DNA from: an archaeon
GTDB lineage: Archaea; EX4484-52; GLR71
Length of the DNA stretch: 43,987 bases
Assembly: GCA_013138805.1 (NCBI GenBank)
Contig: WTCA01000012.1
Coordinates: forward strand, 1 to 43,987
Direction: 5' to 3'
Below are positions 1 to 43,987 of this stretch, piece after piece. Both the position numbers and the translations under genes were made by a program. Under the pieces are notes generated by a model. The model worked only from the letters and a program-made list of their open reading frames with translations, was not told where the DNA came from and did no database searches. The number at the start of each line of letters is the position of its first letter. Position 1 is the stretch's first letter.

Positions 1-360
1 GAAATGGAATATATAGGATGCACATCAGAACTTGACGGTATCAAGGAAACGCCTTTTGAAAGGTCAATTATAGAAGCTATAAATAAATCAGAAGAAAAAG
101 TTATAGACCCCTTAACACAAGAAGCTATTATTGATGGTCATTTAGAAGAAGTTGACATGGAAGACAGGATAGCTTTCTTAGTGCCTGACAAATACAAAAC
201 AGATGAAACATTAGATGCCGGTCTTTTGGTCATGATGGCTAAAGAAGGAATATCGACTGAAAACTTAAAGCATGCAATGACATATGCAACAAAAATTAAA
301 AGACCCACTGAAATTTTTACTTTGGAGATAAACACAACTTATCTTAACTTTACCTCATGA
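1..360 (+). CDS. hypothetical protein, probably cut by the left edge
   Basis: The frame is already open at base 1, and the first ATG at base 4 may be internal, so the true start may lie outside the window. The visible part is about 118 residues, acidic and mostly helical, with no transmembrane segment, signal peptide, Cys pair or catalytic motif that I recognise. A second unknown gene follows 24 bases later on the same strand, so the two may be co-transcribed. I cannot assign a function. Confidence 0.55.
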   Translation, partial: EMEYIGCTSELDGIKETPFERSIIEAINKSEEKVIDPLTQEAIIDGHLEEVDMEDRIAFLVPDKYKTDETLDAGLLVMMAKEGISTENLKHAMTYATKIKRPTEIFTLEINTTYLNFTS

Positions 361-384
361 TTTACATATAAGGCCGGTTTTCCT

Positions 385-867
385 ATGATTGAAACAGACA
401 ATAACAAATATGAAAGGCTGGACACTGCTCTTCTCGAATTATGCAGATTAATATACCAAGAGAATGATGTTAACTGCCTTATAATAACTGACGAAAAAGG
501 TGATCCATATGAAAATCCCTTGTTCCTTTATAGGCTAGGAGAATGCGGAATCAATAAAGATACAGAATCGATAAACACTGAATTGATAAATTACGATTCA
601 AAGATGATCAAAGGCGACAAAGTGCTTGACATTTCTACAATAACACTCCCGGAAGATATATTTAATAAGCATTTAAAAAAGATGAAAACAATACCTCTAA
701 AACCACAAGACATTTCAGGACCTAAATACATATGCTCAAAAGAATTAGTAACATTGCTGGATAAATATTACACAGGATTGATTAAAAAAGAAGTTAAAAG
801 ATGGATACATGAAAATAGCATAACTCCTGATGGTGTGCATTTGAACAGGATGAATAATGCTTTTTAA
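385..867 (+). CDS. hypothetical protein, 160 aa
   Basis: A soluble, charged protein with no family that I recognise. It lacks membrane segments and metal-binding clusters, and the C-terminal third is basic and helical (around KKEVKRWIHEN). The ATG is preceded by a weak purine stretch (aaggccgg). It follows the upstream unknown gene closely on the same strand, and an amidohydrolase gene starts 47 bases downstream. Base composition is AT-rich compared with the ribosomal-protein genes of the window, which suggests accessory gene content. Confidence 0.5.
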   Translation: MIETDNNKYERLDTALLELCRLIYQENDVNCLIITDEKGDPYENPLFLYRLGECGINKDTESINTELINYDSKMIKGDKVLDISTITLPEDIFNKHLKKMKTIPLKPQDISGPKYICSKELVTLLDKYYTGLIKKEVKRWIHENSITPDGVHLNRMNNAF

Positions 868-914
868 AGGATTAAGGACATCATAATTTAAAATTCTTCC
901 AACAGTATATCTGC

Positions 915-1736
915 ATGAGACAACGCGCAGACGCACATATGCACTCTATACGCCTTGGTGACAAGCCTATACTCGGACATAAAGATATTGTCTCTCTCGA
1001 CATATACAGGCAATATTTCGAATCCAACAATATAGGGACAGCTTTTGTCGTATTCAACGATGAGGACAGCTTTAATGAACTGAAACAATCATGCCCTAAA
1101 ACAGACATCTACGGATTCTACTGGATACATGACAAAGACTACAGCATCCCTGACACAGCAGATGCATTGAAGTTTGAGTCATACATAGACAAGATAGACA
1201 TATCAGAAATAGGGCCTATTCTCGATTCTGATACTAAAGAACGCCCGGTTTACATACACTGCGGTGAACTTGAAAGAGGACTGTCAAACCCGTCAAAAGT
1301 GGAAAAGCTTGCACAGTTATACAGCGACCGCAGATTCATAATAGGTCATGCAGGCGCATACGCACCCCCTATAGGTGAAGCACTCAGGAATCTTAATATA
1401 CCGGAACTTGTCCAACAGGCGATAGACATCTGCATAACTAATGAAAATATATGGCTTGAAACATCTATACTGAACTATGAACCAAAACTAGAACTGATAG
1501 CAGAAAACATTGACAGCATAAAAGATAAGGTTCTTCTCGGAACTGACTTCCCCCTGACTATAGGAGATGTCCTTGAAGATAAAGTACAGGTAAAACAAAA
1601 TATACTGTCCGAACAGCCTACAATATTATCACAGGAAAAGCTTCTTGCAGACTATCTGTCAATACATAAAGACAGAAATTTTGCCAATAACATAATAGAC
1701 CAAATCTACCAGAACGCGGCAGCATTCTTCAGATAA
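915..1736 (+). CDS. amidohydrolase-type (TIM-barrel) metal-dependent hydrolase
   Basis: The protein has the ordered metal-ligand pattern of the amidohydrolase-2 superfamily: D6-A-H8-M-H10 at the N-terminus, H115 in IHCGE, H145 in GHAG and D211 in LGTDFP. These residues normally bind one or two divalent metals at the C-terminal mouth of a TIM barrel and hydrolyse, or sometimes decarboxylate, a small substrate. At 273 aa it is a typical single-domain member, with no signal peptide, so it is cytoplasmic. The substrate cannot be deduced. An AT-rich TATA-like stretch lies about 25-30 bp upstream of the ATG. The gene converges on metK, with only 11 bases between the two stops. Confidence 0.8.
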   Translation: MRQRADAHMHSIRLGDKPILGHKDIVSLDIYRQYFESNNIGTAFVVFNDEDSFNELKQSCPKTDIYGFYWIHDKDYSIPDTADALKFESYIDKIDISEIGPILDSDTKERPVYIHCGELERGLSNPSKVEKLAQLYSDRRFIIGHAGAYAPPIGEALRNLNIPELVQQAIDICITNENIWLETSILNYEPKLELIAENIDSIKDKVLLGTDFPLTIGDVLEDKVQVKQNILSEQPTILSQEKLLADYLSIHKDRNFANNIIDQIYQNAAAFFR

Positions 1737-1747
1737 AGTAAAGAACC

Positions 1748-2911
1748 TCAAAGCCCTGCCTCTTTTCTCAAAACATCAGCCATATCTGTCTTCTCCCATG
1801 TAAAATCCGGATCATTCCTCCCGAAATGCCCGTAAGCAGCAGTCTTCTTATATATAGGCCTCAAAAGATCCAGACGCTCAATTATCGCTTTAGGGCGAAG
1901 ATCAAAATGCTTATTCACAAGTTCAGCAATCTTTTCCTCAGGTATCTTGTTAGTGCCGAAAGTATCCACCAGGACAGACACAGGATAGGCAACACCAATT
2001 GCATAAGCTATCTGCACCTCGCACTGATCCGAAAGTCCTGCAGCAACAATGTTTTTCGCCACATACCGTGCCATGTAAGATCCCGAACGGTCAACCTTTG
2101 ACGGATCCTTGCCGGAAAAGCATCCGCCGCCATGGCTGCCTTTGCCCCCGTAAGTATCTACAATTATCTTCCTTCCTGTAAGGCCAGTATCACCGTGAGG
2201 GCCTCCCACCACAAACCGTCCTGTCTCATTAACAAAATATTTCGTATTCTCATCAAGAAGTTCCGGCGCAATAACCTGCCTTATCACCTGCTCGATTATG
2301 TCTTTCTTTATCTGGTCATGGCCTACATCTTCATTATGCTGCGCCGCGACAACAACAGCCTCAACCCTTTTTGGAGTGTTCCCTTCATATTCAACAGTCA
2401 CCTGTGATTTACCGTCAGGCCTCAGGTAAGCAATAATCCCTTTTTTTCTCACCTCAGCAAGCCGCATCGTAATCTTATGCGCAAGAACTATAGGAAGCGG
2501 CATAAGCTCTTCTGTCTCATTTGCCGCATAGCCGAACATCAGCCCCTGATCGCCTGCACCCTGTTCATGCTCTTCACTGTCATCAACACCCATCGCGATA
2601 TCAGGCGATTGCTCCTGTATAACATTTGTCACAGCGCATGTTTCCCCGTCAAAACCTATTTTAGAGTCAGTATAGCCAATCTCCTTTACAGTATCCCTTA
2701 TTATAGCAGGAATATCAACATAAGTCGATGTAGTTATCTCACCGCCGACAATAGCCATGCCTGTAGTGACAAATGTCTCACATGCAACCCTTCCTTTCGG
2801 ATCGTCCTTCAGCACTGCGTCAAGGATTGCATCTGATATCTGGTCCGCTATCTTATCAGGATGCCCCTCGGTCACCGATTCTGAAGTAAAGAAATGTTTT
2901 CCATTAGCCAT
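1748..2911 (-). CDS. metK: S-adenosylmethionine synthetase, bacterial type
   Basis: Makes S-adenosylmethionine from methionine and ATP. The protein has the bacterial/eukaryotic MAT signatures: GHPDK at residues 16-20, GAGDQG at 118-123 and a GGG[13 protein letters not shown] block at 261-276. Length is 387 aa, normal for that family. I chose the inner ATG because an AGGTGA ribosome site lies five bases upstream of it, while the outer in-frame ATG has none. Most archaea instead use an unrelated-looking archaeal MAT family, so the bacterial form suggests lateral acquisition or a lineage-specific replacement. It should supply SAM to the methyltransferases in this window. Confidence 0.95.
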
Positions 2912-2973
2912 CAGTTTCACCTGACCCACCATTTGTATCTTACACTTAAAAGCATTTTCAAAAACAAAAGGGA

Positions 2974-2986
2974 AACCATATAAACT
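2974..2986 (+). promoter_or_regulatory. TATA-box promoter of the Cys-rich gene at 3015
   Basis: An ACCATATAAAC box is centred about 33 bp upstream of the ATG at 3015. A start site about 25 bp downstream would leave an untranslated leader of only a few bases, and no ribosome site precedes the ATG, so translation is probably leaderless or nearly so. Confidence 0.5.
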
Positions 2987-3014
2987 TCAACTCCCCAATA
3001 CATATTTGTTTTCT

Positions 3015-3359
3015 ATGGGATGGCCGGACGCACCGAAGCATGTATGCAGGATAAAGACAAAGGCAGGCCTTGTATTCTGCTGCCCGCAAAAGAAGACTTG
3101 CCCTGCAAGAGATGAATGCTTAAAAGAATTCGGCATATCTGATGAAGCCTACAGAAAGATAAAAGAATCCTTCGAGGCAGAGTTCGGTAGTGAAAAGGAC
3201 ATAGATGTCTGTTTCGGCTCTCTTGTCTGGTGCTGCAAAGCATCAAGGATGTGTGCAAGACGCGACCGTGCCCTTGAAAAGATCGGCATGACCATAAAGG
3301 AATATATGGCACTCAAAAGGAAGATGTCATTGAAATTTGAGAATCCTCAGGAGAGCTGA
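3015..3359 (+). CDS. Cys-rich protein resembling methanogenesis marker 9 domain (COG4008-like)
   Basis: A 114-aa protein built from two similar halves. Each half has an aromatic-Cys-Cys-x5-Cys motif (FCC...C at residues 21-29, WCC...C at 72-80), and further Cys residues stand at 11, 35 and 66, nine in all. This matches what I remember of the putative methanogenesis marker 9 family: eight invariant Cys and two copies of an aromatic-CC motif, with a proposed metal-binding role. No methanogenesis gene is visible nearby. I use the ATG rather than an upstream in-frame TTG because the TATA box fits a leaderless ATG. Function is unknown; metal or Fe-S binding is the safest inference. Confidence 0.6.
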   Translation: MGWPDAPKHVCRIKTKAGLVFCCPQKKTCPARDECLKEFGISDEAYRKIKESFEAEFGSEKDIDVCFGSLVWCCKASRMCARRDRALEKIGMTIKEYMALKRKMSLKFENPQES

Positions 3360-3360
3360 G

Positions 3361-3370
3361 TCTTTTTCTT
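3361..3370 (+). terminator. T-rich archaeal-type terminator
   Basis: A run of thymines (TCTTTTTCTT) begins two bases after the stop codon of the Cys-rich gene. This is the usual form of intrinsic termination in archaea. Confidence 0.4.
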
Positions 3371-3401
3371 AAATATATATACATAATCAACCACCAAAGG
3401 T

Positions 3402-3429
3402 AGTTATCGACCAATAATAGTCGATAACT
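3402..3429. repeat. perfect 10-bp inverted repeat (hairpin)
   Basis: AGTTATCGAC at 3402-3411 is perfectly complementary to GTCGATAACT at 3420-3429, with an 8-base loop. An outer 6-bp pair (ACATAA 3381-3386 with TTATGT 3430-3435) can extend the fold, leaving 15 unpaired bases on the left arm only. It has no T-run, so it does not look like a terminator. It stands at the left border of the possible cassette that carries the gene at 3491. Confidence 0.6.
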
Positions 3430-3444
3430 TTATGTTATACGAAA

Positions 3445-4374
3445 TGCGAGCGAGCTGATTGATTTATAAATAGAATCTTATAAAATAATTATGAGGAAAA
3501 CTATTATGAATTCAAAAATTAAAATCTTGATTGGAGTTTTGGTTATTGGAGTTATTTTAGTCGGTGGGTGGTGGATTTGGAATGATCAAACTATCAAAAG
3601 CCCAAGAGGTATTTGCGGCCCAAAAGGAATGGGAACTAATTATGATGTATCATATTGCGATAAAACATGTAATGTAGATAATGATTGTAAGTTTACTTGT
3701 GGTTGTGGAGCTATCAATAAAAATGAAATATGCCGCGATGAAGGAATTACCTATGATTGTGTTGACCATGAAGTAAAATGTAAAGAGGGTAAATGCTTTA
3801 TTGGAAAGGAGAGATTACCAAAAGGAGTAAGCATCGCTACAGACAAAACAGAGTACGAATTTGGAGAAAAAATCACTGCCACCTTAAACTACAAGGATGA
3901 AATTTATGCATGGAGTGAATCTGCATGGTCAATACAAAGATGGGAAAATGATACCTGGACTACCATACAAAGAAAAGATGATAAATACTTCTGGTGTGCA
4001 AATATACCTGAATGTAAGGATGTGAGTTTAGAAAAGATTGAAGAGTGCCCTCCTACTGTACTCTGCGAAAGAGAAATTTGGTATAATGTTAGAGATATGC
4101 CAAAGTTGGTTTGGTACCAATTCTATAAAATTGAAGAAAAAACATTCCAATGTAAATATATTCAAAGACATCCAAGAACTAAGGAAGTGACATCTAGCGA
4201 AATAGAAAATAGGTCATGTGCTATATTTAATCAAGCACAGCCTGGGAAGTATAAAATAAGATTTGAATACGCTACTACCATTAATCCGGATGACCCCTTT
4301 AGTAGAGAAGTTGATATTCAATATGTTGAAAAGGAGATTGTAATAAAATAAAAAATTTTGACGGCTCGCTCGCA
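3445..4374. repeat. 11-bp inverted repeats flanking the gene at 3491-4351
   Basis: TGCGAGCGAGC at 3445-3455 and its exact complement GCTCGCTCGCA at 4364-4374 bracket one gene, 35 bp before its start and 12 bp after its stop. The GC-rich repeat stands out in very AT-rich surroundings. Together with the fold-back DNA on both sides, it suggests that the gene and its flanks moved as a unit. Confidence 0.55.
3491..4351 (+). CDS. membrane-anchored, Cys-rich extracytoplasmic protein with Ig-like region
   Basis: A 286-aa protein. One N-terminal hydrophobic segment (about residues 9-30, ILIGVLVIGVILVGGWW) should act as an uncleaved anchor, leaving the rest outside the cell. Residues about 42-105 form a Cys-dense module (pairs such as CGCG and CKEGKC) likely to be disulphide-bonded. 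From about 110 onward a beta-rich segment (DKTEYEFGEKITATL) resembles bacterial/archaeal Ig-like domains. The role is unknown; surface adhesion or stability is a guess. The TATA box TTTATAAATAG lies about 25 bp upstream, fitting a leaderless start. The gene is AT-rich, stands alone and is enclosed by repeats, suggesting acquisition. Confidence 0.7.
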   Translation: MRKTIMNSKIKILIGVLVIGVILVGGWWIWNDQTIKSPRGICGPKGMGTNYDVSYCDKTCNVDNDCKFTCGCGAINKNEICRDEGITYDCVDHEVKCKEGKCFIGKERLPKGVSIATDKTEYEFGEKITATLNYKDEIYAWSESAWSIQRWENDTWTTIQRKDDKYFWCANIPECKDVSLEKIEECPPTVLCEREIWYNVRDMPKLVWYQFYKIEEKTFQCKYIQRHPRTKEVTSSEIENRSCAIFNQAQPGKYKIRFEYATTINPDDPFSREVDIQYVEKEIVIK

Positions 4375-4490
4375 CTCAAAATCCTTTGGATTTTGCCCTT
4401 CGGGTCGTCTAACAGCAGTTATGAGGAAAATTCTAACGAATTTTCCCAAATTTCTGCTTCGCAAAAACTTCTCTTATCCTCATATGTTAC
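4364..4490. repeat. hairpin-rich fold-back segment downstream of the 3491 gene
   Basis: Several palindromes lie in a row. CAAAATCC/GGATTTTG (4377-4384 with 4388-4395) has a TTT loop. CCC-TTC-GGG is a mini-hairpin. TATGAGGA (4420-4427) pairs with TCCTCATA (4477-4484), enclosed by TAAC (4410-4413) and GTTA (4486-4489). Inside it sits a perfect 9-bp hairpin (4425-4433 with 4438-4446). GTCTAAC at 4407 resembles the R'' box of an integron attC site, but the right-hand box (GTTACAA) is a poor match. No gene is seen here. It could be a recombination site, a REP-like element or a non-coding RNA. Confidence 0.45.
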
Positions 4491-4552
4491 AATCAATTCA
4501 AAAGTTAGCAAAAAATAGAAAGGTGACTTTGACTTAAAAACCATTTTAAAAT

Positions 4553-4738
4553 TTATTCTTGCTCGAGTAGCCGCTCTAATTCAGTTTCAATTATTCTATA
4601 TGCAGCTTGATTATCTATCACATCAGTAGTTCCTTTGTAAGCTGCACCTTGAAGTTCGCCTCTAAGTTGAACATATGCGTCAAAAATTTTATCATCATGC
4701 GTAAAACGTAAATAATACAAACACCAATAATTAAGCAT
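4553..4738 (-). pseudogene. short open frame or gene remnant, about 61 aa
   Basis: A 61-residue frame with a plausible amphipathic, acidic C-terminus (ETELERLLEQE) and no recognised family. Its ATG shares the palindromic CATG with the start of the divergent DUF1801 gene. The two starts therefore overlap, and no promoter or ribosome site is visible for this one. It may be the tail of a gene whose front was lost when the neighbouring segment was rearranged, or it may be noncoding. I keep it only because the composition looks protein-like. Confidence 0.25.
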
Positions 4739-5063
4739 GGACAAAAATGTTGAAGACTACATAGAAAAACAAAAATCACCTCAGAAAGAGATTTGCATAA
4801 GGCTAAGAAATATCATTCTAAAGACATTTCCTGACATCAAAGAAGAGATGAAGATGGGAGTCCCGTGGTATGAAGGGAAATATTACATTGTTGCGCTCAA
4901 AGACCATGTCAATCTTGGCTTTTCATTAAAAGGCCTGTCAAAGAAAGAACAAGATCTTTTTGAAGGTGCCGGGAAAACAATGAAACATATCAAAGCCTAT
5001 TCCATAAAAGAAATTGATGATGAAAAAATCATCAAACTTCTGAAAATAGTAAAAAACATTTAA
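4737..5063 (+). CDS. DUF1801 family protein
   Basis: A 108-aa soluble protein whose whole length fits the DUF1801 pattern (YdhG-like): an N-terminal helix with VEDYIEKQKSPQKE, then FPDIKEEMKMGVPWYEG, then a strand pair ending in VNLGFSLKGL. The family has a small frataxin-like fold. Its biochemical role is unsettled, with metal or ligand binding proposed. The gene stands alone between the fold-back segment and a 228-base gap, and probably has its own AT-rich promoter around 4709-4720. Confidence 0.8.
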   Translation: MDKNVEDYIEKQKSPQKEICIRLRNIILKTFPDIKEEMKMGVPWYEGKYYIVALKDHVNLGFSLKGLSKKEQDLFEGAGKTMKHIKAYSIKEIDDEKIIKLLKIVKNI

Positions 5064-5291
5064 ACCCTTAAATCTATATTAAACATTATAGAATACGGAT
5101 ATGTAGAAATCTACATAAATCCTGAAAAACTGAAAGCAAAACTGAAAAAGTAATCCAGGCCCAATAACCTTTAACCTGCCAAAAAACTGAAACATTAACA
5201 AAAATCGGCTGCTGCCCCCACCCTATATAAATAGCCATATCACCAATTCCAAGAAAAACATTAATATACCCCCTGCCAACAATATTACAAT

Positions 5292-6578
5292 ATGGATACG
5301 ACAAACAGCCTGTTCATGGTAGGTCTTATAATAATACTCGGCCTTCTCGCGCAATACAACTTCAAAAAGACAAAGATCCCTGATGCTCTCATACTGATAA
5401 CAACAGGAGCTATCCTTTCATATTTCGGCTTAACAAAAAGTATAGACACAGCAAGTCCTGAACTGACATTCTTAATAACATTCAGCCTGATATTCGTCGT
5501 ATTTTATGGCGCAATCCCTATAAAGCTAAGAGCAATCCTGTCAACAATGAACTACGCCTTCATCTCATCAGTCCTGAACTTCATAGCGATAACCGTAACC
5601 ATCGGAATCATATCTCATTACCTTTTAGGATTCACATGGATAATCGCACTGTCGCTTGGCGCCCTTTTCTGCGTGCTTGACGGCTCTATCATAAACAGCA
5701 TACTGGAAACTATCAAGCTCCACCCGAAAGCAGAAGCAGAGATACAGACAGAAAGCGCAATAATAGACATACTCGTAATCGTCGGCGTCCTGTCAATCAT
5801 AAACTTTTCGGCAATGACCATGACTGAAATAACGCAGAGCCTCACAAGCTACATCTTCCTGAGCCTGGGCATAGGTCTGGTAAGTGCCATGCTATGGGCA
5901 TTCGTACTGAAACACATGGGCCACTACAGCAGCGCACCTATAGCTACTATGGGTCTACTCGTAACGCTTTACGCATTCGCCGAATATGTGATGGCAAACG
6001 GTGTGATAACAATATTTTTCTTTTCGATAATGCTTGGCAATGTCGCAATCTGGAGCAAACTGCTCTACAAGGAACAGAAAGAAAGCGTGGGTCTGCTGGA
6101 GCTTGAGACAAAACACTTTTTCAAAGACATAAGCTTCCTCATCAGGACATTCCTCTTTGTCTACCTCGGCATTCTCGTCGACTTCAGCCAGTGGATATAT
6201 CTCATATACGGCCTTGTATTCTTCTTTATCGCATACCTTGCAAGATCATCTGTAAGAAGATATATCAAGAGCGAGGAATTTAATAAGAAAGAGGTATACA
6301 TGCTTGATGCCATGTGTGCCAAAGGCCTGACCCCGACAGTGATGGTCACAGTGATAGGCGCCAACATAGCATTTGCAGAGATAGCAAATGTAGTGATGTT
6401 CACAAACATCGTTGTAGGAGGCATATTCTCAAGCATCCTGATAACATCAGTGCTCATAATGCTCATCGACAGGAACATGTTCACATCTGTGAATGAGATA
6501 ATTACCGGAGCAATAGAAAAATATAAGAAAAGACAGACGACAAAGCAGCCGGTGCAAAACGATACAATCTTACAGTAG
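5292..6578 (+). CDS. monovalent cation/proton antiporter (CPA family)
   Basis: A 428-aa membrane protein with about 12 hydrophobic segments across its first 400 residues and a charged cytoplasmic tail. The order of segments and the conserved acidic sites resemble CPA-type Na+(K+)/H+ exchangers: LGALFCVLDGS takes the place of the usual unwound helix with a TDP motif, and ESAIIDI the place of the ion-binding ExxxxD helix. It should exchange Na+ or K+ for protons across the cytoplasmic membrane. Replacement of the usual DP by DG is unusual. The 228-base gap upstream holds a CTATATAAATAG box near 5222 but no gene. It is not part of the Mrp cluster at 33-37 kb. Confidence 0.85.
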   Translation: MDTTNSLFMVGLIIILGLLAQYNFKKTKIPDALILITTGAILSYFGLTKSIDTASPELTFLITFSLIFVVFYGAIPIKLRAILSTMNYAFISSVLNFIAITVTIGIISHYLLGFTWIIALSLGALFCVLDGSIINSILETIKLHPKAEAEIQTESAIIDILVIVGVLSIINFSAMTMTEITQSLTSYIFLSLGIGLVSAMLWAFVLKHMGHYSSAPIATMGLLVTLYAFAEYVMANGVITIFFFSIMLGNVAIWSKLLYKEQKESVGLLELETKHFFKDISFLIRTFLFVYLGILVDFSQWIYLIYGLVFFFIAYLARSSVRRYIKSEEFNKKEVYMLDAMCAKGLTPTVMVTVIGANIAFAEIANVVMFTNIVVGGIFSSILITSVLIMLIDRNMFTSVNEIITGAIEKYKKRQTTKQPVQNDTILQ

Positions 6579-6596
6579 ATTCTTATTTCAAGCGAA

Positions 6597-6607
6597 CTTT
6601 TTAAACT
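6597..6607 (+). promoter_or_regulatory. TATA-like promoter of the methyltransferase-gltX pair
   Basis: CTTTTTTAAAC lies about 30 bp upstream of the expected start site and 39 bp upstream of the methyltransferase ATG. No promoter separates the methyltransferase from gltX, so this was probably the original gltX promoter and now serves both genes. Confidence 0.4.
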
Positions 6608-6635
6608 TTCAATACAAAAAATCAGATGATGCATC

Positions 6636-7271
6636 ATGCCAGATATAAAAAAAAGAGCAAAATCAATATTTTCTGATATATACCATAATAATATTTGGGA
6701 CAGTAATGAATCCGTATCTGGTCCTGGTTCTACCTTAGAACACACAACTGTAATTAGAAAAGAGTTGCCTATTTTAATAAAAGAGTTCAATATAAAAACA
6801 GTATTAGATATTCCTTGTGGTGATTACAATTGGATGAAAGAAATAAAATTAGATTTAAAAAAGTATATTGGATATGATATTGTTCCAGAAATAATTATAA
6901 AGAACACCAAAATATATGGCAATAAGAAGATAGAGTTTAAAGAAATAAACATGATTGATAATACTTTACCATCGGCAGATTTAATAATATGCAGAGATGG
7001 ATTAGTTCACCTTTCATTTAAAGATATAAAGTCCACAATTAAAAATTTTAAAAAAAGTAAATCAAAATATCTTCTTACAACAACATTCACAAGACAGATG
7101 AAAAATAAAGATATACTCACTGGAAGATGGAGGATTATAAATCTTCAAGAACCACCCTTCAATTTTCCAAAAGCAATAAAAACAATAAATGAAAAATATA
7201 AAGGAGACAATGGTATGTATTCTGATAGAAGTTTATGTTTATATAAAATCAAAGATATAAAAGTGGAATAA
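6636..7271 (+). CDS. class I SAM-dependent methyltransferase
   Basis: Belongs to a bacterial-looking methyltransferase group with an N-terminal SGPGST block, the SAM-binding motif I VLDIPCGDYNW at about residues 60-70, an acidic end of strand 2 (IGYDIV), CRDGLVHLSF, and a conserved LQEPPFNFP segment near the C-terminus. The substrate is unknown. The gene is much more AT-rich than gltX downstream, which begins one base after its stop. Its first nine residues (MPDIKKRAK) nearly repeat the start of GltX (MPDINKRAR), also at the DNA level (24 of 27 bases). Insertion at the gltX start with duplication of its 5' end is the simplest explanation. Confidence 0.85.
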   Translation: MPDIKKRAKSIFSDIYHNNIWDSNESVSGPGSTLEHTTVIRKELPILIKEFNIKTVLDIPCGDYNWMKEIKLDLKKYIGYDIVPEIIIKNTKIYGNKKIEFKEINMIDNTLPSADLIICRDGLVHLSFKDIKSTIKNFKKSKSKYLLTTTFTRQMKNKDILTGRWRIINLQEPPFNFPKAIKTINEKYKGDNGMYSDRSLCLYKIKDIKVE

Positions 7272-7272
7272 T

Positions 7273-8934
7273 ATGCCAGATATCAATAAAAGAGCAAGAG
7301 AACTAGCGCTCCTGAACGCAGAGAGATTCGGCGGAAAAGCCAATCCTAAAGCACTTCTAGGCTCACTTCTAGCAGAATTCCCTGATTACCGGAAAAACAT
7401 ACAGGAACTCCAACAAATAATAGACGACACAGTCAAAGACATAAACAGCATGTCACAAGAAGAGCAGAAAAAAGAGATAGTATCAGGAAACATAAAACAA
7501 AAAAAGAAAAAAGAGAAAAGGACCGGCCTTCCCGAACTGAAAAACGCAGTAAAAGGCAAAGTCGTCATGAGATTTGAACCGTCACCCTCAGGCCCTCTCC
7601 ATATAGGCCATGCATTCCCGCTTATTCTAAACTCCGAATACTGCAGGATGTACGACGGAAAAATGATCTTAAGAATATCAGACACAAACGCAAAAAACAT
7701 CTACCCCTCGGCATACAAGATGATAGAAGAAGACGCAAGATGGCTTACAGGCAACAAGATAGACAGTGTCATAATCCAGTCAGACCGGATGGAGCTGTAC
7801 TATAAAACAATGGAAGAACTCATAAACAAGAACAGCGCCTATATCTGCACCTGCGACCCAAACAAATTCAAAAAGCTCATAGACAACAAAGATCCATGCC
7901 CATGCAGAAGTCTCACCTCCCAAGAAAACTTAAAACGATGGAAAAAGATGTTCAAAGAATACAAAGAAGGAGATGCAGTAGTCCGTATAAAAACAGACAT
8001 TAAACACAAGAATCCGGCAGTCCGCGACTGGCCCGCATTCAGGATAAACGAAGAGCTGCACCCAAGAACAAAAAAGAAGTACAGAGTCTGGCCATTAATG
8101 AATTTTGCCGTCGCAGTTGATGACCACGACTTAAAACTGACACATATTATCAAAGGAAAAGACCACATAACAAATACAGAGCGCCAGATGTATATGTACG
8201 ATTACTTAAAATGGAAAAAGCCGGAATTCATCCACATAGGCAGGATAAACTTCACAGGCTTCACAGTAAGCACATCAAAGACGAAAATAGCGATAGAAGA
8301 AGGCAGATACAAAGGATGGGACGATGTAAAGATACCGTTCATAAGAGCGCTTAAAAGACGTGGATTCCAGCCAAAAGCCATACAGAAGATATTCATAGAG
8401 ACAGGACCCAGCAAGACCGACAAGACTGTCGATATAAAAGAGTTCTTCAAGACAATAGAAAAATACAACAAAGATATCATAGACCCAACCTCAAGACGCC
8501 TTTTCTTTGTGGAATCACCGGCAGAGATAACCCTCGCTGACAATTCACTCAAGAACAAGACAGTCCATGTCGAAAATCACCCGGAAAAAGAGCTAGGCAC
8601 AAGACATATAACAGCCAGTGAAAAAATATACATATCAGCAGAAGATTACAATAACCTAAAAGGAAAATATGTCCGCCTTAGAAAGCTTACTGAAGGCATG
8701 CTAGAAAAAACATTTAATACTAAAAGGCAAGAAAATAAACCTGCCGTCATCCAGTGGGTGCCAAAAGACAGCCCGAAAGCGACAATCCTCATGCCTGACG
8801 GAAAAACAAAGGAAGGCCTTGCAGAAAAAGAGGCAGAAACACTAAAAGAAGGAGAAATAATCCAGTTTGAGCGTGTAGGCTTCTGCCGCCTTGACAAAAT
8901 AAAGCCTTTAACCTTCTGCTTTGCGCATAAATAA
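7273..8934 (+). CDS. gltX: glutamyl-tRNA synthetase, archaeal type
   Basis: Charges tRNA-Glu with glutamate; the archaeal form is normally non-discriminating or works alongside a tRNA-dependent amidotransferase. The 553-aa protein has an archaeal/eukaryotic N-terminal helical extension (residues 1-90), the HIGH motif at 110-113 inside PSPSGPLHIGH, a zinc-knuckle-like pair (CTC at 192-194, CPC at 209-211), a KMSKS equivalent STSKT at 333-337 and a C-terminal beta-barrel anticodon-binding region. It directly follows the AT-rich methyltransferase gene and probably depends on that gene's promoter. Codon and base composition match the core genes. Confidence 0.93.
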   Translation: MPDINKRARELALLNAERFGGKANPKALLGSLLAEFPDYRKNIQELQQIIDDTVKDINSMSQEEQKKEIVSGNIKQKKKKEKRTGLPELKNAVKGKVVMRFEPSPSGPLHIGHAFPLILNSEYCRMYDGKMILRISDTNAKNIYPSAYKMIEEDARWLTGNKIDSVIIQSDRMELYYKTMEELINKNSAYICTCDPNKFKKLIDNKDPCPCRSLTSQENLKRWKKMFKEYKEGDAVVRIKTDIKHKNPAVRDWPAFRINEELHPRTKKKYRVWPLMNFAVAVDDHDLKLTHIIKGKDHITNTERQMYMYDYLKWKKPEFIHIGRINFTGFTVSTSKTKIAIEEGRYKGWDDVKIPFIRALKRRGFQPKAIQKIFIETGPSKTDKTVDIKEFFKTIEKYNKDIIDPTSRRLFFVESPAEITLADNSLKNKTVHVENHPEKELGTRHITASEKIYISAEDYNNLKGKYVRLRKLTEGMLEKTFNTKRQENKPAVIQWVPKDSPKATILMPDGKTKEGLAEKEAETLKEGEIIQFERVGFCRLDKIKPLTFCFAHK

Positions 8935-9024
8935 GTTTTTCTCACATTATTAGAATATTATAACATAACCTTATTTTCACCACACAACGATAACATTAAT
9001 AAAAGTTTCAATCAAATATTTAAT

Positions 9025-9357
9025 ATGATAAAAAAAGGAGAACTAATTCAACTGTATACTATTCTCCACCAACTGGATCATTATTTTACAAGAAAAGAGA
9101 AATATTACAGCCATGATAATCCTTTTTTTGAATATTACGAATCATTAAATATTCCTGAAATACCGGTCACTGTAAATAAAGATAAAATGGAGATAGCAAT
9201 CTTAACTTTCCTTAACGGTATGGCAACAGCTTTGGATTATGTTAAAAATAATGATCCTGAATACGGTCAAAATTGTAATATAACAGAAGAACCGAGAACA
9301 GATACAATATCTGCAAATACAGTATATAAAATATCAGAAATAATCAAGACAGCATAG
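9025..9357 (+). CDS. UPF0058 family protein
   Basis: A 110-aa protein with the archaeal UPF0058 layout: an N-terminal MIKKGELIQLYTILHQL helix, a tyrosine-rich linker, then an IPVTVNKDKMEIAILTF helix and an acidic tail. The family is common in archaea and has no settled function. A TATA-like TAATAAAAG box about 25 bp upstream fits a leaderless start. The gene stands alone between gltX and the eL42 operon and is AT-rich. Confidence 0.65.
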   Translation: MIKKGELIQLYTILHQLDHYFTRKEKYYSHDNPFFEYYESLNIPEIPVTVNKDKMEIAILTFLNGMATALDYVKNNDPEYGQNCNITEEPRTDTISANTVYKISEIIKTA

Positions 9358-9474
9358 TCAACAAAAAACAAGACCATACCAAAACCTTTTTAAGCTTTAC
9401 CCATTAACATTTTACATATCAATTACTTAGAGGCTTGTTCTCAATTAAGTAAAACAGTCATAAGGTGCGATTAT

Positions 9475-9777
9475 ATGAAAGTTCCAGAAGAAATAAAAAG
9501 GTACTGCCCATCCTGCAACAGCCATAACATGCATAAGGTAAAAAGGGTAAAGACAGCAGGCCGTGCAAAAGCAGGACTCAAAAAAAGAGACAGGCACATC
9601 AGGGAAAAACTGAACCTCGGTTACGGAGGCAGCCCAAAACCATTGCCGGCAAACAGCAACAGGTACGGCGCAAAGACAAGCCAGAAAATAATGCTTAAAT
9701 TCACATGCATGAAATGCAATAAAGCACACCAGAGCACAGCACCGAAAAGGTCAAAAAAATTCGAGGTAGTTAGATAA
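9475..9777 (+). CDS. rpl44e: 50S ribosomal protein eL42 (L44e)
   Basis: Large-subunit ribosomal protein near the E site. It has two zinc-ribbon halves, C11-x2-C14 and C78-x2-C81, joined by a basic loop with the GGSPKP signature. The 100-aa length is standard. It is followed 12 bases later by eS27, the arrangement normal in archaea, and starts a translation operon running through aIF2-alpha, Nop10 and the PAC2 gene. The leader (9358-9474) has a CCTTTTTAAGC promoter-like element near 9385. Confidence 0.95.
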   Translation: MKVPEEIKRYCPSCNSHNMHKVKRVKTAGRAKAGLKKRDRHIREKLNLGYGGSPKPLPANSNRYGAKTSQKIMLKFTCMKCNKAHQSTAPKRSKKFEVVR

Positions 9778-9789
9778 GGTGAAATAATT

Positions 9790-9987
9790 ATGGTAGGAAG
9801 CTTCATAAAAGTCAAATGCTCAAAATGCAGCAACGAACAGAACATATTTGAAAAGCCGGCAGGCACTGTCAAATGCCTTGTCTGCGAAAGCACGCTTGCA
9901 GAATCAAAAGGCGGAAAAGCAGACATAAAGGCTGAGATAATTGAAAAAACAGACAAAAGCGGAAAAATGATTCCTCTAAAAAAATGA
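9790..9987 (+). CDS. rps27e: 30S ribosomal protein eS27
   Basis: Small-subunit zinc-ribbon ribosomal protein of 65 aa. The four zinc ligands are C10, C13, C29 and C32, and the body (KVKCSKCSNEQ) is the family core. A GGTGA ribosome site overlaps the stop of eL42 and lies a few bases before the ATG, so the two are translated from one message. Confidence 0.95.
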   Translation: MVGSFIKVKCSKCSNEQNIFEKPAGTVKCLVCESTLAESKGGKADIKAEIIEKTDKSGKMIPLKK

Positions 9988-10036
9988 TTGCTTTACAATA
10001 AAGCATATCTCTTAAACATTTTTCGGGGTTTTTATC

Positions 10037-10804
10037 ATGTCAGACATTAAAAGATATCCAAAAACAAACGAGATAGTCTTGACTGAAGTTCTCAATGTCA
10101 ACCCTAACAGTATCTATGTAAAGCTTGAAGAATATCATCTTAACGGTATGATCCATGTCTCAGAGCTTTCCACAAGCTGGGTAAAAGACATACGCAAATT
10201 CGCAAAGAAAGGCCAGAAACTTGTTCTAAAGGTCCTCCCTGCAAGAGGAGACAGGAACATTGTCAACCTGTCGCTGAAGAGGGTAAAGCCGTCGCAGAGG
10301 CGCGATAAGCTGGATAGTATAAAAAACGAAAAGAAAGCAGGAAAGCTCCTGGATTTTGTGCTGTCCGACCTCAAGATTGAGGATGACAAAGACGCAAAAA
10401 CAAAGATAAGCAAAACGCTTAAGGAATATTATGAGAGCCTTCACAGCGCCTTCAGCACAATATCTGCAGATGGCATTGATAGTGACCTAAAAAAAGACCT
10501 GGGAAAAGAATGGTCCGGCGCAATAGAGAAGATCGCAAAAGAGAAGATAAAGCCAAAAAAGCTTGTAATAAAAGGCACACTCACCTTAAGCTTCTCAAGA
10601 AGTGATGGTCTTAAACAGATAAAAGAGGCATTAAATATAAATAAACCCAACATAAAAATAAGATATGTCAGCGCTCCTAAATACTCGCTTGAGATTGAAG
10701 GCAAAAACTATGCAGACATGGAAAAAGAGCTTGCATCAGTTGTTGCCGGAATGTCTGATCTGGCAAAATCAAAAAAAGGCACATGCCTATTCGCAAAAGC
10801 GTAG
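10037..10804 (+). CDS. eif2a: translation initiation factor aIF2 alpha subunit
   Basis: Alpha subunit of the heterotrimeric factor that delivers initiator tRNA to the small subunit. Order of domains: an S1 OB-fold (about residues 10-85, with GMIHVSELS), a helical middle domain, and a C-terminal alpha/beta domain (from about 175) that binds the gamma subunit. At 255 aa it is of normal archaeal length. It lies in the conserved eL42-eS27-aIF2alpha-Nop10 string. The short leader before it holds another AT-rich stretch, so it may also be transcribed separately. Confidence 0.95.
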   Translation: MSDIKRYPKTNEIVLTEVLNVNPNSIYVKLEEYHLNGMIHVSELSTSWVKDIRKFAKKGQKLVLKVLPARGDRNIVNLSLKRVKPSQRRDKLDSIKNEKKAGKLLDFVLSDLKIEDDKDAKTKISKTLKEYYESLHSAFSTISADGIDSDLKKDLGKEWSGAIEKIAKEKIKPKKLVIKGTLTLSFSRSDGLKQIKEALNINKPNIKIRYVSAPKYSLEIEGKNYADMEKELASVVAGMSDLAKSKKGTCLFAKA

Positions 10805-10810
10805 ATTATC

Positions 10811-11026
10811 ATGTCAAGCATACTTTTCTGCAGAGCATGCCGCAGATACACTATGGAATCAAAATGTCCGATATGCAGTGAAAAGACAGTTGACCCGACA
10901 CCACCGCGTTTTTCACCGCAGGACAAGTATGGCAGCTACAGGAGAGAGATGAAGCGCCAGATAAAGATGAAAAAAGGATTGGATAAAGATGAAAACGACC
11001 GAAATAAAAGTTCTGAAGAGGCCTGA
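10811..11026 (+). CDS. nop10: H/ACA RNP component Nop10
   Basis: Small protein of the box H/ACA ribonucleoprotein that guides rRNA pseudouridylation with Cbf5, L7Ae and Gar1. The N-terminal zinc ribbon has C7-x2-C10 and C19-x2-C22. It is followed by the diagnostic PPRFSPQDKYGSYRR linker and a basic helix. At 71 aa it is slightly long because of a charged tail that overlaps the start of the PAC2 gene by 38 bases, implying translational coupling. Confidence 0.93.
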   Translation: MSSILFCRACRRYTMESKCPICSEKTVDPTPPRFSPQDKYGSYRREMKRQIKMKKGLDKDENDRNKSSEEA

Positions 11027-11783
11027 ACTCAAGGATCCTATATTCATAGAAGGTCTGCCGGGTGTAGGATATATAGGCAGAAATGCAGCAGGATACATGA
11101 TTGATACTCTTAAAGCAGAAAAATTCGCAGAGATTCACTCATTCCATTTTCCGCCAGTAGCAATGCTGGACTCAGACAAGAGCGGCAAGATGAGCGCTCT
11201 TAAAAACGAGTTTTATTTCTGCAAGGCAAAGAAAAAAGGAGATAATGACCTTATCATACTCATAGGTGATGCCCAGAGCATGGATCCTATCGGTCATTAT
11301 GAGATAGCGAAAGAGATTGTGGAGTTCATAAAGGATTTCAACCCGAAACAGATAATAACTCTTGGCGGTTTTGCGACAGGAAAGCTTGACAATGGAACAC
11401 AGAAAGTTTTCGGGGCAGCAGTAACAGACAAGATGATAGAAAAATTTAAGAAAGAAGGCATTGTCTTCAAAGACACCAATATCGGGCAGATAATAGGTGC
11501 GTCAGGGCTCATAGTGCTAGAAGCCGAAAAGTACAGCATGGATGCTGTCTGCCTCATGGGCGAAACATCAGGTATGCTACTCTCAGATCCAAAAGCTACA
11601 GAGAGTGTACTGGAATTTCTGGCAAAATATCTTAATATAAAGATTGACATGTCAAAGATTGAAGAAAAAGTCAAAGAGACAAGCGATGTGATAAAAAAGA
11701 TTGAAGGCCTTCAGAAAAAGCTGACATCGCAGATGATGCCAAAAGACAGCAAACAGGATGATAATCTTGGATACATCGGTTAA
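10989..11783 (+). CDS. PAC2-family proteasome assembly chaperone
   Basis: A 264-aa protein of the PAC2 family (COG2047 type). It has an N-terminal FIEGLPGVGYIGRNAA block, a Rossmann-like core (IILIGDAQS, IITLGGFATG, GASGLIVLEA) and a C-terminal helical tail. Archaeal members such as PbaB are linked to assembly of the 20S proteasome or of other complexes. Its overlap with nop10 is a conserved archaeal arrangement. The proteasome alpha gene of this genome lies 9 kb downstream. Confidence 0.85.
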   Translation: MKTTEIKVLKRPELKDPIFIEGLPGVGYIGRNAAGYMIDTLKAEKFAEIHSFHFPPVAMLDSDKSGKMSALKNEFYFCKAKKKGDNDLIILIGDAQSMDPIGHYEIAKEIVEFIKDFNPKQIITLGGFATGKLDNGTQKVFGAAVTDKMIEKFKKEGIVFKDTNIGQIIGASGLIVLEAEKYSMDAVCLMGETSGMLLSDPKATESVLEFLAKYLNIKIDMSKIEEKVKETSDVIKKIEGLQKKLTSQMMPKDSKQDDNLGYIG

Positions 11784-11800
11784 AGGATGGTTAGATAATT

Positions 11801-11968
11801 ATGGAAGAATACACACGTTTCGAAAAAGCAAGGATTATAAGCGCAAGAGCGCTTCAGCTTTCGATGGGTGCTCCAAGCCTTCTGAAGAAGGCACCGGGAA
11901 ACCCTATTGAAGCATCAAAAGAAGAATATGACAAGAATGTCATGCCGATAACTGTAGTAAGGCATTGA
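11801..11968 (+). CDS. rpoK: DNA-directed RNA polymerase subunit K (Rpb6/Rpo6)
   Basis: A 55-aa protein starting MEEYTRFEKARIISARALQ, the compact archaeal Rpb6 core. TRFEKARIISARALQLSMGAP contacts the clamp of RNA polymerase, and the protein ends in MPITVVRH. A GGATGG stretch lies about 12 bases before the ATG. It sits 17 bases after the PAC2 gene. In many archaea rpoK is followed by enolase and uS2. Here the same order holds, except that an inverted synthetase-like gene separates rpoK from eno. Ends ten bases from the stop of that convergent gene. Confidence 0.93.
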   Translation: MEEYTRFEKARIISARALQLSMGAPSLLKKAPGNPIEASKEEYDKNVMPITVVRH

Positions 11969-11977
11969 TATCTTTTA

Positions 11978-13021
11978 CTATATCTTTAAGATACTTTTTA
12001 TCTGTTCATAATTAATCTTCAGACTATCATTTTTTGGATATTCTGTATTATTGATTATGTTTTCTCTTGTGAAATCTATCATTTTATAAATAATATCATC
12101 TCCCTGATCTTCAATCAATTCAAAGAAATTCAACCCGTTCCCTATTGATTTACCCATTTTTTGTCCATTATTTCCCATAAGTAAAGGACCTACAAGATAA
12201 TCCGGTGTTCCTGCCCCCATAAGTTCCATCAAAGATTTTACTTTTTCAACACCTCTGATTCTGTTTCCTCCATGAATTGATGCATAATCACCACCAAGAA
12301 CATGCACATCTGCGAATGGCTCAATCATTATATCACGGATAGCGTTCAGGAAAAAATGGACTGCAATATCATATTCTGTATCATATACATCAAATTCAAA
12401 AGAATCAACATCACACATTGCATTAAGGCACTCCATACTCAGAACTCCTCTTTCGCTATCATATCTTGAAGATGATTTTGAACTGGTCCTGCATTCAGGA
12501 CATAAAGGATATACAAGAGTTTTATCCGATTTACTTTTTCTTGGTCTATCCCCGTTATATATCATTTTAACATCCATATTCTTATCCAACAGCTTCTTCA
12601 GGCCGACTCTATATCCAAGTTCTTTTTGCAGTTCTGAAAAAAAGTTAATCTCATAATTAAAATTTAGTCCGCATCCCTGAACTAATCTAACAGTCTTTTC
12701 AACATTATCTGAAACATGTAACGAGAAAGAATCATGGCAACCTTCTTCATCTGGCATATCCCTATAATTGATTATACAATTATCCGGACTGCCGTCTTCC
12801 TCAAGATAAGGCAAATCAAGATCACATATTGTAAGCCTAAGCATAGAATCTTTACCATTGCTGTTTATTGTGTCTGATAACATAAACGACAGCAATAGAG
12901 TTGCAAAATTTCCTATATGTAACTTTCCGGAAGGCCTTAGGCCAACATTTATATTGATTGTCTTTTCATAGCTGTCTAAATTATCTAAACAGTCATTGAA
13001 ATTATAAAATATTGAACCCAT
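11978..13021 (-). CDS. class I lysyl-tRNA synthetase-like catalytic domain, truncated paralogue
   Basis: A 347-aa class I synthetase fold: GLRPSGKLHIGN (HIGH motif at 35-38), a zinc-ribbon insert (C174, C177, C198, C203), a GGDYASIHGGN pocket and a KMSKS equivalent KMGKS at 288-292. The arrangement resembles class I LysRS, but the C-terminal helical anticodon-binding domain is missing (the family is usually around 500 aa). It may therefore activate an amino acid for something other than normal charging, or act on a different tRNA. It is AT-rich, inverted, and interrupts the rpoK-eno-uS2 order. I prefer the ATG over an upstream in-frame GTG. Promoter: ATTTATATAAAG near 13075, on the minus strand. 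Confidence 0.7.
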   Translation of the reverse strand: MGSIFYNFNDCLDNLDSYEKTININVGLRPSGKLHIGNFATLLLSFMLSDTINSNGKDSMLRLTICDLDLPYLEEDGSPDNCIINYRDMPDEEGCHDSFSLHVSDNVEKTVRLVQGCGLNFNYEINFFSELQKELGYRVGLKKLLDKNMDVKMIYNGDRPRKSKSDKTLVYPLCPECRTSSKSSSRYDSERGVLSMECLNAMCDVDSFEFDVYDTEYDIAVHFFLNAIRDIMIEPFADVHVLGGDYASIHGGNRIRGVEKVKSLMELMGAGTPDYLVGPLLMGNNGQKMGKSIGNGLNFFELIEDQGDDIIYKMIDFTRENIINNTEYPKNDSLKINYEQIKSILKI

Positions 13022-13095
13022 AAGAACACAAGACACATCTAATTATTATTTCATTGTAACAATAGCTTTATATAAATTATACAGAATTATTTCAA

Positions 13096-13106
13096 ATTAT
13101 ATATAC
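13096..13106 (+). promoter_or_regulatory. TATA box of enolase
   Basis: TTATATATAC stands 29-39 bp upstream of the enolase ATG and predicts a very short leader. The divergent synthetase-like gene has its own box about 25 bp away, so both promoters share the 113-base intergenic gap. Confidence 0.5.
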
Positions 13107-13134
13107 AGACCCCCAACAATTAAATTCTGAGACT

Positions 13135-14289
13135 ATGATACACGAACTGCACGCAGAAAAGGTTTTGGACAGCCGGGGCAACTGGACAGTCAAAGCATAT
13201 GTCAACGGCATACCTGGCACAGCACCCAGCGGCGCATCTACAGGCACATATGAGGCTAAAGTCATACCCCCAGACCAGGCAGTAAAGATAATAAACAGCA
13301 GGCTCCAGCGCCTTGTAGGAGAAAAGCTCAATCAGGCAGAGATAGACATACTTCTTGAGAGCATGGACGGCACAGACAATTTTGACAAGATAGGCGGAAA
13401 CACAGCCATAGCAGTATCTTTTGCAGTCTTCAACGCGATACATAGATCAAGAAAGATTATCAGGGAAATATTCCCTTTCCCGCTCGGAAACGTCTTCGGA
13501 GGCGGAGCGCACGGCGGCTATACGACATTTCAGGAATTCCTTTCCCTGCCGGTAAAAGCAAAAAACATATACGAAGCGATAGAGACAAACGCAGAGCTCC
13601 ATCACAGGCTTAAGGAAAAGTTCCGGAAAAAAGCAAAGGTCATAGGCATAAACGATGAAGGCGCCATAACAGCAGATATAGATGACCTGAAAGCTCTTGA
13701 CATAATAACAGATACAGCAGAAGACTTAGGCTGCAGGATAGGTATTGACGCAGCAGCATCAGAATTTTTCAAAAATGGCAAATACAAATACCGATCCCTA
13801 AAAAAAACATTAAAGCCAGAGAACCAGCTTGATTTCCTCATAGAGACTGCGAAAAAATACAGGCTCCTATATATAGAAGACCCTTTTGAAGAGAATGACT
13901 TCAAGAACACGGCAGAACTTACAAAAAAAATAGGAAAAGATTGCCTTATCTGTGGAGACGATCTTTTTGTCACAGACGAGAGAAGACTTTCGCAAGGAAT
14001 AAGAGAAGGTGCGGCAAACTCAATAATAATAAAGCCTAATCAGGCAGGCACAGTTTCTCAGGCATATGACACTGTATCTCTTGCAGTAAAGAACAACATA
14101 ACTCCTGTAGTCTCACACAGGTCTGGAGAAACCTCAGATTCCACAATGGCACGGCTTACAGTATTATGGAGTGTACCCATAATAAAAGCTGGTGTGATAG
14201 ATATGAGAGTAGCAAAGCTCAACGAATTGATACACCTGTGGAACATGGCAGAGTCACCTAAGATGGCAGATCTCAAAAACATGAAATAA
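13135..14289 (+). CDS. eno: enolase
   Basis: Interconverts 2-phosphoglycerate and phosphoenolpyruvate in glycolysis/gluconeogenesis. All key residues are present: SGAST loop (32-36), E134 in QEF, acid/base E175 in NDEG, metal ligands D205, E248 (IEDP) and D275 (GDDL), K300 (KPNQ), H328 (SHRSGE) and K351 (IKAG). At 384 aa it is about 30-40 residues shorter than usual, from shortened surface segments rather than lost catalytic ones. The GDEGG motif is degenerate (NDEGA). It precedes uS2 as in many archaea. Confidence 0.93.
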   Translation: MIHELHAEKVLDSRGNWTVKAYVNGIPGTAPSGASTGTYEAKVIPPDQAVKIINSRLQRLVGEKLNQAEIDILLESMDGTDNFDKIGGNTAIAVSFAVFNAIHRSRKIIREIFPFPLGNVFGGGAHGGYTTFQEFLSLPVKAKNIYEAIETNAELHHRLKEKFRKKAKVIGINDEGAITADIDDLKALDIITDTAEDLGCRIGIDAAASEFFKNGKYKYRSLKKTLKPENQLDFLIETAKKYRLLYIEDPFEENDFKNTAELTKKIGKDCLICGDDLFVTDERRLSQGIREGAANSIIIKPNQAGTVSQAYDTVSLAVKNNITPVVSHRSGETSDSTMARLTVLWSVPIIKAGVIDMRVAKLNELIHLWNMAESPKMADLKNMK

Positions 14290-14407
14290 ATAAAGAAGAT
14301 ACATCTTTTACGCATAACCTTTAAAAAGATTTCGCCGCAAATACTCATACAAATTCTTGGCATTACGCTTAAGATACATACCAGACAAGATATTCAAGGT
14401 TTTTTAC

Positions 14408-15049
14408 ATGACCGAAAGCGCAGCAACAACAACGGACCAGGCAGGAGAGACTAAACTCATCCCTGCAACCAATTACCTCTCAGCAGGCATACATATAGGT
14501 ATGAAGCAAAGAATTAAGGCAATGGAAAGATATATATACAAAGTAAGGCCTGATAAGCTTGCGGTCTTTAACATACAGCTCATAGATGAACAGATACAGA
14601 ATGTAGCGAACCTACTGTCTCAGTATGCTCCTGAAGACATCCTTGTAGTATCAAGAAAAAAGAACGGTCACAAGCCGGTTGTCAAGTTCGCAGAAGCCAT
14701 AGGCGGAGCAAAAGTAATTTACGGGCGTTTCTATCCTGGTACACTTACAAATCCTAACTATGAAAAATACATAGAACCAAAAATAGTCATTGTCACAGAC
14801 CCATTCCTTGACAAACAGATTGTTGAGGAGGCATTCAAGTCAAACCTGCCCATAATCGGACTGTGTGACACGTTCAACAACCCAAAAAATCTTGATATCG
14901 TAATCTCTATGAACAATAAGGGGAAAAAAGCCATAGCATTGGTCTACTGGCTCCTTGCCCGCGAAATCCTGAAAAATAAGGGCGAGATAAAAGGCGATGC
15001 AGAATACAAATACTCCCTTGAGGACTTTGAGATGCCCGAGTTTGAGTGA
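14408..15049 (+). CDS. rps2: 30S ribosomal protein uS2
   Basis: Small-subunit ribosomal protein at the head-body junction. The core is recognisable from LIPATNYLSAGIHIG through the RYIYKVRPDKLAVFN and PVVKFAEAIGGAKVIYGRFYPGTLTNP blocks, ending in an acidic archaeal tail. I use the ATG at 14408 (MTESAATTT), preceded by AAGG. An earlier in-frame TTG would add a non-conserved 17-residue lead. An ACCTTTAAAAAG promoter element near 14320 suggests transcription independent of enolase. Confidence 0.94.
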   Translation: MTESAATTTDQAGETKLIPATNYLSAGIHIGMKQRIKAMERYIYKVRPDKLAVFNIQLIDEQIQNVANLLSQYAPEDILVVSRKKNGHKPVVKFAEAIGGAKVIYGRFYPGTLTNPNYEKYIEPKIVIVTDPFLDKQIVEEAFKSNLPIIGLCDTFNNPKNLDIVISMNNKGKKAIALVYWLLAREILKNKGEIKGDAEYKYSLEDFEMPEFE

Positions 15050-15093
15050 ATATCTCACCTCACATATAAATAGATTAACATATATCTTTTCTT

Positions 15094-15567
15094 ATGTTCG
15101 CATCTCTTCAAACATGGTCTGAAAGCCTGATAACTTCATCGGGCCTCGGAGCAGTCTTTTTCCTGTCAGCCATAGAATCCATATTCTTTCCCATACCGAC
15201 AGCCCTGATAATAACGGCAGCCACAGGACTGGGTGCAGATGTCGCAACCATTGTCACAGTGGCGACCATAGGCTCTGTGACAGGGGCTGTAGTAGGATAC
15301 AAACTGGGTATGTATGGTGGCAGACCGTTCGCTGAAAAGTTCTTTAAAGTCTCGCATATAGACACTGTAGAAGCATGGTTCTCAAGATACGGAGTGCTTG
15401 CGGTCGGCATTGCAGGACTGACACCTCTTCCTTATAAAGTATTCACAATATCAGCAGGAATAGCGAAGATGCACCTGCCGTCTTTCATAGCTGTGTCCAT
15501 AGTATCCAGATTTGCTCAGTTCATAATATTCGCATACTTCGGGGCAGCCCTTTTCAAAATATTCTAG
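15094..15567 (+). CDS. DedA/SNARE-associated (VTT domain) membrane protein
   Basis: A 157-aa integral membrane protein of the DedA/YqaA type. It has two re-entrant-hairpin-like halves with FFPIPTALIITAATG and GLTPLPYKVFTISAG, and the conserved glycine/proline turns of the VTT fold. Family members are implicated in lipid scrambling and membrane homeostasis. The TATA box (TATAAATA, 15064-15071) lies about 25 bp upstream of the ATG, so the transcript is probably leaderless. Confidence 0.85.
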   Translation: MFASLQTWSESLITSSGLGAVFFLSAIESIFFPIPTALIITAATGLGADVATIVTVATIGSVTGAVVGYKLGMYGGRPFAEKFFKVSHIDTVEAWFSRYGVLAVGIAGLTPLPYKVFTISAGIAKMHLPSFIAVSIVSRFAQFIIFAYFGAALFKIF

Positions 15568-15569
15568 AC

Positions 15570-15584
15570 ACCCCTTTAAGTGGT
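15570..15584. promoter_or_regulatory. palindromic operator candidate upstream of trmB-like gene 1
   Basis: ACCCCTTTAAGTGGT is a palindrome at 12 of 15 positions with consensus ACCnCYTnARGnGGT. The same consensus recurs at 16723-16737. It lies about 45 bp upstream of the TATA box of the TrmB-family gene at 15656, so autoregulation is plausible. Confidence 0.5.
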
Positions 15585-15655
15585 CATTTTCCTGATAAAA
15601 TACCCATACGGTGTTTTCCGAAACATTATATACCCCTAGAAACCATATAATAAGC

Positions 15656-16459
15656 ATGGATGCTTCAAACACCTCCGCCAGCCTAATAACCCAGTTCAAG
15701 GATTTCGGCTTCACACTCTATGAATCAAAAGCATATGTCGCCCTTGTCACAGGAGGCATCATGTCAGCGCCTGAGACCTCAAAAAAGAGCGGTGTGCCCA
15801 AAAGCAAGATATATGACACTTTGAATAATCTTCTGAATAAAAGGATAATTGAGGAATATCCTGGATCGCCAAGGAAATTTAAGGCAAGATCTCCAGGCTT
15901 TGTCCTTGACGAGCTTGTGGAACAGGAGAAATTGCGACTTGAAAAGGTACAATCATCAGCAGACAGCCTAAAGTCAAGGCTTGACTCTATCATAAGCAAT
16001 ACGGAAAAGACATATGTATCAGATGATTCAGTGCTTTGGACAGTTAACGGTCGTCGCGGATTTCATGAGAAGTTTGCCGAAATGGGTTCAAGAGCAAGAA
16101 AAGAGGTCAAAGTGATAACTCCCTACTTCTCAAGAAACTCAATCCTTGAAAAAGCGATAAACAACGCAAGGTCAGAAGGTGTCATATTCAAAGGCATAAC
16201 AACAATAAATGACGACAACAAAGACAGGGTAAAATATTATCTTGAATGCTTTGACAGCATAGATCAGTTCAGGGGAGAAATCCCTATAACTCTCGTCATA
16301 ATAGATGAAAAAGAATGTATGTACAGGATAGATTACCGCATCAACGGCCTGCTGAACTATGTCGGTGTCCACTCGACAAACATAGGCCTCATAAAAGCGT
16401 TCACACAATACTGGAACGGTCTCAAGGCTGATTCAGTCCCTATTAAGGCCATCCAATAG
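15656..16459 (+). CDS. TrmB-family transcriptional regulator 1
   Basis: A 267-aa protein. An N-terminal winged helix-turn-helix (LYESKAYVALVTGG...KKSGVPKSKIYDTLNNLLNKRIIEE) is followed by a coiled-coil linker (about 85-115) and a C-terminal phospholipase-D-like effector domain typical of TrmB proteins (WTVNGRRGFHEKFAEM...VKVITPYFSRN). TrmB regulators usually sense sugars or other metabolites and repress or activate transport and central carbon genes. I use the ATG at 15656, because TATATA near 15630 predicts a leaderless start there; an earlier GTG is less likely. A palindrome shared with another promoter lies 71 bp upstream. Confidence 0.88.
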   Translation: MDASNTSASLITQFKDFGFTLYESKAYVALVTGGIMSAPETSKKSGVPKSKIYDTLNNLLNKRIIEEYPGSPRKFKARSPGFVLDELVEQEKLRLEKVQSSADSLKSRLDSIISNTEKTYVSDDSVLWTVNGRRGFHEKFAEMGSRARKEVKVITPYFSRNSILEKAINNARSEGVIFKGITTINDDNKDRVKYYLECFDSIDQFRGEIPITLVIIDEKECMYRIDYRINGLLNYVGVHSTNIGLIKAFTQYWNGLKADSVPIKAIQ

Positions 16460-16657
16460 CTTAGCCATTTTTTTCTCATACCTGTCCAAAGACTTTATGA
16501 AAATCTCGTTATCTTCAAGTCCTGAAAGCTCTCCTTTAAGTATATAACATTGCAGTATCGCCTTTTCAATCTCTCGCGAGAACACAGCTTTCCTTTCACA
16601 GATATAATCCAGATAAGTTATGAACGCAACAGTTTTTGTAAGTATGTCAGAACTCAT
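16433..16657 (-). CDS. small helical hypothetical protein, 74 aa
   Basis: A compact all-helical sequence (AFITYLDYICERKAVFS, ILQCYILKGELSG, KKMAKLLDGL) with no recognised family. It overlaps the 3' end of the convergent trmB-like gene by 27 bases. A GTATATTTTT box about 22 bp upstream of the ATG suggests a leaderless promoter of its own, and a strong palindrome lies about 65-80 bp upstream. The sequence composition looks coding, so I think it is real, but its role is unknown. Confidence 0.55.
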   Translation of the reverse strand: MSSDILTKTVAFITYLDYICERKAVFSREIEKAILQCYILKGELSGLEDNEIFIKSLDRYEKKMAKLLDGLNRD

Positions 16658-16719
16658 CTTGATGACAGCCAGTTAAAAATATACAGAACATATTTACCTG
16701 ACCTGTCTTATTATTATTG

Positions 16720-16740
16720 GTGACCCCCTAAGGTGGTCAC
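16720..16740. promoter_or_regulatory. strong 21-bp palindrome, likely regulator binding site
   Basis: GTGACC (16720-16725) and GGTCAC (16735-16740) flank a CCT-x-AGG core, palindromic at all but three positions of 21. It shares its 15-bp core consensus with the site in front of trmB-like gene 1. It lies between the divergent genes at 16657 (minus) and 16860 (plus), so it could control both. Confidence 0.6.
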
Positions 16741-16859
16741 TTATACATATCCTGAGCGACACAGATCATAGCAAAATGTGTAATATGTTCTATCCCGTCT
16801 AAAAATTATATATACTAATGCAGACAAAATTAGATAAGCACATAATTACTGGTGATATT

Positions 16860-17699
16860 ATGGGATTTCTTGACAAGATTAAAGAATCAGTAGGCTTGGA
16901 TTCTAAAAAAGGGATAAATGTTCCGGCTCTGGACAAAGATCTTGACCTGCTGAACACACAACAGGCAGCACAGGAAAACACTATGCAACCGGAGATGGAA
17001 ACACAGGAAGCTCCTGCAGCAGATATACCTTCAAATACTGAAAACATACCATCTAATACAGATTTACCTCCAAATGCTGAAAATATGCCCTCAAATGATA
17101 TAGAAGGTATCCCTCCCTCTCCAGAACCAATTCAGGAACCATCCCAATCCTCAGACATTCAGCCGGAAATAAAAGATGCAAAAAATGAAAAAGGTAGCGA
17201 AAATATTGCAGATATCCAGACACCTGAAGAAAGCACCAAAGATCAGGATATACAAGACAATGTTCAGAATACAATACCGGCCAATGAGCCGGACACACAG
17301 GACAATGCCTGGGATACAGTACCGGAAAGCACACATTTAGATAATGATACTGCAGGCAATTTTGAAAATATAAGGCAGGAAAAGATGAAGATTTCAGGCG
17401 AGCTGGAAAGGCTCACAACAGAGATTGACGGAATCATAAAGAACCTTGAAAATGAGCTGAAAGATGGCAAGATTGTAAAGAAGACAGAAACAAAACCAGA
17501 GAACAATACAAAAGAAGACAGGAAAGCACCAGATGTTTCGAAAAAAGAAAAAGAGATAAAAAAAACTGATAACAAAGCAGACGATACTGCCTCAGCCAAA
17601 CAATCTGAAGGATCAAAGAAGATTACAGAAAAAGACATAGAAGCGCTTGAGGACTTTCTTTCAAAAGAGAACATAAAAAACATGCCCAAATCCAAATAA
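16860..17699 (+). CDS. disordered acidic protein with N-terminal amphipathic helix and C-terminal coiled coil
   Basis: A 279-aa protein. Residues 1-12 (MGFLDKIKESVG) form an amphipathic helix like a membrane-targeting sequence. Residues about 30-160 are low-complexity Pro/Glu/Asn/Asp-rich repeats (IPSNT, DNVQNTIP), and about 170-205 a coiled coil (ISGELERLTTEIDGIIKNLENEL). A Lys/Glu-rich linker and a short helix end the chain. I start at the ATG preceded by GGTGAT with proper spacing, not at an upstream ATG. The architecture repeats that of the protein at 38541-39245 and of the SepF N-terminus. A peripheral membrane scaffold is possible. Confidence 0.75.
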   Translation: MGFLDKIKESVGLDSKKGINVPALDKDLDLLNTQQAAQENTMQPEMETQEAPAADIPSNTENIPSNTDLPPNAENMPSNDIEGIPPSPEPIQEPSQSSDIQPEIKDAKNEKGSENIADIQTPEESTKDQDIQDNVQNTIPANEPDTQDNAWDTVPESTHLDNDTAGNFENIRQEKMKISGELERLTTEIDGIIKNLENELKDGKIVKKTETKPENNTKEDRKAPDVSKKEKEIKKTDNKADDTASAKQSEGSKKITEKDIEALEDFLSKENIKNMPKSK

Positions 17700-17783
17700 C
17701 ACATAATACATCTGCATACCTCTTTTTCACAAATCCAATAAAGATATAAAACTTGCCAATGATATATATAGACATTGATTCTT

Positions 17784-18323
17784 ATGGACCCAAAACAGAT
17801 TGAAGCTTTAATTGAAGCCCGCGACGAAGGAAAATCCTTCACTGAACTGTCACTGAAATATGATATACCAAGATCAGAGATAAAAAAAGTTCTGGCCGAC
17901 AAGATGGGCGACAGGTTATATACATTTGACATAATATACAAGACAGACAATAGCGAAAGGATACAGAAGATAATACAGGAGCGTATACTTGAAATCCTCG
18001 CAGAATATCATCCGGACATACAGATACCGTCCACCAGCCAGAAATTCATAAAGATACATGAAGGCGATCTTGACTGCTGCATAGGCCTGAATATTATGGC
18101 AACATACTATGACACAGTTGTCAAGTCCTTATGGAAATACAAGAAATACCATACACAGGTCAAAGAGCTCGTAATAATCCTCATCTCAAGAAGGATAAGC
18201 AAGGACAGACTGGATGAACTGCTCAGAGACAAGCCTGAGAATGTCAAAATCATACCTTATACAGAAACAGCATTACTGGAAAAGCTAAGAAAAAAGCTTA
18301 TGCAAAAACAGGAAAAAAAATAA
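17784..18323 (+). CDS. conserved-looking protein with N-terminal helix-turn-helix
   Basis: A 179-aa protein. Residues 1-40 (IEALIEARDEGKSFTELSLKYDIPRSEIKKVLADK) read as a helix-turn-helix of the resolvase/sigma-like type. The remainder is an alpha/beta domain (YKTDNSERIQKIIQERI, LDCCIGLNIMATYYD, VKELVIILISRR) that I do not recognise, possibly nuclease-like or ligand-binding. The ATG at 17784 is preferred over an in-frame TTG because GATATATATAG, 15-25 bp upstream, predicts a leaderless start at or near it. A DNA-binding regulator is the cautious inference. Confidence 0.6.
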   Translation: MDPKQIEALIEARDEGKSFTELSLKYDIPRSEIKKVLADKMGDRLYTFDIIYKTDNSERIQKIIQERILEILAEYHPDIQIPSTSQKFIKIHEGDLDCCIGLNIMATYYDTVVKSLWKYKKYHTQVKELVIILISRRISKDRLDELLRDKPENVKIIPYTETALLEKLRKKLMQKQEKK

Positions 18324-18342
18324 GATGTTTTTAAAGCATCCT

Positions 18343-19152
18343 TTACTCTATATTGCTCCAGATCATATCAAACATGGAGACTGCGAAATCCTTGGTCAGA
18401 TGGTTGCTCTGTGTCCAGAAACCAGTCTGCTGGCTCTCATGGACAATGCTGTCATCTGTAAGCCCTAAAAGAAGCTGGCCTTCATCAGATATGACCATCT
18501 TACATACAGGTGGCTTATGCCCAAGCTTGTTTATATCTCTTATCTCAGCCACTTTACCTAATGCTTCTATCTCTTTTTTGTTGGAATCAGTAAACGGCAG
18601 AGCTATCTTTATGCTAATACCCCTGTTTTTGGCCTTAGACAGCAAAGACATGTTCTTCTTCCACATATCTTTGATGCCGTCCTCAGTAGTAAGGATAAGA
18701 ATGCTTGATTCAGTATTCTTTATTATATTATTGAACTGCATAGTGATGGAATAGCCACCCTTAAATGAGCCGGACATGTCGGATGGCTCTATGACAGAGA
18801 CACCGTTTGAGTATAGATTGCTCAGCTCAGTTATTGCATCGCTTTCAGAAAACTGGTTGATGCGCATCACATTTCTGGAATACTTGTCTTTAATGATATC
18901 CTTTGTCTTGTCCAGCGCGATTGACGGCTCGACAGCAACATATTTAATCGGCTTTGCATGCTGCACGACAGCAAACCCTTTCTCTGCAAGGCTCTCAAGA
19001 ACATCATACGCCCTTGATCTAGGAACCGAAGCAAGCTCTGCAAGCTCTCCTGCAGTGCCTACACTTTTCGCAAGAAGCGCTATATATATCTTTCTCTCGT
19101 AAAGATTAAGTCCTATTGTCTTTAGAGCATCTGTCGTCTTCTGGCTTATCAT
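18343..19152 (-). CDS. TrmB-family transcriptional regulator 2
   Basis: A 269-aa paralogue of the regulator at 15656, with the same layout: winged HTH (LYERKIYIALLAKSVGTAGELAELASVPRSRAYDVLESL), short helical linker and a TrmB effector domain (ITMQFNNIIKNTESSILILTTEDG). An AAGGTGA ribosome site precedes the ATG by seven bases. A half-copy of the shared palindrome (minus-strand ACCCCCTTAA, about 19221-19230) lies about 70 bp upstream. The gene is convergent with the HTH gene at 17784. Confidence 0.87.
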   Translation of the reverse strand: MISQKTTDALKTIGLNLYERKIYIALLAKSVGTAGELAELASVPRSRAYDVLESLAEKGFAVVQHAKPIKYVAVEPSIALDKTKDIIKDKYSRNVMRINQFSESDAITELSNLYSNGVSVIEPSDMSGSFKGGYSITMQFNNIIKNTESSILILTTEDGIKDMWKKNMSLLSKAKNRGISIKIALPFTDSNKKEIEALGKVAEIRDINKLGHKPPVCKMVISDEGQLLLGLTDDSIVHESQQTGFWTQSNHLTKDFAVSMFDMIWSNIE

Positions 19153-19344
19153 GTCAAGTTCACCTTGTGATATTATTTAAACTATATAATCTTTATAAAT
19201 GTTTTGGAAAGTTGTTACATTAAGGGGGTTAAACTCAAATATAAATTTATACAGAAAAATATCTTTATAATAATTACTATCTCAACCACTATTTAATTAA
19301 AAATAGAAAATTAAAAGAAATATAAAAAATAAAGAAAAAAAAGC

Positions 19345-20088
19345 TCACTTATTCTTCCCTCTAAAAGACTCAAGAATCTCAAGAGGAAGTGCAAGCACAA
19401 TAGTATTGTTCTGGTCAGAAGCTATGTCATTCAATGTCTGTAATGTCCGAAGATGAAGAGCACCCTTGTTGCCGGCGAGAGTTTTTGCAGCTTTGGAAAG
19501 GTTTACAGACGCGATAGTTTCACCTTCAGCCTTTATTATCACAGCCCTTTTTTCTCTTTCAGCCTCAGCCTCCTTTGCGATAACCCTTTTCATGTCTGAC
19601 GGAAGAAGTATATCTTTCAGCTCAACGCTGTTGACTTTTATACCCCATGGGTCTGATGCCTTGTCAACAAGCTCTTTTATTCTTAAAGAGACGCTCTCCC
19701 TCTCTGAGAGAAGCCTGTCAAGCGTTGTCTCTCCGACAATATCTCTCATTGTAGTCTGCGCAAGCTGGCTTACGGCGAACTTGAAATCCTCAACCTCAAT
19801 TATCGCATTTTTAGCATCGCTGATCTTATAGTACAATACAGCATTCACATTCACAGACACATTGTCTTTTGTCATCGCATCCTGGCTGGGCACATCAACA
19901 GCTTTGACACGGAGATCCACCTTCTGCATCGTATCAATCACAGGGATTATGTACCTGAGTCCGGGATTGACAACACCGGAATAGTTTCCGAGCCTGAACC
20001 TTACACCGCGCTCATACTCGTTCATCACCTTAAGACCTGTCAAAGCGAACAGGATGAAAGGCACAAGAATATATGTGGCAATTTCCAT
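19345..20088 (-). CDS. slipin/stomatin-like SPFH (band 7) protein
   Basis: A 247-aa membrane-associated protein: N-terminal hydrophobic hairpin (about 1-20), then the SPFH domain with ERGVRFRLGNYSGVVNPGLR and VDLRVKAVDVPSQDAMTKDNV. A charged coiled coil follows (about 170-200, KEAEAEREKRAVIIKAEGE), with an oligomerisation tail. Slipins build membrane microdomain scaffolds and are usually paired with an NfeD-type membrane protease. No NfeD gene lies next to this one. An AAGTGAT ribosome site precedes the ATG. A 190-base AT-rich gap separates it from trmB-like gene 2. Confidence 0.92.
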   Translation of the reverse strand: MEIATYILVPFILFALTGLKVMNEYERGVRFRLGNYSGVVNPGLRYIIPVIDTMQKVDLRVKAVDVPSQDAMTKDNVSVNVNAVLYYKISDAKNAIIEVEDFKFAVSQLAQTTMRDIVGETTLDRLLSERESVSLRIKELVDKASDPWGIKVNSVELKDILLPSDMKRVIAKEAEAEREKRAVIIKAEGETIASVNLSKAAKTLAGNKGALHLRTLQTLNDIASDQNNTIVLALPLEILESFRGKNK

Positions 20089-20210
20089 AATATCACTTAT
20101 ATTATATTTGGCGCCTCATTTATTTATAATTTAAAGATAAAACAAAAATAAAACTTGAATCACAGAATTTTGCCTGAATTTATAAGGTTTTTGCATCAAA
20201 CAATAGAAAA

Positions 20211-20221
20211 CTATATAAACT
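20211..20221 (+). promoter_or_regulatory. TATA box for the candidate non-coding RNA
   Basis: CTATATAAAC lies about 25 bp upstream of 20240, exactly where the structured, GC-rich segment begins, and no open reading frame follows on that strand before psmA. Confidence 0.45.
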
Positions 20222-20239
20222 CCAAAATACAATATATTA

Positions 20240-20340
20240 AAGTCCTAACTAAATATACCCCTTTACTATAATGAATTATTAGGACTGATACCCTGGATTA
20301 GGTGGGGGGAATGCGAAAGCTTCCACCCAACCATCTTCTT
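20240..20340 (+). ncRNA. candidate structured non-coding RNA, about 100 nt
   Basis: Within the 404-base gap between slipin and psmA there is a GC-rich island that can fold into two elements. AGTCCTAA (20241-20248) pairs perfectly with TTAGGACT (20279-20286). A second stem (GGTGG...CCACC, 20301-20327) is capped by a GC-GAAA-GC GNRA tetraloop at 20313-20320, with outer pairs GAT/ATC. A TATA box sits 25 bp before the start and a T-rich stretch (TCTTCTTTAT) ends it. It does not match a tRNA, and it is too short for SRP or RNase P RNA. An H/ACA-type guide or another small RNA is possible. The rest of the gap is featureless and AT-rich. Confidence 0.5.
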
Positions 20341-20492
20341 TATGTAAATACTAAAGCACACCAAAAATAATAGCAAAATATATAAAGACTCTTTTTTTAT
20401 TATATGAAAGATAAAAAGAAAAAAGTTTATTGTTTTTCTTGAAAAAAAGATATATATTGAACACACCTAATATTATAATCATCGGTGATTGA

Positions 20493-21188
20493 ATGGATAT
20501 GATGCCAGAGCATATGGGTTATGACAGGACTATTGTTGTCTTTTCACCTGACGGACGCCTGTTCCAGGTAGAGTACGCAAGAGAGGCAGTCAAGAAAGGT
20601 GCAACAGCATTAGGCCTGGTCTTCAGAGACGGGATAGTTCTATGCGCCCAGAAAAGAGTCTCAAAGCTTGTAAAGTTTGCAGATAAGATATTCCAGATAG
20701 ATGATTATATAGGGCTTGTAGCAACAGGCATTGTAGCCGATGCAAGAGTGATGGTTGATGTATCAAGAGTCAAGGCACAGCAGCACAATATGGTATACGA
20801 CGAGAACATATCAACAGCAAGCATATCAAAATTTCTCGCAGACAGGCAGCAGCTTTACACACAGCACGCAGGTGTCAGGCCATACGGTGTATCTATGCTC
20901 ATAGGCGGCTTCAACAAGAAAGCAGAGCTATACGAGACAGACCCCAGCGGAATACTCACAGAATGCCTTGCAAAATCAGTAGGACGAAAAGCAGACAAGA
21001 TAAACAAATATTTTGAAGACAACTACAAAGAAAACATGGATGAGAAACAGGCATTGCAGTTTTCAATAGACAGCCTGAAAAAACAGGGAAAAATAGATCC
21101 GGAAGGCATAAACATGGTTGTCATAAAAAAAGGAAAATATGAAAAATACGATGCAGACAAGTTGAAGAAGCAGGGAATAAAATTATGA
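20493..21188 (+). CDS. psmA: 20S proteasome alpha subunit
   Basis: Forms the outer, gate-forming rings of the archaeal proteasome. The N-terminal gate/H0 helix GYDRTIVVFSPDGRLFQVEYAREAV is diagnostic, and the chain lacks the catalytic N-terminal Thr of beta subunits. At 231 aa it is slightly short, and the usual acidic/HbYX-accepting surface residues are retained. GGTGAT precedes the ATG. It is the first gene of the conserved proteasome-exosome superoperon, and overlaps SBDS by four bases (ATGA). Confidence 0.96.
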   Translation: MDMMPEHMGYDRTIVVFSPDGRLFQVEYAREAVKKGATALGLVFRDGIVLCAQKRVSKLVKFADKIFQIDDYIGLVATGIVADARVMVDVSRVKAQQHNMVYDENISTASISKFLADRQQLYTQHAGVRPYGVSMLIGGFNKKAELYETDPSGILTECLAKSVGRKADKINKYFEDNYKENMDEKQALQFSIDSLKKQGKIDPEGINMVVIKKGKYEKYDADKLKKQGIKL

Positions 21189-21916
21189 GCACAGAACATG
21201 TTATCGCAAGACTGACATCCCACAACAAAGAGTTTGAGATAATAGTAAATGCGGTGAAAGCCCGTGATTACAAGAGCGGAATAATATCAGACATCAGCGA
21301 TATTCTTGTTGTTGACGGCATATTCAGAAACTTAAGGAAAGTAAAAAGCCTTGACAAAGGCGTGCTTTTCAAAGACAACAAGACTGTCATGCGTATAGAA
21401 AACAAAGAGCTCAAGGAAATCTTCGACACAACAGAACTTATCCAGATAACGAAAAAAATAATAGATGACGGCGAAATCCAGTACACTACAGAACAGAGAA
21501 AAGAGTTCCTTGAACGCAAGGAAAAAGCTGTTATAAACCTTATAGCAGGCCAGAGCATAGACCCAAGGACAAACGCGCCGCATACACCTGCAAGGGTTGA
21601 AGCTGCAATAAGACAGGCTAAGATCCATATAGACATGTACAAGTCGGCAGAGGCCCAGGTCCAGAACATAATAAAAGAAATTGCAGCAATTATGCCGATA
21701 AAGCTTGAATTCAAAGAAATCCAGATCAAGGTTCCTATACGTTACGCAGGACAGCTAAAAAAAATCATGATTGACTTCGGACAGATAAAGAAAGATAATT
21801 GGATAGGTACTGATTATATCGCAATGATAACTATCGGTGCAGGTCTTACAGATTCTTTTATGGGAAAGGTCAACAGCCTGACACACGGAGAAGCAATATG
21901 CAAGATAACGAACTAA
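21185..21916 (+). CDS. ribosome maturation protein SBDS homologue
   Basis: A 243-aa SBDS/Sdo1 homologue with the three usual domains: N-terminal FYSH domain (about 1-85, with IVNAVKARDYKSG), central helical bundle (QRKEFLERKEKAVINLIAGQSIDPRTNAPHTP) and C-terminal ferredoxin-like domain (from about 165, IKVPIRYAGQ). In eukaryotes it releases eIF6 from 60S particles; in archaea it sits with exosome genes and probably aids large-subunit maturation. The start overlaps the psmA stop. Confidence 0.95.
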   Translation: MSTEHVIARLTSHNKEFEIIVNAVKARDYKSGIISDISDILVVDGIFRNLRKVKSLDKGVLFKDNKTVMRIENKELKEIFDTTELIQITKKIIDDGEIQYTTEQRKEFLERKEKAVINLIAGQSIDPRTNAPHTPARVEAAIRQAKIHIDMYKSAEAQVQNIIKEIAAIMPIKLEFKEIQIKVPIRYAGQLKKIMIDFGQIKKDNWIGTDYIAMITIGAGLTDSFMGKVNSLTHGEAICKITN

Positions 21917-21986
21917 AAGTTTTGTATAGATAAAACTAAAAACAAACATAAAATAACAAAAAAAGATTATATTTGAGGTGAAAAAG

Positions 21987-22772
21987 ATGACTTCGGTAAA
22001 GATAATATCAAAAGACAGCAAAGATAAGATAAAGACAGAAGAAAAAGTAGTGACAGCCAAAGTTGAAGTGAAGAAGGATGAAACAAACAACAAGATAGTC
22101 CTTCCTGGAGACGTGCTTGTAGAAAGCATAGACTTCCTCGCAGGCTATGGCACATACAGAGAAGGCAAGAAGATATATTCAAAAGTTCTTGGCATTCTGA
22201 GGAAACAGGAACATGCCATAAGCGTAATACCATTCTCAGGACTTTATATGCCAAAAGCAGGCGATTTCATAATAGGTGAAGTAGTCTATATCGGTTATTC
22301 CAACTGGAAAGTCGATTTCGGCTGCCCTTATGACGCCACCCTTCCCATGTCAGGCATACCGGAATTCATAGAGAACGGTGCAGACCTTACAAGATATTAC
22401 AAAAGAGGGGATCTGATATTCGCCTTGGTTGATTCTGCTACAAAAGGCATGATTATCCAGCTCAGCCTGAAAGACAGGAGAACCAGAAAGCTTTTCGGCG
22501 GCAAAGTAATAAAGGTGCCTAGCCAGAAAGTTCCTAGAATAATAGGAAAAAGCGGCACAATGATATCACAGATAAAAGACAAGACAGGATGCATAATAAA
22601 TGTAGGCCAGAACGGCTGGATATGGATAAAAGGCGACAATGAGGCACTTGCTACAGAAGCTATACAGATGATAAATAAGATGTCCCACAAGAGCGGGCTG
22701 ACAGATACAATCGCAAAATTCCTTAACAAAGGGGCCGGAAAAAATATCGCAGAGGATAAAAAAAATGAATAG
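21987..22772 (+). CDS. rrp4: exosome RNA-binding subunit Rrp4
   Basis: A cap subunit of the archaeal exosome that recruits RNA to the Rrp41-Rrp42 ring. Order: an extended N-terminal segment with a lysine-rich lead (residues 1-30), the N-terminal domain (LPGDVLVESIDFLAGYGTY), an S1 domain (about 75-145) and a KH domain (VPRIIGKSGTMISQIKDKTG). The ATG is set by a GAGGTGA ribosome site five bases upstream; an in-frame GTG three codons earlier lies inside that site. rrp41 follows 12 bases later. Confidence 0.95.
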   Translation: MTSVKIISKDSKDKIKTEEKVVTAKVEVKKDETNNKIVLPGDVLVESIDFLAGYGTYREGKKIYSKVLGILRKQEHAISVIPFSGLYMPKAGDFIIGEVVYIGYSNWKVDFGCPYDATLPMSGIPEFIENGADLTRYYKRGDLIFALVDSATKGMIIQLSLKDRRTRKLFGGKVIKVPSQKVPRIIGKSGTMISQIKDKTGCIINVGQNGWIWIKGDNEALATEAIQMINKMSHKSGLTDTIAKFLNKGAGKNIAEDKKNE

Positions 22773-22784
22773 AAGGTGATCATG

Positions 22785-23507
22785 ATGGCATCAAATGTAC
22801 CAAAAAAATATGAAAAGCTTATAGTCAATGGCAAAAGGCTTGACGGAAGAAAGCTTGACGAGTTAAGGCCAACAAAGATAGAGGTCGGAATAATACCGTC
22901 AGCAGATGGTTCAGCATACGTCGAGGTAGGAAAAACAAAAGTGATGGCTGCAGTCCATGGTCCTAAAGAGATGTTTCCAAGACATATGATGAATGAAGAC
23001 AGAGCTGTGCTTAATGTAAGATATGCTATGCTACCTTTCTCTACATCAGACAGGATACGTCCTGGTCCGAGCAGAAGAAGCAATGAGATATCCAAAGTAG
23101 CAAGACATGCACTTGAATCTGTAATATTCCTTGAAGAATATCCGACAATGGGTATAGACCTGACTCTTGACGTCATCCAGGCAGACGCAGGGACAAGAGC
23201 AACTGCAATAACAGCAGGAGCTGTAGCTCTCGCACATGCAGGGATACCTATGAAAGGTCTTGTCGCAGCTACAGCGATGGGAAAGATAGACGGCAAACTG
23301 GCAGTAGACCTTAACGGTCCTGAAGACAACTTCGGAGACACAGACATGCCTTTCGCTATGGTGTCCACAAACAAGGACATAACATTGCTGCAGATGGACG
23401 GCGATTTCACACCTGATGAATTCAAAAAAGCTCTGTCCATGGCAAAAAAAGCTATAGAGCCTATATTTGAAGAGCAGAGAAAAGCGCTGCTCAGATATCA
23501 CGAATGA
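22785..23507 (+). CDS. rrp41: exosome catalytic subunit Rrp41
   Basis: The phosphorolytic 3'-5' exoribonuclease subunit of the hexameric ring, of RNase PH fold. Diagnostic blocks are KRLDGRKLDELRPTKIEVG, NVRYAMLPFSTSDR, QADAGTRATAITAGAVAL and the active-site aspartate region DLNGPEDNFGDTDMP. Two adjacent ATGs (22782 and 22785) follow AAGGTGATC. I prefer the second because its spacing matches that of the other genes here. Length is 240 aa, typical. Confidence 0.96.
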   Translation: MASNVPKKYEKLIVNGKRLDGRKLDELRPTKIEVGIIPSADGSAYVEVGKTKVMAAVHGPKEMFPRHMMNEDRAVLNVRYAMLPFSTSDRIRPGPSRRSNEISKVARHALESVIFLEEYPTMGIDLTLDVIQADAGTRATAITAGAVALAHAGIPMKGLVAATAMGKIDGKLAVDLNGPEDNFGDTDMPFAMVSTNKDITLLQMDGDFTPDEFKKALSMAKKAIEPIFEEQRKALLRYHE

Positions 23508-23530
23508 TACGATAAGGAGGTTAGATCAAT

Positions 23531-24334
23531 ATGAGCATGTTAAAACAGAACAGGCAATACTTAAGAGAAAAAATAATATCATCCAGAGAAGATGGAAGAT
23601 CTCACACAGAATACAGGCCGATTACAATCAAGACAGGAGTACTTGACAAGGCCGAAGGTTCTGCAAGGGTAACAATCGGAAAGAGCGATGTCCTTGTTGG
23701 TGTCAAGATGGATATAGGCACCCCATTCCCTGACAGCCCGAAAGAAGGTATCCTTATGGTAAACTCAGAATTTTCTGCAATAGCAAGCCCTGACTTCGAG
23801 AACGGCCCGCCAAGAGAAGACTCAATTGAGCTTTCAAGAGTTATTGACCGTGGCATAAGAGAATCCCACACGATTGATGTCGGAAAACTCTGCATTGAAG
23901 AAGGCGAAAAGGTCTGGATGGTATTTGCAGACATAAACATACTGAACTATGACGGAAACCTTATTGATGCGGCAGGAATAGCCACAATCGCTGCTCTCAT
24001 GACTGCAAATATACCGAAAATAGAGAAAGACGGCACAATAAACAGGGATGATGAATCTAAAAGCGCACTTCCTGTCACAGAGATACCGGTTCCTGTCAGT
24101 GCAGGACTCATAAACGGAATAATAGTTGTAGACATGACCAAAAATGAAGAGAAATGCGCCGACGCCGTAATGACTATAACCACAAAAAAAGACGGCAACT
24201 TCTGCGCAATGCAGAAAGCAGGACCTTCCGCTTTATCTGAAGAGCAGATACTGAATATTGCAGAACTGTCACAGAAGGAAAGCAAAAAGATACGGTCTAT
24301 GATAGAAAAAGCTGTCAAAGCGAACAAAAATTGA
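23531..24334 (+). CDS. rrp42: exosome structural subunit Rrp42
   Basis: The non-catalytic RNase PH-fold partner of Rrp41. Family blocks are DGRSHTEYRPITIKTGVLDKAEGSARV, SPDFENGPPREDSIELSRVIDRGIRES and KVWMVFADINILNYDGNLIDAA. The phosphate-binding and catalytic residues of Rrp41 are not conserved, as expected. The ribosome site is strong (AAGGAGGTTAG, about ten bases upstream). It completes the exosome ring genes of the operon. Confidence 0.96.
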   Translation: MSMLKQNRQYLREKIISSREDGRSHTEYRPITIKTGVLDKAEGSARVTIGKSDVLVGVKMDIGTPFPDSPKEGILMVNSEFSAIASPDFENGPPREDSIELSRVIDRGIRESHTIDVGKLCIEEGEKVWMVFADINILNYDGNLIDAAGIATIAALMTANIPKIEKDGTINRDDESKSALPVTEIPVPVSAGLINGIIVVDMTKNEEKCADAVMTITTKKDGNFCAMQKAGPSALSEEQILNIAELSQKESKKIRSMIEKAVKANKN

Positions 24335-24394
24335 GAATGTTGAAAAACATTTAAAAAGCTTTGTCTAAAAAGATAGAAAGGATGTTGTTTCAGT

Positions 24395-24655
24395 ATGGCT
24401 ACAAAAAAAGTAAAATCAGCAGGCAGATATGGTATAAGATACGGGAAAAAGATAAGGGACAAGACTGCGGCTGTTGAATCAAATTCAAGAGCTGTGCACA
24501 AATGCCCGTCCTGCCTTAAGAAAGGTCTGAAAAGACAGGCAGCAGGGATATGGCAGTGCAGGATATGTAACCTTAAGCTTGCGGGCGGAGCATACAGCCC
24601 AAAGACTTCGGCAACAAAGATTATAGAGAATGCGCTTGCAAAAAAACAGGATTAA
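24395..24655 (+). CDS. rpl37ae: 50S ribosomal protein eL43 (L37Ae)
   Basis: Zinc-ribbon ribosomal protein of 86 aa. The motif is HKCPSCLKKGLKRQAAGIW then QCRICNLKLAGGAYSP, i.e. two CxxC pairs. A CATTTAAAAAG promoter-like element lies in the 60-base gap after rrp42, so eL43 may have its own transcript in addition to operon read-through. Confidence 0.95.
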   Translation: MATKKVKSAGRYGIRYGKKIRDKTAAVESNSRAVHKCPSCLKKGLKRQAAGIWQCRICNLKLAGGAYSPKTSATKIIENALAKKQD

Positions 24656-24672
24656 GATTATAGGTGTATGAT

Positions 24673-24807
24673 ATGTATATATGCTTGACATGCAAAAAAG
24701 GATCAGATATAAAAGACATAAACGTGACGGCCATATGCAAGTATTGCTCAGGCAGGGTATTTGTCAAGGAAAGGGCAAAGATTAAAAGGACACATATCGC
24801 AAGATAA
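24673..24807 (+). CDS. rpoP: DNA-directed RNA polymerase subunit P (Rpo12)
   Basis: A 44-aa zinc-binding subunit of archaeal RNA polymerase (Rpb12/RPC10 homologue). It reads MYICLTCKK, with C4-x2-C7 and C22-x2-C25 as zinc ligands, and ends in the basic KRTHIAR tail typical of the family. GGTG lies just before the ATG. It follows eL43 by 17 bases and precedes pcc1, the standard archaeal order. Confidence 0.93.
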   Translation: MYICLTCKKGSDIKDINVTAICKYCSGRVFVKERAKIKRTHIAR

Positions 24808-24833
24808 GCCAAAAACAAGAGCATGATGTCTAT

Positions 24834-25082
24834 ATGGTTTACCATGCCTCATTGACACTTGAAAGCCCGAAGACAGGCATAATATTGTCTGCCATAGAAA
24901 AGACAGGCATACCAGACAGAAAACGCATAAGCATAAAAACAGAAAAGGCAGGAAACAGTCTAAAGGTCATGATAGAAGCGAAAGACCCGGTCGCCTTGCG
25001 CGCAGGCCTCAACAGTTTCATGAACCTCTATAATCTTTCAGATAATATTATAAAAGGTATTGTATATGGCAGAAAAAGATAA
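24834..25082 (+). CDS. pcc1: KEOPS complex subunit Pcc1
   Basis: An 82-aa KEOPS subunit, the dimerisation and tRNA-binding platform for t6A modification of tRNAs reading ANN codons. The family fold is seen in LTLESPKTGIILSAIEKT and the LKVMIEAKDPVALRAGLNSFMNLY helix. Position between rpoP and prefoldin beta is the usual archaeal context. Its last 17 bases overlap the prefoldin start. Confidence 0.88.
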   Translation: MVYHASLTLESPKTGIILSAIEKTGIPDRKRISIKTEKAGNSLKVMIEAKDPVALRAGLNSFMNLYNLSDNIIKGIVYGRKR

Positions 25083-25377
25083 TGGCGTAAATCCTATGGA
25101 AACTCAGATGCTCCAGCAGCAGATGCAGACAATCATGATACAGAAGGAGAACACAAGAGTACAGCTTCTTGAGATAGACAATGCGCTCAAAGAAGTCAAA
25201 ACGACAGAAGGCGATGTATACAAGACATCAGGTATACTTTTTATAAAATCTAACAGGGAAAAAATCACAAAAGAGCTTGAAGAGAAAAAGAACGATCTTG
25301 ATATGCGCATGAGCTCTCTTGACAAAAGAGAAGAGATGTTAAAAAAACAAATCATGAGCCCGGGAAAAGATTCTTGA
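25066..25377 (+). CDS. pfdB: prefoldin beta subunit
   Basis: A 103-aa beta-type prefoldin. The N-terminal and C-terminal coiled-coil helices (QQQMQTIMIQKENTRVQLLE; ITKELEEKKNDLDMRMSSL) surround the beta-hairpin region VYKTSGILFIKSNRE. It forms the jellyfish-shaped hexamer with alpha subunits and hands unfolded proteins to the thermosome. I use the ATG at 25066, after AAGGTATTG, rather than an upstream TTG. Overlap with pcc1 implies translational coupling. Confidence 0.93.
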   Translation: MAEKDNGVNPMETQMLQQQMQTIMIQKENTRVQLLEIDNALKEVKTTEGDVYKTSGILFIKSNREKITKELEEKKNDLDMRMSSLDKREEMLKKQIMSPGKDS

Positions 25378-25443
25378 GTCTTATCTGTTCTCAATTCTAA
25401 GAGAAACGTTAGCTTTATAATTCTTATTATCTAAAATTAGATT

Positions 25444-26670
25444 ATGCTGGAAAACATAATAGGTTCCAAAAGCAAGATATCAATTCTGAGAATTCTTTTC
25501 AGATGCGGCACAAAAGGCATTACAATACGCCAGCTCGCAATGAGATCAACTACTCCTTATTCTGTTGCTTACAGGGATATCGAGCTTCTTGAAACAGAAG
25601 GCTTCATAAAAGTCAGAAAAAAGGGCAGGAACAATATCGTAATGCTGAATGCAGATCATGAAAAATATAGAAAAGTATCCCAACTGTTTTCATCTGACGA
25701 AAAAGAGGTCAACAGGCCCAAAAAGATGTTCAGGAACGATGAAGCCCTTATAATCATACATCATAATGCGGATCCTGACGCTGTAGGAAGCGCAATAGCC
25801 ATAGCGCGCGGTTTCAGTCAGAGCAACATGAAATGCGACATCTTTGCGCCAGGAGGTCTGAGTGCCCAGAGCAAAAGGCTTCTTGCGAAATATCCATACC
25901 CTATTCTTGAAAAGATTGAAAAGTATCCATCGCTTGTCTTCATCCTTGACACATCATCCCCCGAACAGATTAATAATATAGTGATACCTCAAAGCTGCAA
26001 GAAGATACTGATTGATCATCACACACCGGGAAAGCTTTCAGATATCGCCGACATGAAGATAATAGATCCTTCTGCCCACTCAACAGCAGTTCTTGTCTAT
26101 GACCTCCTCATCTCCGCTGGTATAACGATAACCGCAGAGATAGCTTTCTTTCTTATGGCAGCGATTGTCGCAGACACAGGCTTTTTCCGCCTTGTTGATA
26201 AAAGAGACATCAATGTGATAAAAGAGTTGATTGAATATGTAGATATGGACAATATCTTTGCAGCCCTCTCAACACAGGTAAACTATGATGAAAAGATGGC
26301 ACGTATGCATTCTATGCAGTGTTCCAAAACTTACACTATTGACGGAAAGATAATTGTACTCACAGAAGCAAGCTCATTTGAGTCAAAAATAGCAAATTTT
26401 CTTATAGGATCCTTCGCAGACATAGCCATTGTTGAAAACATAAGCAAGACTGATGTGAGGATAAGCGCAAGGGCACGGAGATACCTTAACGGAAAGATTG
26501 ATCTCTCGCTGCTATTTAAAGGCATTGGAAAAGATATAGGCGGTAGCGGTGGCGGGCACAGTACTGTAGCCTCTGCGAACGGTTCAGAAACAGATAAGAT
26601 AGATATTGCAAGAGAAAAGATAAAGGTATACATTGAATCAACCTTCAGAAATAAACTGAAACAATTGTGA
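25444..26670 (+). CDS. HTH-DHH/DHHA1 phosphoesterase fusion
   Basis: A 408-aa protein. Residues 1-70 are a winged helix (ILFRCGTKGITIRQLAMRSTTPYSVAYRDIELLETEGFIKV). From 100 a DHH phosphoesterase begins, with HHNADPDAVGSA (106-117), D169 in LDTSS, and DHH at 191-193. The DHHA1 domain ends in a GGSGGGHSTVASANG signature. DHH-DHHA1 proteins cleave phosphodiester bonds in short oligonucleotides, nanoRNA or cyclic dinucleotides. The fused DNA-binding domain suggests nucleotide-responsive transcription control or nucleic-acid targeting. It follows prefoldin beta by 66 bases, an archaeal exosome-operon neighbourhood. Confidence 0.87.
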   Translation: MLENIIGSKSKISILRILFRCGTKGITIRQLAMRSTTPYSVAYRDIELLETEGFIKVRKKGRNNIVMLNADHEKYRKVSQLFSSDEKEVNRPKKMFRNDEALIIIHHNADPDAVGSAIAIARGFSQSNMKCDIFAPGGLSAQSKRLLAKYPYPILEKIEKYPSLVFILDTSSPEQINNIVIPQSCKKILIDHHTPGKLSDIADMKIIDPSAHSTAVLVYDLLISAGITITAEIAFFLMAAIVADTGFFRLVDKRDINVIKELIEYVDMDNIFAALSTQVNYDEKMARMHSMQCSKTYTIDGKIIVLTEASSFESKIANFLIGSFADIAIVENISKTDVRISARARRYLNGKIDLSLLFKGIGKDIGGSGGGHSTVASANGSETDKIDIAREKIKVYIESTFRNKLKQL

Positions 26671-26758
26671 GTATCAGACCAGGGAACAGAGACAAAAAAC
26701 AAAACGTTTTTATAAATATCGCTCTAACTATATGTATATCTGTTCTTGAGATGATTAT

Positions 26759-27016
26759 ATGGATATAGACAATATCATAGCTGCATTATCTGACATACAG
26801 GAAGACAAGAGAGTGCCAAGAAATGTGAGAGCATCCCTTCAGGAGACTGTAGGAGAGCTTACGAATAACGATGAAAATATAACTGTAAAGCTCAATACAG
26901 CAATATCTATACTTGATGAAGTCAGCAATGACACGAACATACAGCCATTCACACGGACTCAAATATGGAATATAGTCAGTATGTTAGAATCACTTCAGAA
27001 TGATATTGAAACCTGA
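26759..27016 (+). CDS. UPF0147 family protein
   Basis: An 85-aa helical archaeal protein. RVPRNVRASLQETVGEL and TAISILDEVSNDTNIQPFTRTQIWNIVSMLE match the UPF0147 family, which has no known function. A TTTTTATAAATATC box lies about 45-50 bp upstream. The gene sits between the DHH gene and sepF with its own promoter on each side, so it is probably monocistronic. Confidence 0.85.
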   Translation: MDIDNIIAALSDIQEDKRVPRNVRASLQETVGELTNNDENITVKLNTAISILDEVSNDTNIQPFTRTQIWNIVSMLESLQNDIET

Positions 27017-27100
27017 CAAAAGCTTTTAAATGTTGCTGAACAAAAGAGATATAACAATCCAATAGTGATTTAAACATATAACAGCGAGAGGAGAAGTATT

Positions 27101-27445
27101 ATGGGATTTTTAAGCAAGATAATTAGCGAGCCTGAAGGCGAAGAGATAAACGAGACAAATTATCTCGAAATTGATGATATAGACCCGTCCCACCAGGGAA
27201 AATTCATGATCCGTGTTGAGACCCTTTCTGAATTTTCAGACACGAGCGTGATACAGGAATATGTAAGGAACGGCGACATTGTCTGGGTAAGAATAAAGCC
27301 ACTGAAAGAGAAAGACATAACCGAACTTAAAAGGGCTGTTGACAGGCTCAGGAAGACCTGTGTAGCAATAAACGGCGATGTCGCAGGCATTGATGAAGAT
27401 TATCTTGTTCTGACACCTCCTGGCGTAAGCATACATAGAAGGTAA
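27101..27445 (+). CDS. sepF: cell division protein SepF, archaeal type
   Basis: A 114-aa SepF. The N-terminal amphipathic membrane-targeting helix (MGFLSKIISE) is followed by an acidic linker and the SepF core (KFMIRVETLSEFSDTSVIQEYVRNGDIVWVRIKPL...LKRAVDRLRKTCVAINGDVAGIDEDYLVLTPPGV). Archaeal SepF tethers FtsZ to the membrane, so this genome should also have ftsZ, which is not in the window. A GAGGAG ribosome site precedes the ATG. A TTTTAAAT promoter-like box lies about 75 bp upstream. Confidence 0.9.
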   Translation: MGFLSKIISEPEGEEINETNYLEIDDIDPSHQGKFMIRVETLSEFSDTSVIQEYVRNGDIVWVRIKPLKEKDITELKRAVDRLRKTCVAINGDVAGIDEDYLVLTPPGVSIHRR

Positions 27446-27448
27446 ATC

Positions 27449-27471
27449 CTTCATTATTCTTTTCTTTTTAT
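27449..27471 (+). terminator. T-rich terminator after sepF
   Basis: A pyrimidine stretch (TTCATTATTCTTTTCTTTTT) begins four bases after the sepF stop. It lies between sepF and the convergent marC gene. Confidence 0.45.
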
Positions 27472-27520
27472 ACTATATCTATTAGTTCTATAAAATATAT
27501 TCATCCAAAAACAACGGAAC

Positions 27521-28150
27521 CTAAACAAATGTCAGATAAAAGTCATAGATTCCGCCTGTAACATACTGGACAGCAATCGCTAAAAGTATAAGCCCCATAA
27601 GCCTTGTTATCACTTTGGTACCTGTAGTTCCCAAAAGATTAAATATTCTGTCAGAACTTCTGAATATAACATACGCCAGCATACAGGCTATAACAACAGC
27701 AAGGATTACAAAAATCTTTTGCTCGGCAGACACTGCAGACGAATAAAGAAGAATGCCTGTTGTTATGGCACCTGGACCTGTCATAAGAGGTATGGCCAAA
27801 GGTGTTATAGCCAGATTTTCCATTGTCTCCCATTCATCTTCTTCTTCAGATGTATGTTTTGTCTTCTGTTTCTGACCAAAAATCATCTGCAGGGAAATCA
27901 TTCCTAAAAGGATGCCACCGGCAATCTTGAATGAATAGAGGCTTATGTCCAGAAAGCCAAATATAGCATTCCCAAAGATTGTAAAGACAAGAAGGGATGA
28001 TGTCGCAACAACTATAGCCTTATGGATTATCCTTTTCCTGTCTTTTTTGCTATAGTCTTCAAGAAGCGACCGTATTATACCTATAGTACCTATAGGGTTG
28101 ATTATTACAAAAAGGGTAAGTACAGCATAGTAAAGAAAGCTAAGATCCAT
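27521..28150 (-). CDS. MarC-family integral membrane protein
   Basis: A 209-aa membrane protein with six predicted hydrophobic segments in the MarC/SNARE-like arrangement. Landmarks are FVIINPIGTIGII near the N-terminus, LAITPLAIPLMTGPGAITTGI in the centre and a final VITRLMGLILLAIAVQYVTGGI helix. Despite the name the family has no proven role in antibiotic resistance; transport of small metabolites is suspected. The ATG at 28150 is used rather than an upstream TTG that overlaps the PCNA stop. It directly follows the PCNA gene and is probably co-transcribed with it. Confidence 0.9.
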   Translation of the reverse strand: MDLSFLYYAVLTLFVIINPIGTIGIIRSLLEDYSKKDRKRIIHKAIVVATSSLLVFTIFGNAIFGFLDISLYSFKIAGGILLGMISLQMIFGQKQKTKHTSEEEDEWETMENLAITPLAIPLMTGPGAITTGILLYSSAVSAEQKIFVILAVVIACMLAYVIFRSSDRIFNLLGTTGTKVITRLMGLILLAIAVQYVTGGIYDFYLTFV

Positions 28151-28152
28151 AA

Positions 28153-28902
28153 TCAATCCTCTACTCTTGGAGCAAGCACATAGCTCAGTTCAAGGCTGTC
28201 TTTCTTCCTAAATGTAAGCCTTGAAGGATAATCCTTGCCTATCTCTATCTTCACGACATCCGCAAGCTTTCCGCCTTTGACAATCTTCTTGAAATAATCA
28301 AGACTAAATTTAGAGGATGAAGAACCTTTTGAAGTCAGGTCAAGTATGGCTTTGTTGCCTTTCTCTATATCAAGCTGGACTTCATTAAGATCACCTTTGG
28401 ACGACATGGAAAATTTCTTCTCATCAGCAGAGAGGACAAGAGTGTCAGACACGATTGAAGCGTCTCCTATACCATCCTCAAGTATTGATGTCTGAAGGTC
28501 TACAGTGGTCGCAAAATCAAGATTCATCTCTGGTGATTCTGAATCCTCTATGTTTATGAGAGGCTGCACAAATTTCCTTGTAGACTTTCCGACAAATGTT
28601 ATCTCAAGCTTTTTCCCATCCTTATCAAGCTCTAAAGTGACCTTATCAAAAGATGACGCTCTCTTCAGCACAGAAAGCAAACTTTCCATATTAACGCTTA
28701 TTTCCTGCTCAGAATCTATTTCATACTTATCAAAATTAGTCGCGAGAAATTTGAGATTCACAAGAACAACCATTGTAGGATCTACAGCAGTCATATATAT
28801 TCCATCTTTTTTAGCCTTGAAAGATGCCTCTGTTATGAATTCAGATACGGCAGTCAAGGCATCCCTGAAAGGGGTCACATCATCAAGTACAGCTTTAAAC
28901 AT
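28153..28902 (-). CDS. pcn: DNA polymerase sliding clamp PCNA
   Basis: A 249-aa homotrimeric clamp. Two repeated halves carry DGIYMTAVDPTMVVLVNLKF and the interdomain region, and the C-terminal tail LELSYVLAPRVED matches the PIP-box-binding end (YxLAPR). It tethers polymerases, FEN1 and ligase to DNA. A GGAGGTT ribosome site lies seven bases before the ATG. Near it, 28921-28939 holds a short AT-rich palindromic stretch (GATTGCAATTGCAATTC) of unknown meaning. Confidence 0.95.
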   Translation of the reverse strand: MFKAVLDDVTPFRDALTAVSEFITEASFKAKKDGIYMTAVDPTMVVLVNLKFLATNFDKYEIDSEQEISVNMESLLSVLKRASSFDKVTLELDKDGKKLEITFVGKSTRKFVQPLINIEDSESPEMNLDFATTVDLQTSILEDGIGDASIVSDTLVLSADEKKFSMSSKGDLNEVQLDIEKGNKAILDLTSKGSSSSKFSLDYFKKIVKGGKLADVVKIEIGKDYPSRLTFRKKDSLELSYVLAPRVED

Positions 28903-29093
28903 TTAAATAAACCTCCAAAAATTACGATTGCAATTGCAATTCTCTATTATTTTTGCCCGAACATTTATTAATCTTTAACATCATGCTTCTGAAAAGACTA
29001 CATAATTAAGATTAATATACAGAATAATCATATAAAAGCTAAAAATTCAGGAACAAAAAAATAAGAAGAAAAAAATCAGCTAGGATTTATATA

Positions 29094-29423
29094 TCAGCTG
29101 TACTCGCGCCATATATGCCCGCATTCAATGCATTTATAGAATCTTGTCTCAGGCTCATCGCTCGATCTTGTCTGCCTGCACCACCAGAATACCTTATTGT
29201 TATCGCATTTAGGACATGGCATCTCCATAACAGGAAGATTGACACTGTTTTTTTCAATAACCTGTATATTATCCAAAGGATCATGCTCAATCTTTTCGCT
29301 CAGTTTAATAGAATCCGTCTTTTTTACCTTCTGGACCGCACACCCGTTCTTACACACAAATACAACAGAACCATTATTCTTCTCAGGTCTCATGAGACTG
29401 CCGCATGACTTACATATTTGCAT
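29094..29423 (-). CDS. tfs: transcription factor S (TFIIS-like)
   Basis: A 109-aa transcript-cleavage factor. N-terminal zinc ribbon: C4, C7, C24, C28. C-terminal zinc ribbon: C70, C73, C98, C101. It has the invariant QTRSSDEPET loop, whose D89-E90 enter the polymerase active site and stimulate cleavage of backtracked RNA. An AACCATATAGT box about 25 bp upstream indicates a leaderless transcript. Confidence 0.94.
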   Translation of the reverse strand: MQICKSCGSLMRPEKNNGSVVFVCKNGCAVQKVKKTDSIKLSEKIEHDPLDNIQVIEKNSVNLPVMEMPCPKCDNNKVFWWCRQTRSSDEPETRFYKCIECGHIWREYS

Positions 29424-29642
29424 AAATCCACCCCTTTTTAACTATATGGTTTTTATCTGAATAGCACCACAAGATTTAAATGCTTTTATCATTTGGTTAT
29501 CTGCACAAAATTTTTTGTGGAAATATATATTATATGAAAACTATATAAAGGTTTCTGTCAGAATGAAGAAGTTTTAGAGAAGCTATAGTGACAACATAAT
29601 TAAAAAATACCTACGATTTATAACATAAAAAAGTGAAAGAAA

Positions 29643-29915
29643 TTACTTCTTCAATGCTTTCTCAAACTCTGCGCCGAAAAGGTTGACTTCATCTTTTGTC
29701 CTTTTAACAGCATCCATAATTGCCTTTTTAGGGTCGCTGGCCTTGACGACAAGCCTGGGTAAACCAATATACGGATGTGACTTCTCATATGCTGCAAAAG
29801 ACACAGAAGAATCATTCCATAGTGCTTTCCTAAGAAGATTTGGAAGAGTATGTTGGCTATCAGATATCTCTATTATCAATGTTTCCTTATCTTGTTTCTC
29901 AATCTTCAGCTGCAT
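29643..29915 (-). CDS. rpoL: DNA-directed RNA polymerase subunit L (Rpb11/Rpo11)
   Basis: A 90-aa RNA polymerase assembly subunit that pairs with RpoD. The family core is HTLPNLLRKALW followed by a short strand (VSFAAYEKSHPYIGLPRLVVKA) and the ALKK end. I use the inner ATG (MQLKIEK) rather than an upstream GTG three codons earlier. The 219-base gap to tfs holds only AT-rich DNA and a promoter-like 14-mer that also occurs in front of the mrp operon. Confidence 0.92.
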   Translation of the reverse strand: MQLKIEKQDKETLIIEISDSQHTLPNLLRKALWNDSSVSFAAYEKSHPYIGLPRLVVKASDPKKAIMDAVKRTKDEVNLFGAEFEKALKK

Positions 29916-30076
29916 ACAGACCACATATAATAGGTAGATAATTATTTGTTCATCTTAGTATATAAATCTATCATTGAAGTGTCCCAGACTCCAACTTTTA
30001 TATATACTCAACTTAACTTTTTAAAAGTATCGCAAAGAGTTATGACAGAACATATACTTATACTATAAACAGGAAA

Positions 30077-31186
30077 TCAGAACCTGAAATCCTCATAGAT
30101 TCTGAGCATCTTCCTGTCAATGCTTGGAGAAGTCTCATCAATGACCTGGTAAAACAGCTTGTTGTCTATAGAAAAAGAGTTGTTGACCACATAATCAATA
30201 GCTGCAATCTCAAGAGCATTTGTCACTATACGCCTTATATCCCTACCGCTATATCTTAAATTTCCGTTTTCCTTGTCTTCCATATAATGCACTATATCAT
30301 CCACATTGACCTCCGGTACATATCCATCAATCTGCCTGTCAAGCTCAAGACCGAATATGAAACCCTTCTCTTTCTCTCCTGGAGGCGGTATATAAAGAGA
30401 TGAATTGAACCTGCTGAGAAGAGCACTGTCAATCATATCCGGCCTGTTTGTCGCAGCTATAAGGTTTATCTCTGTCTTATCAATCCCGTCTATCTGCGTA
30501 AGAAGAGTGGACAGCGTCCTGTTGGATGCGGAGTCCGTACCGTCCCGGCTCATAGATATTGCATCAATCTCATCTATGAAAAGAACATTGCTCTCATCCT
30601 CCTTAAGCTTTGAGAATATCTTTGATATGTTCCTGCTTGTCTCACCGTAATACTTGGAAAGCACATTTGAAGCGTCAATGAAATACATAGTGCTGTCAGC
30701 AATCTCGTTTGAAAGCGCCCCGGAAAAAAAAGACTTGCCACACCCAGGAGGACCATACATAAGTACTGTATTACCAGCCCTTATCTTAAAAGGCATATCC
30801 TTAGTCCTGGGATATATGATATGCACCTTAAACTTTTCTTTGATATAATCATATCCTATTATGTCATCAAATGTGAAATCCGATGTCACCACAGCCTTAT
30901 CAATCCAGTCATCCTCACCATTATCATCATCTATAACAGACATATCCCCAGAATTTTTCTTATCAGTCTGGCAGGCCGCCGCAAGATCCCATGACTCATT
31001 CTGCACCTCTTTGTACAGTGCATAGGCCCTGTACCTCACATCAAAATTATTCTCAAGCATAGCCTTTACAAGATAGTCTTTTGAGATATAAAGGTGCTTA
31101 AGGGAGTGCAAAGGCTCTGTGCTTCTTATTTCCCTGCTCTTCTTGAGATGCGACATCCCTTTGTCTATATAGAGCTGGTTAAGCAC
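30077..31186 (-). CDS. Vps4/CdvC-like AAA ATPase with N-terminal helical (MIT-like) domain
   Basis: A 369-aa protein. Residues 1-65 form three helices reminiscent of an MIT domain (LYISKDYLVKAMLENNFDVRYRAYALYKEVQ). A linker of about 40 acidic residues leads to a classic AAA domain: Walker A GPPGCGKS (145-152), pore loop SKYYGET (aromatic Y179/Y180), Walker B LFIDEI (202-207), sensor-1 N247 in AATNRPD, one clear arginine finger R259 and YSGRDIRRIV. This is the pattern of Vps4/katanin ATPases, which disassemble ESCRT-III filaments. The start is a GTG five bases after GTGAT. It ends an operon with the ESCRT-III-like gene 16 bases upstream. Confidence 0.85.
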   Translation of the reverse strand: MLNQLYIDKGMSHLKKSREIRSTEPLHSLKHLYISKDYLVKAMLENNFDVRYRAYALYKEVQNESWDLAAACQTDKKNSGDMSVIDDDNGEDDWIDKAVVTSDFTFDDIIGYDYIKEKFKVHIIYPRTKDMPFKIRAGNTVLMYGPPGCGKSFFSGALSNEIADSTMYFIDASNVLSKYYGETSRNISKIFSKLKEDESNVLFIDEIDAISMSRDGTDSASNRTLSTLLTQIDGIDKTEINLIAATNRPDMIDSALLSRFNSSLYIPPPGEKEKGFIFGLELDRQIDGYVPEVNVDDIVHYMEDKENGNLRYSGRDIRRIVTNALEIAAIDYVVNNSFSIDNKLFYQVIDETSPSIDRKMLRIYEDFRF

Positions 31187-31202
31187 AGGCCATCACACTT
31201 TT

Positions 31203-31886
31203 TTAGGGGTGTCCCTCTGTTTCAGCCATCAGAGGAGTATTCACAAGATTGTAGGCTTCCTGTATCTCAGTGCTGTAATCTTCAGGATTCCTGGATATAT
31301 CTTCAAATATCCTGTCCATTTCTTCATCATATACATCTATCCCGCCAATCTCTGCCTGAGCATCAAGCATATTCTCTTTTGACAGCATATAGCCTCTCAT
31401 CTGCATAGGCTCGGAAAGACTATCTGAATCCATATAGTCCTTTATCTTCTCAAATCCTGATATGACTGCCGCAAGATCCGTATCCCTTACCTCCGGACTA
31501 AGATAGCTCAATGCCTTCTCATAAAGAAGATCCTTTCTGGTAACATCAATGTCCATGACAATAGGAGTATACTCAAACACTTTCTGCCTGTACAGCTCTT
31601 CCTCCTTTGACAGGACATCCTCATGCCTCTCAAGCTTCTGCATCGTGACCAGATATGATTTTGCCCTGTCCATATTGCCTTCATCTGCAAGACGTCTCAC
31701 ATGCTGGAAAATTTCATGCTTCTCCTTCACTATCTTCTCTTTCGCAGACCTGCACACAGAAGACCTTCTTGATGCGTTCTTCTGCTTCATCTTAACTGCA
31801 TGGATATATGTCTCAAGATTGCCTATCATGACATCTATATCCGGTCTTTTCTCTTCTTTTCTCTTAAATACATTCATAATACTCAT
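31203..31886 (-). CDS. ESCRT-III/CdvB-like (Snf7-like) helical protein
   Basis: A 227-aa all-helical protein. The N-terminus is short and basic (NVFKRKEEKR), followed by a long basic helical hairpin (about 20-105). The hairpin contains an ESCRT-III-like turn DEGNMDRAKSYLVTMQKLERHEDVLSKEEELY. Further helices lead to an acidic C-terminus (YDEEMDRIFEDISRNPEDYSTEIQEA). Basic front, acidic tail and the GN-x3-AK hairpin are hallmarks of Snf7-fold ESCRT-III proteins, whose polymers remodel membranes. The tail may bind the MIT-like domain of the adjacent ATPase; no exact MIM motif is seen. Start: ATG at 31886, after GGGGTTGA; another ATG lies three codons downstream. Confidence 0.6.
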   Translation of the reverse strand: MSIMNVFKRKEEKRPDIDVMIGNLETYIHAVKMKQKNASRRSSVCRSAKEKIVKEKHEIFQHVRRLADEGNMDRAKSYLVTMQKLERHEDVLSKEEELYRQKVFEYTPIVMDIDVTRKDLLYEKALSYLSPEVRDTDLAAVISGFEKIKDYMDSDSLSEPMQMRGYMLSKENMLDAQAEIGGIDVYDEEMDRIFEDISRNPEDYSTEIQEAYNLVNTPLMAETEGHP

Positions 31887-31907
31887 AGACTTCAACCCCA
31901 AATCATC

Positions 31908-32663
31908 TCAACAGGATGGCAGATAATCCAGATCTTTCCAGAAGCATGCATCATCCATAAACCTGTCATGCTTGTCTATATTCTTCTCTTCAAGGACTGT
32001 ATATTCCTTTGACTGAACAGCAACAGCCTCAAGATATGAATTTATCTTGCCGATATGTGATGCCATCACATCTTTCCTTAGCACATACACCTGAATATCC
32101 ATCAGCTGTGACTCATACTCATCCAGAAGCTTTCTCTCCTTATCATCAAGGACATGATACAGTTCCGGATGAGTGTCAAGAAGCGATGCCGGTTCGTCTT
32201 TCCTGCAGAAGATAGCAGATATGCTGTCTTTTGCACGGGAAAATACGCCTTTCTCTTTTTTTGCCACCCTGTCTTGCACAAATTTCTCCACAATATCCCC
32301 CCTACCGGCAGGCAGACCCATACCAGACATATCATCGTATATGCAGCTCAGGAACTTCTCAATCCTTGACCTGTCATTTGACCCTATGACAAGAAGGCGT
32401 GTGTCCGGATTGTAGCAGATCTCAACAGTCCCCCCGCCTAATATGTTTGAGAACGCATACTCCTCAGTCTTCTTTCCTGACCCCTCTTTCTTCTTGGCTG
32501 AGCCTGCCTTATTATCCCTGCATAGCTTGCCTGAAAATACAGACAGCGCCTTGTCAAAAGCAGCAGCATCAACCCTGTCTATATAGACATCCATGTCACC
32601 AAACCTGCAATACCCCATTGTCTTTTTTGGAAACATGAATATCTTTAGCAATGAAGCCGGCAT
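31908..32663 (-). CDS. unrecognised protein, third member of the ESCRT-like operon
   Basis: A 251-aa protein with no family that I recognise. The N-terminal half looks alpha/beta: a MDVYIDRVDAAAFDKALSVF unit and a second TVEICYNPDTRLLVIGSND-type unit, separated by a Lys/Gly-rich loop at about 50-70. The C-terminal half (from about 120) is helical and ends in a probable coiled coil (KERKLLDEYESQLMDIQVYVLRKD). The division into a globular front and helical tail is like CdvA in shape, but I see no PRC barrel. It lies 21 bases upstream of the ESCRT-III-like gene and probably belongs to the same machinery as an adaptor or membrane recruiter. Alternative start: ATG at 32636. Confidence 0.6.
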   Translation of the reverse strand: MPASLLKIFMFPKKTMGYCRFGDMDVYIDRVDAAAFDKALSVFSGKLCRDNKAGSAKKKEGSGKKTEEYAFSNILGGGTVEICYNPDTRLLVIGSNDRSRIEKFLSCIYDDMSGMGLPAGRGDIVEKFVQDRVAKKEKGVFSRAKDSISAIFCRKDEPASLLDTHPELYHVLDDKERKLLDEYESQLMDIQVYVLRKDVMASHIGKINSYLEAVAVQSKEYTVLEEKNIDKHDRFMDDACFWKDLDYLPSC

Positions 32664-32734
32664 ATTGATGCTCTATACCAAAAAGTGCTGTATCTCAAGA
32701 ATTTCACCACAGAGAGTGGTGTCATTGTCTAAAC

Positions 32735-33055
32735 CTACCCAAAAACCAGAACATACCCTAAAACAAACACAATACCCGCAAGCATCCACAATAGATATGT
32801 GGACAGGTCTTCAGAATGAGCCTTCTTAAAAGCAGCCATCTTAAAAAATGATACAGCAGTCCTATAGAACGACGCGGATGGTACCCTCTGCGTATCAGGA
32901 TCCAAAGAATTGCCGCACGCATAAGGTTTTCTTGCTGATAAAGATACAGGAGAATCATCCCTGGCAAAAATATAGAATATATACACAAACACAGAAAATA
33001 AGACAACAGTGACAGTCCACCCGTCACTTATCACACCAGCAACAACTTCCATCAT
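32735..33055 (-). CDS. small membrane protein of the Mrp cluster
   Basis: About 106 aa with an N-terminal transmembrane helix (WTVTVVLFSVFVYIFYIF) and a C-terminal one (YLLWMLAGIVFVLGYVLVF). Between them, a YACGNSLDP...VPSASFYRTAVSFF segment resembles the cytoplasmic tail of hydrogenase-4/MrpA-type large subunits. It overlaps the 3' end of the mrpD-like gene, so it is translated with it. It may be a split-off or accessory part of the antiporter. The outer GTG start is unlikely; GTGAT precedes the ATGs at 33055 and 33052. Confidence 0.65.
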   Translation of the reverse strand: MMEVVAGVISDGWTVTVVLFSVFVYIFYIFARDDSPVSLSARKPYACGNSLDPDTQRVPSASFYRTAVSFFKMAAFKKAHSEDLSTYLLWMLAGIVFVLGYVLVFG

Positions 33056-33059
33056 ATCA

Positions 33060-34526
33060 TCACACCCCACCTATGCCCAGGACAGTCCTGATATAAAGCT
33101 CCCTGTCAAGGCCTGAACCTGCAATAGCCGCCATAACATCAGTCACAGGACTCTGGAACACACCAAAAGCTACACACAAGCCGGCAAGAATAACAAGCAC
33201 AAGCTTAAGATCAAGATCAAGAGATATCCTGCTGTCCCCTTTCATATTAGAGAAAAATATCATGAACATCATCTTGGAACAATATGCAAGCGTAAGGACA
33301 GAGACAAGCATTGCGGCAATGGCGCCGAGAGGAAACACTTCAAAGCCTGCTATATATATTATAAGCTTGCTTGAAAATCCGTTGAACAGCGGAAGGCCTG
33401 CAAGGGAAAGCGCACCAACACCAAAAGATGCGAGAAGAAGTGGATTGCCTGACCCCAGACCGCCCATCCTGTCAAGATTGCTTGACCTAAAATGCCTTAT
33501 CACAATATATGAAGCAGCAAAAAGAAGCATATCTATTATCACAAGATTAACCAGATGGTATAAAGCACCTGTATAGCTCCCGATACCCAACCCGAAAAGC
33601 ACATATCCGCTCTGGGATATTGCTGAATATGCCAGCAGTTTTTTGAGATTATGCGTCTGAAAAGCAAGTACCGCACCAACAACCATTGTCAGAAGCGATA
33701 ATGATATCAAAAGCCAGGACATATCAAAGCCGCCGATTGTTGCAGCAAGCCGGAATATTGTATAAAGACCTATTGTTGTCCCGCCTGCAGTGAACATAAG
33801 CCCTAAAGACAAAGGTGTATACCTTATAACAGACGGTTTCCATGCATGGAACGGTGCAGCAGCTGCTTTAAAAGAAAAGCCGCAGAGAAGAAGCCCAAGA
33901 CCTGCCAGGGAAGCTGTTGTAGAGGAATTAGTCAGGCTTCTGCTTATGTCGGCCATGTTTAGTGTGCCTAAAGACCCATAGATGAACGCTATGCCTAAAA
34001 GTATGAGCGATGTAGCGAAACTGCCCATAATAAGAAACCTCACGGAGCTCGCAACAGAGCCCATCCTACCGGAATATGACACAAGAGCATATGACGCAAT
34101 GCTCAGTATTTCAAAAAAGACAAAAAGGTTGAAGATGTCACCAGTCATAGATACTCCTGCAAGCCCCAAGAACAGAAGCAGAAAAAGAGCATAAAATTCC
34201 TTTTTATCATCATGTATTTCCCTCCTGCTTATGACAAGAGCAGCAAGCGCGGTGACAGCGACAAGAGACATTACAAGATAGCCAACCAAGTCAACAGCAA
34301 AGCAGATGCCCAACGGAGGGTTCCATCCAAGCATATTATATGTAATAATCTTGCTGGACATGATTTCAGAAAAGTCCATAAGCAAAAGACCCAAAGATAT
34401 GAACACGGCCCAGAAAGAGATTCTCCAGTGATAATCTTTATGCCTGCCGCTTGTAATAGTTATACCAAGAACAGCAGCAAGCAACACAGGTACGATTAAA
34501 TTGAAATACGCCATATAAAAACACAT
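33060..34526 (-). CDS. mrpD: Mrp-type antiporter ND4/ND5-like subunit (MrpD)
   Basis: A 488-aa membrane protein with about 14 hydrophobic segments, the proton-conducting subunit type shared by Mrp antiporters, complex I and group 4 hydrogenases. Key ionisable residues are present: E139 in FVFFEILSI, K220 and the AAAAPFHAWKP helix (H227, K230), plus a later Lys in LKKLLAYSAISQSGY. It would move H+ or Na+ across the membrane with the other Mrp subunits. A TATTTTATATAG box about 25 bp upstream fits a leaderless start at 34526 or at the ATG at 34514. It is separated from mrpC by a gene on the opposite strand. Confidence 0.88.
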   Translation of the reverse strand: MCFYMAYFNLIVPVLLAAVLGITITSGRHKDYHWRISFWAVFISLGLLLMDFSEIMSSKIITYNMLGWNPPLGICFAVDLVGYLVMSLVAVTALAALVISRREIHDDKKEFYALFLLLFLGLAGVSMTGDIFNLFVFFEILSIASYALVSYSGRMGSVASSVRFLIMGSFATSLILLGIAFIYGSLGTLNMADISRSLTNSSTTASLAGLGLLLCGFSFKAAAAPFHAWKPSVIRYTPLSLGLMFTAGGTTIGLYTIFRLAATIGGFDMSWLLISLSLLTMVVGAVLAFQTHNLKKLLAYSAISQSGYVLFGLGIGSYTGALYHLVNLVIIDMLLFAASYIVIRHFRSSNLDRMGGLGSGNPLLLASFGVGALSLAGLPLFNGFSSKLIIYIAGFEVFPLGAIAAMLVSVLTLAYCSKMMFMIFFSNMKGDSRISLDLDLKLVLVILAGLCVAFGVFQSPVTDVMAAIAGSGLDRELYIRTVLGIGGV

Positions 34527-34617
34527 CTTAAAGGCAACATACTATATCTATATAAAATTTGTCATATGTGATTAATATACTTATTTATATATCTAATACT
34601 CAAATAATGTTTGTCCT

Positions 34618-35115
34618 ATGGACAAGGTAATACATATGCATGTACTTGCGCATATCCCTGTAAATTTCACAATAGGCTACCTGTTTTATATGATAATAGG
34701 ACAGCCGGCAGACATCGGTTTTCTTCTCGCGATATCTGCTGCAGGATTTCTAATAGACATAGATCATGCAATAACTTTCATGATGGCAAAAAGGTCAATT
34801 CACCCGACAAAATTCTACAGGTGGCTTAGATACCAGCTGGACCATTCAGTACCAAGTTTCTACATATGCCACACTTTTGAGTTCATAGCATTCCTTTACA
34901 TACTCTCGTTCAGTTACTCATTCGCCTACGCCATGTTTATAGGATACGCACTTCACCTGGCAACAGATATGGCGGTGAACATAAGAAAAGACATCATCAA
35001 AGGCGAATCATCTATAAACAGGTTCAAATACTGGTCAGGAACTTATTTCATGCTCTACCCAGGATACAATTACATAAAAGTGAAGCTTTCAGGCCCGATA
35101 ACTACTTCTGTTTGA
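34618..35115 (+). CDS. membrane-bound metal-dependent hydrolase-like protein (DUF457/YdjM type)
   Basis: A 165-aa membrane protein with four hydrophobic segments and the histidine/aspartate pattern of the YdjM/DUF457 group: H8 and H12 near the N-terminus, a LIDIDHA motif around 45-51, QLDHSVPSFYICHTFEF, and GYALHLATD. These residues probably bind metal at the membrane face. The substrate is unknown; lipid-like phosphates have been suggested for related families. The gene is inserted, on the opposite strand, between mrpC and mrpD. A TTATTTATATATC promoter lies about 30 bp upstream. Confidence 0.8.
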   Translation: MDKVIHMHVLAHIPVNFTIGYLFYMIIGQPADIGFLLAISAAGFLIDIDHAITFMMAKRSIHPTKFYRWLRYQLDHSVPSFYICHTFEFIAFLYILSFSYSFAYAMFIGYALHLATDMAVNIRKDIIKGESSINRFKYWSGTYFMLYPGYNYIKVKLSGPITTSV

Positions 35116-35125
35116 TAATCAAGCC

Positions 35126-35464
35126 TCACACTTTCTTTGAAGAATTTAAAGTACCGGACATCTTATGATACTTGATTATCAGAGCAAGGGCAAGAGCAAT
35201 CACAGAAAGTTCAATAACAATAGATGTCAGGACAAGCGCCTGAGGAAGCGGATCTACAGCAGTCAATGAAAAATAAGATAAATCCATACCTTCAAGAAAA
35301 ATAGGTGCGATACCACCCGCACGATAGCCGATAGAAATCAACAGCAGATGAATCCCGTTCGTAAAAAGCCCAAGCCCTATGACTTTCTTGATAAGATTTT
35401 CCTTGACAATAATCGCATATGTGCCTATAGCCACAAGCACGATAGCAGTTACATATATTATCAT
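35126..35464 (-). CDS. mrpC: Mrp antiporter subunit C (NuoK-like)
   Basis: A 112-aa NuoK-like subunit with three transmembrane helices. VIGLGLFTNGIHLLLISIGY and DPLPQALVLTSIVIELSVIALALAL are the MrpC/MnhC signatures. An AAGGAGG ribosome site fixes the ATG at 35464 (MIIYVTAIV); a longer upstream frame would lie inside mrpB. The start overlaps the mrpB stop by four bases. Confidence 0.92.
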   Translation of the reverse strand: MIIYVTAIVLVAIGTYAIIVKENLIKKVIGLGLFTNGIHLLLISIGYRAGGIAPIFLEGMDLSYFSLTAVDPLPQALVLTSIVIELSVIALALALIIKYHKMSGTLNSSKKV

Positions 35465-35868
35465 CTCCAGGCCTCCTTCTCTAAAGAATATATTATAAGT
35501 ATTATCGCTGTCGCGACCATGAGCATACCTGCGATGTTCATCATTGCAGTGAACCCACCGCTCCACAGGCGAAAGATTGTCTGGCTTTCTATGAGCGCAT
35601 CCCTAAAATGATAGCCAAGTTTTGAAAGTACAAGCAGCATCAAAAGACCTGAAACGCTTTTGATGTCTATAAGCTTATGAATTATAAGTTTATGTTCAAG
35701 ATCCTTCTTTTCAAAAGATATCACAAGCAGTGCAAAGGCAGAACCTATTATCGCACCTGCAGCAAAGCCTCCGCCCGGAGTAAGATGCCCATGAAGCGCT
35801 ATGTAAAGCCCGTAGATAAGTATAAACGGAAAGACAATTTTTGTAGTCTCTTTTATTATCGTATCCAT
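35461..35868 (-). CDS. mrpB: Mrp antiporter subunit B (MnhB domain)
   Basis: A 135-aa MnhB-type membrane subunit with four hydrophobic segments and the signature GLYIALHGHLTPGGGFAAG, found in all MrpB/MnhB proteins. I start at the ATG at 35868. An in-frame GTG three codons earlier overlaps the upstream stop. It is translationally coupled to the genes on both sides. Confidence 0.92.
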   Translation of the reverse strand: MDTIIKETTKIVFPFILIYGLYIALHGHLTPGGGFAAGAIIGSAFALLVISFEKKDLEHKLIIHKLIDIKSVSGLLMLLVLSKLGYHFRDALIESQTIFRLWSGGFTAMMNIAGMLMVATAIILIIYSLEKEAWR

Positions 35869-35873
35869 AATAC

Positions 35874-36191
35874 TCACTTTTTCCTGCCGGATATCTTTTT
35901 TCTGCTGTTTTTTATCTTCCTCGCCACAAGTGCGACACCGATAGCTCCTGTGAAAAATACGACCTCTTCACCAAGCGTATCAAATCCACGAAAATCCCAG
36001 ACAATAGAATTGACAATGTTTGTAGAGCCTGTCAGGCCTGATCCGTTATGAAGATACTGTTCCGCTACAACGCTTCCGCTGATATCTCCATAAGTATGGA
36101 TGCCACCTACACCATAGATAAGCATTACTGTAAAGATAAATACAAGAAGTAATGTTGCAGCCTCAATTTTACTCTTGTACAGACTATTCAT
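35874..36191 (-). CDS. MbhE-like Mrp/hydrogenase membrane subunit
   Basis: A 105-aa protein with two transmembrane segments around a conserved NIVNSIVWDFRGFDTLGEEVVFFTGAIGV segment, matching the MbhE domain of archaeal Mrp-like modules (the C-terminal part of bacterial MrpA). The C-terminus is strongly basic (KIKNSRKK). Its separate existence is normal for archaeal Mrp systems. It overlaps the MbhD-like gene by four bases. Confidence 0.85.
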   Translation of the reverse strand: MNSLYKSKIEAATLLLVFIFTVMLIYGVGGIHTYGDISGSVVAEQYLHNGSGLTGSTNIVNSIVWDFRGFDTLGEEVVFFTGAIGVALVARKIKNSRKKISGRKK

Positions 36192-36421
36192 CTCTCAAAC
36201 CTCTCCGTCTTATGTATAGCTATAAGAAAAAGAAATGTCATAAGCCCTGCACAGATAGCTGCCTGAGTAAGGGCTATGTCCGGTGCTTTGAGAAGGAAAA
36301 AGATAACAGCAATCACAAGATCAAGTCCTGCAAGCACAATGACAGAATGCACAAGATCCTTCTGCTCAACAGCTATAAATGACAGGGTTATACCAAGCGC
36401 AAGAAGTATCTCAAGCAGCAT
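36188..36421 (-). CDS. MbhD-like (DUF4040) Mrp membrane subunit
   Basis: A 77-aa three-helix membrane protein. LKAPDIALTQAAICAGLMTFLFL is the DUF4040/MbhD signature, corresponding to part of the MrpA C-terminal region in bacteria. The ATG at 36421 follows an AGGAGG ribosome site seven bases upstream. It lies between mrpG and the MbhE-like gene. Confidence 0.88.
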   Translation of the reverse strand: MLLEILLALGITLSFIAVEQKDLVHSVIVLAGLDLVIAVIFFLLKAPDIALTQAAICAGLMTFLFLIAIHKTERFER

Positions 36422-36464
36422 CAAAAAGCCTCCTGTATCTTCTGTATAACTTTTCCGCACATTG

Positions 36465-36767
36465 TCATCTTAAATCATCCTTCTTGAGATTTTCAGGCAC
36501 AATGCCTGTCCTGTGTGCCGCATTGACAATAACATGGCTGCTCACCGGATTTGTCAGGGCAAAAAATATGAAAATAAGGATTGCCTTGACTGAATACACA
36601 GTGCCGAAATACTCAAAAGCAACAACAACCAGCGCAAGCATGACACCTCCTACACTTATCATTGTCGCCGCATGTATACGCGTATAGCAGTCTTTGAACC
36701 TTAACATGCCTATCGCACCCAGGAGCGCTGAGATTGAAGAGATCAGCAGAAGTATATCTGTTATCAT
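36465..36767 (-). CDS. mrpG: Mrp antiporter subunit G
   Basis: A 100-aa MnhG-type subunit with three transmembrane helices. Conserved sequence: LLGAIGMLRFKDCYTRIHAATM and FFALTNPVSSHVIVNAAHRTG. Its start overlaps the mrpF stop (ATGA), so the E-F-G genes are translationally coupled. Confidence 0.93.
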   Translation of the reverse strand: MITDILLLISSISALLGAIGMLRFKDCYTRIHAATMISVGGVMLALVVVAFEYFGTVYSVKAILIFIFFALTNPVSSHVIVNAAHRTGIVPENLKKDDLR

Positions 36768-37021
36768 CTACGGACCCCCTCTTTCCTGATCCATTTTGAG
36801 ACAGCCACAGTTCCGATAAAAAGCAGCAGCGCAAATGTAAGAGCGATATCAAGATATATAGGTGTAGAATTCTCGATTGCAAGATAAATAAAAAACAATA
36901 TCATCATCTGGCCTAAAACATCAAGCGCGATAAGCCTGTCAGCAAAAGTATGCCCAAGTATGAACCTCACAATCACTATCACAGCAGCCAGAAAGAATAT
37001 TTGCCATGCAAGAGCTATCAT
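36764..37021 (-). CDS. mrpF: Mrp antiporter subunit F
   Basis: An 85-aa MnhF/MrpF subunit with three hydrophobic helices and the typical FADRLIALDVLGQMMI motif followed by a short basic end. It overlaps mrpE upstream and mrpG downstream by four bases each. Confidence 0.92.
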   Translation of the reverse strand: MIALAWQIFFLAAVIVIVRFILGHTFADRLIALDVLGQMMILFFIYLAIENSTPIYLDIALTFALLLFIGTVAVSKWIRKEGVRR

Positions 37022-37491
37022 AAGAACACCTTCCTCCCATACTTTGTAAACAGGAAATCAATCTTTTCATCCTTTCTGTAATTGAGGCAATGAACATACA
37101 GATTTTTATCAATAGCTACAGAAACTGTACCGGGAGTAAGAGTTATGGAATTAGCAAGCAATGCACGCCCAAGTTCGCTTTTGAAATCAGGCAATATCTT
37201 GACTATTGCAGGATTTGTCTTTCCTGTGATGACCGACCTTGCCACAGACATATGCGATCTTACTTCAGCAAAAAGAAAAACAATAGTATATACCAAAAAA
37301 TTGGCAGCCTTGAAAGGATTAAAAAAATAATCTGCAATGCTAAAGTCAGTAAAATTATGGATAATATATGTCACAACCAGAGACATTACAAGACCTGCTG
37401 CAAGTTCCTGAAAATTCAGGCTATATGTGAAAAGAATCCATGATATATAAAGCAGAAGGAATGTGCCTGCCTGCCTGAAAAGATTGCCCAT
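37018..37491 (-). CDS. mrpE: Mrp antiporter subunit E
   Basis: A 157-aa MnhE-type subunit with two or three N-terminal transmembrane helices and a cytoplasmic tail containing ELGRALLANSITLTPGTVSV, a strong MnhE signature. It is the first gene of the mrp operon. A BRE/TATA-like AAACCTTTATG at about 37513-37524 predicts a start site close to the ATG, i.e. a leaderless message. Confidence 0.92.
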   Translation of the reverse strand: MGNLFRQAGTFLLLYISWILFTYSLNFQELAAGLVMSLVVTYIIHNFTDFSIADYFFNPFKAANFLVYTIVFLFAEVRSHMSVARSVITGKTNPAIVKILPDFKSELGRALLANSITLTPGTVSVAIDKNLYVHCLNYRKDEKIDFLFTKYGRKVFL

Positions 37492-37512
37492 ATATTATAG
37501 ATACCTATAGGG

Positions 37513-37530
37513 ATACATAAAGGTTTCTGT
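37513..37530 (-). promoter_or_regulatory. BRE/TATA promoter of the mrp operon
   Basis: Minus-strand ACAGAAACCTTTATGT, with the TATA part centred about 28 bp upstream of the mrpE ATG. The same 14-base string (ACAGAAACCTTTAT) occurs at 29545-29558, where no gene starts at the right distance. The divergent gene at 37557 begins only 27 bp from this box. Confidence 0.45.
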
Positions 37531-37556
37531 GACATGAGAAAAGATATTTATAATCA

Positions 37557-38075
37557 ATGAGGAGTAACTTTTATAAATATCAAAATTTTAAGTTATCTAG
37601 TGATCTGGTGGCAGCAAATCCCTTAAATGAAAAATATACATACATGAAAGAATTCTATAAAAAAGGTAAAACATATCATTCCAACCTGTTTGAGATAACA
37701 GGCACAGTTGACTCTGAAGAGATATCATTTGTTTTTGACCCAAGGCAGAAGACTGTGGACGTTCTTGGAAAACCTGCACTGATAGAGATGAATGATCTAA
37801 GATTTAAATCAAGAAGCGAAATCCTTTTAGATTATAATATACAATCACAACTTCAAAAAGGAGAAGAAATGACTTACATAGATTGGTTAAACAAAGCCAT
37901 TTATGAACAAATATCAAACAATCCAAAAATAACTGATGAAAAAGTGCGCAAAGAAGCACTTTCCATTGTAGATCCTAAAAAAACTTTAAAAATAACCGAA
38001 ATCGCTGAATATTCTTTTGGACAGATGGTCCGTGACCTGAATAAAATATATGCTATTGCAAAAAATAATTCTTAG
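37557..38075 (+). CDS. hypothetical protein, 172 aa
   Basis: A soluble protein without membrane segments or recognised domains. The central part has beta character (TYHSNLFEITGTVDSEEISFVFDPRQKTVDVLG). The C-terminal part is helical and charged (ADWLNKAIYEQ-like helix at 110-130 and EYSFGQMVRDLNKIY). AT-rich composition and position next to the repeat-bounded segment suggest accessory DNA. There is no ribosome site; the start may be leaderless. Confidence 0.55.
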   Translation: MRSNFYKYQNFKLSSDLVAANPLNEKYTYMKEFYKKGKTYHSNLFEITGTVDSEEISFVFDPRQKTVDVLGKPALIEMNDLRFKSRSEILLDYNIQSQLQKGEEMTYIDWLNKAIYEQISNNPKITDEKVRKEALSIVDPKKTLKITEIAEYSFGQMVRDLNKIYAIAKNNS

Positions 38076-38274
38076 CATAGTAACTAAACAAAAAAATGAA
38101 AAAGCACTACTGGTTTCAAAGCCAACATAGCACTCTCCCTGTATCCAAACCCGAAAAGGTCGCTCCGGAACTGATCCGGAAAATATAGTAAAAAACAGAC
38201 ATAAAATGCCTATCATAACATTATTGCAACCAATATATATGCTTTTATGTTGTTGAAGATATATATCTAAAAAG

Positions 38275-38555
38275 ATAAACAAAATCAGTAGCTGAAACGG
38301 GCTTCAGAAAGCCCATAAAAATGCTAAGCATTTTTAGGGTCCCAAAAATTTATGATTTTTTAGGACCCGGATATCTATATGACATTCAATCCTACGGATT
38401 GAAGTCATGATTTAATCTTAGGCTACCTACTTAAAGGTCATGATTTAATTGATACTGTTCGCTTTGCTCAGGTGGCAAGCTTATTGAATTTACAAAGTAG
38501 CAAGTTGCGGAGTATTAAATCCAGAAAGAAATAAACAAAATCAGTAGCTGAAACG
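38275..38555. repeat. hairpin-rich element bounded by an exact 25-bp direct repeat
   Basis: An identical 25-base string stands at 38275-38299 and 38531-38555. The right copy contains the stop and last four codons of the minus-strand gene at 38541, so the left copy is a duplicated gene end. Between them lie 231 bp without a gene but with strong palindromes: GGGCTT/AAGCCC at 38299-38314, AAAAATGC/GCATTTTT at 38317-38335, GGGTCC...GGACCC at 38337-38368, and TTCAATCC/GGATTGAA at 38385-38403. A 13-bp direct repeat (GTCATGATTTAAT) follows at 38404 and 38437. The preceding 38076-38274 is AT-rich with one CCGGA/TCCGG hairpin near 38165 and no gene. Confidence 0.7.
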
Positions 38556-39245
38556 CCTTGTCCTTTCTTCTATAACATTAAGTTTCTCAATGACAAGACT
38601 TACCTGATTCTTAAGGTCTCGAAGCTCTAAAGCCATATCGATTCTCTGCGACACAGGCATGTCTGATTGCTGTTGCATATCAACGACAGGCTTTGGTGCC
38701 TGCGGATATTCAGGGATTGCCTGACCCACAGAAGGCATAGGAGAAGGTGCCTGTGTCTGGGCAGGAATCTGGCCTGTATTCATATCAAAGCCGCCAGGGG
38801 CAGAAACTGGCTGGGACGCAGGATAAGCAGCCTGTGCCATCACAGTCTGGTCCTGCGGATACGCCTGATCTGTCGGGTTGGCTCCAGGAGACATAGAAGG
38901 ATCTAAAGCTAAGGCCGCTTGCTGATTTATCTGATTAGGCTGACCGGGAGGCACAGTTCCTGCATCAAGAGGATTTTGTAGCGGCAGGCCGGAAATATCA
39001 GGTTGCGGAGCATCCCTTATTATCTGGTTCGGCGGATTTAAAGGTGTTTTAGAATCAAGGTTCAGGCCGCCTGAATAGTCAGCATTGACACTTGCCTCAA
39101 GCACTTTTGATGATTTTGACATGTCTGCGGTCGGGTCAGACTTCAGGATATCATCTATATTGCTGCTAGCACCGTCAAGATTTGCCCCGGAAGCCGCATG
39201 CTTTTTACCTGTCACGGTTTCTTTAAGTTTAGAAAATAAATCCAT
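38541..39245 (-). CDS. Pro/Gln-rich disordered protein with N-terminal amphipathic helix and C-terminal coiled coil
   Basis: A 234-aa protein: N-terminal amphipathic helix MDLFSKLKETVTGKK, a long low-complexity region rich in Pro, Gln, Ala and Asn (about 30-185), then a C-terminal coiled coil (RIDMALELRDLKNQVSLVIEKLNVIEERTRR). The plan is the same as in the protein at 16860. A GTGAT ribosome site sets the ATG at 39245. A peripheral membrane scaffold is an inference. The final codons are part of the 25-bp repeat that bounds the element downstream. Confidence 0.7.
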   Translation of the reverse strand: MDLFSKLKETVTGKKHAASGANLDGASSNIDDILKSDPTADMSKSSKVLEASVNADYSGGLNLDSKTPLNPPNQIIRDAPQPDISGLPLQNPLDAGTVPPGQPNQINQQAALALDPSMSPGANPTDQAYPQDQTVMAQAAYPASQPVSAPGGFDMNTGQIPAQTQAPSPMPSVGQAIPEYPQAPKPVVDMQQQSDMPVSQRIDMALELRDLKNQVSLVIEKLNVIEERTRRFSY

Positions 39246-39443
39246 AATAATCACGCAAAAATAAGTTCATATAGGAATTGCATATACAATATTATTGACA
39301 AGGACTATATAAATAATTACTGTAAAGTCTTTAGCTATCAAAACTTACAATAAAAAAATAAGGTTTATAAAGATATATATGAATTAACTATATATCTAAT
39401 TATATCTAATTCACATTGAAATGGATTGACTTATGGTGTTTTT

Positions 39444-40802
39444 ATGACAGGCAAGACAGCAGTGGAGAAGAAAAATTCAAATCCTAAGACAGGAATTAAT
39501 CCGGAAAAAGAGCAAAAGAAAGGCTCCAAGACATTGAAAAACGGAAAAAGCAAAGAATCCGGAAAAGAAAAGAAGCTGTCAAAAGAGGAAAGCCAGAAGA
39601 TAAGGCTTGAGACAGCCCAGACATTCGCTAAGGAAGTCTCACGAGAATTCAAGAAAAGCCTGAAAGCAGTCGTCGTGTACGGCTCGACAGCAAAAGGTAA
39701 GCACAGGGAGACATCAGACATAGATACTTTCGTCATAATAGATGACACAAAACTTGAGCAGGACATACCGGCCGAAGTCAAAGAACGCATAGGCGCAGAC
39801 CTAAGAAGGATTGGCACAAAAATTGACAAGAACATAACGATTCAGGCATTCATGTTCCTGACAGAGTTCTGGGAATCAATAAGATCAGTAGAGCCCTTGA
39901 TAATGGAGATTCTAAGGTTTGGCATACCTATATATGATGTTGGCATATTCATGCCTGCAAAAAGGATGCTTCAGAGAGGCATGCTGCCTACAACAAATGA
40001 GGCTGTAGGAAAAAGGATACACATAGCTCCTCAGCACCTGAAGATGGCAGAGTACAGGATGAAGAGCGGAGCTCATTTCATGGAGCAGGCCATGGCCGCA
40101 GCGGGCCAGGCACCACTGATGCTTATCGGAAAGATTCCTCCAGGAAAAGAGGATGTGCCAAAAGAACTCAGATTCCACTTTGTAGACAAGAAACTTCTTG
40201 ACCCAAAATACGCAGATGTGGCGCAGAAAATACACGATTTCGCAAAAGAGATAGAGCATGCTGAAAACAAGAAGATGAAAGATTTAGGAAAGAAGATGGA
40301 CGAACACCTGAAGATGACAGACGAGTTCATAAAAGAGATGCAAGAACTCATAAAAAGACTGTCTGAACAGAAAGTTGACACAGTCCTCATGAATACTTAC
40401 AAAGCGTTCCTAAAAGCAAATGTAGGAGCACTGGAACTCAAAGGCATAAAACCACCGGAACACCTAAAAGACCTGCCTAAAGTCATGGCAGAGCACTTCC
40501 CTGAAGTCAGGGAACAGCAGGAAGACCTTTTCGAAAGGCTCGCAAAAGCCCTAATAGTGGCAAAGAAAGGAAAGGCAGAAATGATACCTGAAAGAGAGAT
40601 ATACGGCCTCAAGGAAGAGACAAAGCGCTTCATATACAGCTTGGGAACAAAACTCAAAGAACTGAAAGAAAAAGGCGAGCTGAAAATATCAGACGAAAAG
40701 CTGGAGCAGATAAGAAAGCTTAAAGAAGAGCAGGGAACAGCAACAGGCAACAGTTCAGGCCATATGACCATGCAAAAGCCTTCTGAAAATAAGAAAAAAT
40801 GA
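39444..40802 (+). CDS. nucleotidyltransferase-fold protein with long helical C-terminus
   Basis: A 452-aa protein. Residues 1-50 are a lysine-rich disordered lead. Residues about 74-100 hold the minimal nucleotidyltransferase motif VVVYGSTAKGKHRETSDID (G80-S81 and D92-x-D94), the metal site of the pol-beta superfamily. The remainder is helical and very rich in Lys and Glu, with likely coiled coils at 250-310 and 375-435. The substrate is unknown; tRNA, protein or small-molecule nucleotidylation are all possible. I use the ATG at 39444, not an upstream TTG. It appears monocistronic. Confidence 0.75.
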   Translation: MTGKTAVEKKNSNPKTGINPEKEQKKGSKTLKNGKSKESGKEKKLSKEESQKIRLETAQTFAKEVSREFKKSLKAVVVYGSTAKGKHRETSDIDTFVIIDDTKLEQDIPAEVKERIGADLRRIGTKIDKNITIQAFMFLTEFWESIRSVEPLIMEILRFGIPIYDVGIFMPAKRMLQRGMLPTTNEAVGKRIHIAPQHLKMAEYRMKSGAHFMEQAMAAAGQAPLMLIGKIPPGKEDVPKELRFHFVDKKLLDPKYADVAQKIHDFAKEIEHAENKKMKDLGKKMDEHLKMTDEFIKEMQELIKRLSEQKVDTVLMNTYKAFLKANVGALELKGIKPPEHLKDLPKVMAEHFPEVREQQEDLFERLAKALIVAKKGKAEMIPEREIYGLKEETKRFIYSLGTKLKELKEKGELKISDEKLEQIRKLKEEQGTATGNSSGHMTMQKPSENKKK

Positions 40803-41017
40803 TGAATCGCACAAAGATATTTAAAATTATCATCTCTTATATGCAATACTAAACATGCTTTGTTCTTACAGAAAACATATAGGCAGATAACTTAACAACA
40901 CATAGATATATAACGAAAGGTTCAAAAAATAATATCAAAAACATACAGTTTCTTTAGATCCGGAAATACTCCGAAAGATTTACTAGAGACAAAAGTAAAC
41001 AGGAAAAGTGATAAAAA

Positions 41018-42340
41018 ATGAAATTTTACGCAATAGGCGGCTTCAAGGAAGTCGGAAAGAACATGACAGCAATAGAAGTCAACGGCGAAGTTGTCATATG
41101 TGATATGGGAGTATCCATGGAGCATCTCATAGAACTTAGCGGCAGAGGCCTCAATTATGAAGATCTTGATGAGCCGACACTGAGAAACATGGGTGTCCTT
41201 CCAAATGACACAATACTGAACGGCAAGAAAGTGATAGGGATAGTCATATCACACGGCCATCTTGACCATGTTTCGGCAATACCGAAACTGGCGAAAAGAT
41301 ACAACTGCCCAATCCTTGCGACACCGTACACAGCAGAGATAATAAAACGTCTCCTGAAAGACCATAATCAGGAAAGCCAGCTCAAGTTTGTGACACCTAT
41401 GCAGTATGGTGACACAGCAGAGCTTTCAAAAAACTTCAGCATAGAATATGTCAACATGCCTCACAGCATACCTGACGCATCCCTTGTAGCTGTATATACA
41501 GCAGAAGGCCTTGTAACGGTAGCATACGACTTCAAGCTTGACAACACACCCACACTTGGCGACAAGCCTGACTACAAGAGACTCAAGGAACTTGGAAGCG
41601 AAGGTGTCAAACTGCATCTTTCAGAATGTGTCCATATACGGGAAGAACAGAGGACACCGTCAGAGAAAGTAGCAAAAGATATGGTCTTTGACGCAATAGA
41701 CAGGGCATACCTTGACAGCTCAGCAGTCTTCATAACATCTTTCGCATCCCAGATAGCAAGAATAAAAAGTATAGTTGAAGCGAACAAAGGAAGAAGGCAG
41801 ATTGTTGTTCTTGGAAGATCTATGGACAATTACATAAATGCAGCAAAAGATCTGGGCCTCATAGACACATCCAAGTTCCAGCTGCAGGGAAGACCAAAAG
41901 AAGTGAAGGCAACAATAGATGCTGTAGCAAAGAATCCTGAAAAATATCTTGTATTATCTACAGGCAACCAGGGCGAGCCGAACTCAGTCCTCTCAAGGAT
42001 AGCAAACAAAGAATACAAGTTCAAGTTCAGGAAAGAAGACCAGGTAATCTTCTCATCAATGACAATACCCACACCTATAAACAAGGCGAACAGGTATGTA
42101 ATAGAAAGAAACCTTAAAGAGCAGGGTGTACGGATTCTTAAAGATGTCCATGTATCAGGCCATGCTATGAGAGAAGACCACAGAGACCTTCTAAGAATAC
42201 TGAATCCTGAAAGGGTGATACCTATGCACGGCGAGACAGAAAGGCTTGCATCATTTGCATCTCTCTGTGAAGAGGAAGGGTTCATAATAGGCGACACAGT
42301 CCATATCATGACAGACGGAAGATATATAAACATAAAGTGA
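41018..42340 (+). CDS. rnj: archaeal RNase J (beta-CASP metallo-beta-lactamase ribonuclease)
   Basis: A 440-aa 5'-3' exoribonuclease/endoribonuclease of RNA decay. The metallo-beta-lactamase metal motif is HGHLDH at 79-84. Later ligands are in NMPHSIPD and AYDFKLD. Beta-CASP motifs follow (VFITSFASQIARI, VVLGRSMDNY, VLSTGNQGEP, HVSGHA) and then IPMHGE near the C-terminus. It lacks the C-terminal domain of bacterial RNase J, as is normal in archaea. A GTGAT ribosome site precedes the ATG. The 215-base gap before it is AT-rich, and I see nothing in it. Confidence 0.93.
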   Translation: MKFYAIGGFKEVGKNMTAIEVNGEVVICDMGVSMEHLIELSGRGLNYEDLDEPTLRNMGVLPNDTILNGKKVIGIVISHGHLDHVSAIPKLAKRYNCPILATPYTAEIIKRLLKDHNQESQLKFVTPMQYGDTAELSKNFSIEYVNMPHSIPDASLVAVYTAEGLVTVAYDFKLDNTPTLGDKPDYKRLKELGSEGVKLHLSECVHIREEQRTPSEKVAKDMVFDAIDRAYLDSSAVFITSFASQIARIKSIVEANKGRRQIVVLGRSMDNYINAAKDLGLIDTSKFQLQGRPKEVKATIDAVAKNPEKYLVLSTGNQGEPNSVLSRIANKEYKFKFRKEDQVIFSSMTIPTPINKANRYVIERNLKEQGVRILKDVHVSGHAMREDHRDLLRILNPERVIPMHGETERLASFASLCEEEGFIIGDTVHIMTDGRYINIK

Positions 42341-42367
42341 GACTAATCGTCAATATCATTTGAAAGG

Positions 42368-43222
42368 TTAAAAAACCTTTCTTATTTTATTTTTGACTGC
42401 AGGGGATATCTTCCTTACAATATATTTTATTGGTATTCCCTCAATATGACATTCAGAATTTTCAAAACCTTTTTTAAGAGATTCTATTGTACCGTCAATA
42501 GATTCATCAGTTACATTATACCCGGAAAATGCCAATGCAGGCGTAGTGTCATCTGTAGATGCGATTCTTTTAAGCGGTATAGTATACTCATCTCTGCATA
42601 TAGGTCTAATCTTATTTACAATTCTTCCAAAAAGTGATTTTTTATTTAATGTTTCAACCCATGCATTATGGTCATAATAGATATCTTTATATACATCTCT
42701 GTATGTATCTTGCATATTTTTGAACCAATCTACAGTAATCTCACTCATTCCCAGATCAACAGTGGTTGGATGATCAAGCACAAGAATAAAGCCTTTTTCT
42801 TTCACATACTCATAGACATCCCTAGGAGAAGTCATAGTCTTTATCAATCCACAGATTTCATCCTCAACATATTTATCTCTTATAAGATTCCAGTGACCAA
42901 TATCTATTTTTCCGTCTTCAGGCCTTTCAATTTTCTCTGTCTGTATCTCAACAGAAGGATAGATTATAAAACCATTATCTTCCAAAGCCTTAATATACTT
43001 ATCATCAGGATATAAATTTGTACTCAGAAGACATATTACTCCTTTTACTTCATTATCAGCATCATTAAACCGTTTTTTTACAACTGAATCAAACCTTGAC
43101 TTTATGCCGTCTGCCCAAGTATTGACATGACCAAGACTATTCAAATCAATATCTGACTCAAGATATGCCTTTGTATCATCAGGAGTATGTATACCTCCAT
43201 CTATAATATATGTTGTTACCAT
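42368..43222 (-). CDS. PHP-domain-like protein with altered metal motifs
   Basis: A 284-aa protein that follows the PHP phosphoesterase layout: DGGIHTPDDT at 8-17 (usually DxHxH), EIQTEKIE...IDIGHWNLIRD in the position of the Glu-His motif, VLDHPTTVDLG for the His motif, DHNAWVETLN, and STDDTTPALAFSGYNVT where GSDAH is expected. Several metal-binding His are therefore replaced, so phosphatase activity is uncertain. A basic tail ends the chain. The gene is AT-rich, convergent with RNase J, and shares a 51-base promoter gap with ksgA. Confidence 0.6.
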   Translation of the reverse strand: MVTTYIIDGGIHTPDDTKAYLESDIDLNSLGHVNTWADGIKSRFDSVVKKRFNDADNEVKGVICLLSTNLYPDDKYIKALEDNGFIIYPSVEIQTEKIERPEDGKIDIGHWNLIRDKYVEDEICGLIKTMTSPRDVYEYVKEKGFILVLDHPTTVDLGMSEITVDWFKNMQDTYRDVYKDIYYDHNAWVETLNKKSLFGRIVNKIRPICRDEYTIPLKRIASTDDTTPALAFSGYNVTDESIDGTIESLKKGFENSECHIEGIPIKYIVRKISPAVKNKIRKVF

Positions 43223-43273
43223 AATATAGTCGCCACAATGTTTTTTTATATAGATACCTTTAAAAGACTTATC

Positions 43274-43987
43274 ATGGGCAAAATACAGAACCTTTCAAGG
43301 TACGGCCAGCACTTCATGACAGACAAAACCTTCATAGACAGGATTATCGCTTCAGCAAAGATTAAAAAAGATGAGACAATCCTGGAAATCGGAGCTGGCA
43401 CAGGCATCCTCACAGAAGAGATAGCAAAAGCAGGATGCAGAATTATATCTTACGAGATAGACAGACAGTTCGAGAAAGGTCACAAGACTCTGAAAAAAAA
43501 ATACCCGGGCATAACATTTATATACAAAGATGCCCTTTTTTCAGATTTTCCCGCCTTTGACAAGATAATAGCCAACATACCCTATAACATATCAGAACCA
43601 TTGATGCTTAAGCTATCAAAAACAAGATTCAAAGAAGGCATCCTGACAGTGAACAAGAGCTTCGCCGACAGGATGCTGAATCAATCAAAGATTAAATCGC
43701 TTCTTTCTCTTGTCATGCCAGCATATTTTAAAACAGAACATATAGAAGACGTGCCAAAAACAGCATTCACCCCGCCGCCAAGAATCGCTTCATCAATAAT
43801 CCGGATAACCCCTATAAAAAAAGAAGATCTTGAAGATGATGCAGAAAAATATATCCTCCGCCTCCTCTATGACCAGAGATCAAGAAAAGTAGGAAACGCA
43901 CTGATGGAAGCTATAATAGACTTAAAGTCAGCAAGAGATAATAAAAGATACACAAAAAAGGAATCAAAAGAAACAATAAGAAAGGCA
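43274..43987 (+). CDS. ksgA: rRNA dimethyladenosine transferase KsgA/Dim1, cut by the right edge
   Basis: The open frame runs to the last base of the window (238 codons), so the C-terminus is missing. It dimethylates two adjacent adenines near the 3' end of 16S rRNA using SAM. Motifs: SRYGQHFMTD at the start, LEIGAGTGILTEEI (motif I), NIPYNIS (catalytic motif IV, NxPY) and AFTPPPR. TTTATATAG about 25 bp upstream of the ATG indicates a leaderless transcript. It should use SAM from MetK. Confidence 0.93.
   Translation, partial: MGKIQNLSRYGQHFMTDKTFIDRIIASAKIKKDETILEIGAGTGILTEEIAKAGCRIISYEIDRQFEKGHKTLKKKYPGITFIYKDALFSDFPAFDKIIANIPYNISEPLMLKLSKTRFKEGILTVNKSFADRMLNQSKIKSLLSLVMPAYFKTEHIEDVPKTAFTPPPRIASSIIRITPIKKEDLEDDAEKYILRLLYDQRSRKVGNALMEAIIDLKSARDNKRYTKKESKETIRKA

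Follow-up and report, generated by a model that had tools for sequence, protein, structure and literature searches.

The described systems closest to the locus reported here are CdvABC of Thermoproteota and Thaumarchaeota and the minimal ESCRT system of Thermoplasmata. Thaumarchaeota keep both FtsZ and the Cdv system. The Thermoplasmata system consists of Vps4, ESCRT-III and the arCOG07400 beta-barrel protein (PMC10936438). In the 'Main' euryarchaeal ESCRT clade (Thermococcales), Vps4 carries the pore loop LSKY(F/Y)GE, and TBP-like/adaptin-appendage domains recur in accessory proteins there and in other archaeal ESCRT loci (PMC10936438). DPANN archaea have been stated to have no ESCRT/Cdv proteins (PMC10117752, PMC8970359), and ESCRT-III has been listed only in Asgard and TACK (PMC8178401).

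Analysis of a 43,987-nucleotide stretch of archaeal DNA (the window) led to an operon that we regard as a new, diverged ESCRT-III/Vps4 variant, its function being inferred. Searches of open-access texts gave no report of such an operon. Three genes on the minus strand are transcribed in the order third gene (31908-32663, 251 aa), ESCRT-III-like gene (31203-31886, 227 aa) and Vps4-type AAA ATPase gene (30077-31186, 369 aa, GTG start). They are separated by gaps of 21 (31887-31907) and 16 bases (31187-31202) taken from the sequence, and the ORF coordinates confirmed the compact arrangement given in the original prediction. The three open reading frames are real and not due to chance. The next gene downstream of the ATPase gene is rpoL (29643-29924), and as it lies 152 bases off behind an AT-rich, TATA-like stretch, the ATPase gene is probably the last of the transcription unit. 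A gene at 32735-33070, for a 111-aa protein without a Pfam match, lies upstream of the third operon gene at a distance of 71 bases, and in the congeners that were compared its place between the operon and an mnhD-like gene is conserved.

The order of components, an accessory protein with an N-terminal globular domain and a long helix, then ESCRT-III, then Vps4, is that of CdvABC (loci L099 and L107). The ATPase type and, by prediction, the ESCRT-III fold are likewise shared with CdvABC of Thermoproteota and Thaumarchaeota. Unlike in CdvABC, a PRC-barrel/CdvA signature is missing from the third protein, whose fold is predicted to be another one, the ESCRT-III-like protein shows no sign of a winged-helix C-terminus, MIT was not detected in the ATPase, and the host has retained FtsZ, SepF and PRC-barrel proteins. 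As in the Thermoplasmata system there are only three components, a divergent ATPase and no kinase/phosphatase, FHA or winged-helix genes, and both co-occur with FtsZ, the Thermoplasmata system in some of its hosts (PMC10936438). The two differ in that the third protein is predicted, at low confidence, as an alpha/beta domain with a long helix and not as a beta-barrel, arCOG07400 being compared by description. With the 'Main' euryarchaeal clade the locus shares the pore loop, here LSKYYGE, and grouping with its Vps4 was not rejected; the accessory domains of that clade (PMC10936438) may be compared with the third protein. Unlike in that clade there is no phosphatase neighbour, the ATPase branch is much longer and the ESCRT-III proteins show no direct sequence match. 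From the two nearest systems the locus differs in its third component, in how extremely its two core proteins have diverged and in its host.

The middle protein was predicted (AlphaFold2, eight sequences) to hold a short N-terminal helix, a hairpin of two long helices (residues 17-68 and 72-128, pLDDT about 80-92) and a flexible acidic C-terminal part. The mean pLDDT of the whole model was 71, and beyond residue 130 the model is poor, with poorly predicted helices. In a Foldseek search against the PDB, ranks 1-15 were all ESCRT-III/PspA/Vipp1 chains, as were 29 of the top 50 matches. CHMP1B gave the lowest E-values; IST1-CHMP1B, PspA, Vipp1, CHMP2A-CHMP3 and Loki CHMP4-7 were also among the top matches, CdvB of S. 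islandicus stood at rank 18, and E. coli PspA reached a TM of 0.72 over 114 columns. The best E-value was 0.019 and no single match was significant. The model thus shows the hairpin core of the ESCRT-III superfamily by predicted fold, at E-values of at least 0.019. Helical hairpins are, however, simple in shape. The GN-x3-AK motif on which the original assignment leaned lies at residues 70-76, at the tip of the predicted hairpin. Its other support, the basic front and acidic tail, is plain in the window protein (+6/-18), less marked in relatives and missing from the homologue of G007, a second genus of the family (-12/0). As it is not conserved among relatives, charge was dropped as evidence.

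Sequence comparisons were weaker in outcome. Searches of the middle protein in Pfam, NCBIfam and PDB sequences returned nothing, Pfam Snf7 included, and a genome-wide profile search of the host genome with the Snf7 model gave zero matches. A profile of the genus was then compared by hhalign with a reference set of thirteen archaeal ESCRT-III sequences, which came from Asgard, Thermoproteota, Thermococcales and one further lineage of small genomes, the last assigned by neighbourhood. The match, aligned at the hairpin tip, had a probability of 55%, an E-value of 1.2e-4 and a score of 34.9. For scale, CdvB scored 38.3 against the remaining reference sequences, the comparison score for Thermococcus ESCRT-III was 17.4, nine coiled-coil and other controls scored at most 25.7, and a block-shuffled null (n=100) had a mean of 13.8 and a maximum of 26.4. 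In the reverse direction one control, V-ATPase subunit D, reached 29.6 when compared with the window family, so the coiled-coil background is not negligible. Addition of the G007 member lowered the ESCRT-III match to a probability of 26%; the G007 protein alone gave no profile match to archaeal ESCRT-III, nor was there a direct hhalign match to Thermococcus ESCRT-III alone. On the predicted fold and the controlled profile comparison, membership of the ESCRT-III superfamily is probable rather than proven, and the original assignment therefore holds on evidence other than that first given for it. A weak ESCRT-III profile match in G106 was rejected as a coiled-coil false positive, since the gene belongs to a V-ATPase operon and looks like that of subunit D.

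The best-conserved part of the protein between the two genera is its C-terminal tail, with the invariant residues R-x3-DI-x2-NP-x2-Y...AY. We propose that this tail may be a lineage-specific ATPase-binding motif. No canonical MIM1 or MIM2 was seen by eye in the protein; an MIT-interacting motif occurs in many, not all, ESCRT-III proteins.

The ATPase consists of a helical N-terminal domain (about residues 1-72), an acidic linker, a single AAA domain and a C-terminal helix. Walker A (GPPGCGKS), Walker B (LFIDEIDA) and sensor (AATN) motifs are intact, and the finger motif SRF is that of Vps4, without the PG insertion (RPGR-type) of Cdc48; these motifs are as originally described. Pfam AAA matched at E=1.8e-33, and the best NCBIfam model was CdvC (5.6e-41, below the cut-off of the model). 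The pore loop is close to that of Thermococcales Vps4. Seven homologues were grouped in the tree with archaeal Vps4 (97/95), apart from Cdc48 D1, Cdc48 D2 and PAN, on a very long stem. In the AU test, placement with Cdc48 D1 gave p=0.018, with PAN p=0.044 and with Cdc48 D2 p=0.075, the last not rejected, and joining the euryarchaeal (Thermococcales-type) Vps4s gave p=0.36, also not rejected. The C-terminal helix resembled that of Vps4 (hhalign E=8e-6; Pfam Vps4_C E=0.0046 in the G007 homologue), a similar helix occurring in Cdc48-D2. The gene also adjoins that of the ESCRT-III-like protein, and ESCRT genes nearby are a published criterion for Vps4 (criterion ii, PMC10936438); this point depends on whether the neighbour is rightly assigned to ESCRT-III. 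Judged by its tree position, finger motif, C-terminal helix and neighbouring gene, the ATPase is of Vps4 type, as first claimed, and attachment to Cdc48-D2 is disfavoured.

The MIT-like front that had been attributed to it fared less well. Neither Pfam nor hhalign found MIT on the N-terminus, Pfam MIT had no match in the window ATPase or five relatives, and the full-length G007 homologue alone gave a sub-threshold match (E=0.077). The reference Vps4s of Thermococcus and of family f102 were also without a Pfam MIT match in the same test, and the N-terminal domain of the window ATPase is a plausible candidate for a divergent MIT. Matches of Vps4_C in G008 and G024 were found to be Cdc48 ends cut by contig borders and not further Vps4 genes.

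The third protein had been described as unrecognised, with a helical tail and in the place of a CdvA. Searches in Pfam, NCBIfam and PDB sequences returned nothing. The AlphaFold2 model is weak (mean pLDDT 52, mostly 65-82 in the N-domain) and predicts an N-terminal alpha/beta domain at about residues 17-113, of order beta-beta-alpha-beta-beta-beta-alpha (beta2-alpha-beta3-alpha), a disordered linker and a 59-residue C-terminal helix (168-226), before a conserved FW-K-DLDYLPS-like tail. Foldseek matched Flpp3, DcrB, PsbP, Roco COR and the beta2-adaptin appendage with a best E-value of 0.003. The first three we take to be Mog1/PsbP-like folds, and a Mog1/PsbP-like or adaptin-appendage-like domain is only a lead from the model. 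The protein is not CdvA, because it has no PRC barrel (no Pfam PRC match, and a predicted fold that differs from CdvA) and the PRC proteins of the host genome are encoded by separate short genes, stand-alone open frames of 99-101 aa.

The arrangement is conserved within the genus. The same three-gene order is present in the congeneric genomes G000, G001, G002, G003, G005 and G006. The ESCRT-III-like gene adjoins the ATPase gene in each of the other six genomes in the genus, and the third gene lies upstream in five of these six, the contig of G004 stopping just upstream of the middle gene. In G007 homologues of the two core genes (234 and 378 aa) lie side by side, without the third gene. Profile searches of 394 archaeal genomes gave no convincing match to the ESCRT-III-like protein beyond the genus and G007, nor to the third protein outside the genus, and no ESCRT-III homologue was detected in G008, a third genus of the family whose genome is 72% complete. 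Purifying selection acts on the operon genes: dN/dS is 0.06-0.09 in the ESCRT-III-like gene, 0.09 in the ATPase gene and 0.19-0.24 in the third gene. The flanks are syntenic in the genus, with Mrp antiporter genes on one side and rpoL, TFS, PCNA, marC and sepF on the other. Contamination was rejected, because the operon lies amid such archaeal housekeeping genes (the Mrp antiporter cluster; rpoL, TFS, PCNA and sepF) in separately assembled MAGs of the genus.

The host, with a genome of 1.33 Mb, is a DPANN archaeon related to Nanohaloarchaea. Its congeners are publicly listed as Candidatus Nanohaloarchaea archaeon, Candidatus Aenigmatarchaeota archaeon and DPANN group archaeon. Nanohaloarchaea are placed among Stenosarchaea in the NCBI taxonomy, and their membership of DPANN is debated in the field. 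Inside the Mrp antiporter cluster, on the opposite strand, a YdjM-like membrane protein gene (34618-35115; weak match, E=0.00095) is shared with G002 and absent from the syntenic stretches of the other congeners compared. Two unannotated proteins of the window (38541-39254 and 16818-17699) have amphipathic N-terminal starts, MDLFSKLKE and MGFLDKIKE, a low-complexity middle, a short helical C-terminus and no Pfam family.

The operon is most likely a minimal, strongly diverged ESCRT-III/Vps4 system for which we infer a role in membrane remodelling. In the proposed mechanism an N-terminal amphipathic helix of the ESCRT-III-like protein would bind the inner face of the cytoplasmic membrane, and the protein would polymerise via its long helical hairpin. 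The helical N-terminal domain of the ATPase would hold the conserved C-terminal tail, and the hexamer would pull subunits through its pore, so that the filament is remodelled or disassembled and the membrane is cut or budded. The third protein may be an adaptor or nucleator peculiar to this lineage, at the position of CdvA in the Thermoproteota operon. The process served is probably vesicle budding, partner-cell contact or late abscission rather than the main division ring, as the host has FtsZ, SepF and also PRC-barrel proteins, and on the same grounds the operon probably does not encode the sole or primary division ring.

In a first rival reading the operon would be the division machine itself, or an abscission step in which filament and Vps4 finish cytokinesis after or with the FtsZ-SepF ring in the manner of Cdv. 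We consider this doubtful. The gene order equals cdvA-cdvB-cdvC of the crenarchaeal loci L099 and L107, and a role in division has been proposed for the Thermoplasmata minimal systems (PMC10936438). The gene for SepF, the FtsZ membrane anchor (27101-27445, plus strand; Pfam SepF E=7e-14), is convergent with the operon and about 2.6-3 kb downstream of it; identified also by synteny and not part of the operon, it is a conserved neighbour, kept with PCNA, TFS, rpoL and the operon across the genus. This linkage is not kept in G007, however, where sepF is on another contig, and in G008 both FtsZ and SepF were found but an ESCRT-III homologue was not. FtsZ matches occur in 9/9 family genomes (1-4 each, 3 in the host), SepF in 9/9 and PRC-barrel proteins in 8/9. 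With CdvA absent and FtsZ and SepF present throughout, the operon is unlikely to act in place of FtsZ, and the term Cdv-like is not supported in its cell-division sense.

The other two readings concern the proteins themselves. That the middle protein is a PspA/Vipp1-like membrane-stress protein with an AAA ATPase, serving envelope protection and not scission, appears improbable. PspA and Vipp1 share the long helical hairpin and the superfamily, are among the best fold matches, and many of their query-normalised TM-scores (up to 0.47) exceed that of CHMP1B (about 0.2). The partner here, however, is a Vps4-type ATPase encoded directly downstream, as in archaeal ESCRT loci, and not Psp regulators; the lowest Foldseek E-values belong to CHMP1B, and the profile matches a reference set made up of archaeal ESCRT-III sequences. 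Still less probable is a Cdc48-derived or other AAA unfoldase that acts with two coiled-coil adaptors on protein substrates and is unrelated to ESCRT. Its long branch, the Cdc48-D2 result of the AU test, the VCP-like ATPases that were its best PDB matches by phmmer and the lack of an MIT recognised by Pfam would fit such an enzyme, but the single AAA domain, the SRF finger without the PG insertion, CdvC as best NCBIfam model, the tree support for Vps4 and a hairpin partner of predicted ESCRT-III-superfamily fold argue against it.

A diverged ESCRT-III/Vps4 system in this host would require the published statements on DPANN without ESCRT/Cdv and on ESCRT-III in Asgard and TACK only to be amended. 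Conserved in several Nanohaloarchaea-related genomes, the operon would add a further major branch of archaea to the range of ESCRT or indicate transfer into that branch. More tentatively, and with the balance against it, DPANN may hold a separate deep ESCRT-III/Vps4 branch with its own adaptor, a long helix bearing a Mog1/PsbP- or adaptin-appendage-like domain, which would recruit ESCRT-III to the membrane for budding or partner-cell contact while FtsZ divides the cell. Coexistence of ESCRT with FtsZ-SepF in a very small archaeal genome bears on the role of ESCRT when FtsZ is present, and a single filament protein with one ATPase and an adaptor would be a minimal version for reconstitution. 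In another small genome (G243, about 1.0 Mb, family f102) an ESCRT-III-like gene (212 aa) lies directly upstream of Vps4 (374 aa; L100, 4402-6222). This Vps4 and that of locus L101 (G294) group with the Thermococcales type (95/97); if the G243 host is a DPANN archaeon, ESCRT would have reached DPANN more than once.

Follow-up and report, generated by a model that had tools for sequence, protein, structure and literature searches.

A dispersed family of hairpin-rich, protein-less insertions in Aenigmatarchaeota and its possible link to T-arm tRNA introns

Introduction

The small mobile elements of DPANN archaea are, to our knowledge, poorly catalogued. The spread of archaeal tRNA introns has been inferred, and its carrier is unclear. 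Among the short palindromic elements of prokaryotes, those derived from REP/RAYT and IS200/IS605 insert without target duplication. Here we consider a stretch of 43,987 nucleotides from an uncultured Aenigmatarchaeota archaeon (contig WTCA01000012.1 of assembly GCA_013138805.1), which we call the window. At 38275-38555, the window contains a non-coding insert between two copies of a 25-bp sequence, and several described systems resemble this arrangement in part.

Like MITEs, the element is small, non-coding, dispersed, mostly intergenic, and flanked by a target duplication, but it has no terminal inverted repeats, its duplication is variable or absent among copies, and no parent transposon was found among the copies read. 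The lack of terminal inverted repeats also distinguishes it from casposon-derived elements. IS1549 and IS1634 share with it the long target duplications of variable length (direct repeats of 8-514 bp have been reported; PMC2266710), but both are complete insertion sequences, with a DDE transposase as well as inverted ends. Eukaryotic SINEs, which move by target-primed reverse transcription, resemble it in their structured head, often A-rich tail, and variable duplications (including none). In contrast to SINEs, the element is archaeal, no reverse transcriptase was found for it, its short copies lose the tail, and it contains nested extra hairpins. The palindromes derived from REP/RAYT and IS200/IS605 are, like our element, short, intergenic, and present in many copies (PMC3733652); unlike them, the window element has a 25-bp duplication, though several copies of its family have none.

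The remaining comparison is with tRNA introns. Such introns are known to have spread in the Thermoproteales, and in Caldiarchaeum a mobile element has been connected with their spread (PMC4033280, PMC3293823). As Fujishima et al. 2010 are cited in PMC4033280, transposed, near-identical introns occupy several tRNA genes of Thermoproteales, and, going by that account, the T-arm introns of Aenigmatarchaeota described below are similar in being near-identical in several tRNA genes. The window element, unlike an intron, is not inside a tRNA gene and has duplicated gene ends on either side; splicing would therefore not be required.

Results

The element at 38275-38555

The 25-bp direct repeat lies at 38275-38299 and 38531-38555 (no strand assigned), which is where the initial annotation had placed it, and the two copies are identical. 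They are 256 bp apart from start to start and enclose 231 bp. The repeat is far beyond chance. Nowhere else in the 44-kb window is an exact sequence of more than 14 bp repeated within 500 bp, and in 20 simulated windows with the same dinucleotide make-up, the longest exact repeat was 11-14 bp.

The element sits between two convergent genes. One of these is a minus-strand gene of 237 amino acids (38541-39254), which has no Pfam family and has an 83% identical orthologue in the closest relative that we compared. The right copy of the repeat is joined to this gene and includes its end at 38541, and the gene is intact. The left copy is a spare that contains the gene's last codons, its stop codon, and another 10 bp. 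No tRNA gene was found in the window, so the element is at the end of a protein-coding gene. Just upstream of the element (33060-37491), there is a run of antiporter-like membrane genes, of the Mnh/Mrp type by appearance.

The inserted sequence itself (38300-38530, plus strand) is oriented with its head hairpin first, and all of the following features are on the same strand. The head hairpin, H1 (38299-38314), reads GGGCTTCAGAAAGCCC and has the core GGCTTCAGAAAGCC. Between H1 and a linker is a nested double hairpin (38315-38368), which is also present in the copy on contig C43; similar hairpins were found in other families of the order. Next is hairpin H2 (38379-38408; ATGAC-A-TTCAATCC...GGATTGAAGTCAT), whose pairs covary among copies and whose core appears to be common to T-arm tRNA introns. 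A 13-bp repeat, GTCATGATTTAAT, forms the 3' tail of the H2 module (38404-38416) and occurs again at 38437-38449. By comparison with a copy in the closest relative (contig C183), the second occurrence is probably what is left of another H2 module. The element ends with tail module B (38454-38534; ...CTCAGGTGGCAAGCTT...GGAGTATTAAATCCAGAAAGAAATAA), which is common to other long copies and whose last 4 bases overlap the right repeat.

The element strand folds at -79 kcal/mol, with a z score of -5.6 relative to shuffled sequences (-5.3 for the reverse strand), and the 231-bp interior has no open reading frame of at least 80 amino acids. The original description of the interior as strong hairpins with a 13-bp repeat and no open frame therefore stands. 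The element had no match in Rfam at the gathering score or with a credible E-value.

An empty site in the closest relative

The closest relative compared (G002) belongs to the same genus and appears to be Candidatus Aenigmatarchaeota archaeon RS_11_38. Window positions 37004-38299 and 38526-39400 align onto one unbroken stretch of its genome and overlap there by 30 bases. The orthologous site lacks the insert and has the 25 bp only once, and the flanks are 84-88% identical. Given this empty site and the other copies of the insert in the genome under study, the simplest reading is that 231 bp were inserted with a 25-bp target duplication. We infer the movement of the element from these filled and empty sites, and on that comparison we conclude that 38275-38555 is a real, recent insertion of what appears to be a non-autonomous mobile element.

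The initial annotation had named an old local duplication as the competing possibility. In the form of a tandem duplication with a terminator-like intergenic region, this is scarcely tenable. It would account for hairpins between convergent genes, and tandem duplication does seem to explain a 51-bp repeat on another contig of this genome (C15). We had considered that repeat as a target duplication and set it aside, as the adjoining element sequence is repeated too; it looks like a tandem duplication. At the window locus, this explanation was rejected because of the clean empty site in the closest relative and the homologous copies dispersed elsewhere in the genome.

A dispersed family with a conserved head

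The interior of the element matches eight other places in the same genome, including the copy on contig C43, which is 96% identical over 121 nt. We counted copies in this genome by pattern and model searches. The H1 core GGCTTCAGAAAGCC has 12 exact copies, and it has 31 matches with up to two mismatches, versus 8 for a reversed control pattern. We also built a covariance model of H1, the linker, and H2 from nine copies (model R1). In this model, both partners vary in three of the pairs, and pairing is kept in every cell.

R1 identified 18 places in this genome (G000) and 10 in the closest relative. Among the other genomes of the genus, it identified 13 places in G004, six in G005, three in G001, and three in G003, and some of the places in G004 and in this genome are tRNA introns. 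R1 found no place in G006; relatives of the family are thus present in five of the six other genomes of the genus (G001-G006). Outside the genus, at an E-value threshold of 0.001, only G018 and G033 had matches, and 25 of the 27 other genomes of the order were negative.

The copies are mosaic. They contain H1, optionally H2, and extra nested hairpins, and the long copies add tail module B, ending in GGRGTATTRAAYCCANNAAGRAATAA. Several of the insertions differ between this genome and its closest relative. Collections of viral, plasmid, and phage sequences had no match to the element, and none of the copies that we read was a long copy with an open reading frame or an autonomous relative. In the open literature on mobile elements of Aenigmatarchaeota or DPANN archaea, we recognised none of this kind. 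In the best reading, the element belongs to an undescribed family of non-autonomous, structured mobile elements.

Separately, we observed that the intergenic DNA of several families of the order repeatedly contains nested AT-rich double hairpins that have GGGTCCC/GGACC junctions. They also occur inside the window element (38315-38368) and the C43 copy. These are possibly a second family of mobile hairpins.

Target duplications are variable and often rebuild the end of a gene

Three insertions in this genome have an empty site in the closest relative and a clear duplication: 25 bp for the window element (contig C34), 23 bp on C7, and 12 bp on C43. Conversely, contig C151 of the closest relative has a 19-bp stretch from the 3' part of tRNA-Val in duplicate, where G000, G003, and G005 have a single copy. 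On contig C11, there is a 12-bp duplication at the 3' end of a tRNA-Glu gene. Finally, G033 and G018, which are from another family of the order, share an insert (G033 stretch 1178-1328; G018 stretch 954-1104) that is flanked by a 33-bp duplication. Those 33 bp encode the last residues and the stop codon of a 286-amino-acid membrane protein, so the layout is like that of the window. The G033 and G018 insertions probably reflect one event, which leaves six independent events among the seven clear duplications. Few duplications were measured; for three of them the comparison was with an empty site in the sister genome, and for another it was with further genomes of the genus.

Other inserts that we checked against empty sites had no clear duplication. 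These are on C27 (5 bp at most), on C51 (no duplication and a small change of the target), and on contigs C35 and C183 of the closest relative, whose sites are empty in this genome. Overall, the length of the duplication is not constant (12, 12, 19, 23, 25, or 33 bp, or none). As a side observation, the copy on contig C68 of this genome (stretch 1-320) is flanked by a near-exact duplication of 116 bp, which is far longer than the others, and no empty site was found for it.

Most of the long duplications reconstitute a 3' end, either of a gene or of a tRNA. Duplicated 3' ends of this kind resemble the att sites of integrases, and the initial annotation had offered site-specific integration alongside insertion with target duplication. 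The empty site bears out target duplication. A remnant of site-specific integration by a tyrosine integrase, with the 25 bp as att sites at the 3' end of a gene, is very unlikely: the duplicated sequence is different at each site, with no shared attachment core carried by the element; several copies have no duplication; and a separate attP would be needed for each insertion. We rejected the att-site model because each copy has a different repeat.

We found no terminal inverted repeats at seven copies (the best end-to-end match was 4-7 of 15 positions, no better than in shuffled sequences). This counts against a MITE derived from a DNA transposon whose duplications are long and variable (for example, one of the IS1634 family), as does the lack of an autonomous relative among the copies read. 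The non-coding, dispersed copies and the target duplications would fit a MITE, and there is the literature precedent for long variable duplications, but overall we consider this explanation unlikely.

In another scenario, no dedicated enzyme is involved: hairpin DNA is captured as filler at staggered double-strand breaks, and fill-in yields duplicates of any length. Such patch repair would accommodate duplications of none to 33 bp (as well as the repeats of 51 and 116 bp) and the modular, mosaic interiors with their nested hairpins. However, the position of the H1 end is constant within about 10 nt across copies, which random capture would not give, and two insertions in tRNA genes stop at the same position in the T loop, which would be unexpected under random capture. 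We view patch repair as improbable. Taken together, the variable stagger, the lack of inverted ends, and the constant head argue against both a classical MITE and random filler.

Insertion through a staggered cut

Our preferred explanation, to which we assign a probability of roughly 0.78, is that the window contains a recent copy of a non-autonomous, protein-less element of stacked hairpins that entered by way of a staggered cut. In this model, an enzyme acting in trans would nick both strands, at positions whose spacing varies. The element, as a hairpin-bearing RNA or as single-stranded DNA, would be copied or joined into the gap, and fill-in of the staggered ends would create the target duplication. 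In all seven of the clear duplications, H1 joins the cut inside the gene and the tail end joins the intergenic cut. If a nick falls inside a gene, then survivors would be expected only where the duplication rebuilds the end of the gene. Selection of this kind best explains why the spare copy is a gene end: only the insertions that rebuild the gene would survive.

A specific form of this explanation is a SINE-like retroelement: an RNA with the H1 head and an often A-rich 3' tail would be reverse-transcribed at a nick in AT-rich DNA, with the second nick a variable distance away. This is possible but doubtful. It is consistent with duplications that vary down to none, with the small change of target on C51, with the lack of inverted ends, and with the maintenance of the structure by covariation. 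The placement of the tail on the intergenic side and of H1 on the gene-internal side also fits. Furthermore, tails ending in AAGAAATAA or similar adjoin A-rich or ATAA-containing targets at C34, C27, C51, and C7. On the other hand, the tails in G033 and on C11 are not A-rich, and we dropped the A-rich 3' tail as a general feature. Also, copies made by target-primed reverse transcription are usually truncated at the 5' end, whereas it is the tail module, and not the head, that is missing from the short copies.

The search for an enzyme also bears on this form. At an E-value threshold of 0.01, we found no RVT_1 domain in nine genomes of the order (six from the genus and three others), in searches that did detect the controls. 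Y1 transposases were absent from this genome and from its closest relative and, among the genomes searched, were present only in G003; the incompleteness of the genus genomes (68-93% complete) bears on the absences of both RVT_1 and Y1. No mobilising enzyme was identified among the families searched (RVT_1 and Y1). The absence of Y1 from G000 and G002 is a further difference from REP/RAYT and IS200/IS605-derived palindromes, and we rejected those systems for this reason, though contig C25 of G003 does have a TnpA/TnpB-like (IS200/IS605) element.

A core possibly shared with T-arm tRNA introns

Nine of 27 R1 places, at about six independent sites, are within 250 bp of a tRNA gene as identified by ARAGORN, versus a rough chance expectation of 2% (our own estimate, which takes about 46 tRNA genes per 1.2 Mb and ignores intergenic bias). 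Some R1 matches in G004 and in this genome correspond to tRNA genes that are broken in the T loop after TTC: one for Arg, two for Lys, one for Glu, and one for Tyr. We built a second covariance model, R2, on T-arm tRNA introns. R2 adds tRNA-Gly to the genes with an interrupted T loop, and it has places of the T-arm type in all seven genomes of the genus. The tRNA inserts are 77-97% alike in the pairwise alignments that we made. In every interrupted tRNA, taking out the insert can give back a T loop of 7 nt, so these inserts are most simply explained as T-arm introns.

Across the genus, the T loops of tRNA genes for Arg, Lys, Glu, Tyr, and Gly are occupied by near-identical introns, each about 110-130 nt long. 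ARAGORN also identified tRNA-Glu without a T-loop intron in G001 and G003. This looks like a large-scale spread of tRNA introns in Aenigmatarchaeota. Another observation is that on contig C140 of the closest relative (stretch 1590-1645), a small nested hairpin, about 48 nt long, breaks a tRNA-Leu gene or pseudogene.

The two models detect each other's targets. R1 matches T-arm introns with E-values of 7.7e-7 to 2.6e-5. These values are rough, and the shared core is short. R2 matches the free-standing elements on C68 (2.9e-6), C43 (7.5e-6), and C27 (1.9e-4) and the window element (4.0e-4), and these E-values are rough as well. Moreover, the duplications on C7 and on C151 of the closest relative both start between TTC and AAA in the T loop of the tRNA, as the introns do. 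From these matches in the hairpin-linker-hairpin core and the common cut point, we tentatively suggest that the free-standing elements and the T-arm introns probably share ancestry.

A stronger proposal, which we offer as speculative and think somewhat unlikely to be right, is that the free-standing elements and the T-arm introns represent alternative outcomes of the landing of a single mobile structured element, which cuts the T loop between TTC and AAA. After the cut, the element could stay in place as an intron that needs splicing. Alternatively, a staggered cut would duplicate the 3' end of the tRNA, and splicing would not be needed.

Discussion

The family is notable for its lack of inverted ends, for the lack of an identified enzyme, and for duplications that rebuild the gene that was hit. 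It is the possible identity with mobile tRNA introns that would make the element important. The paired filled and empty sites make the link to introns testable in sequence data. If the link to T-arm introns is true, then archaeal tRNA introns would gain a specific origin that can be tested, with a visible mobile source.
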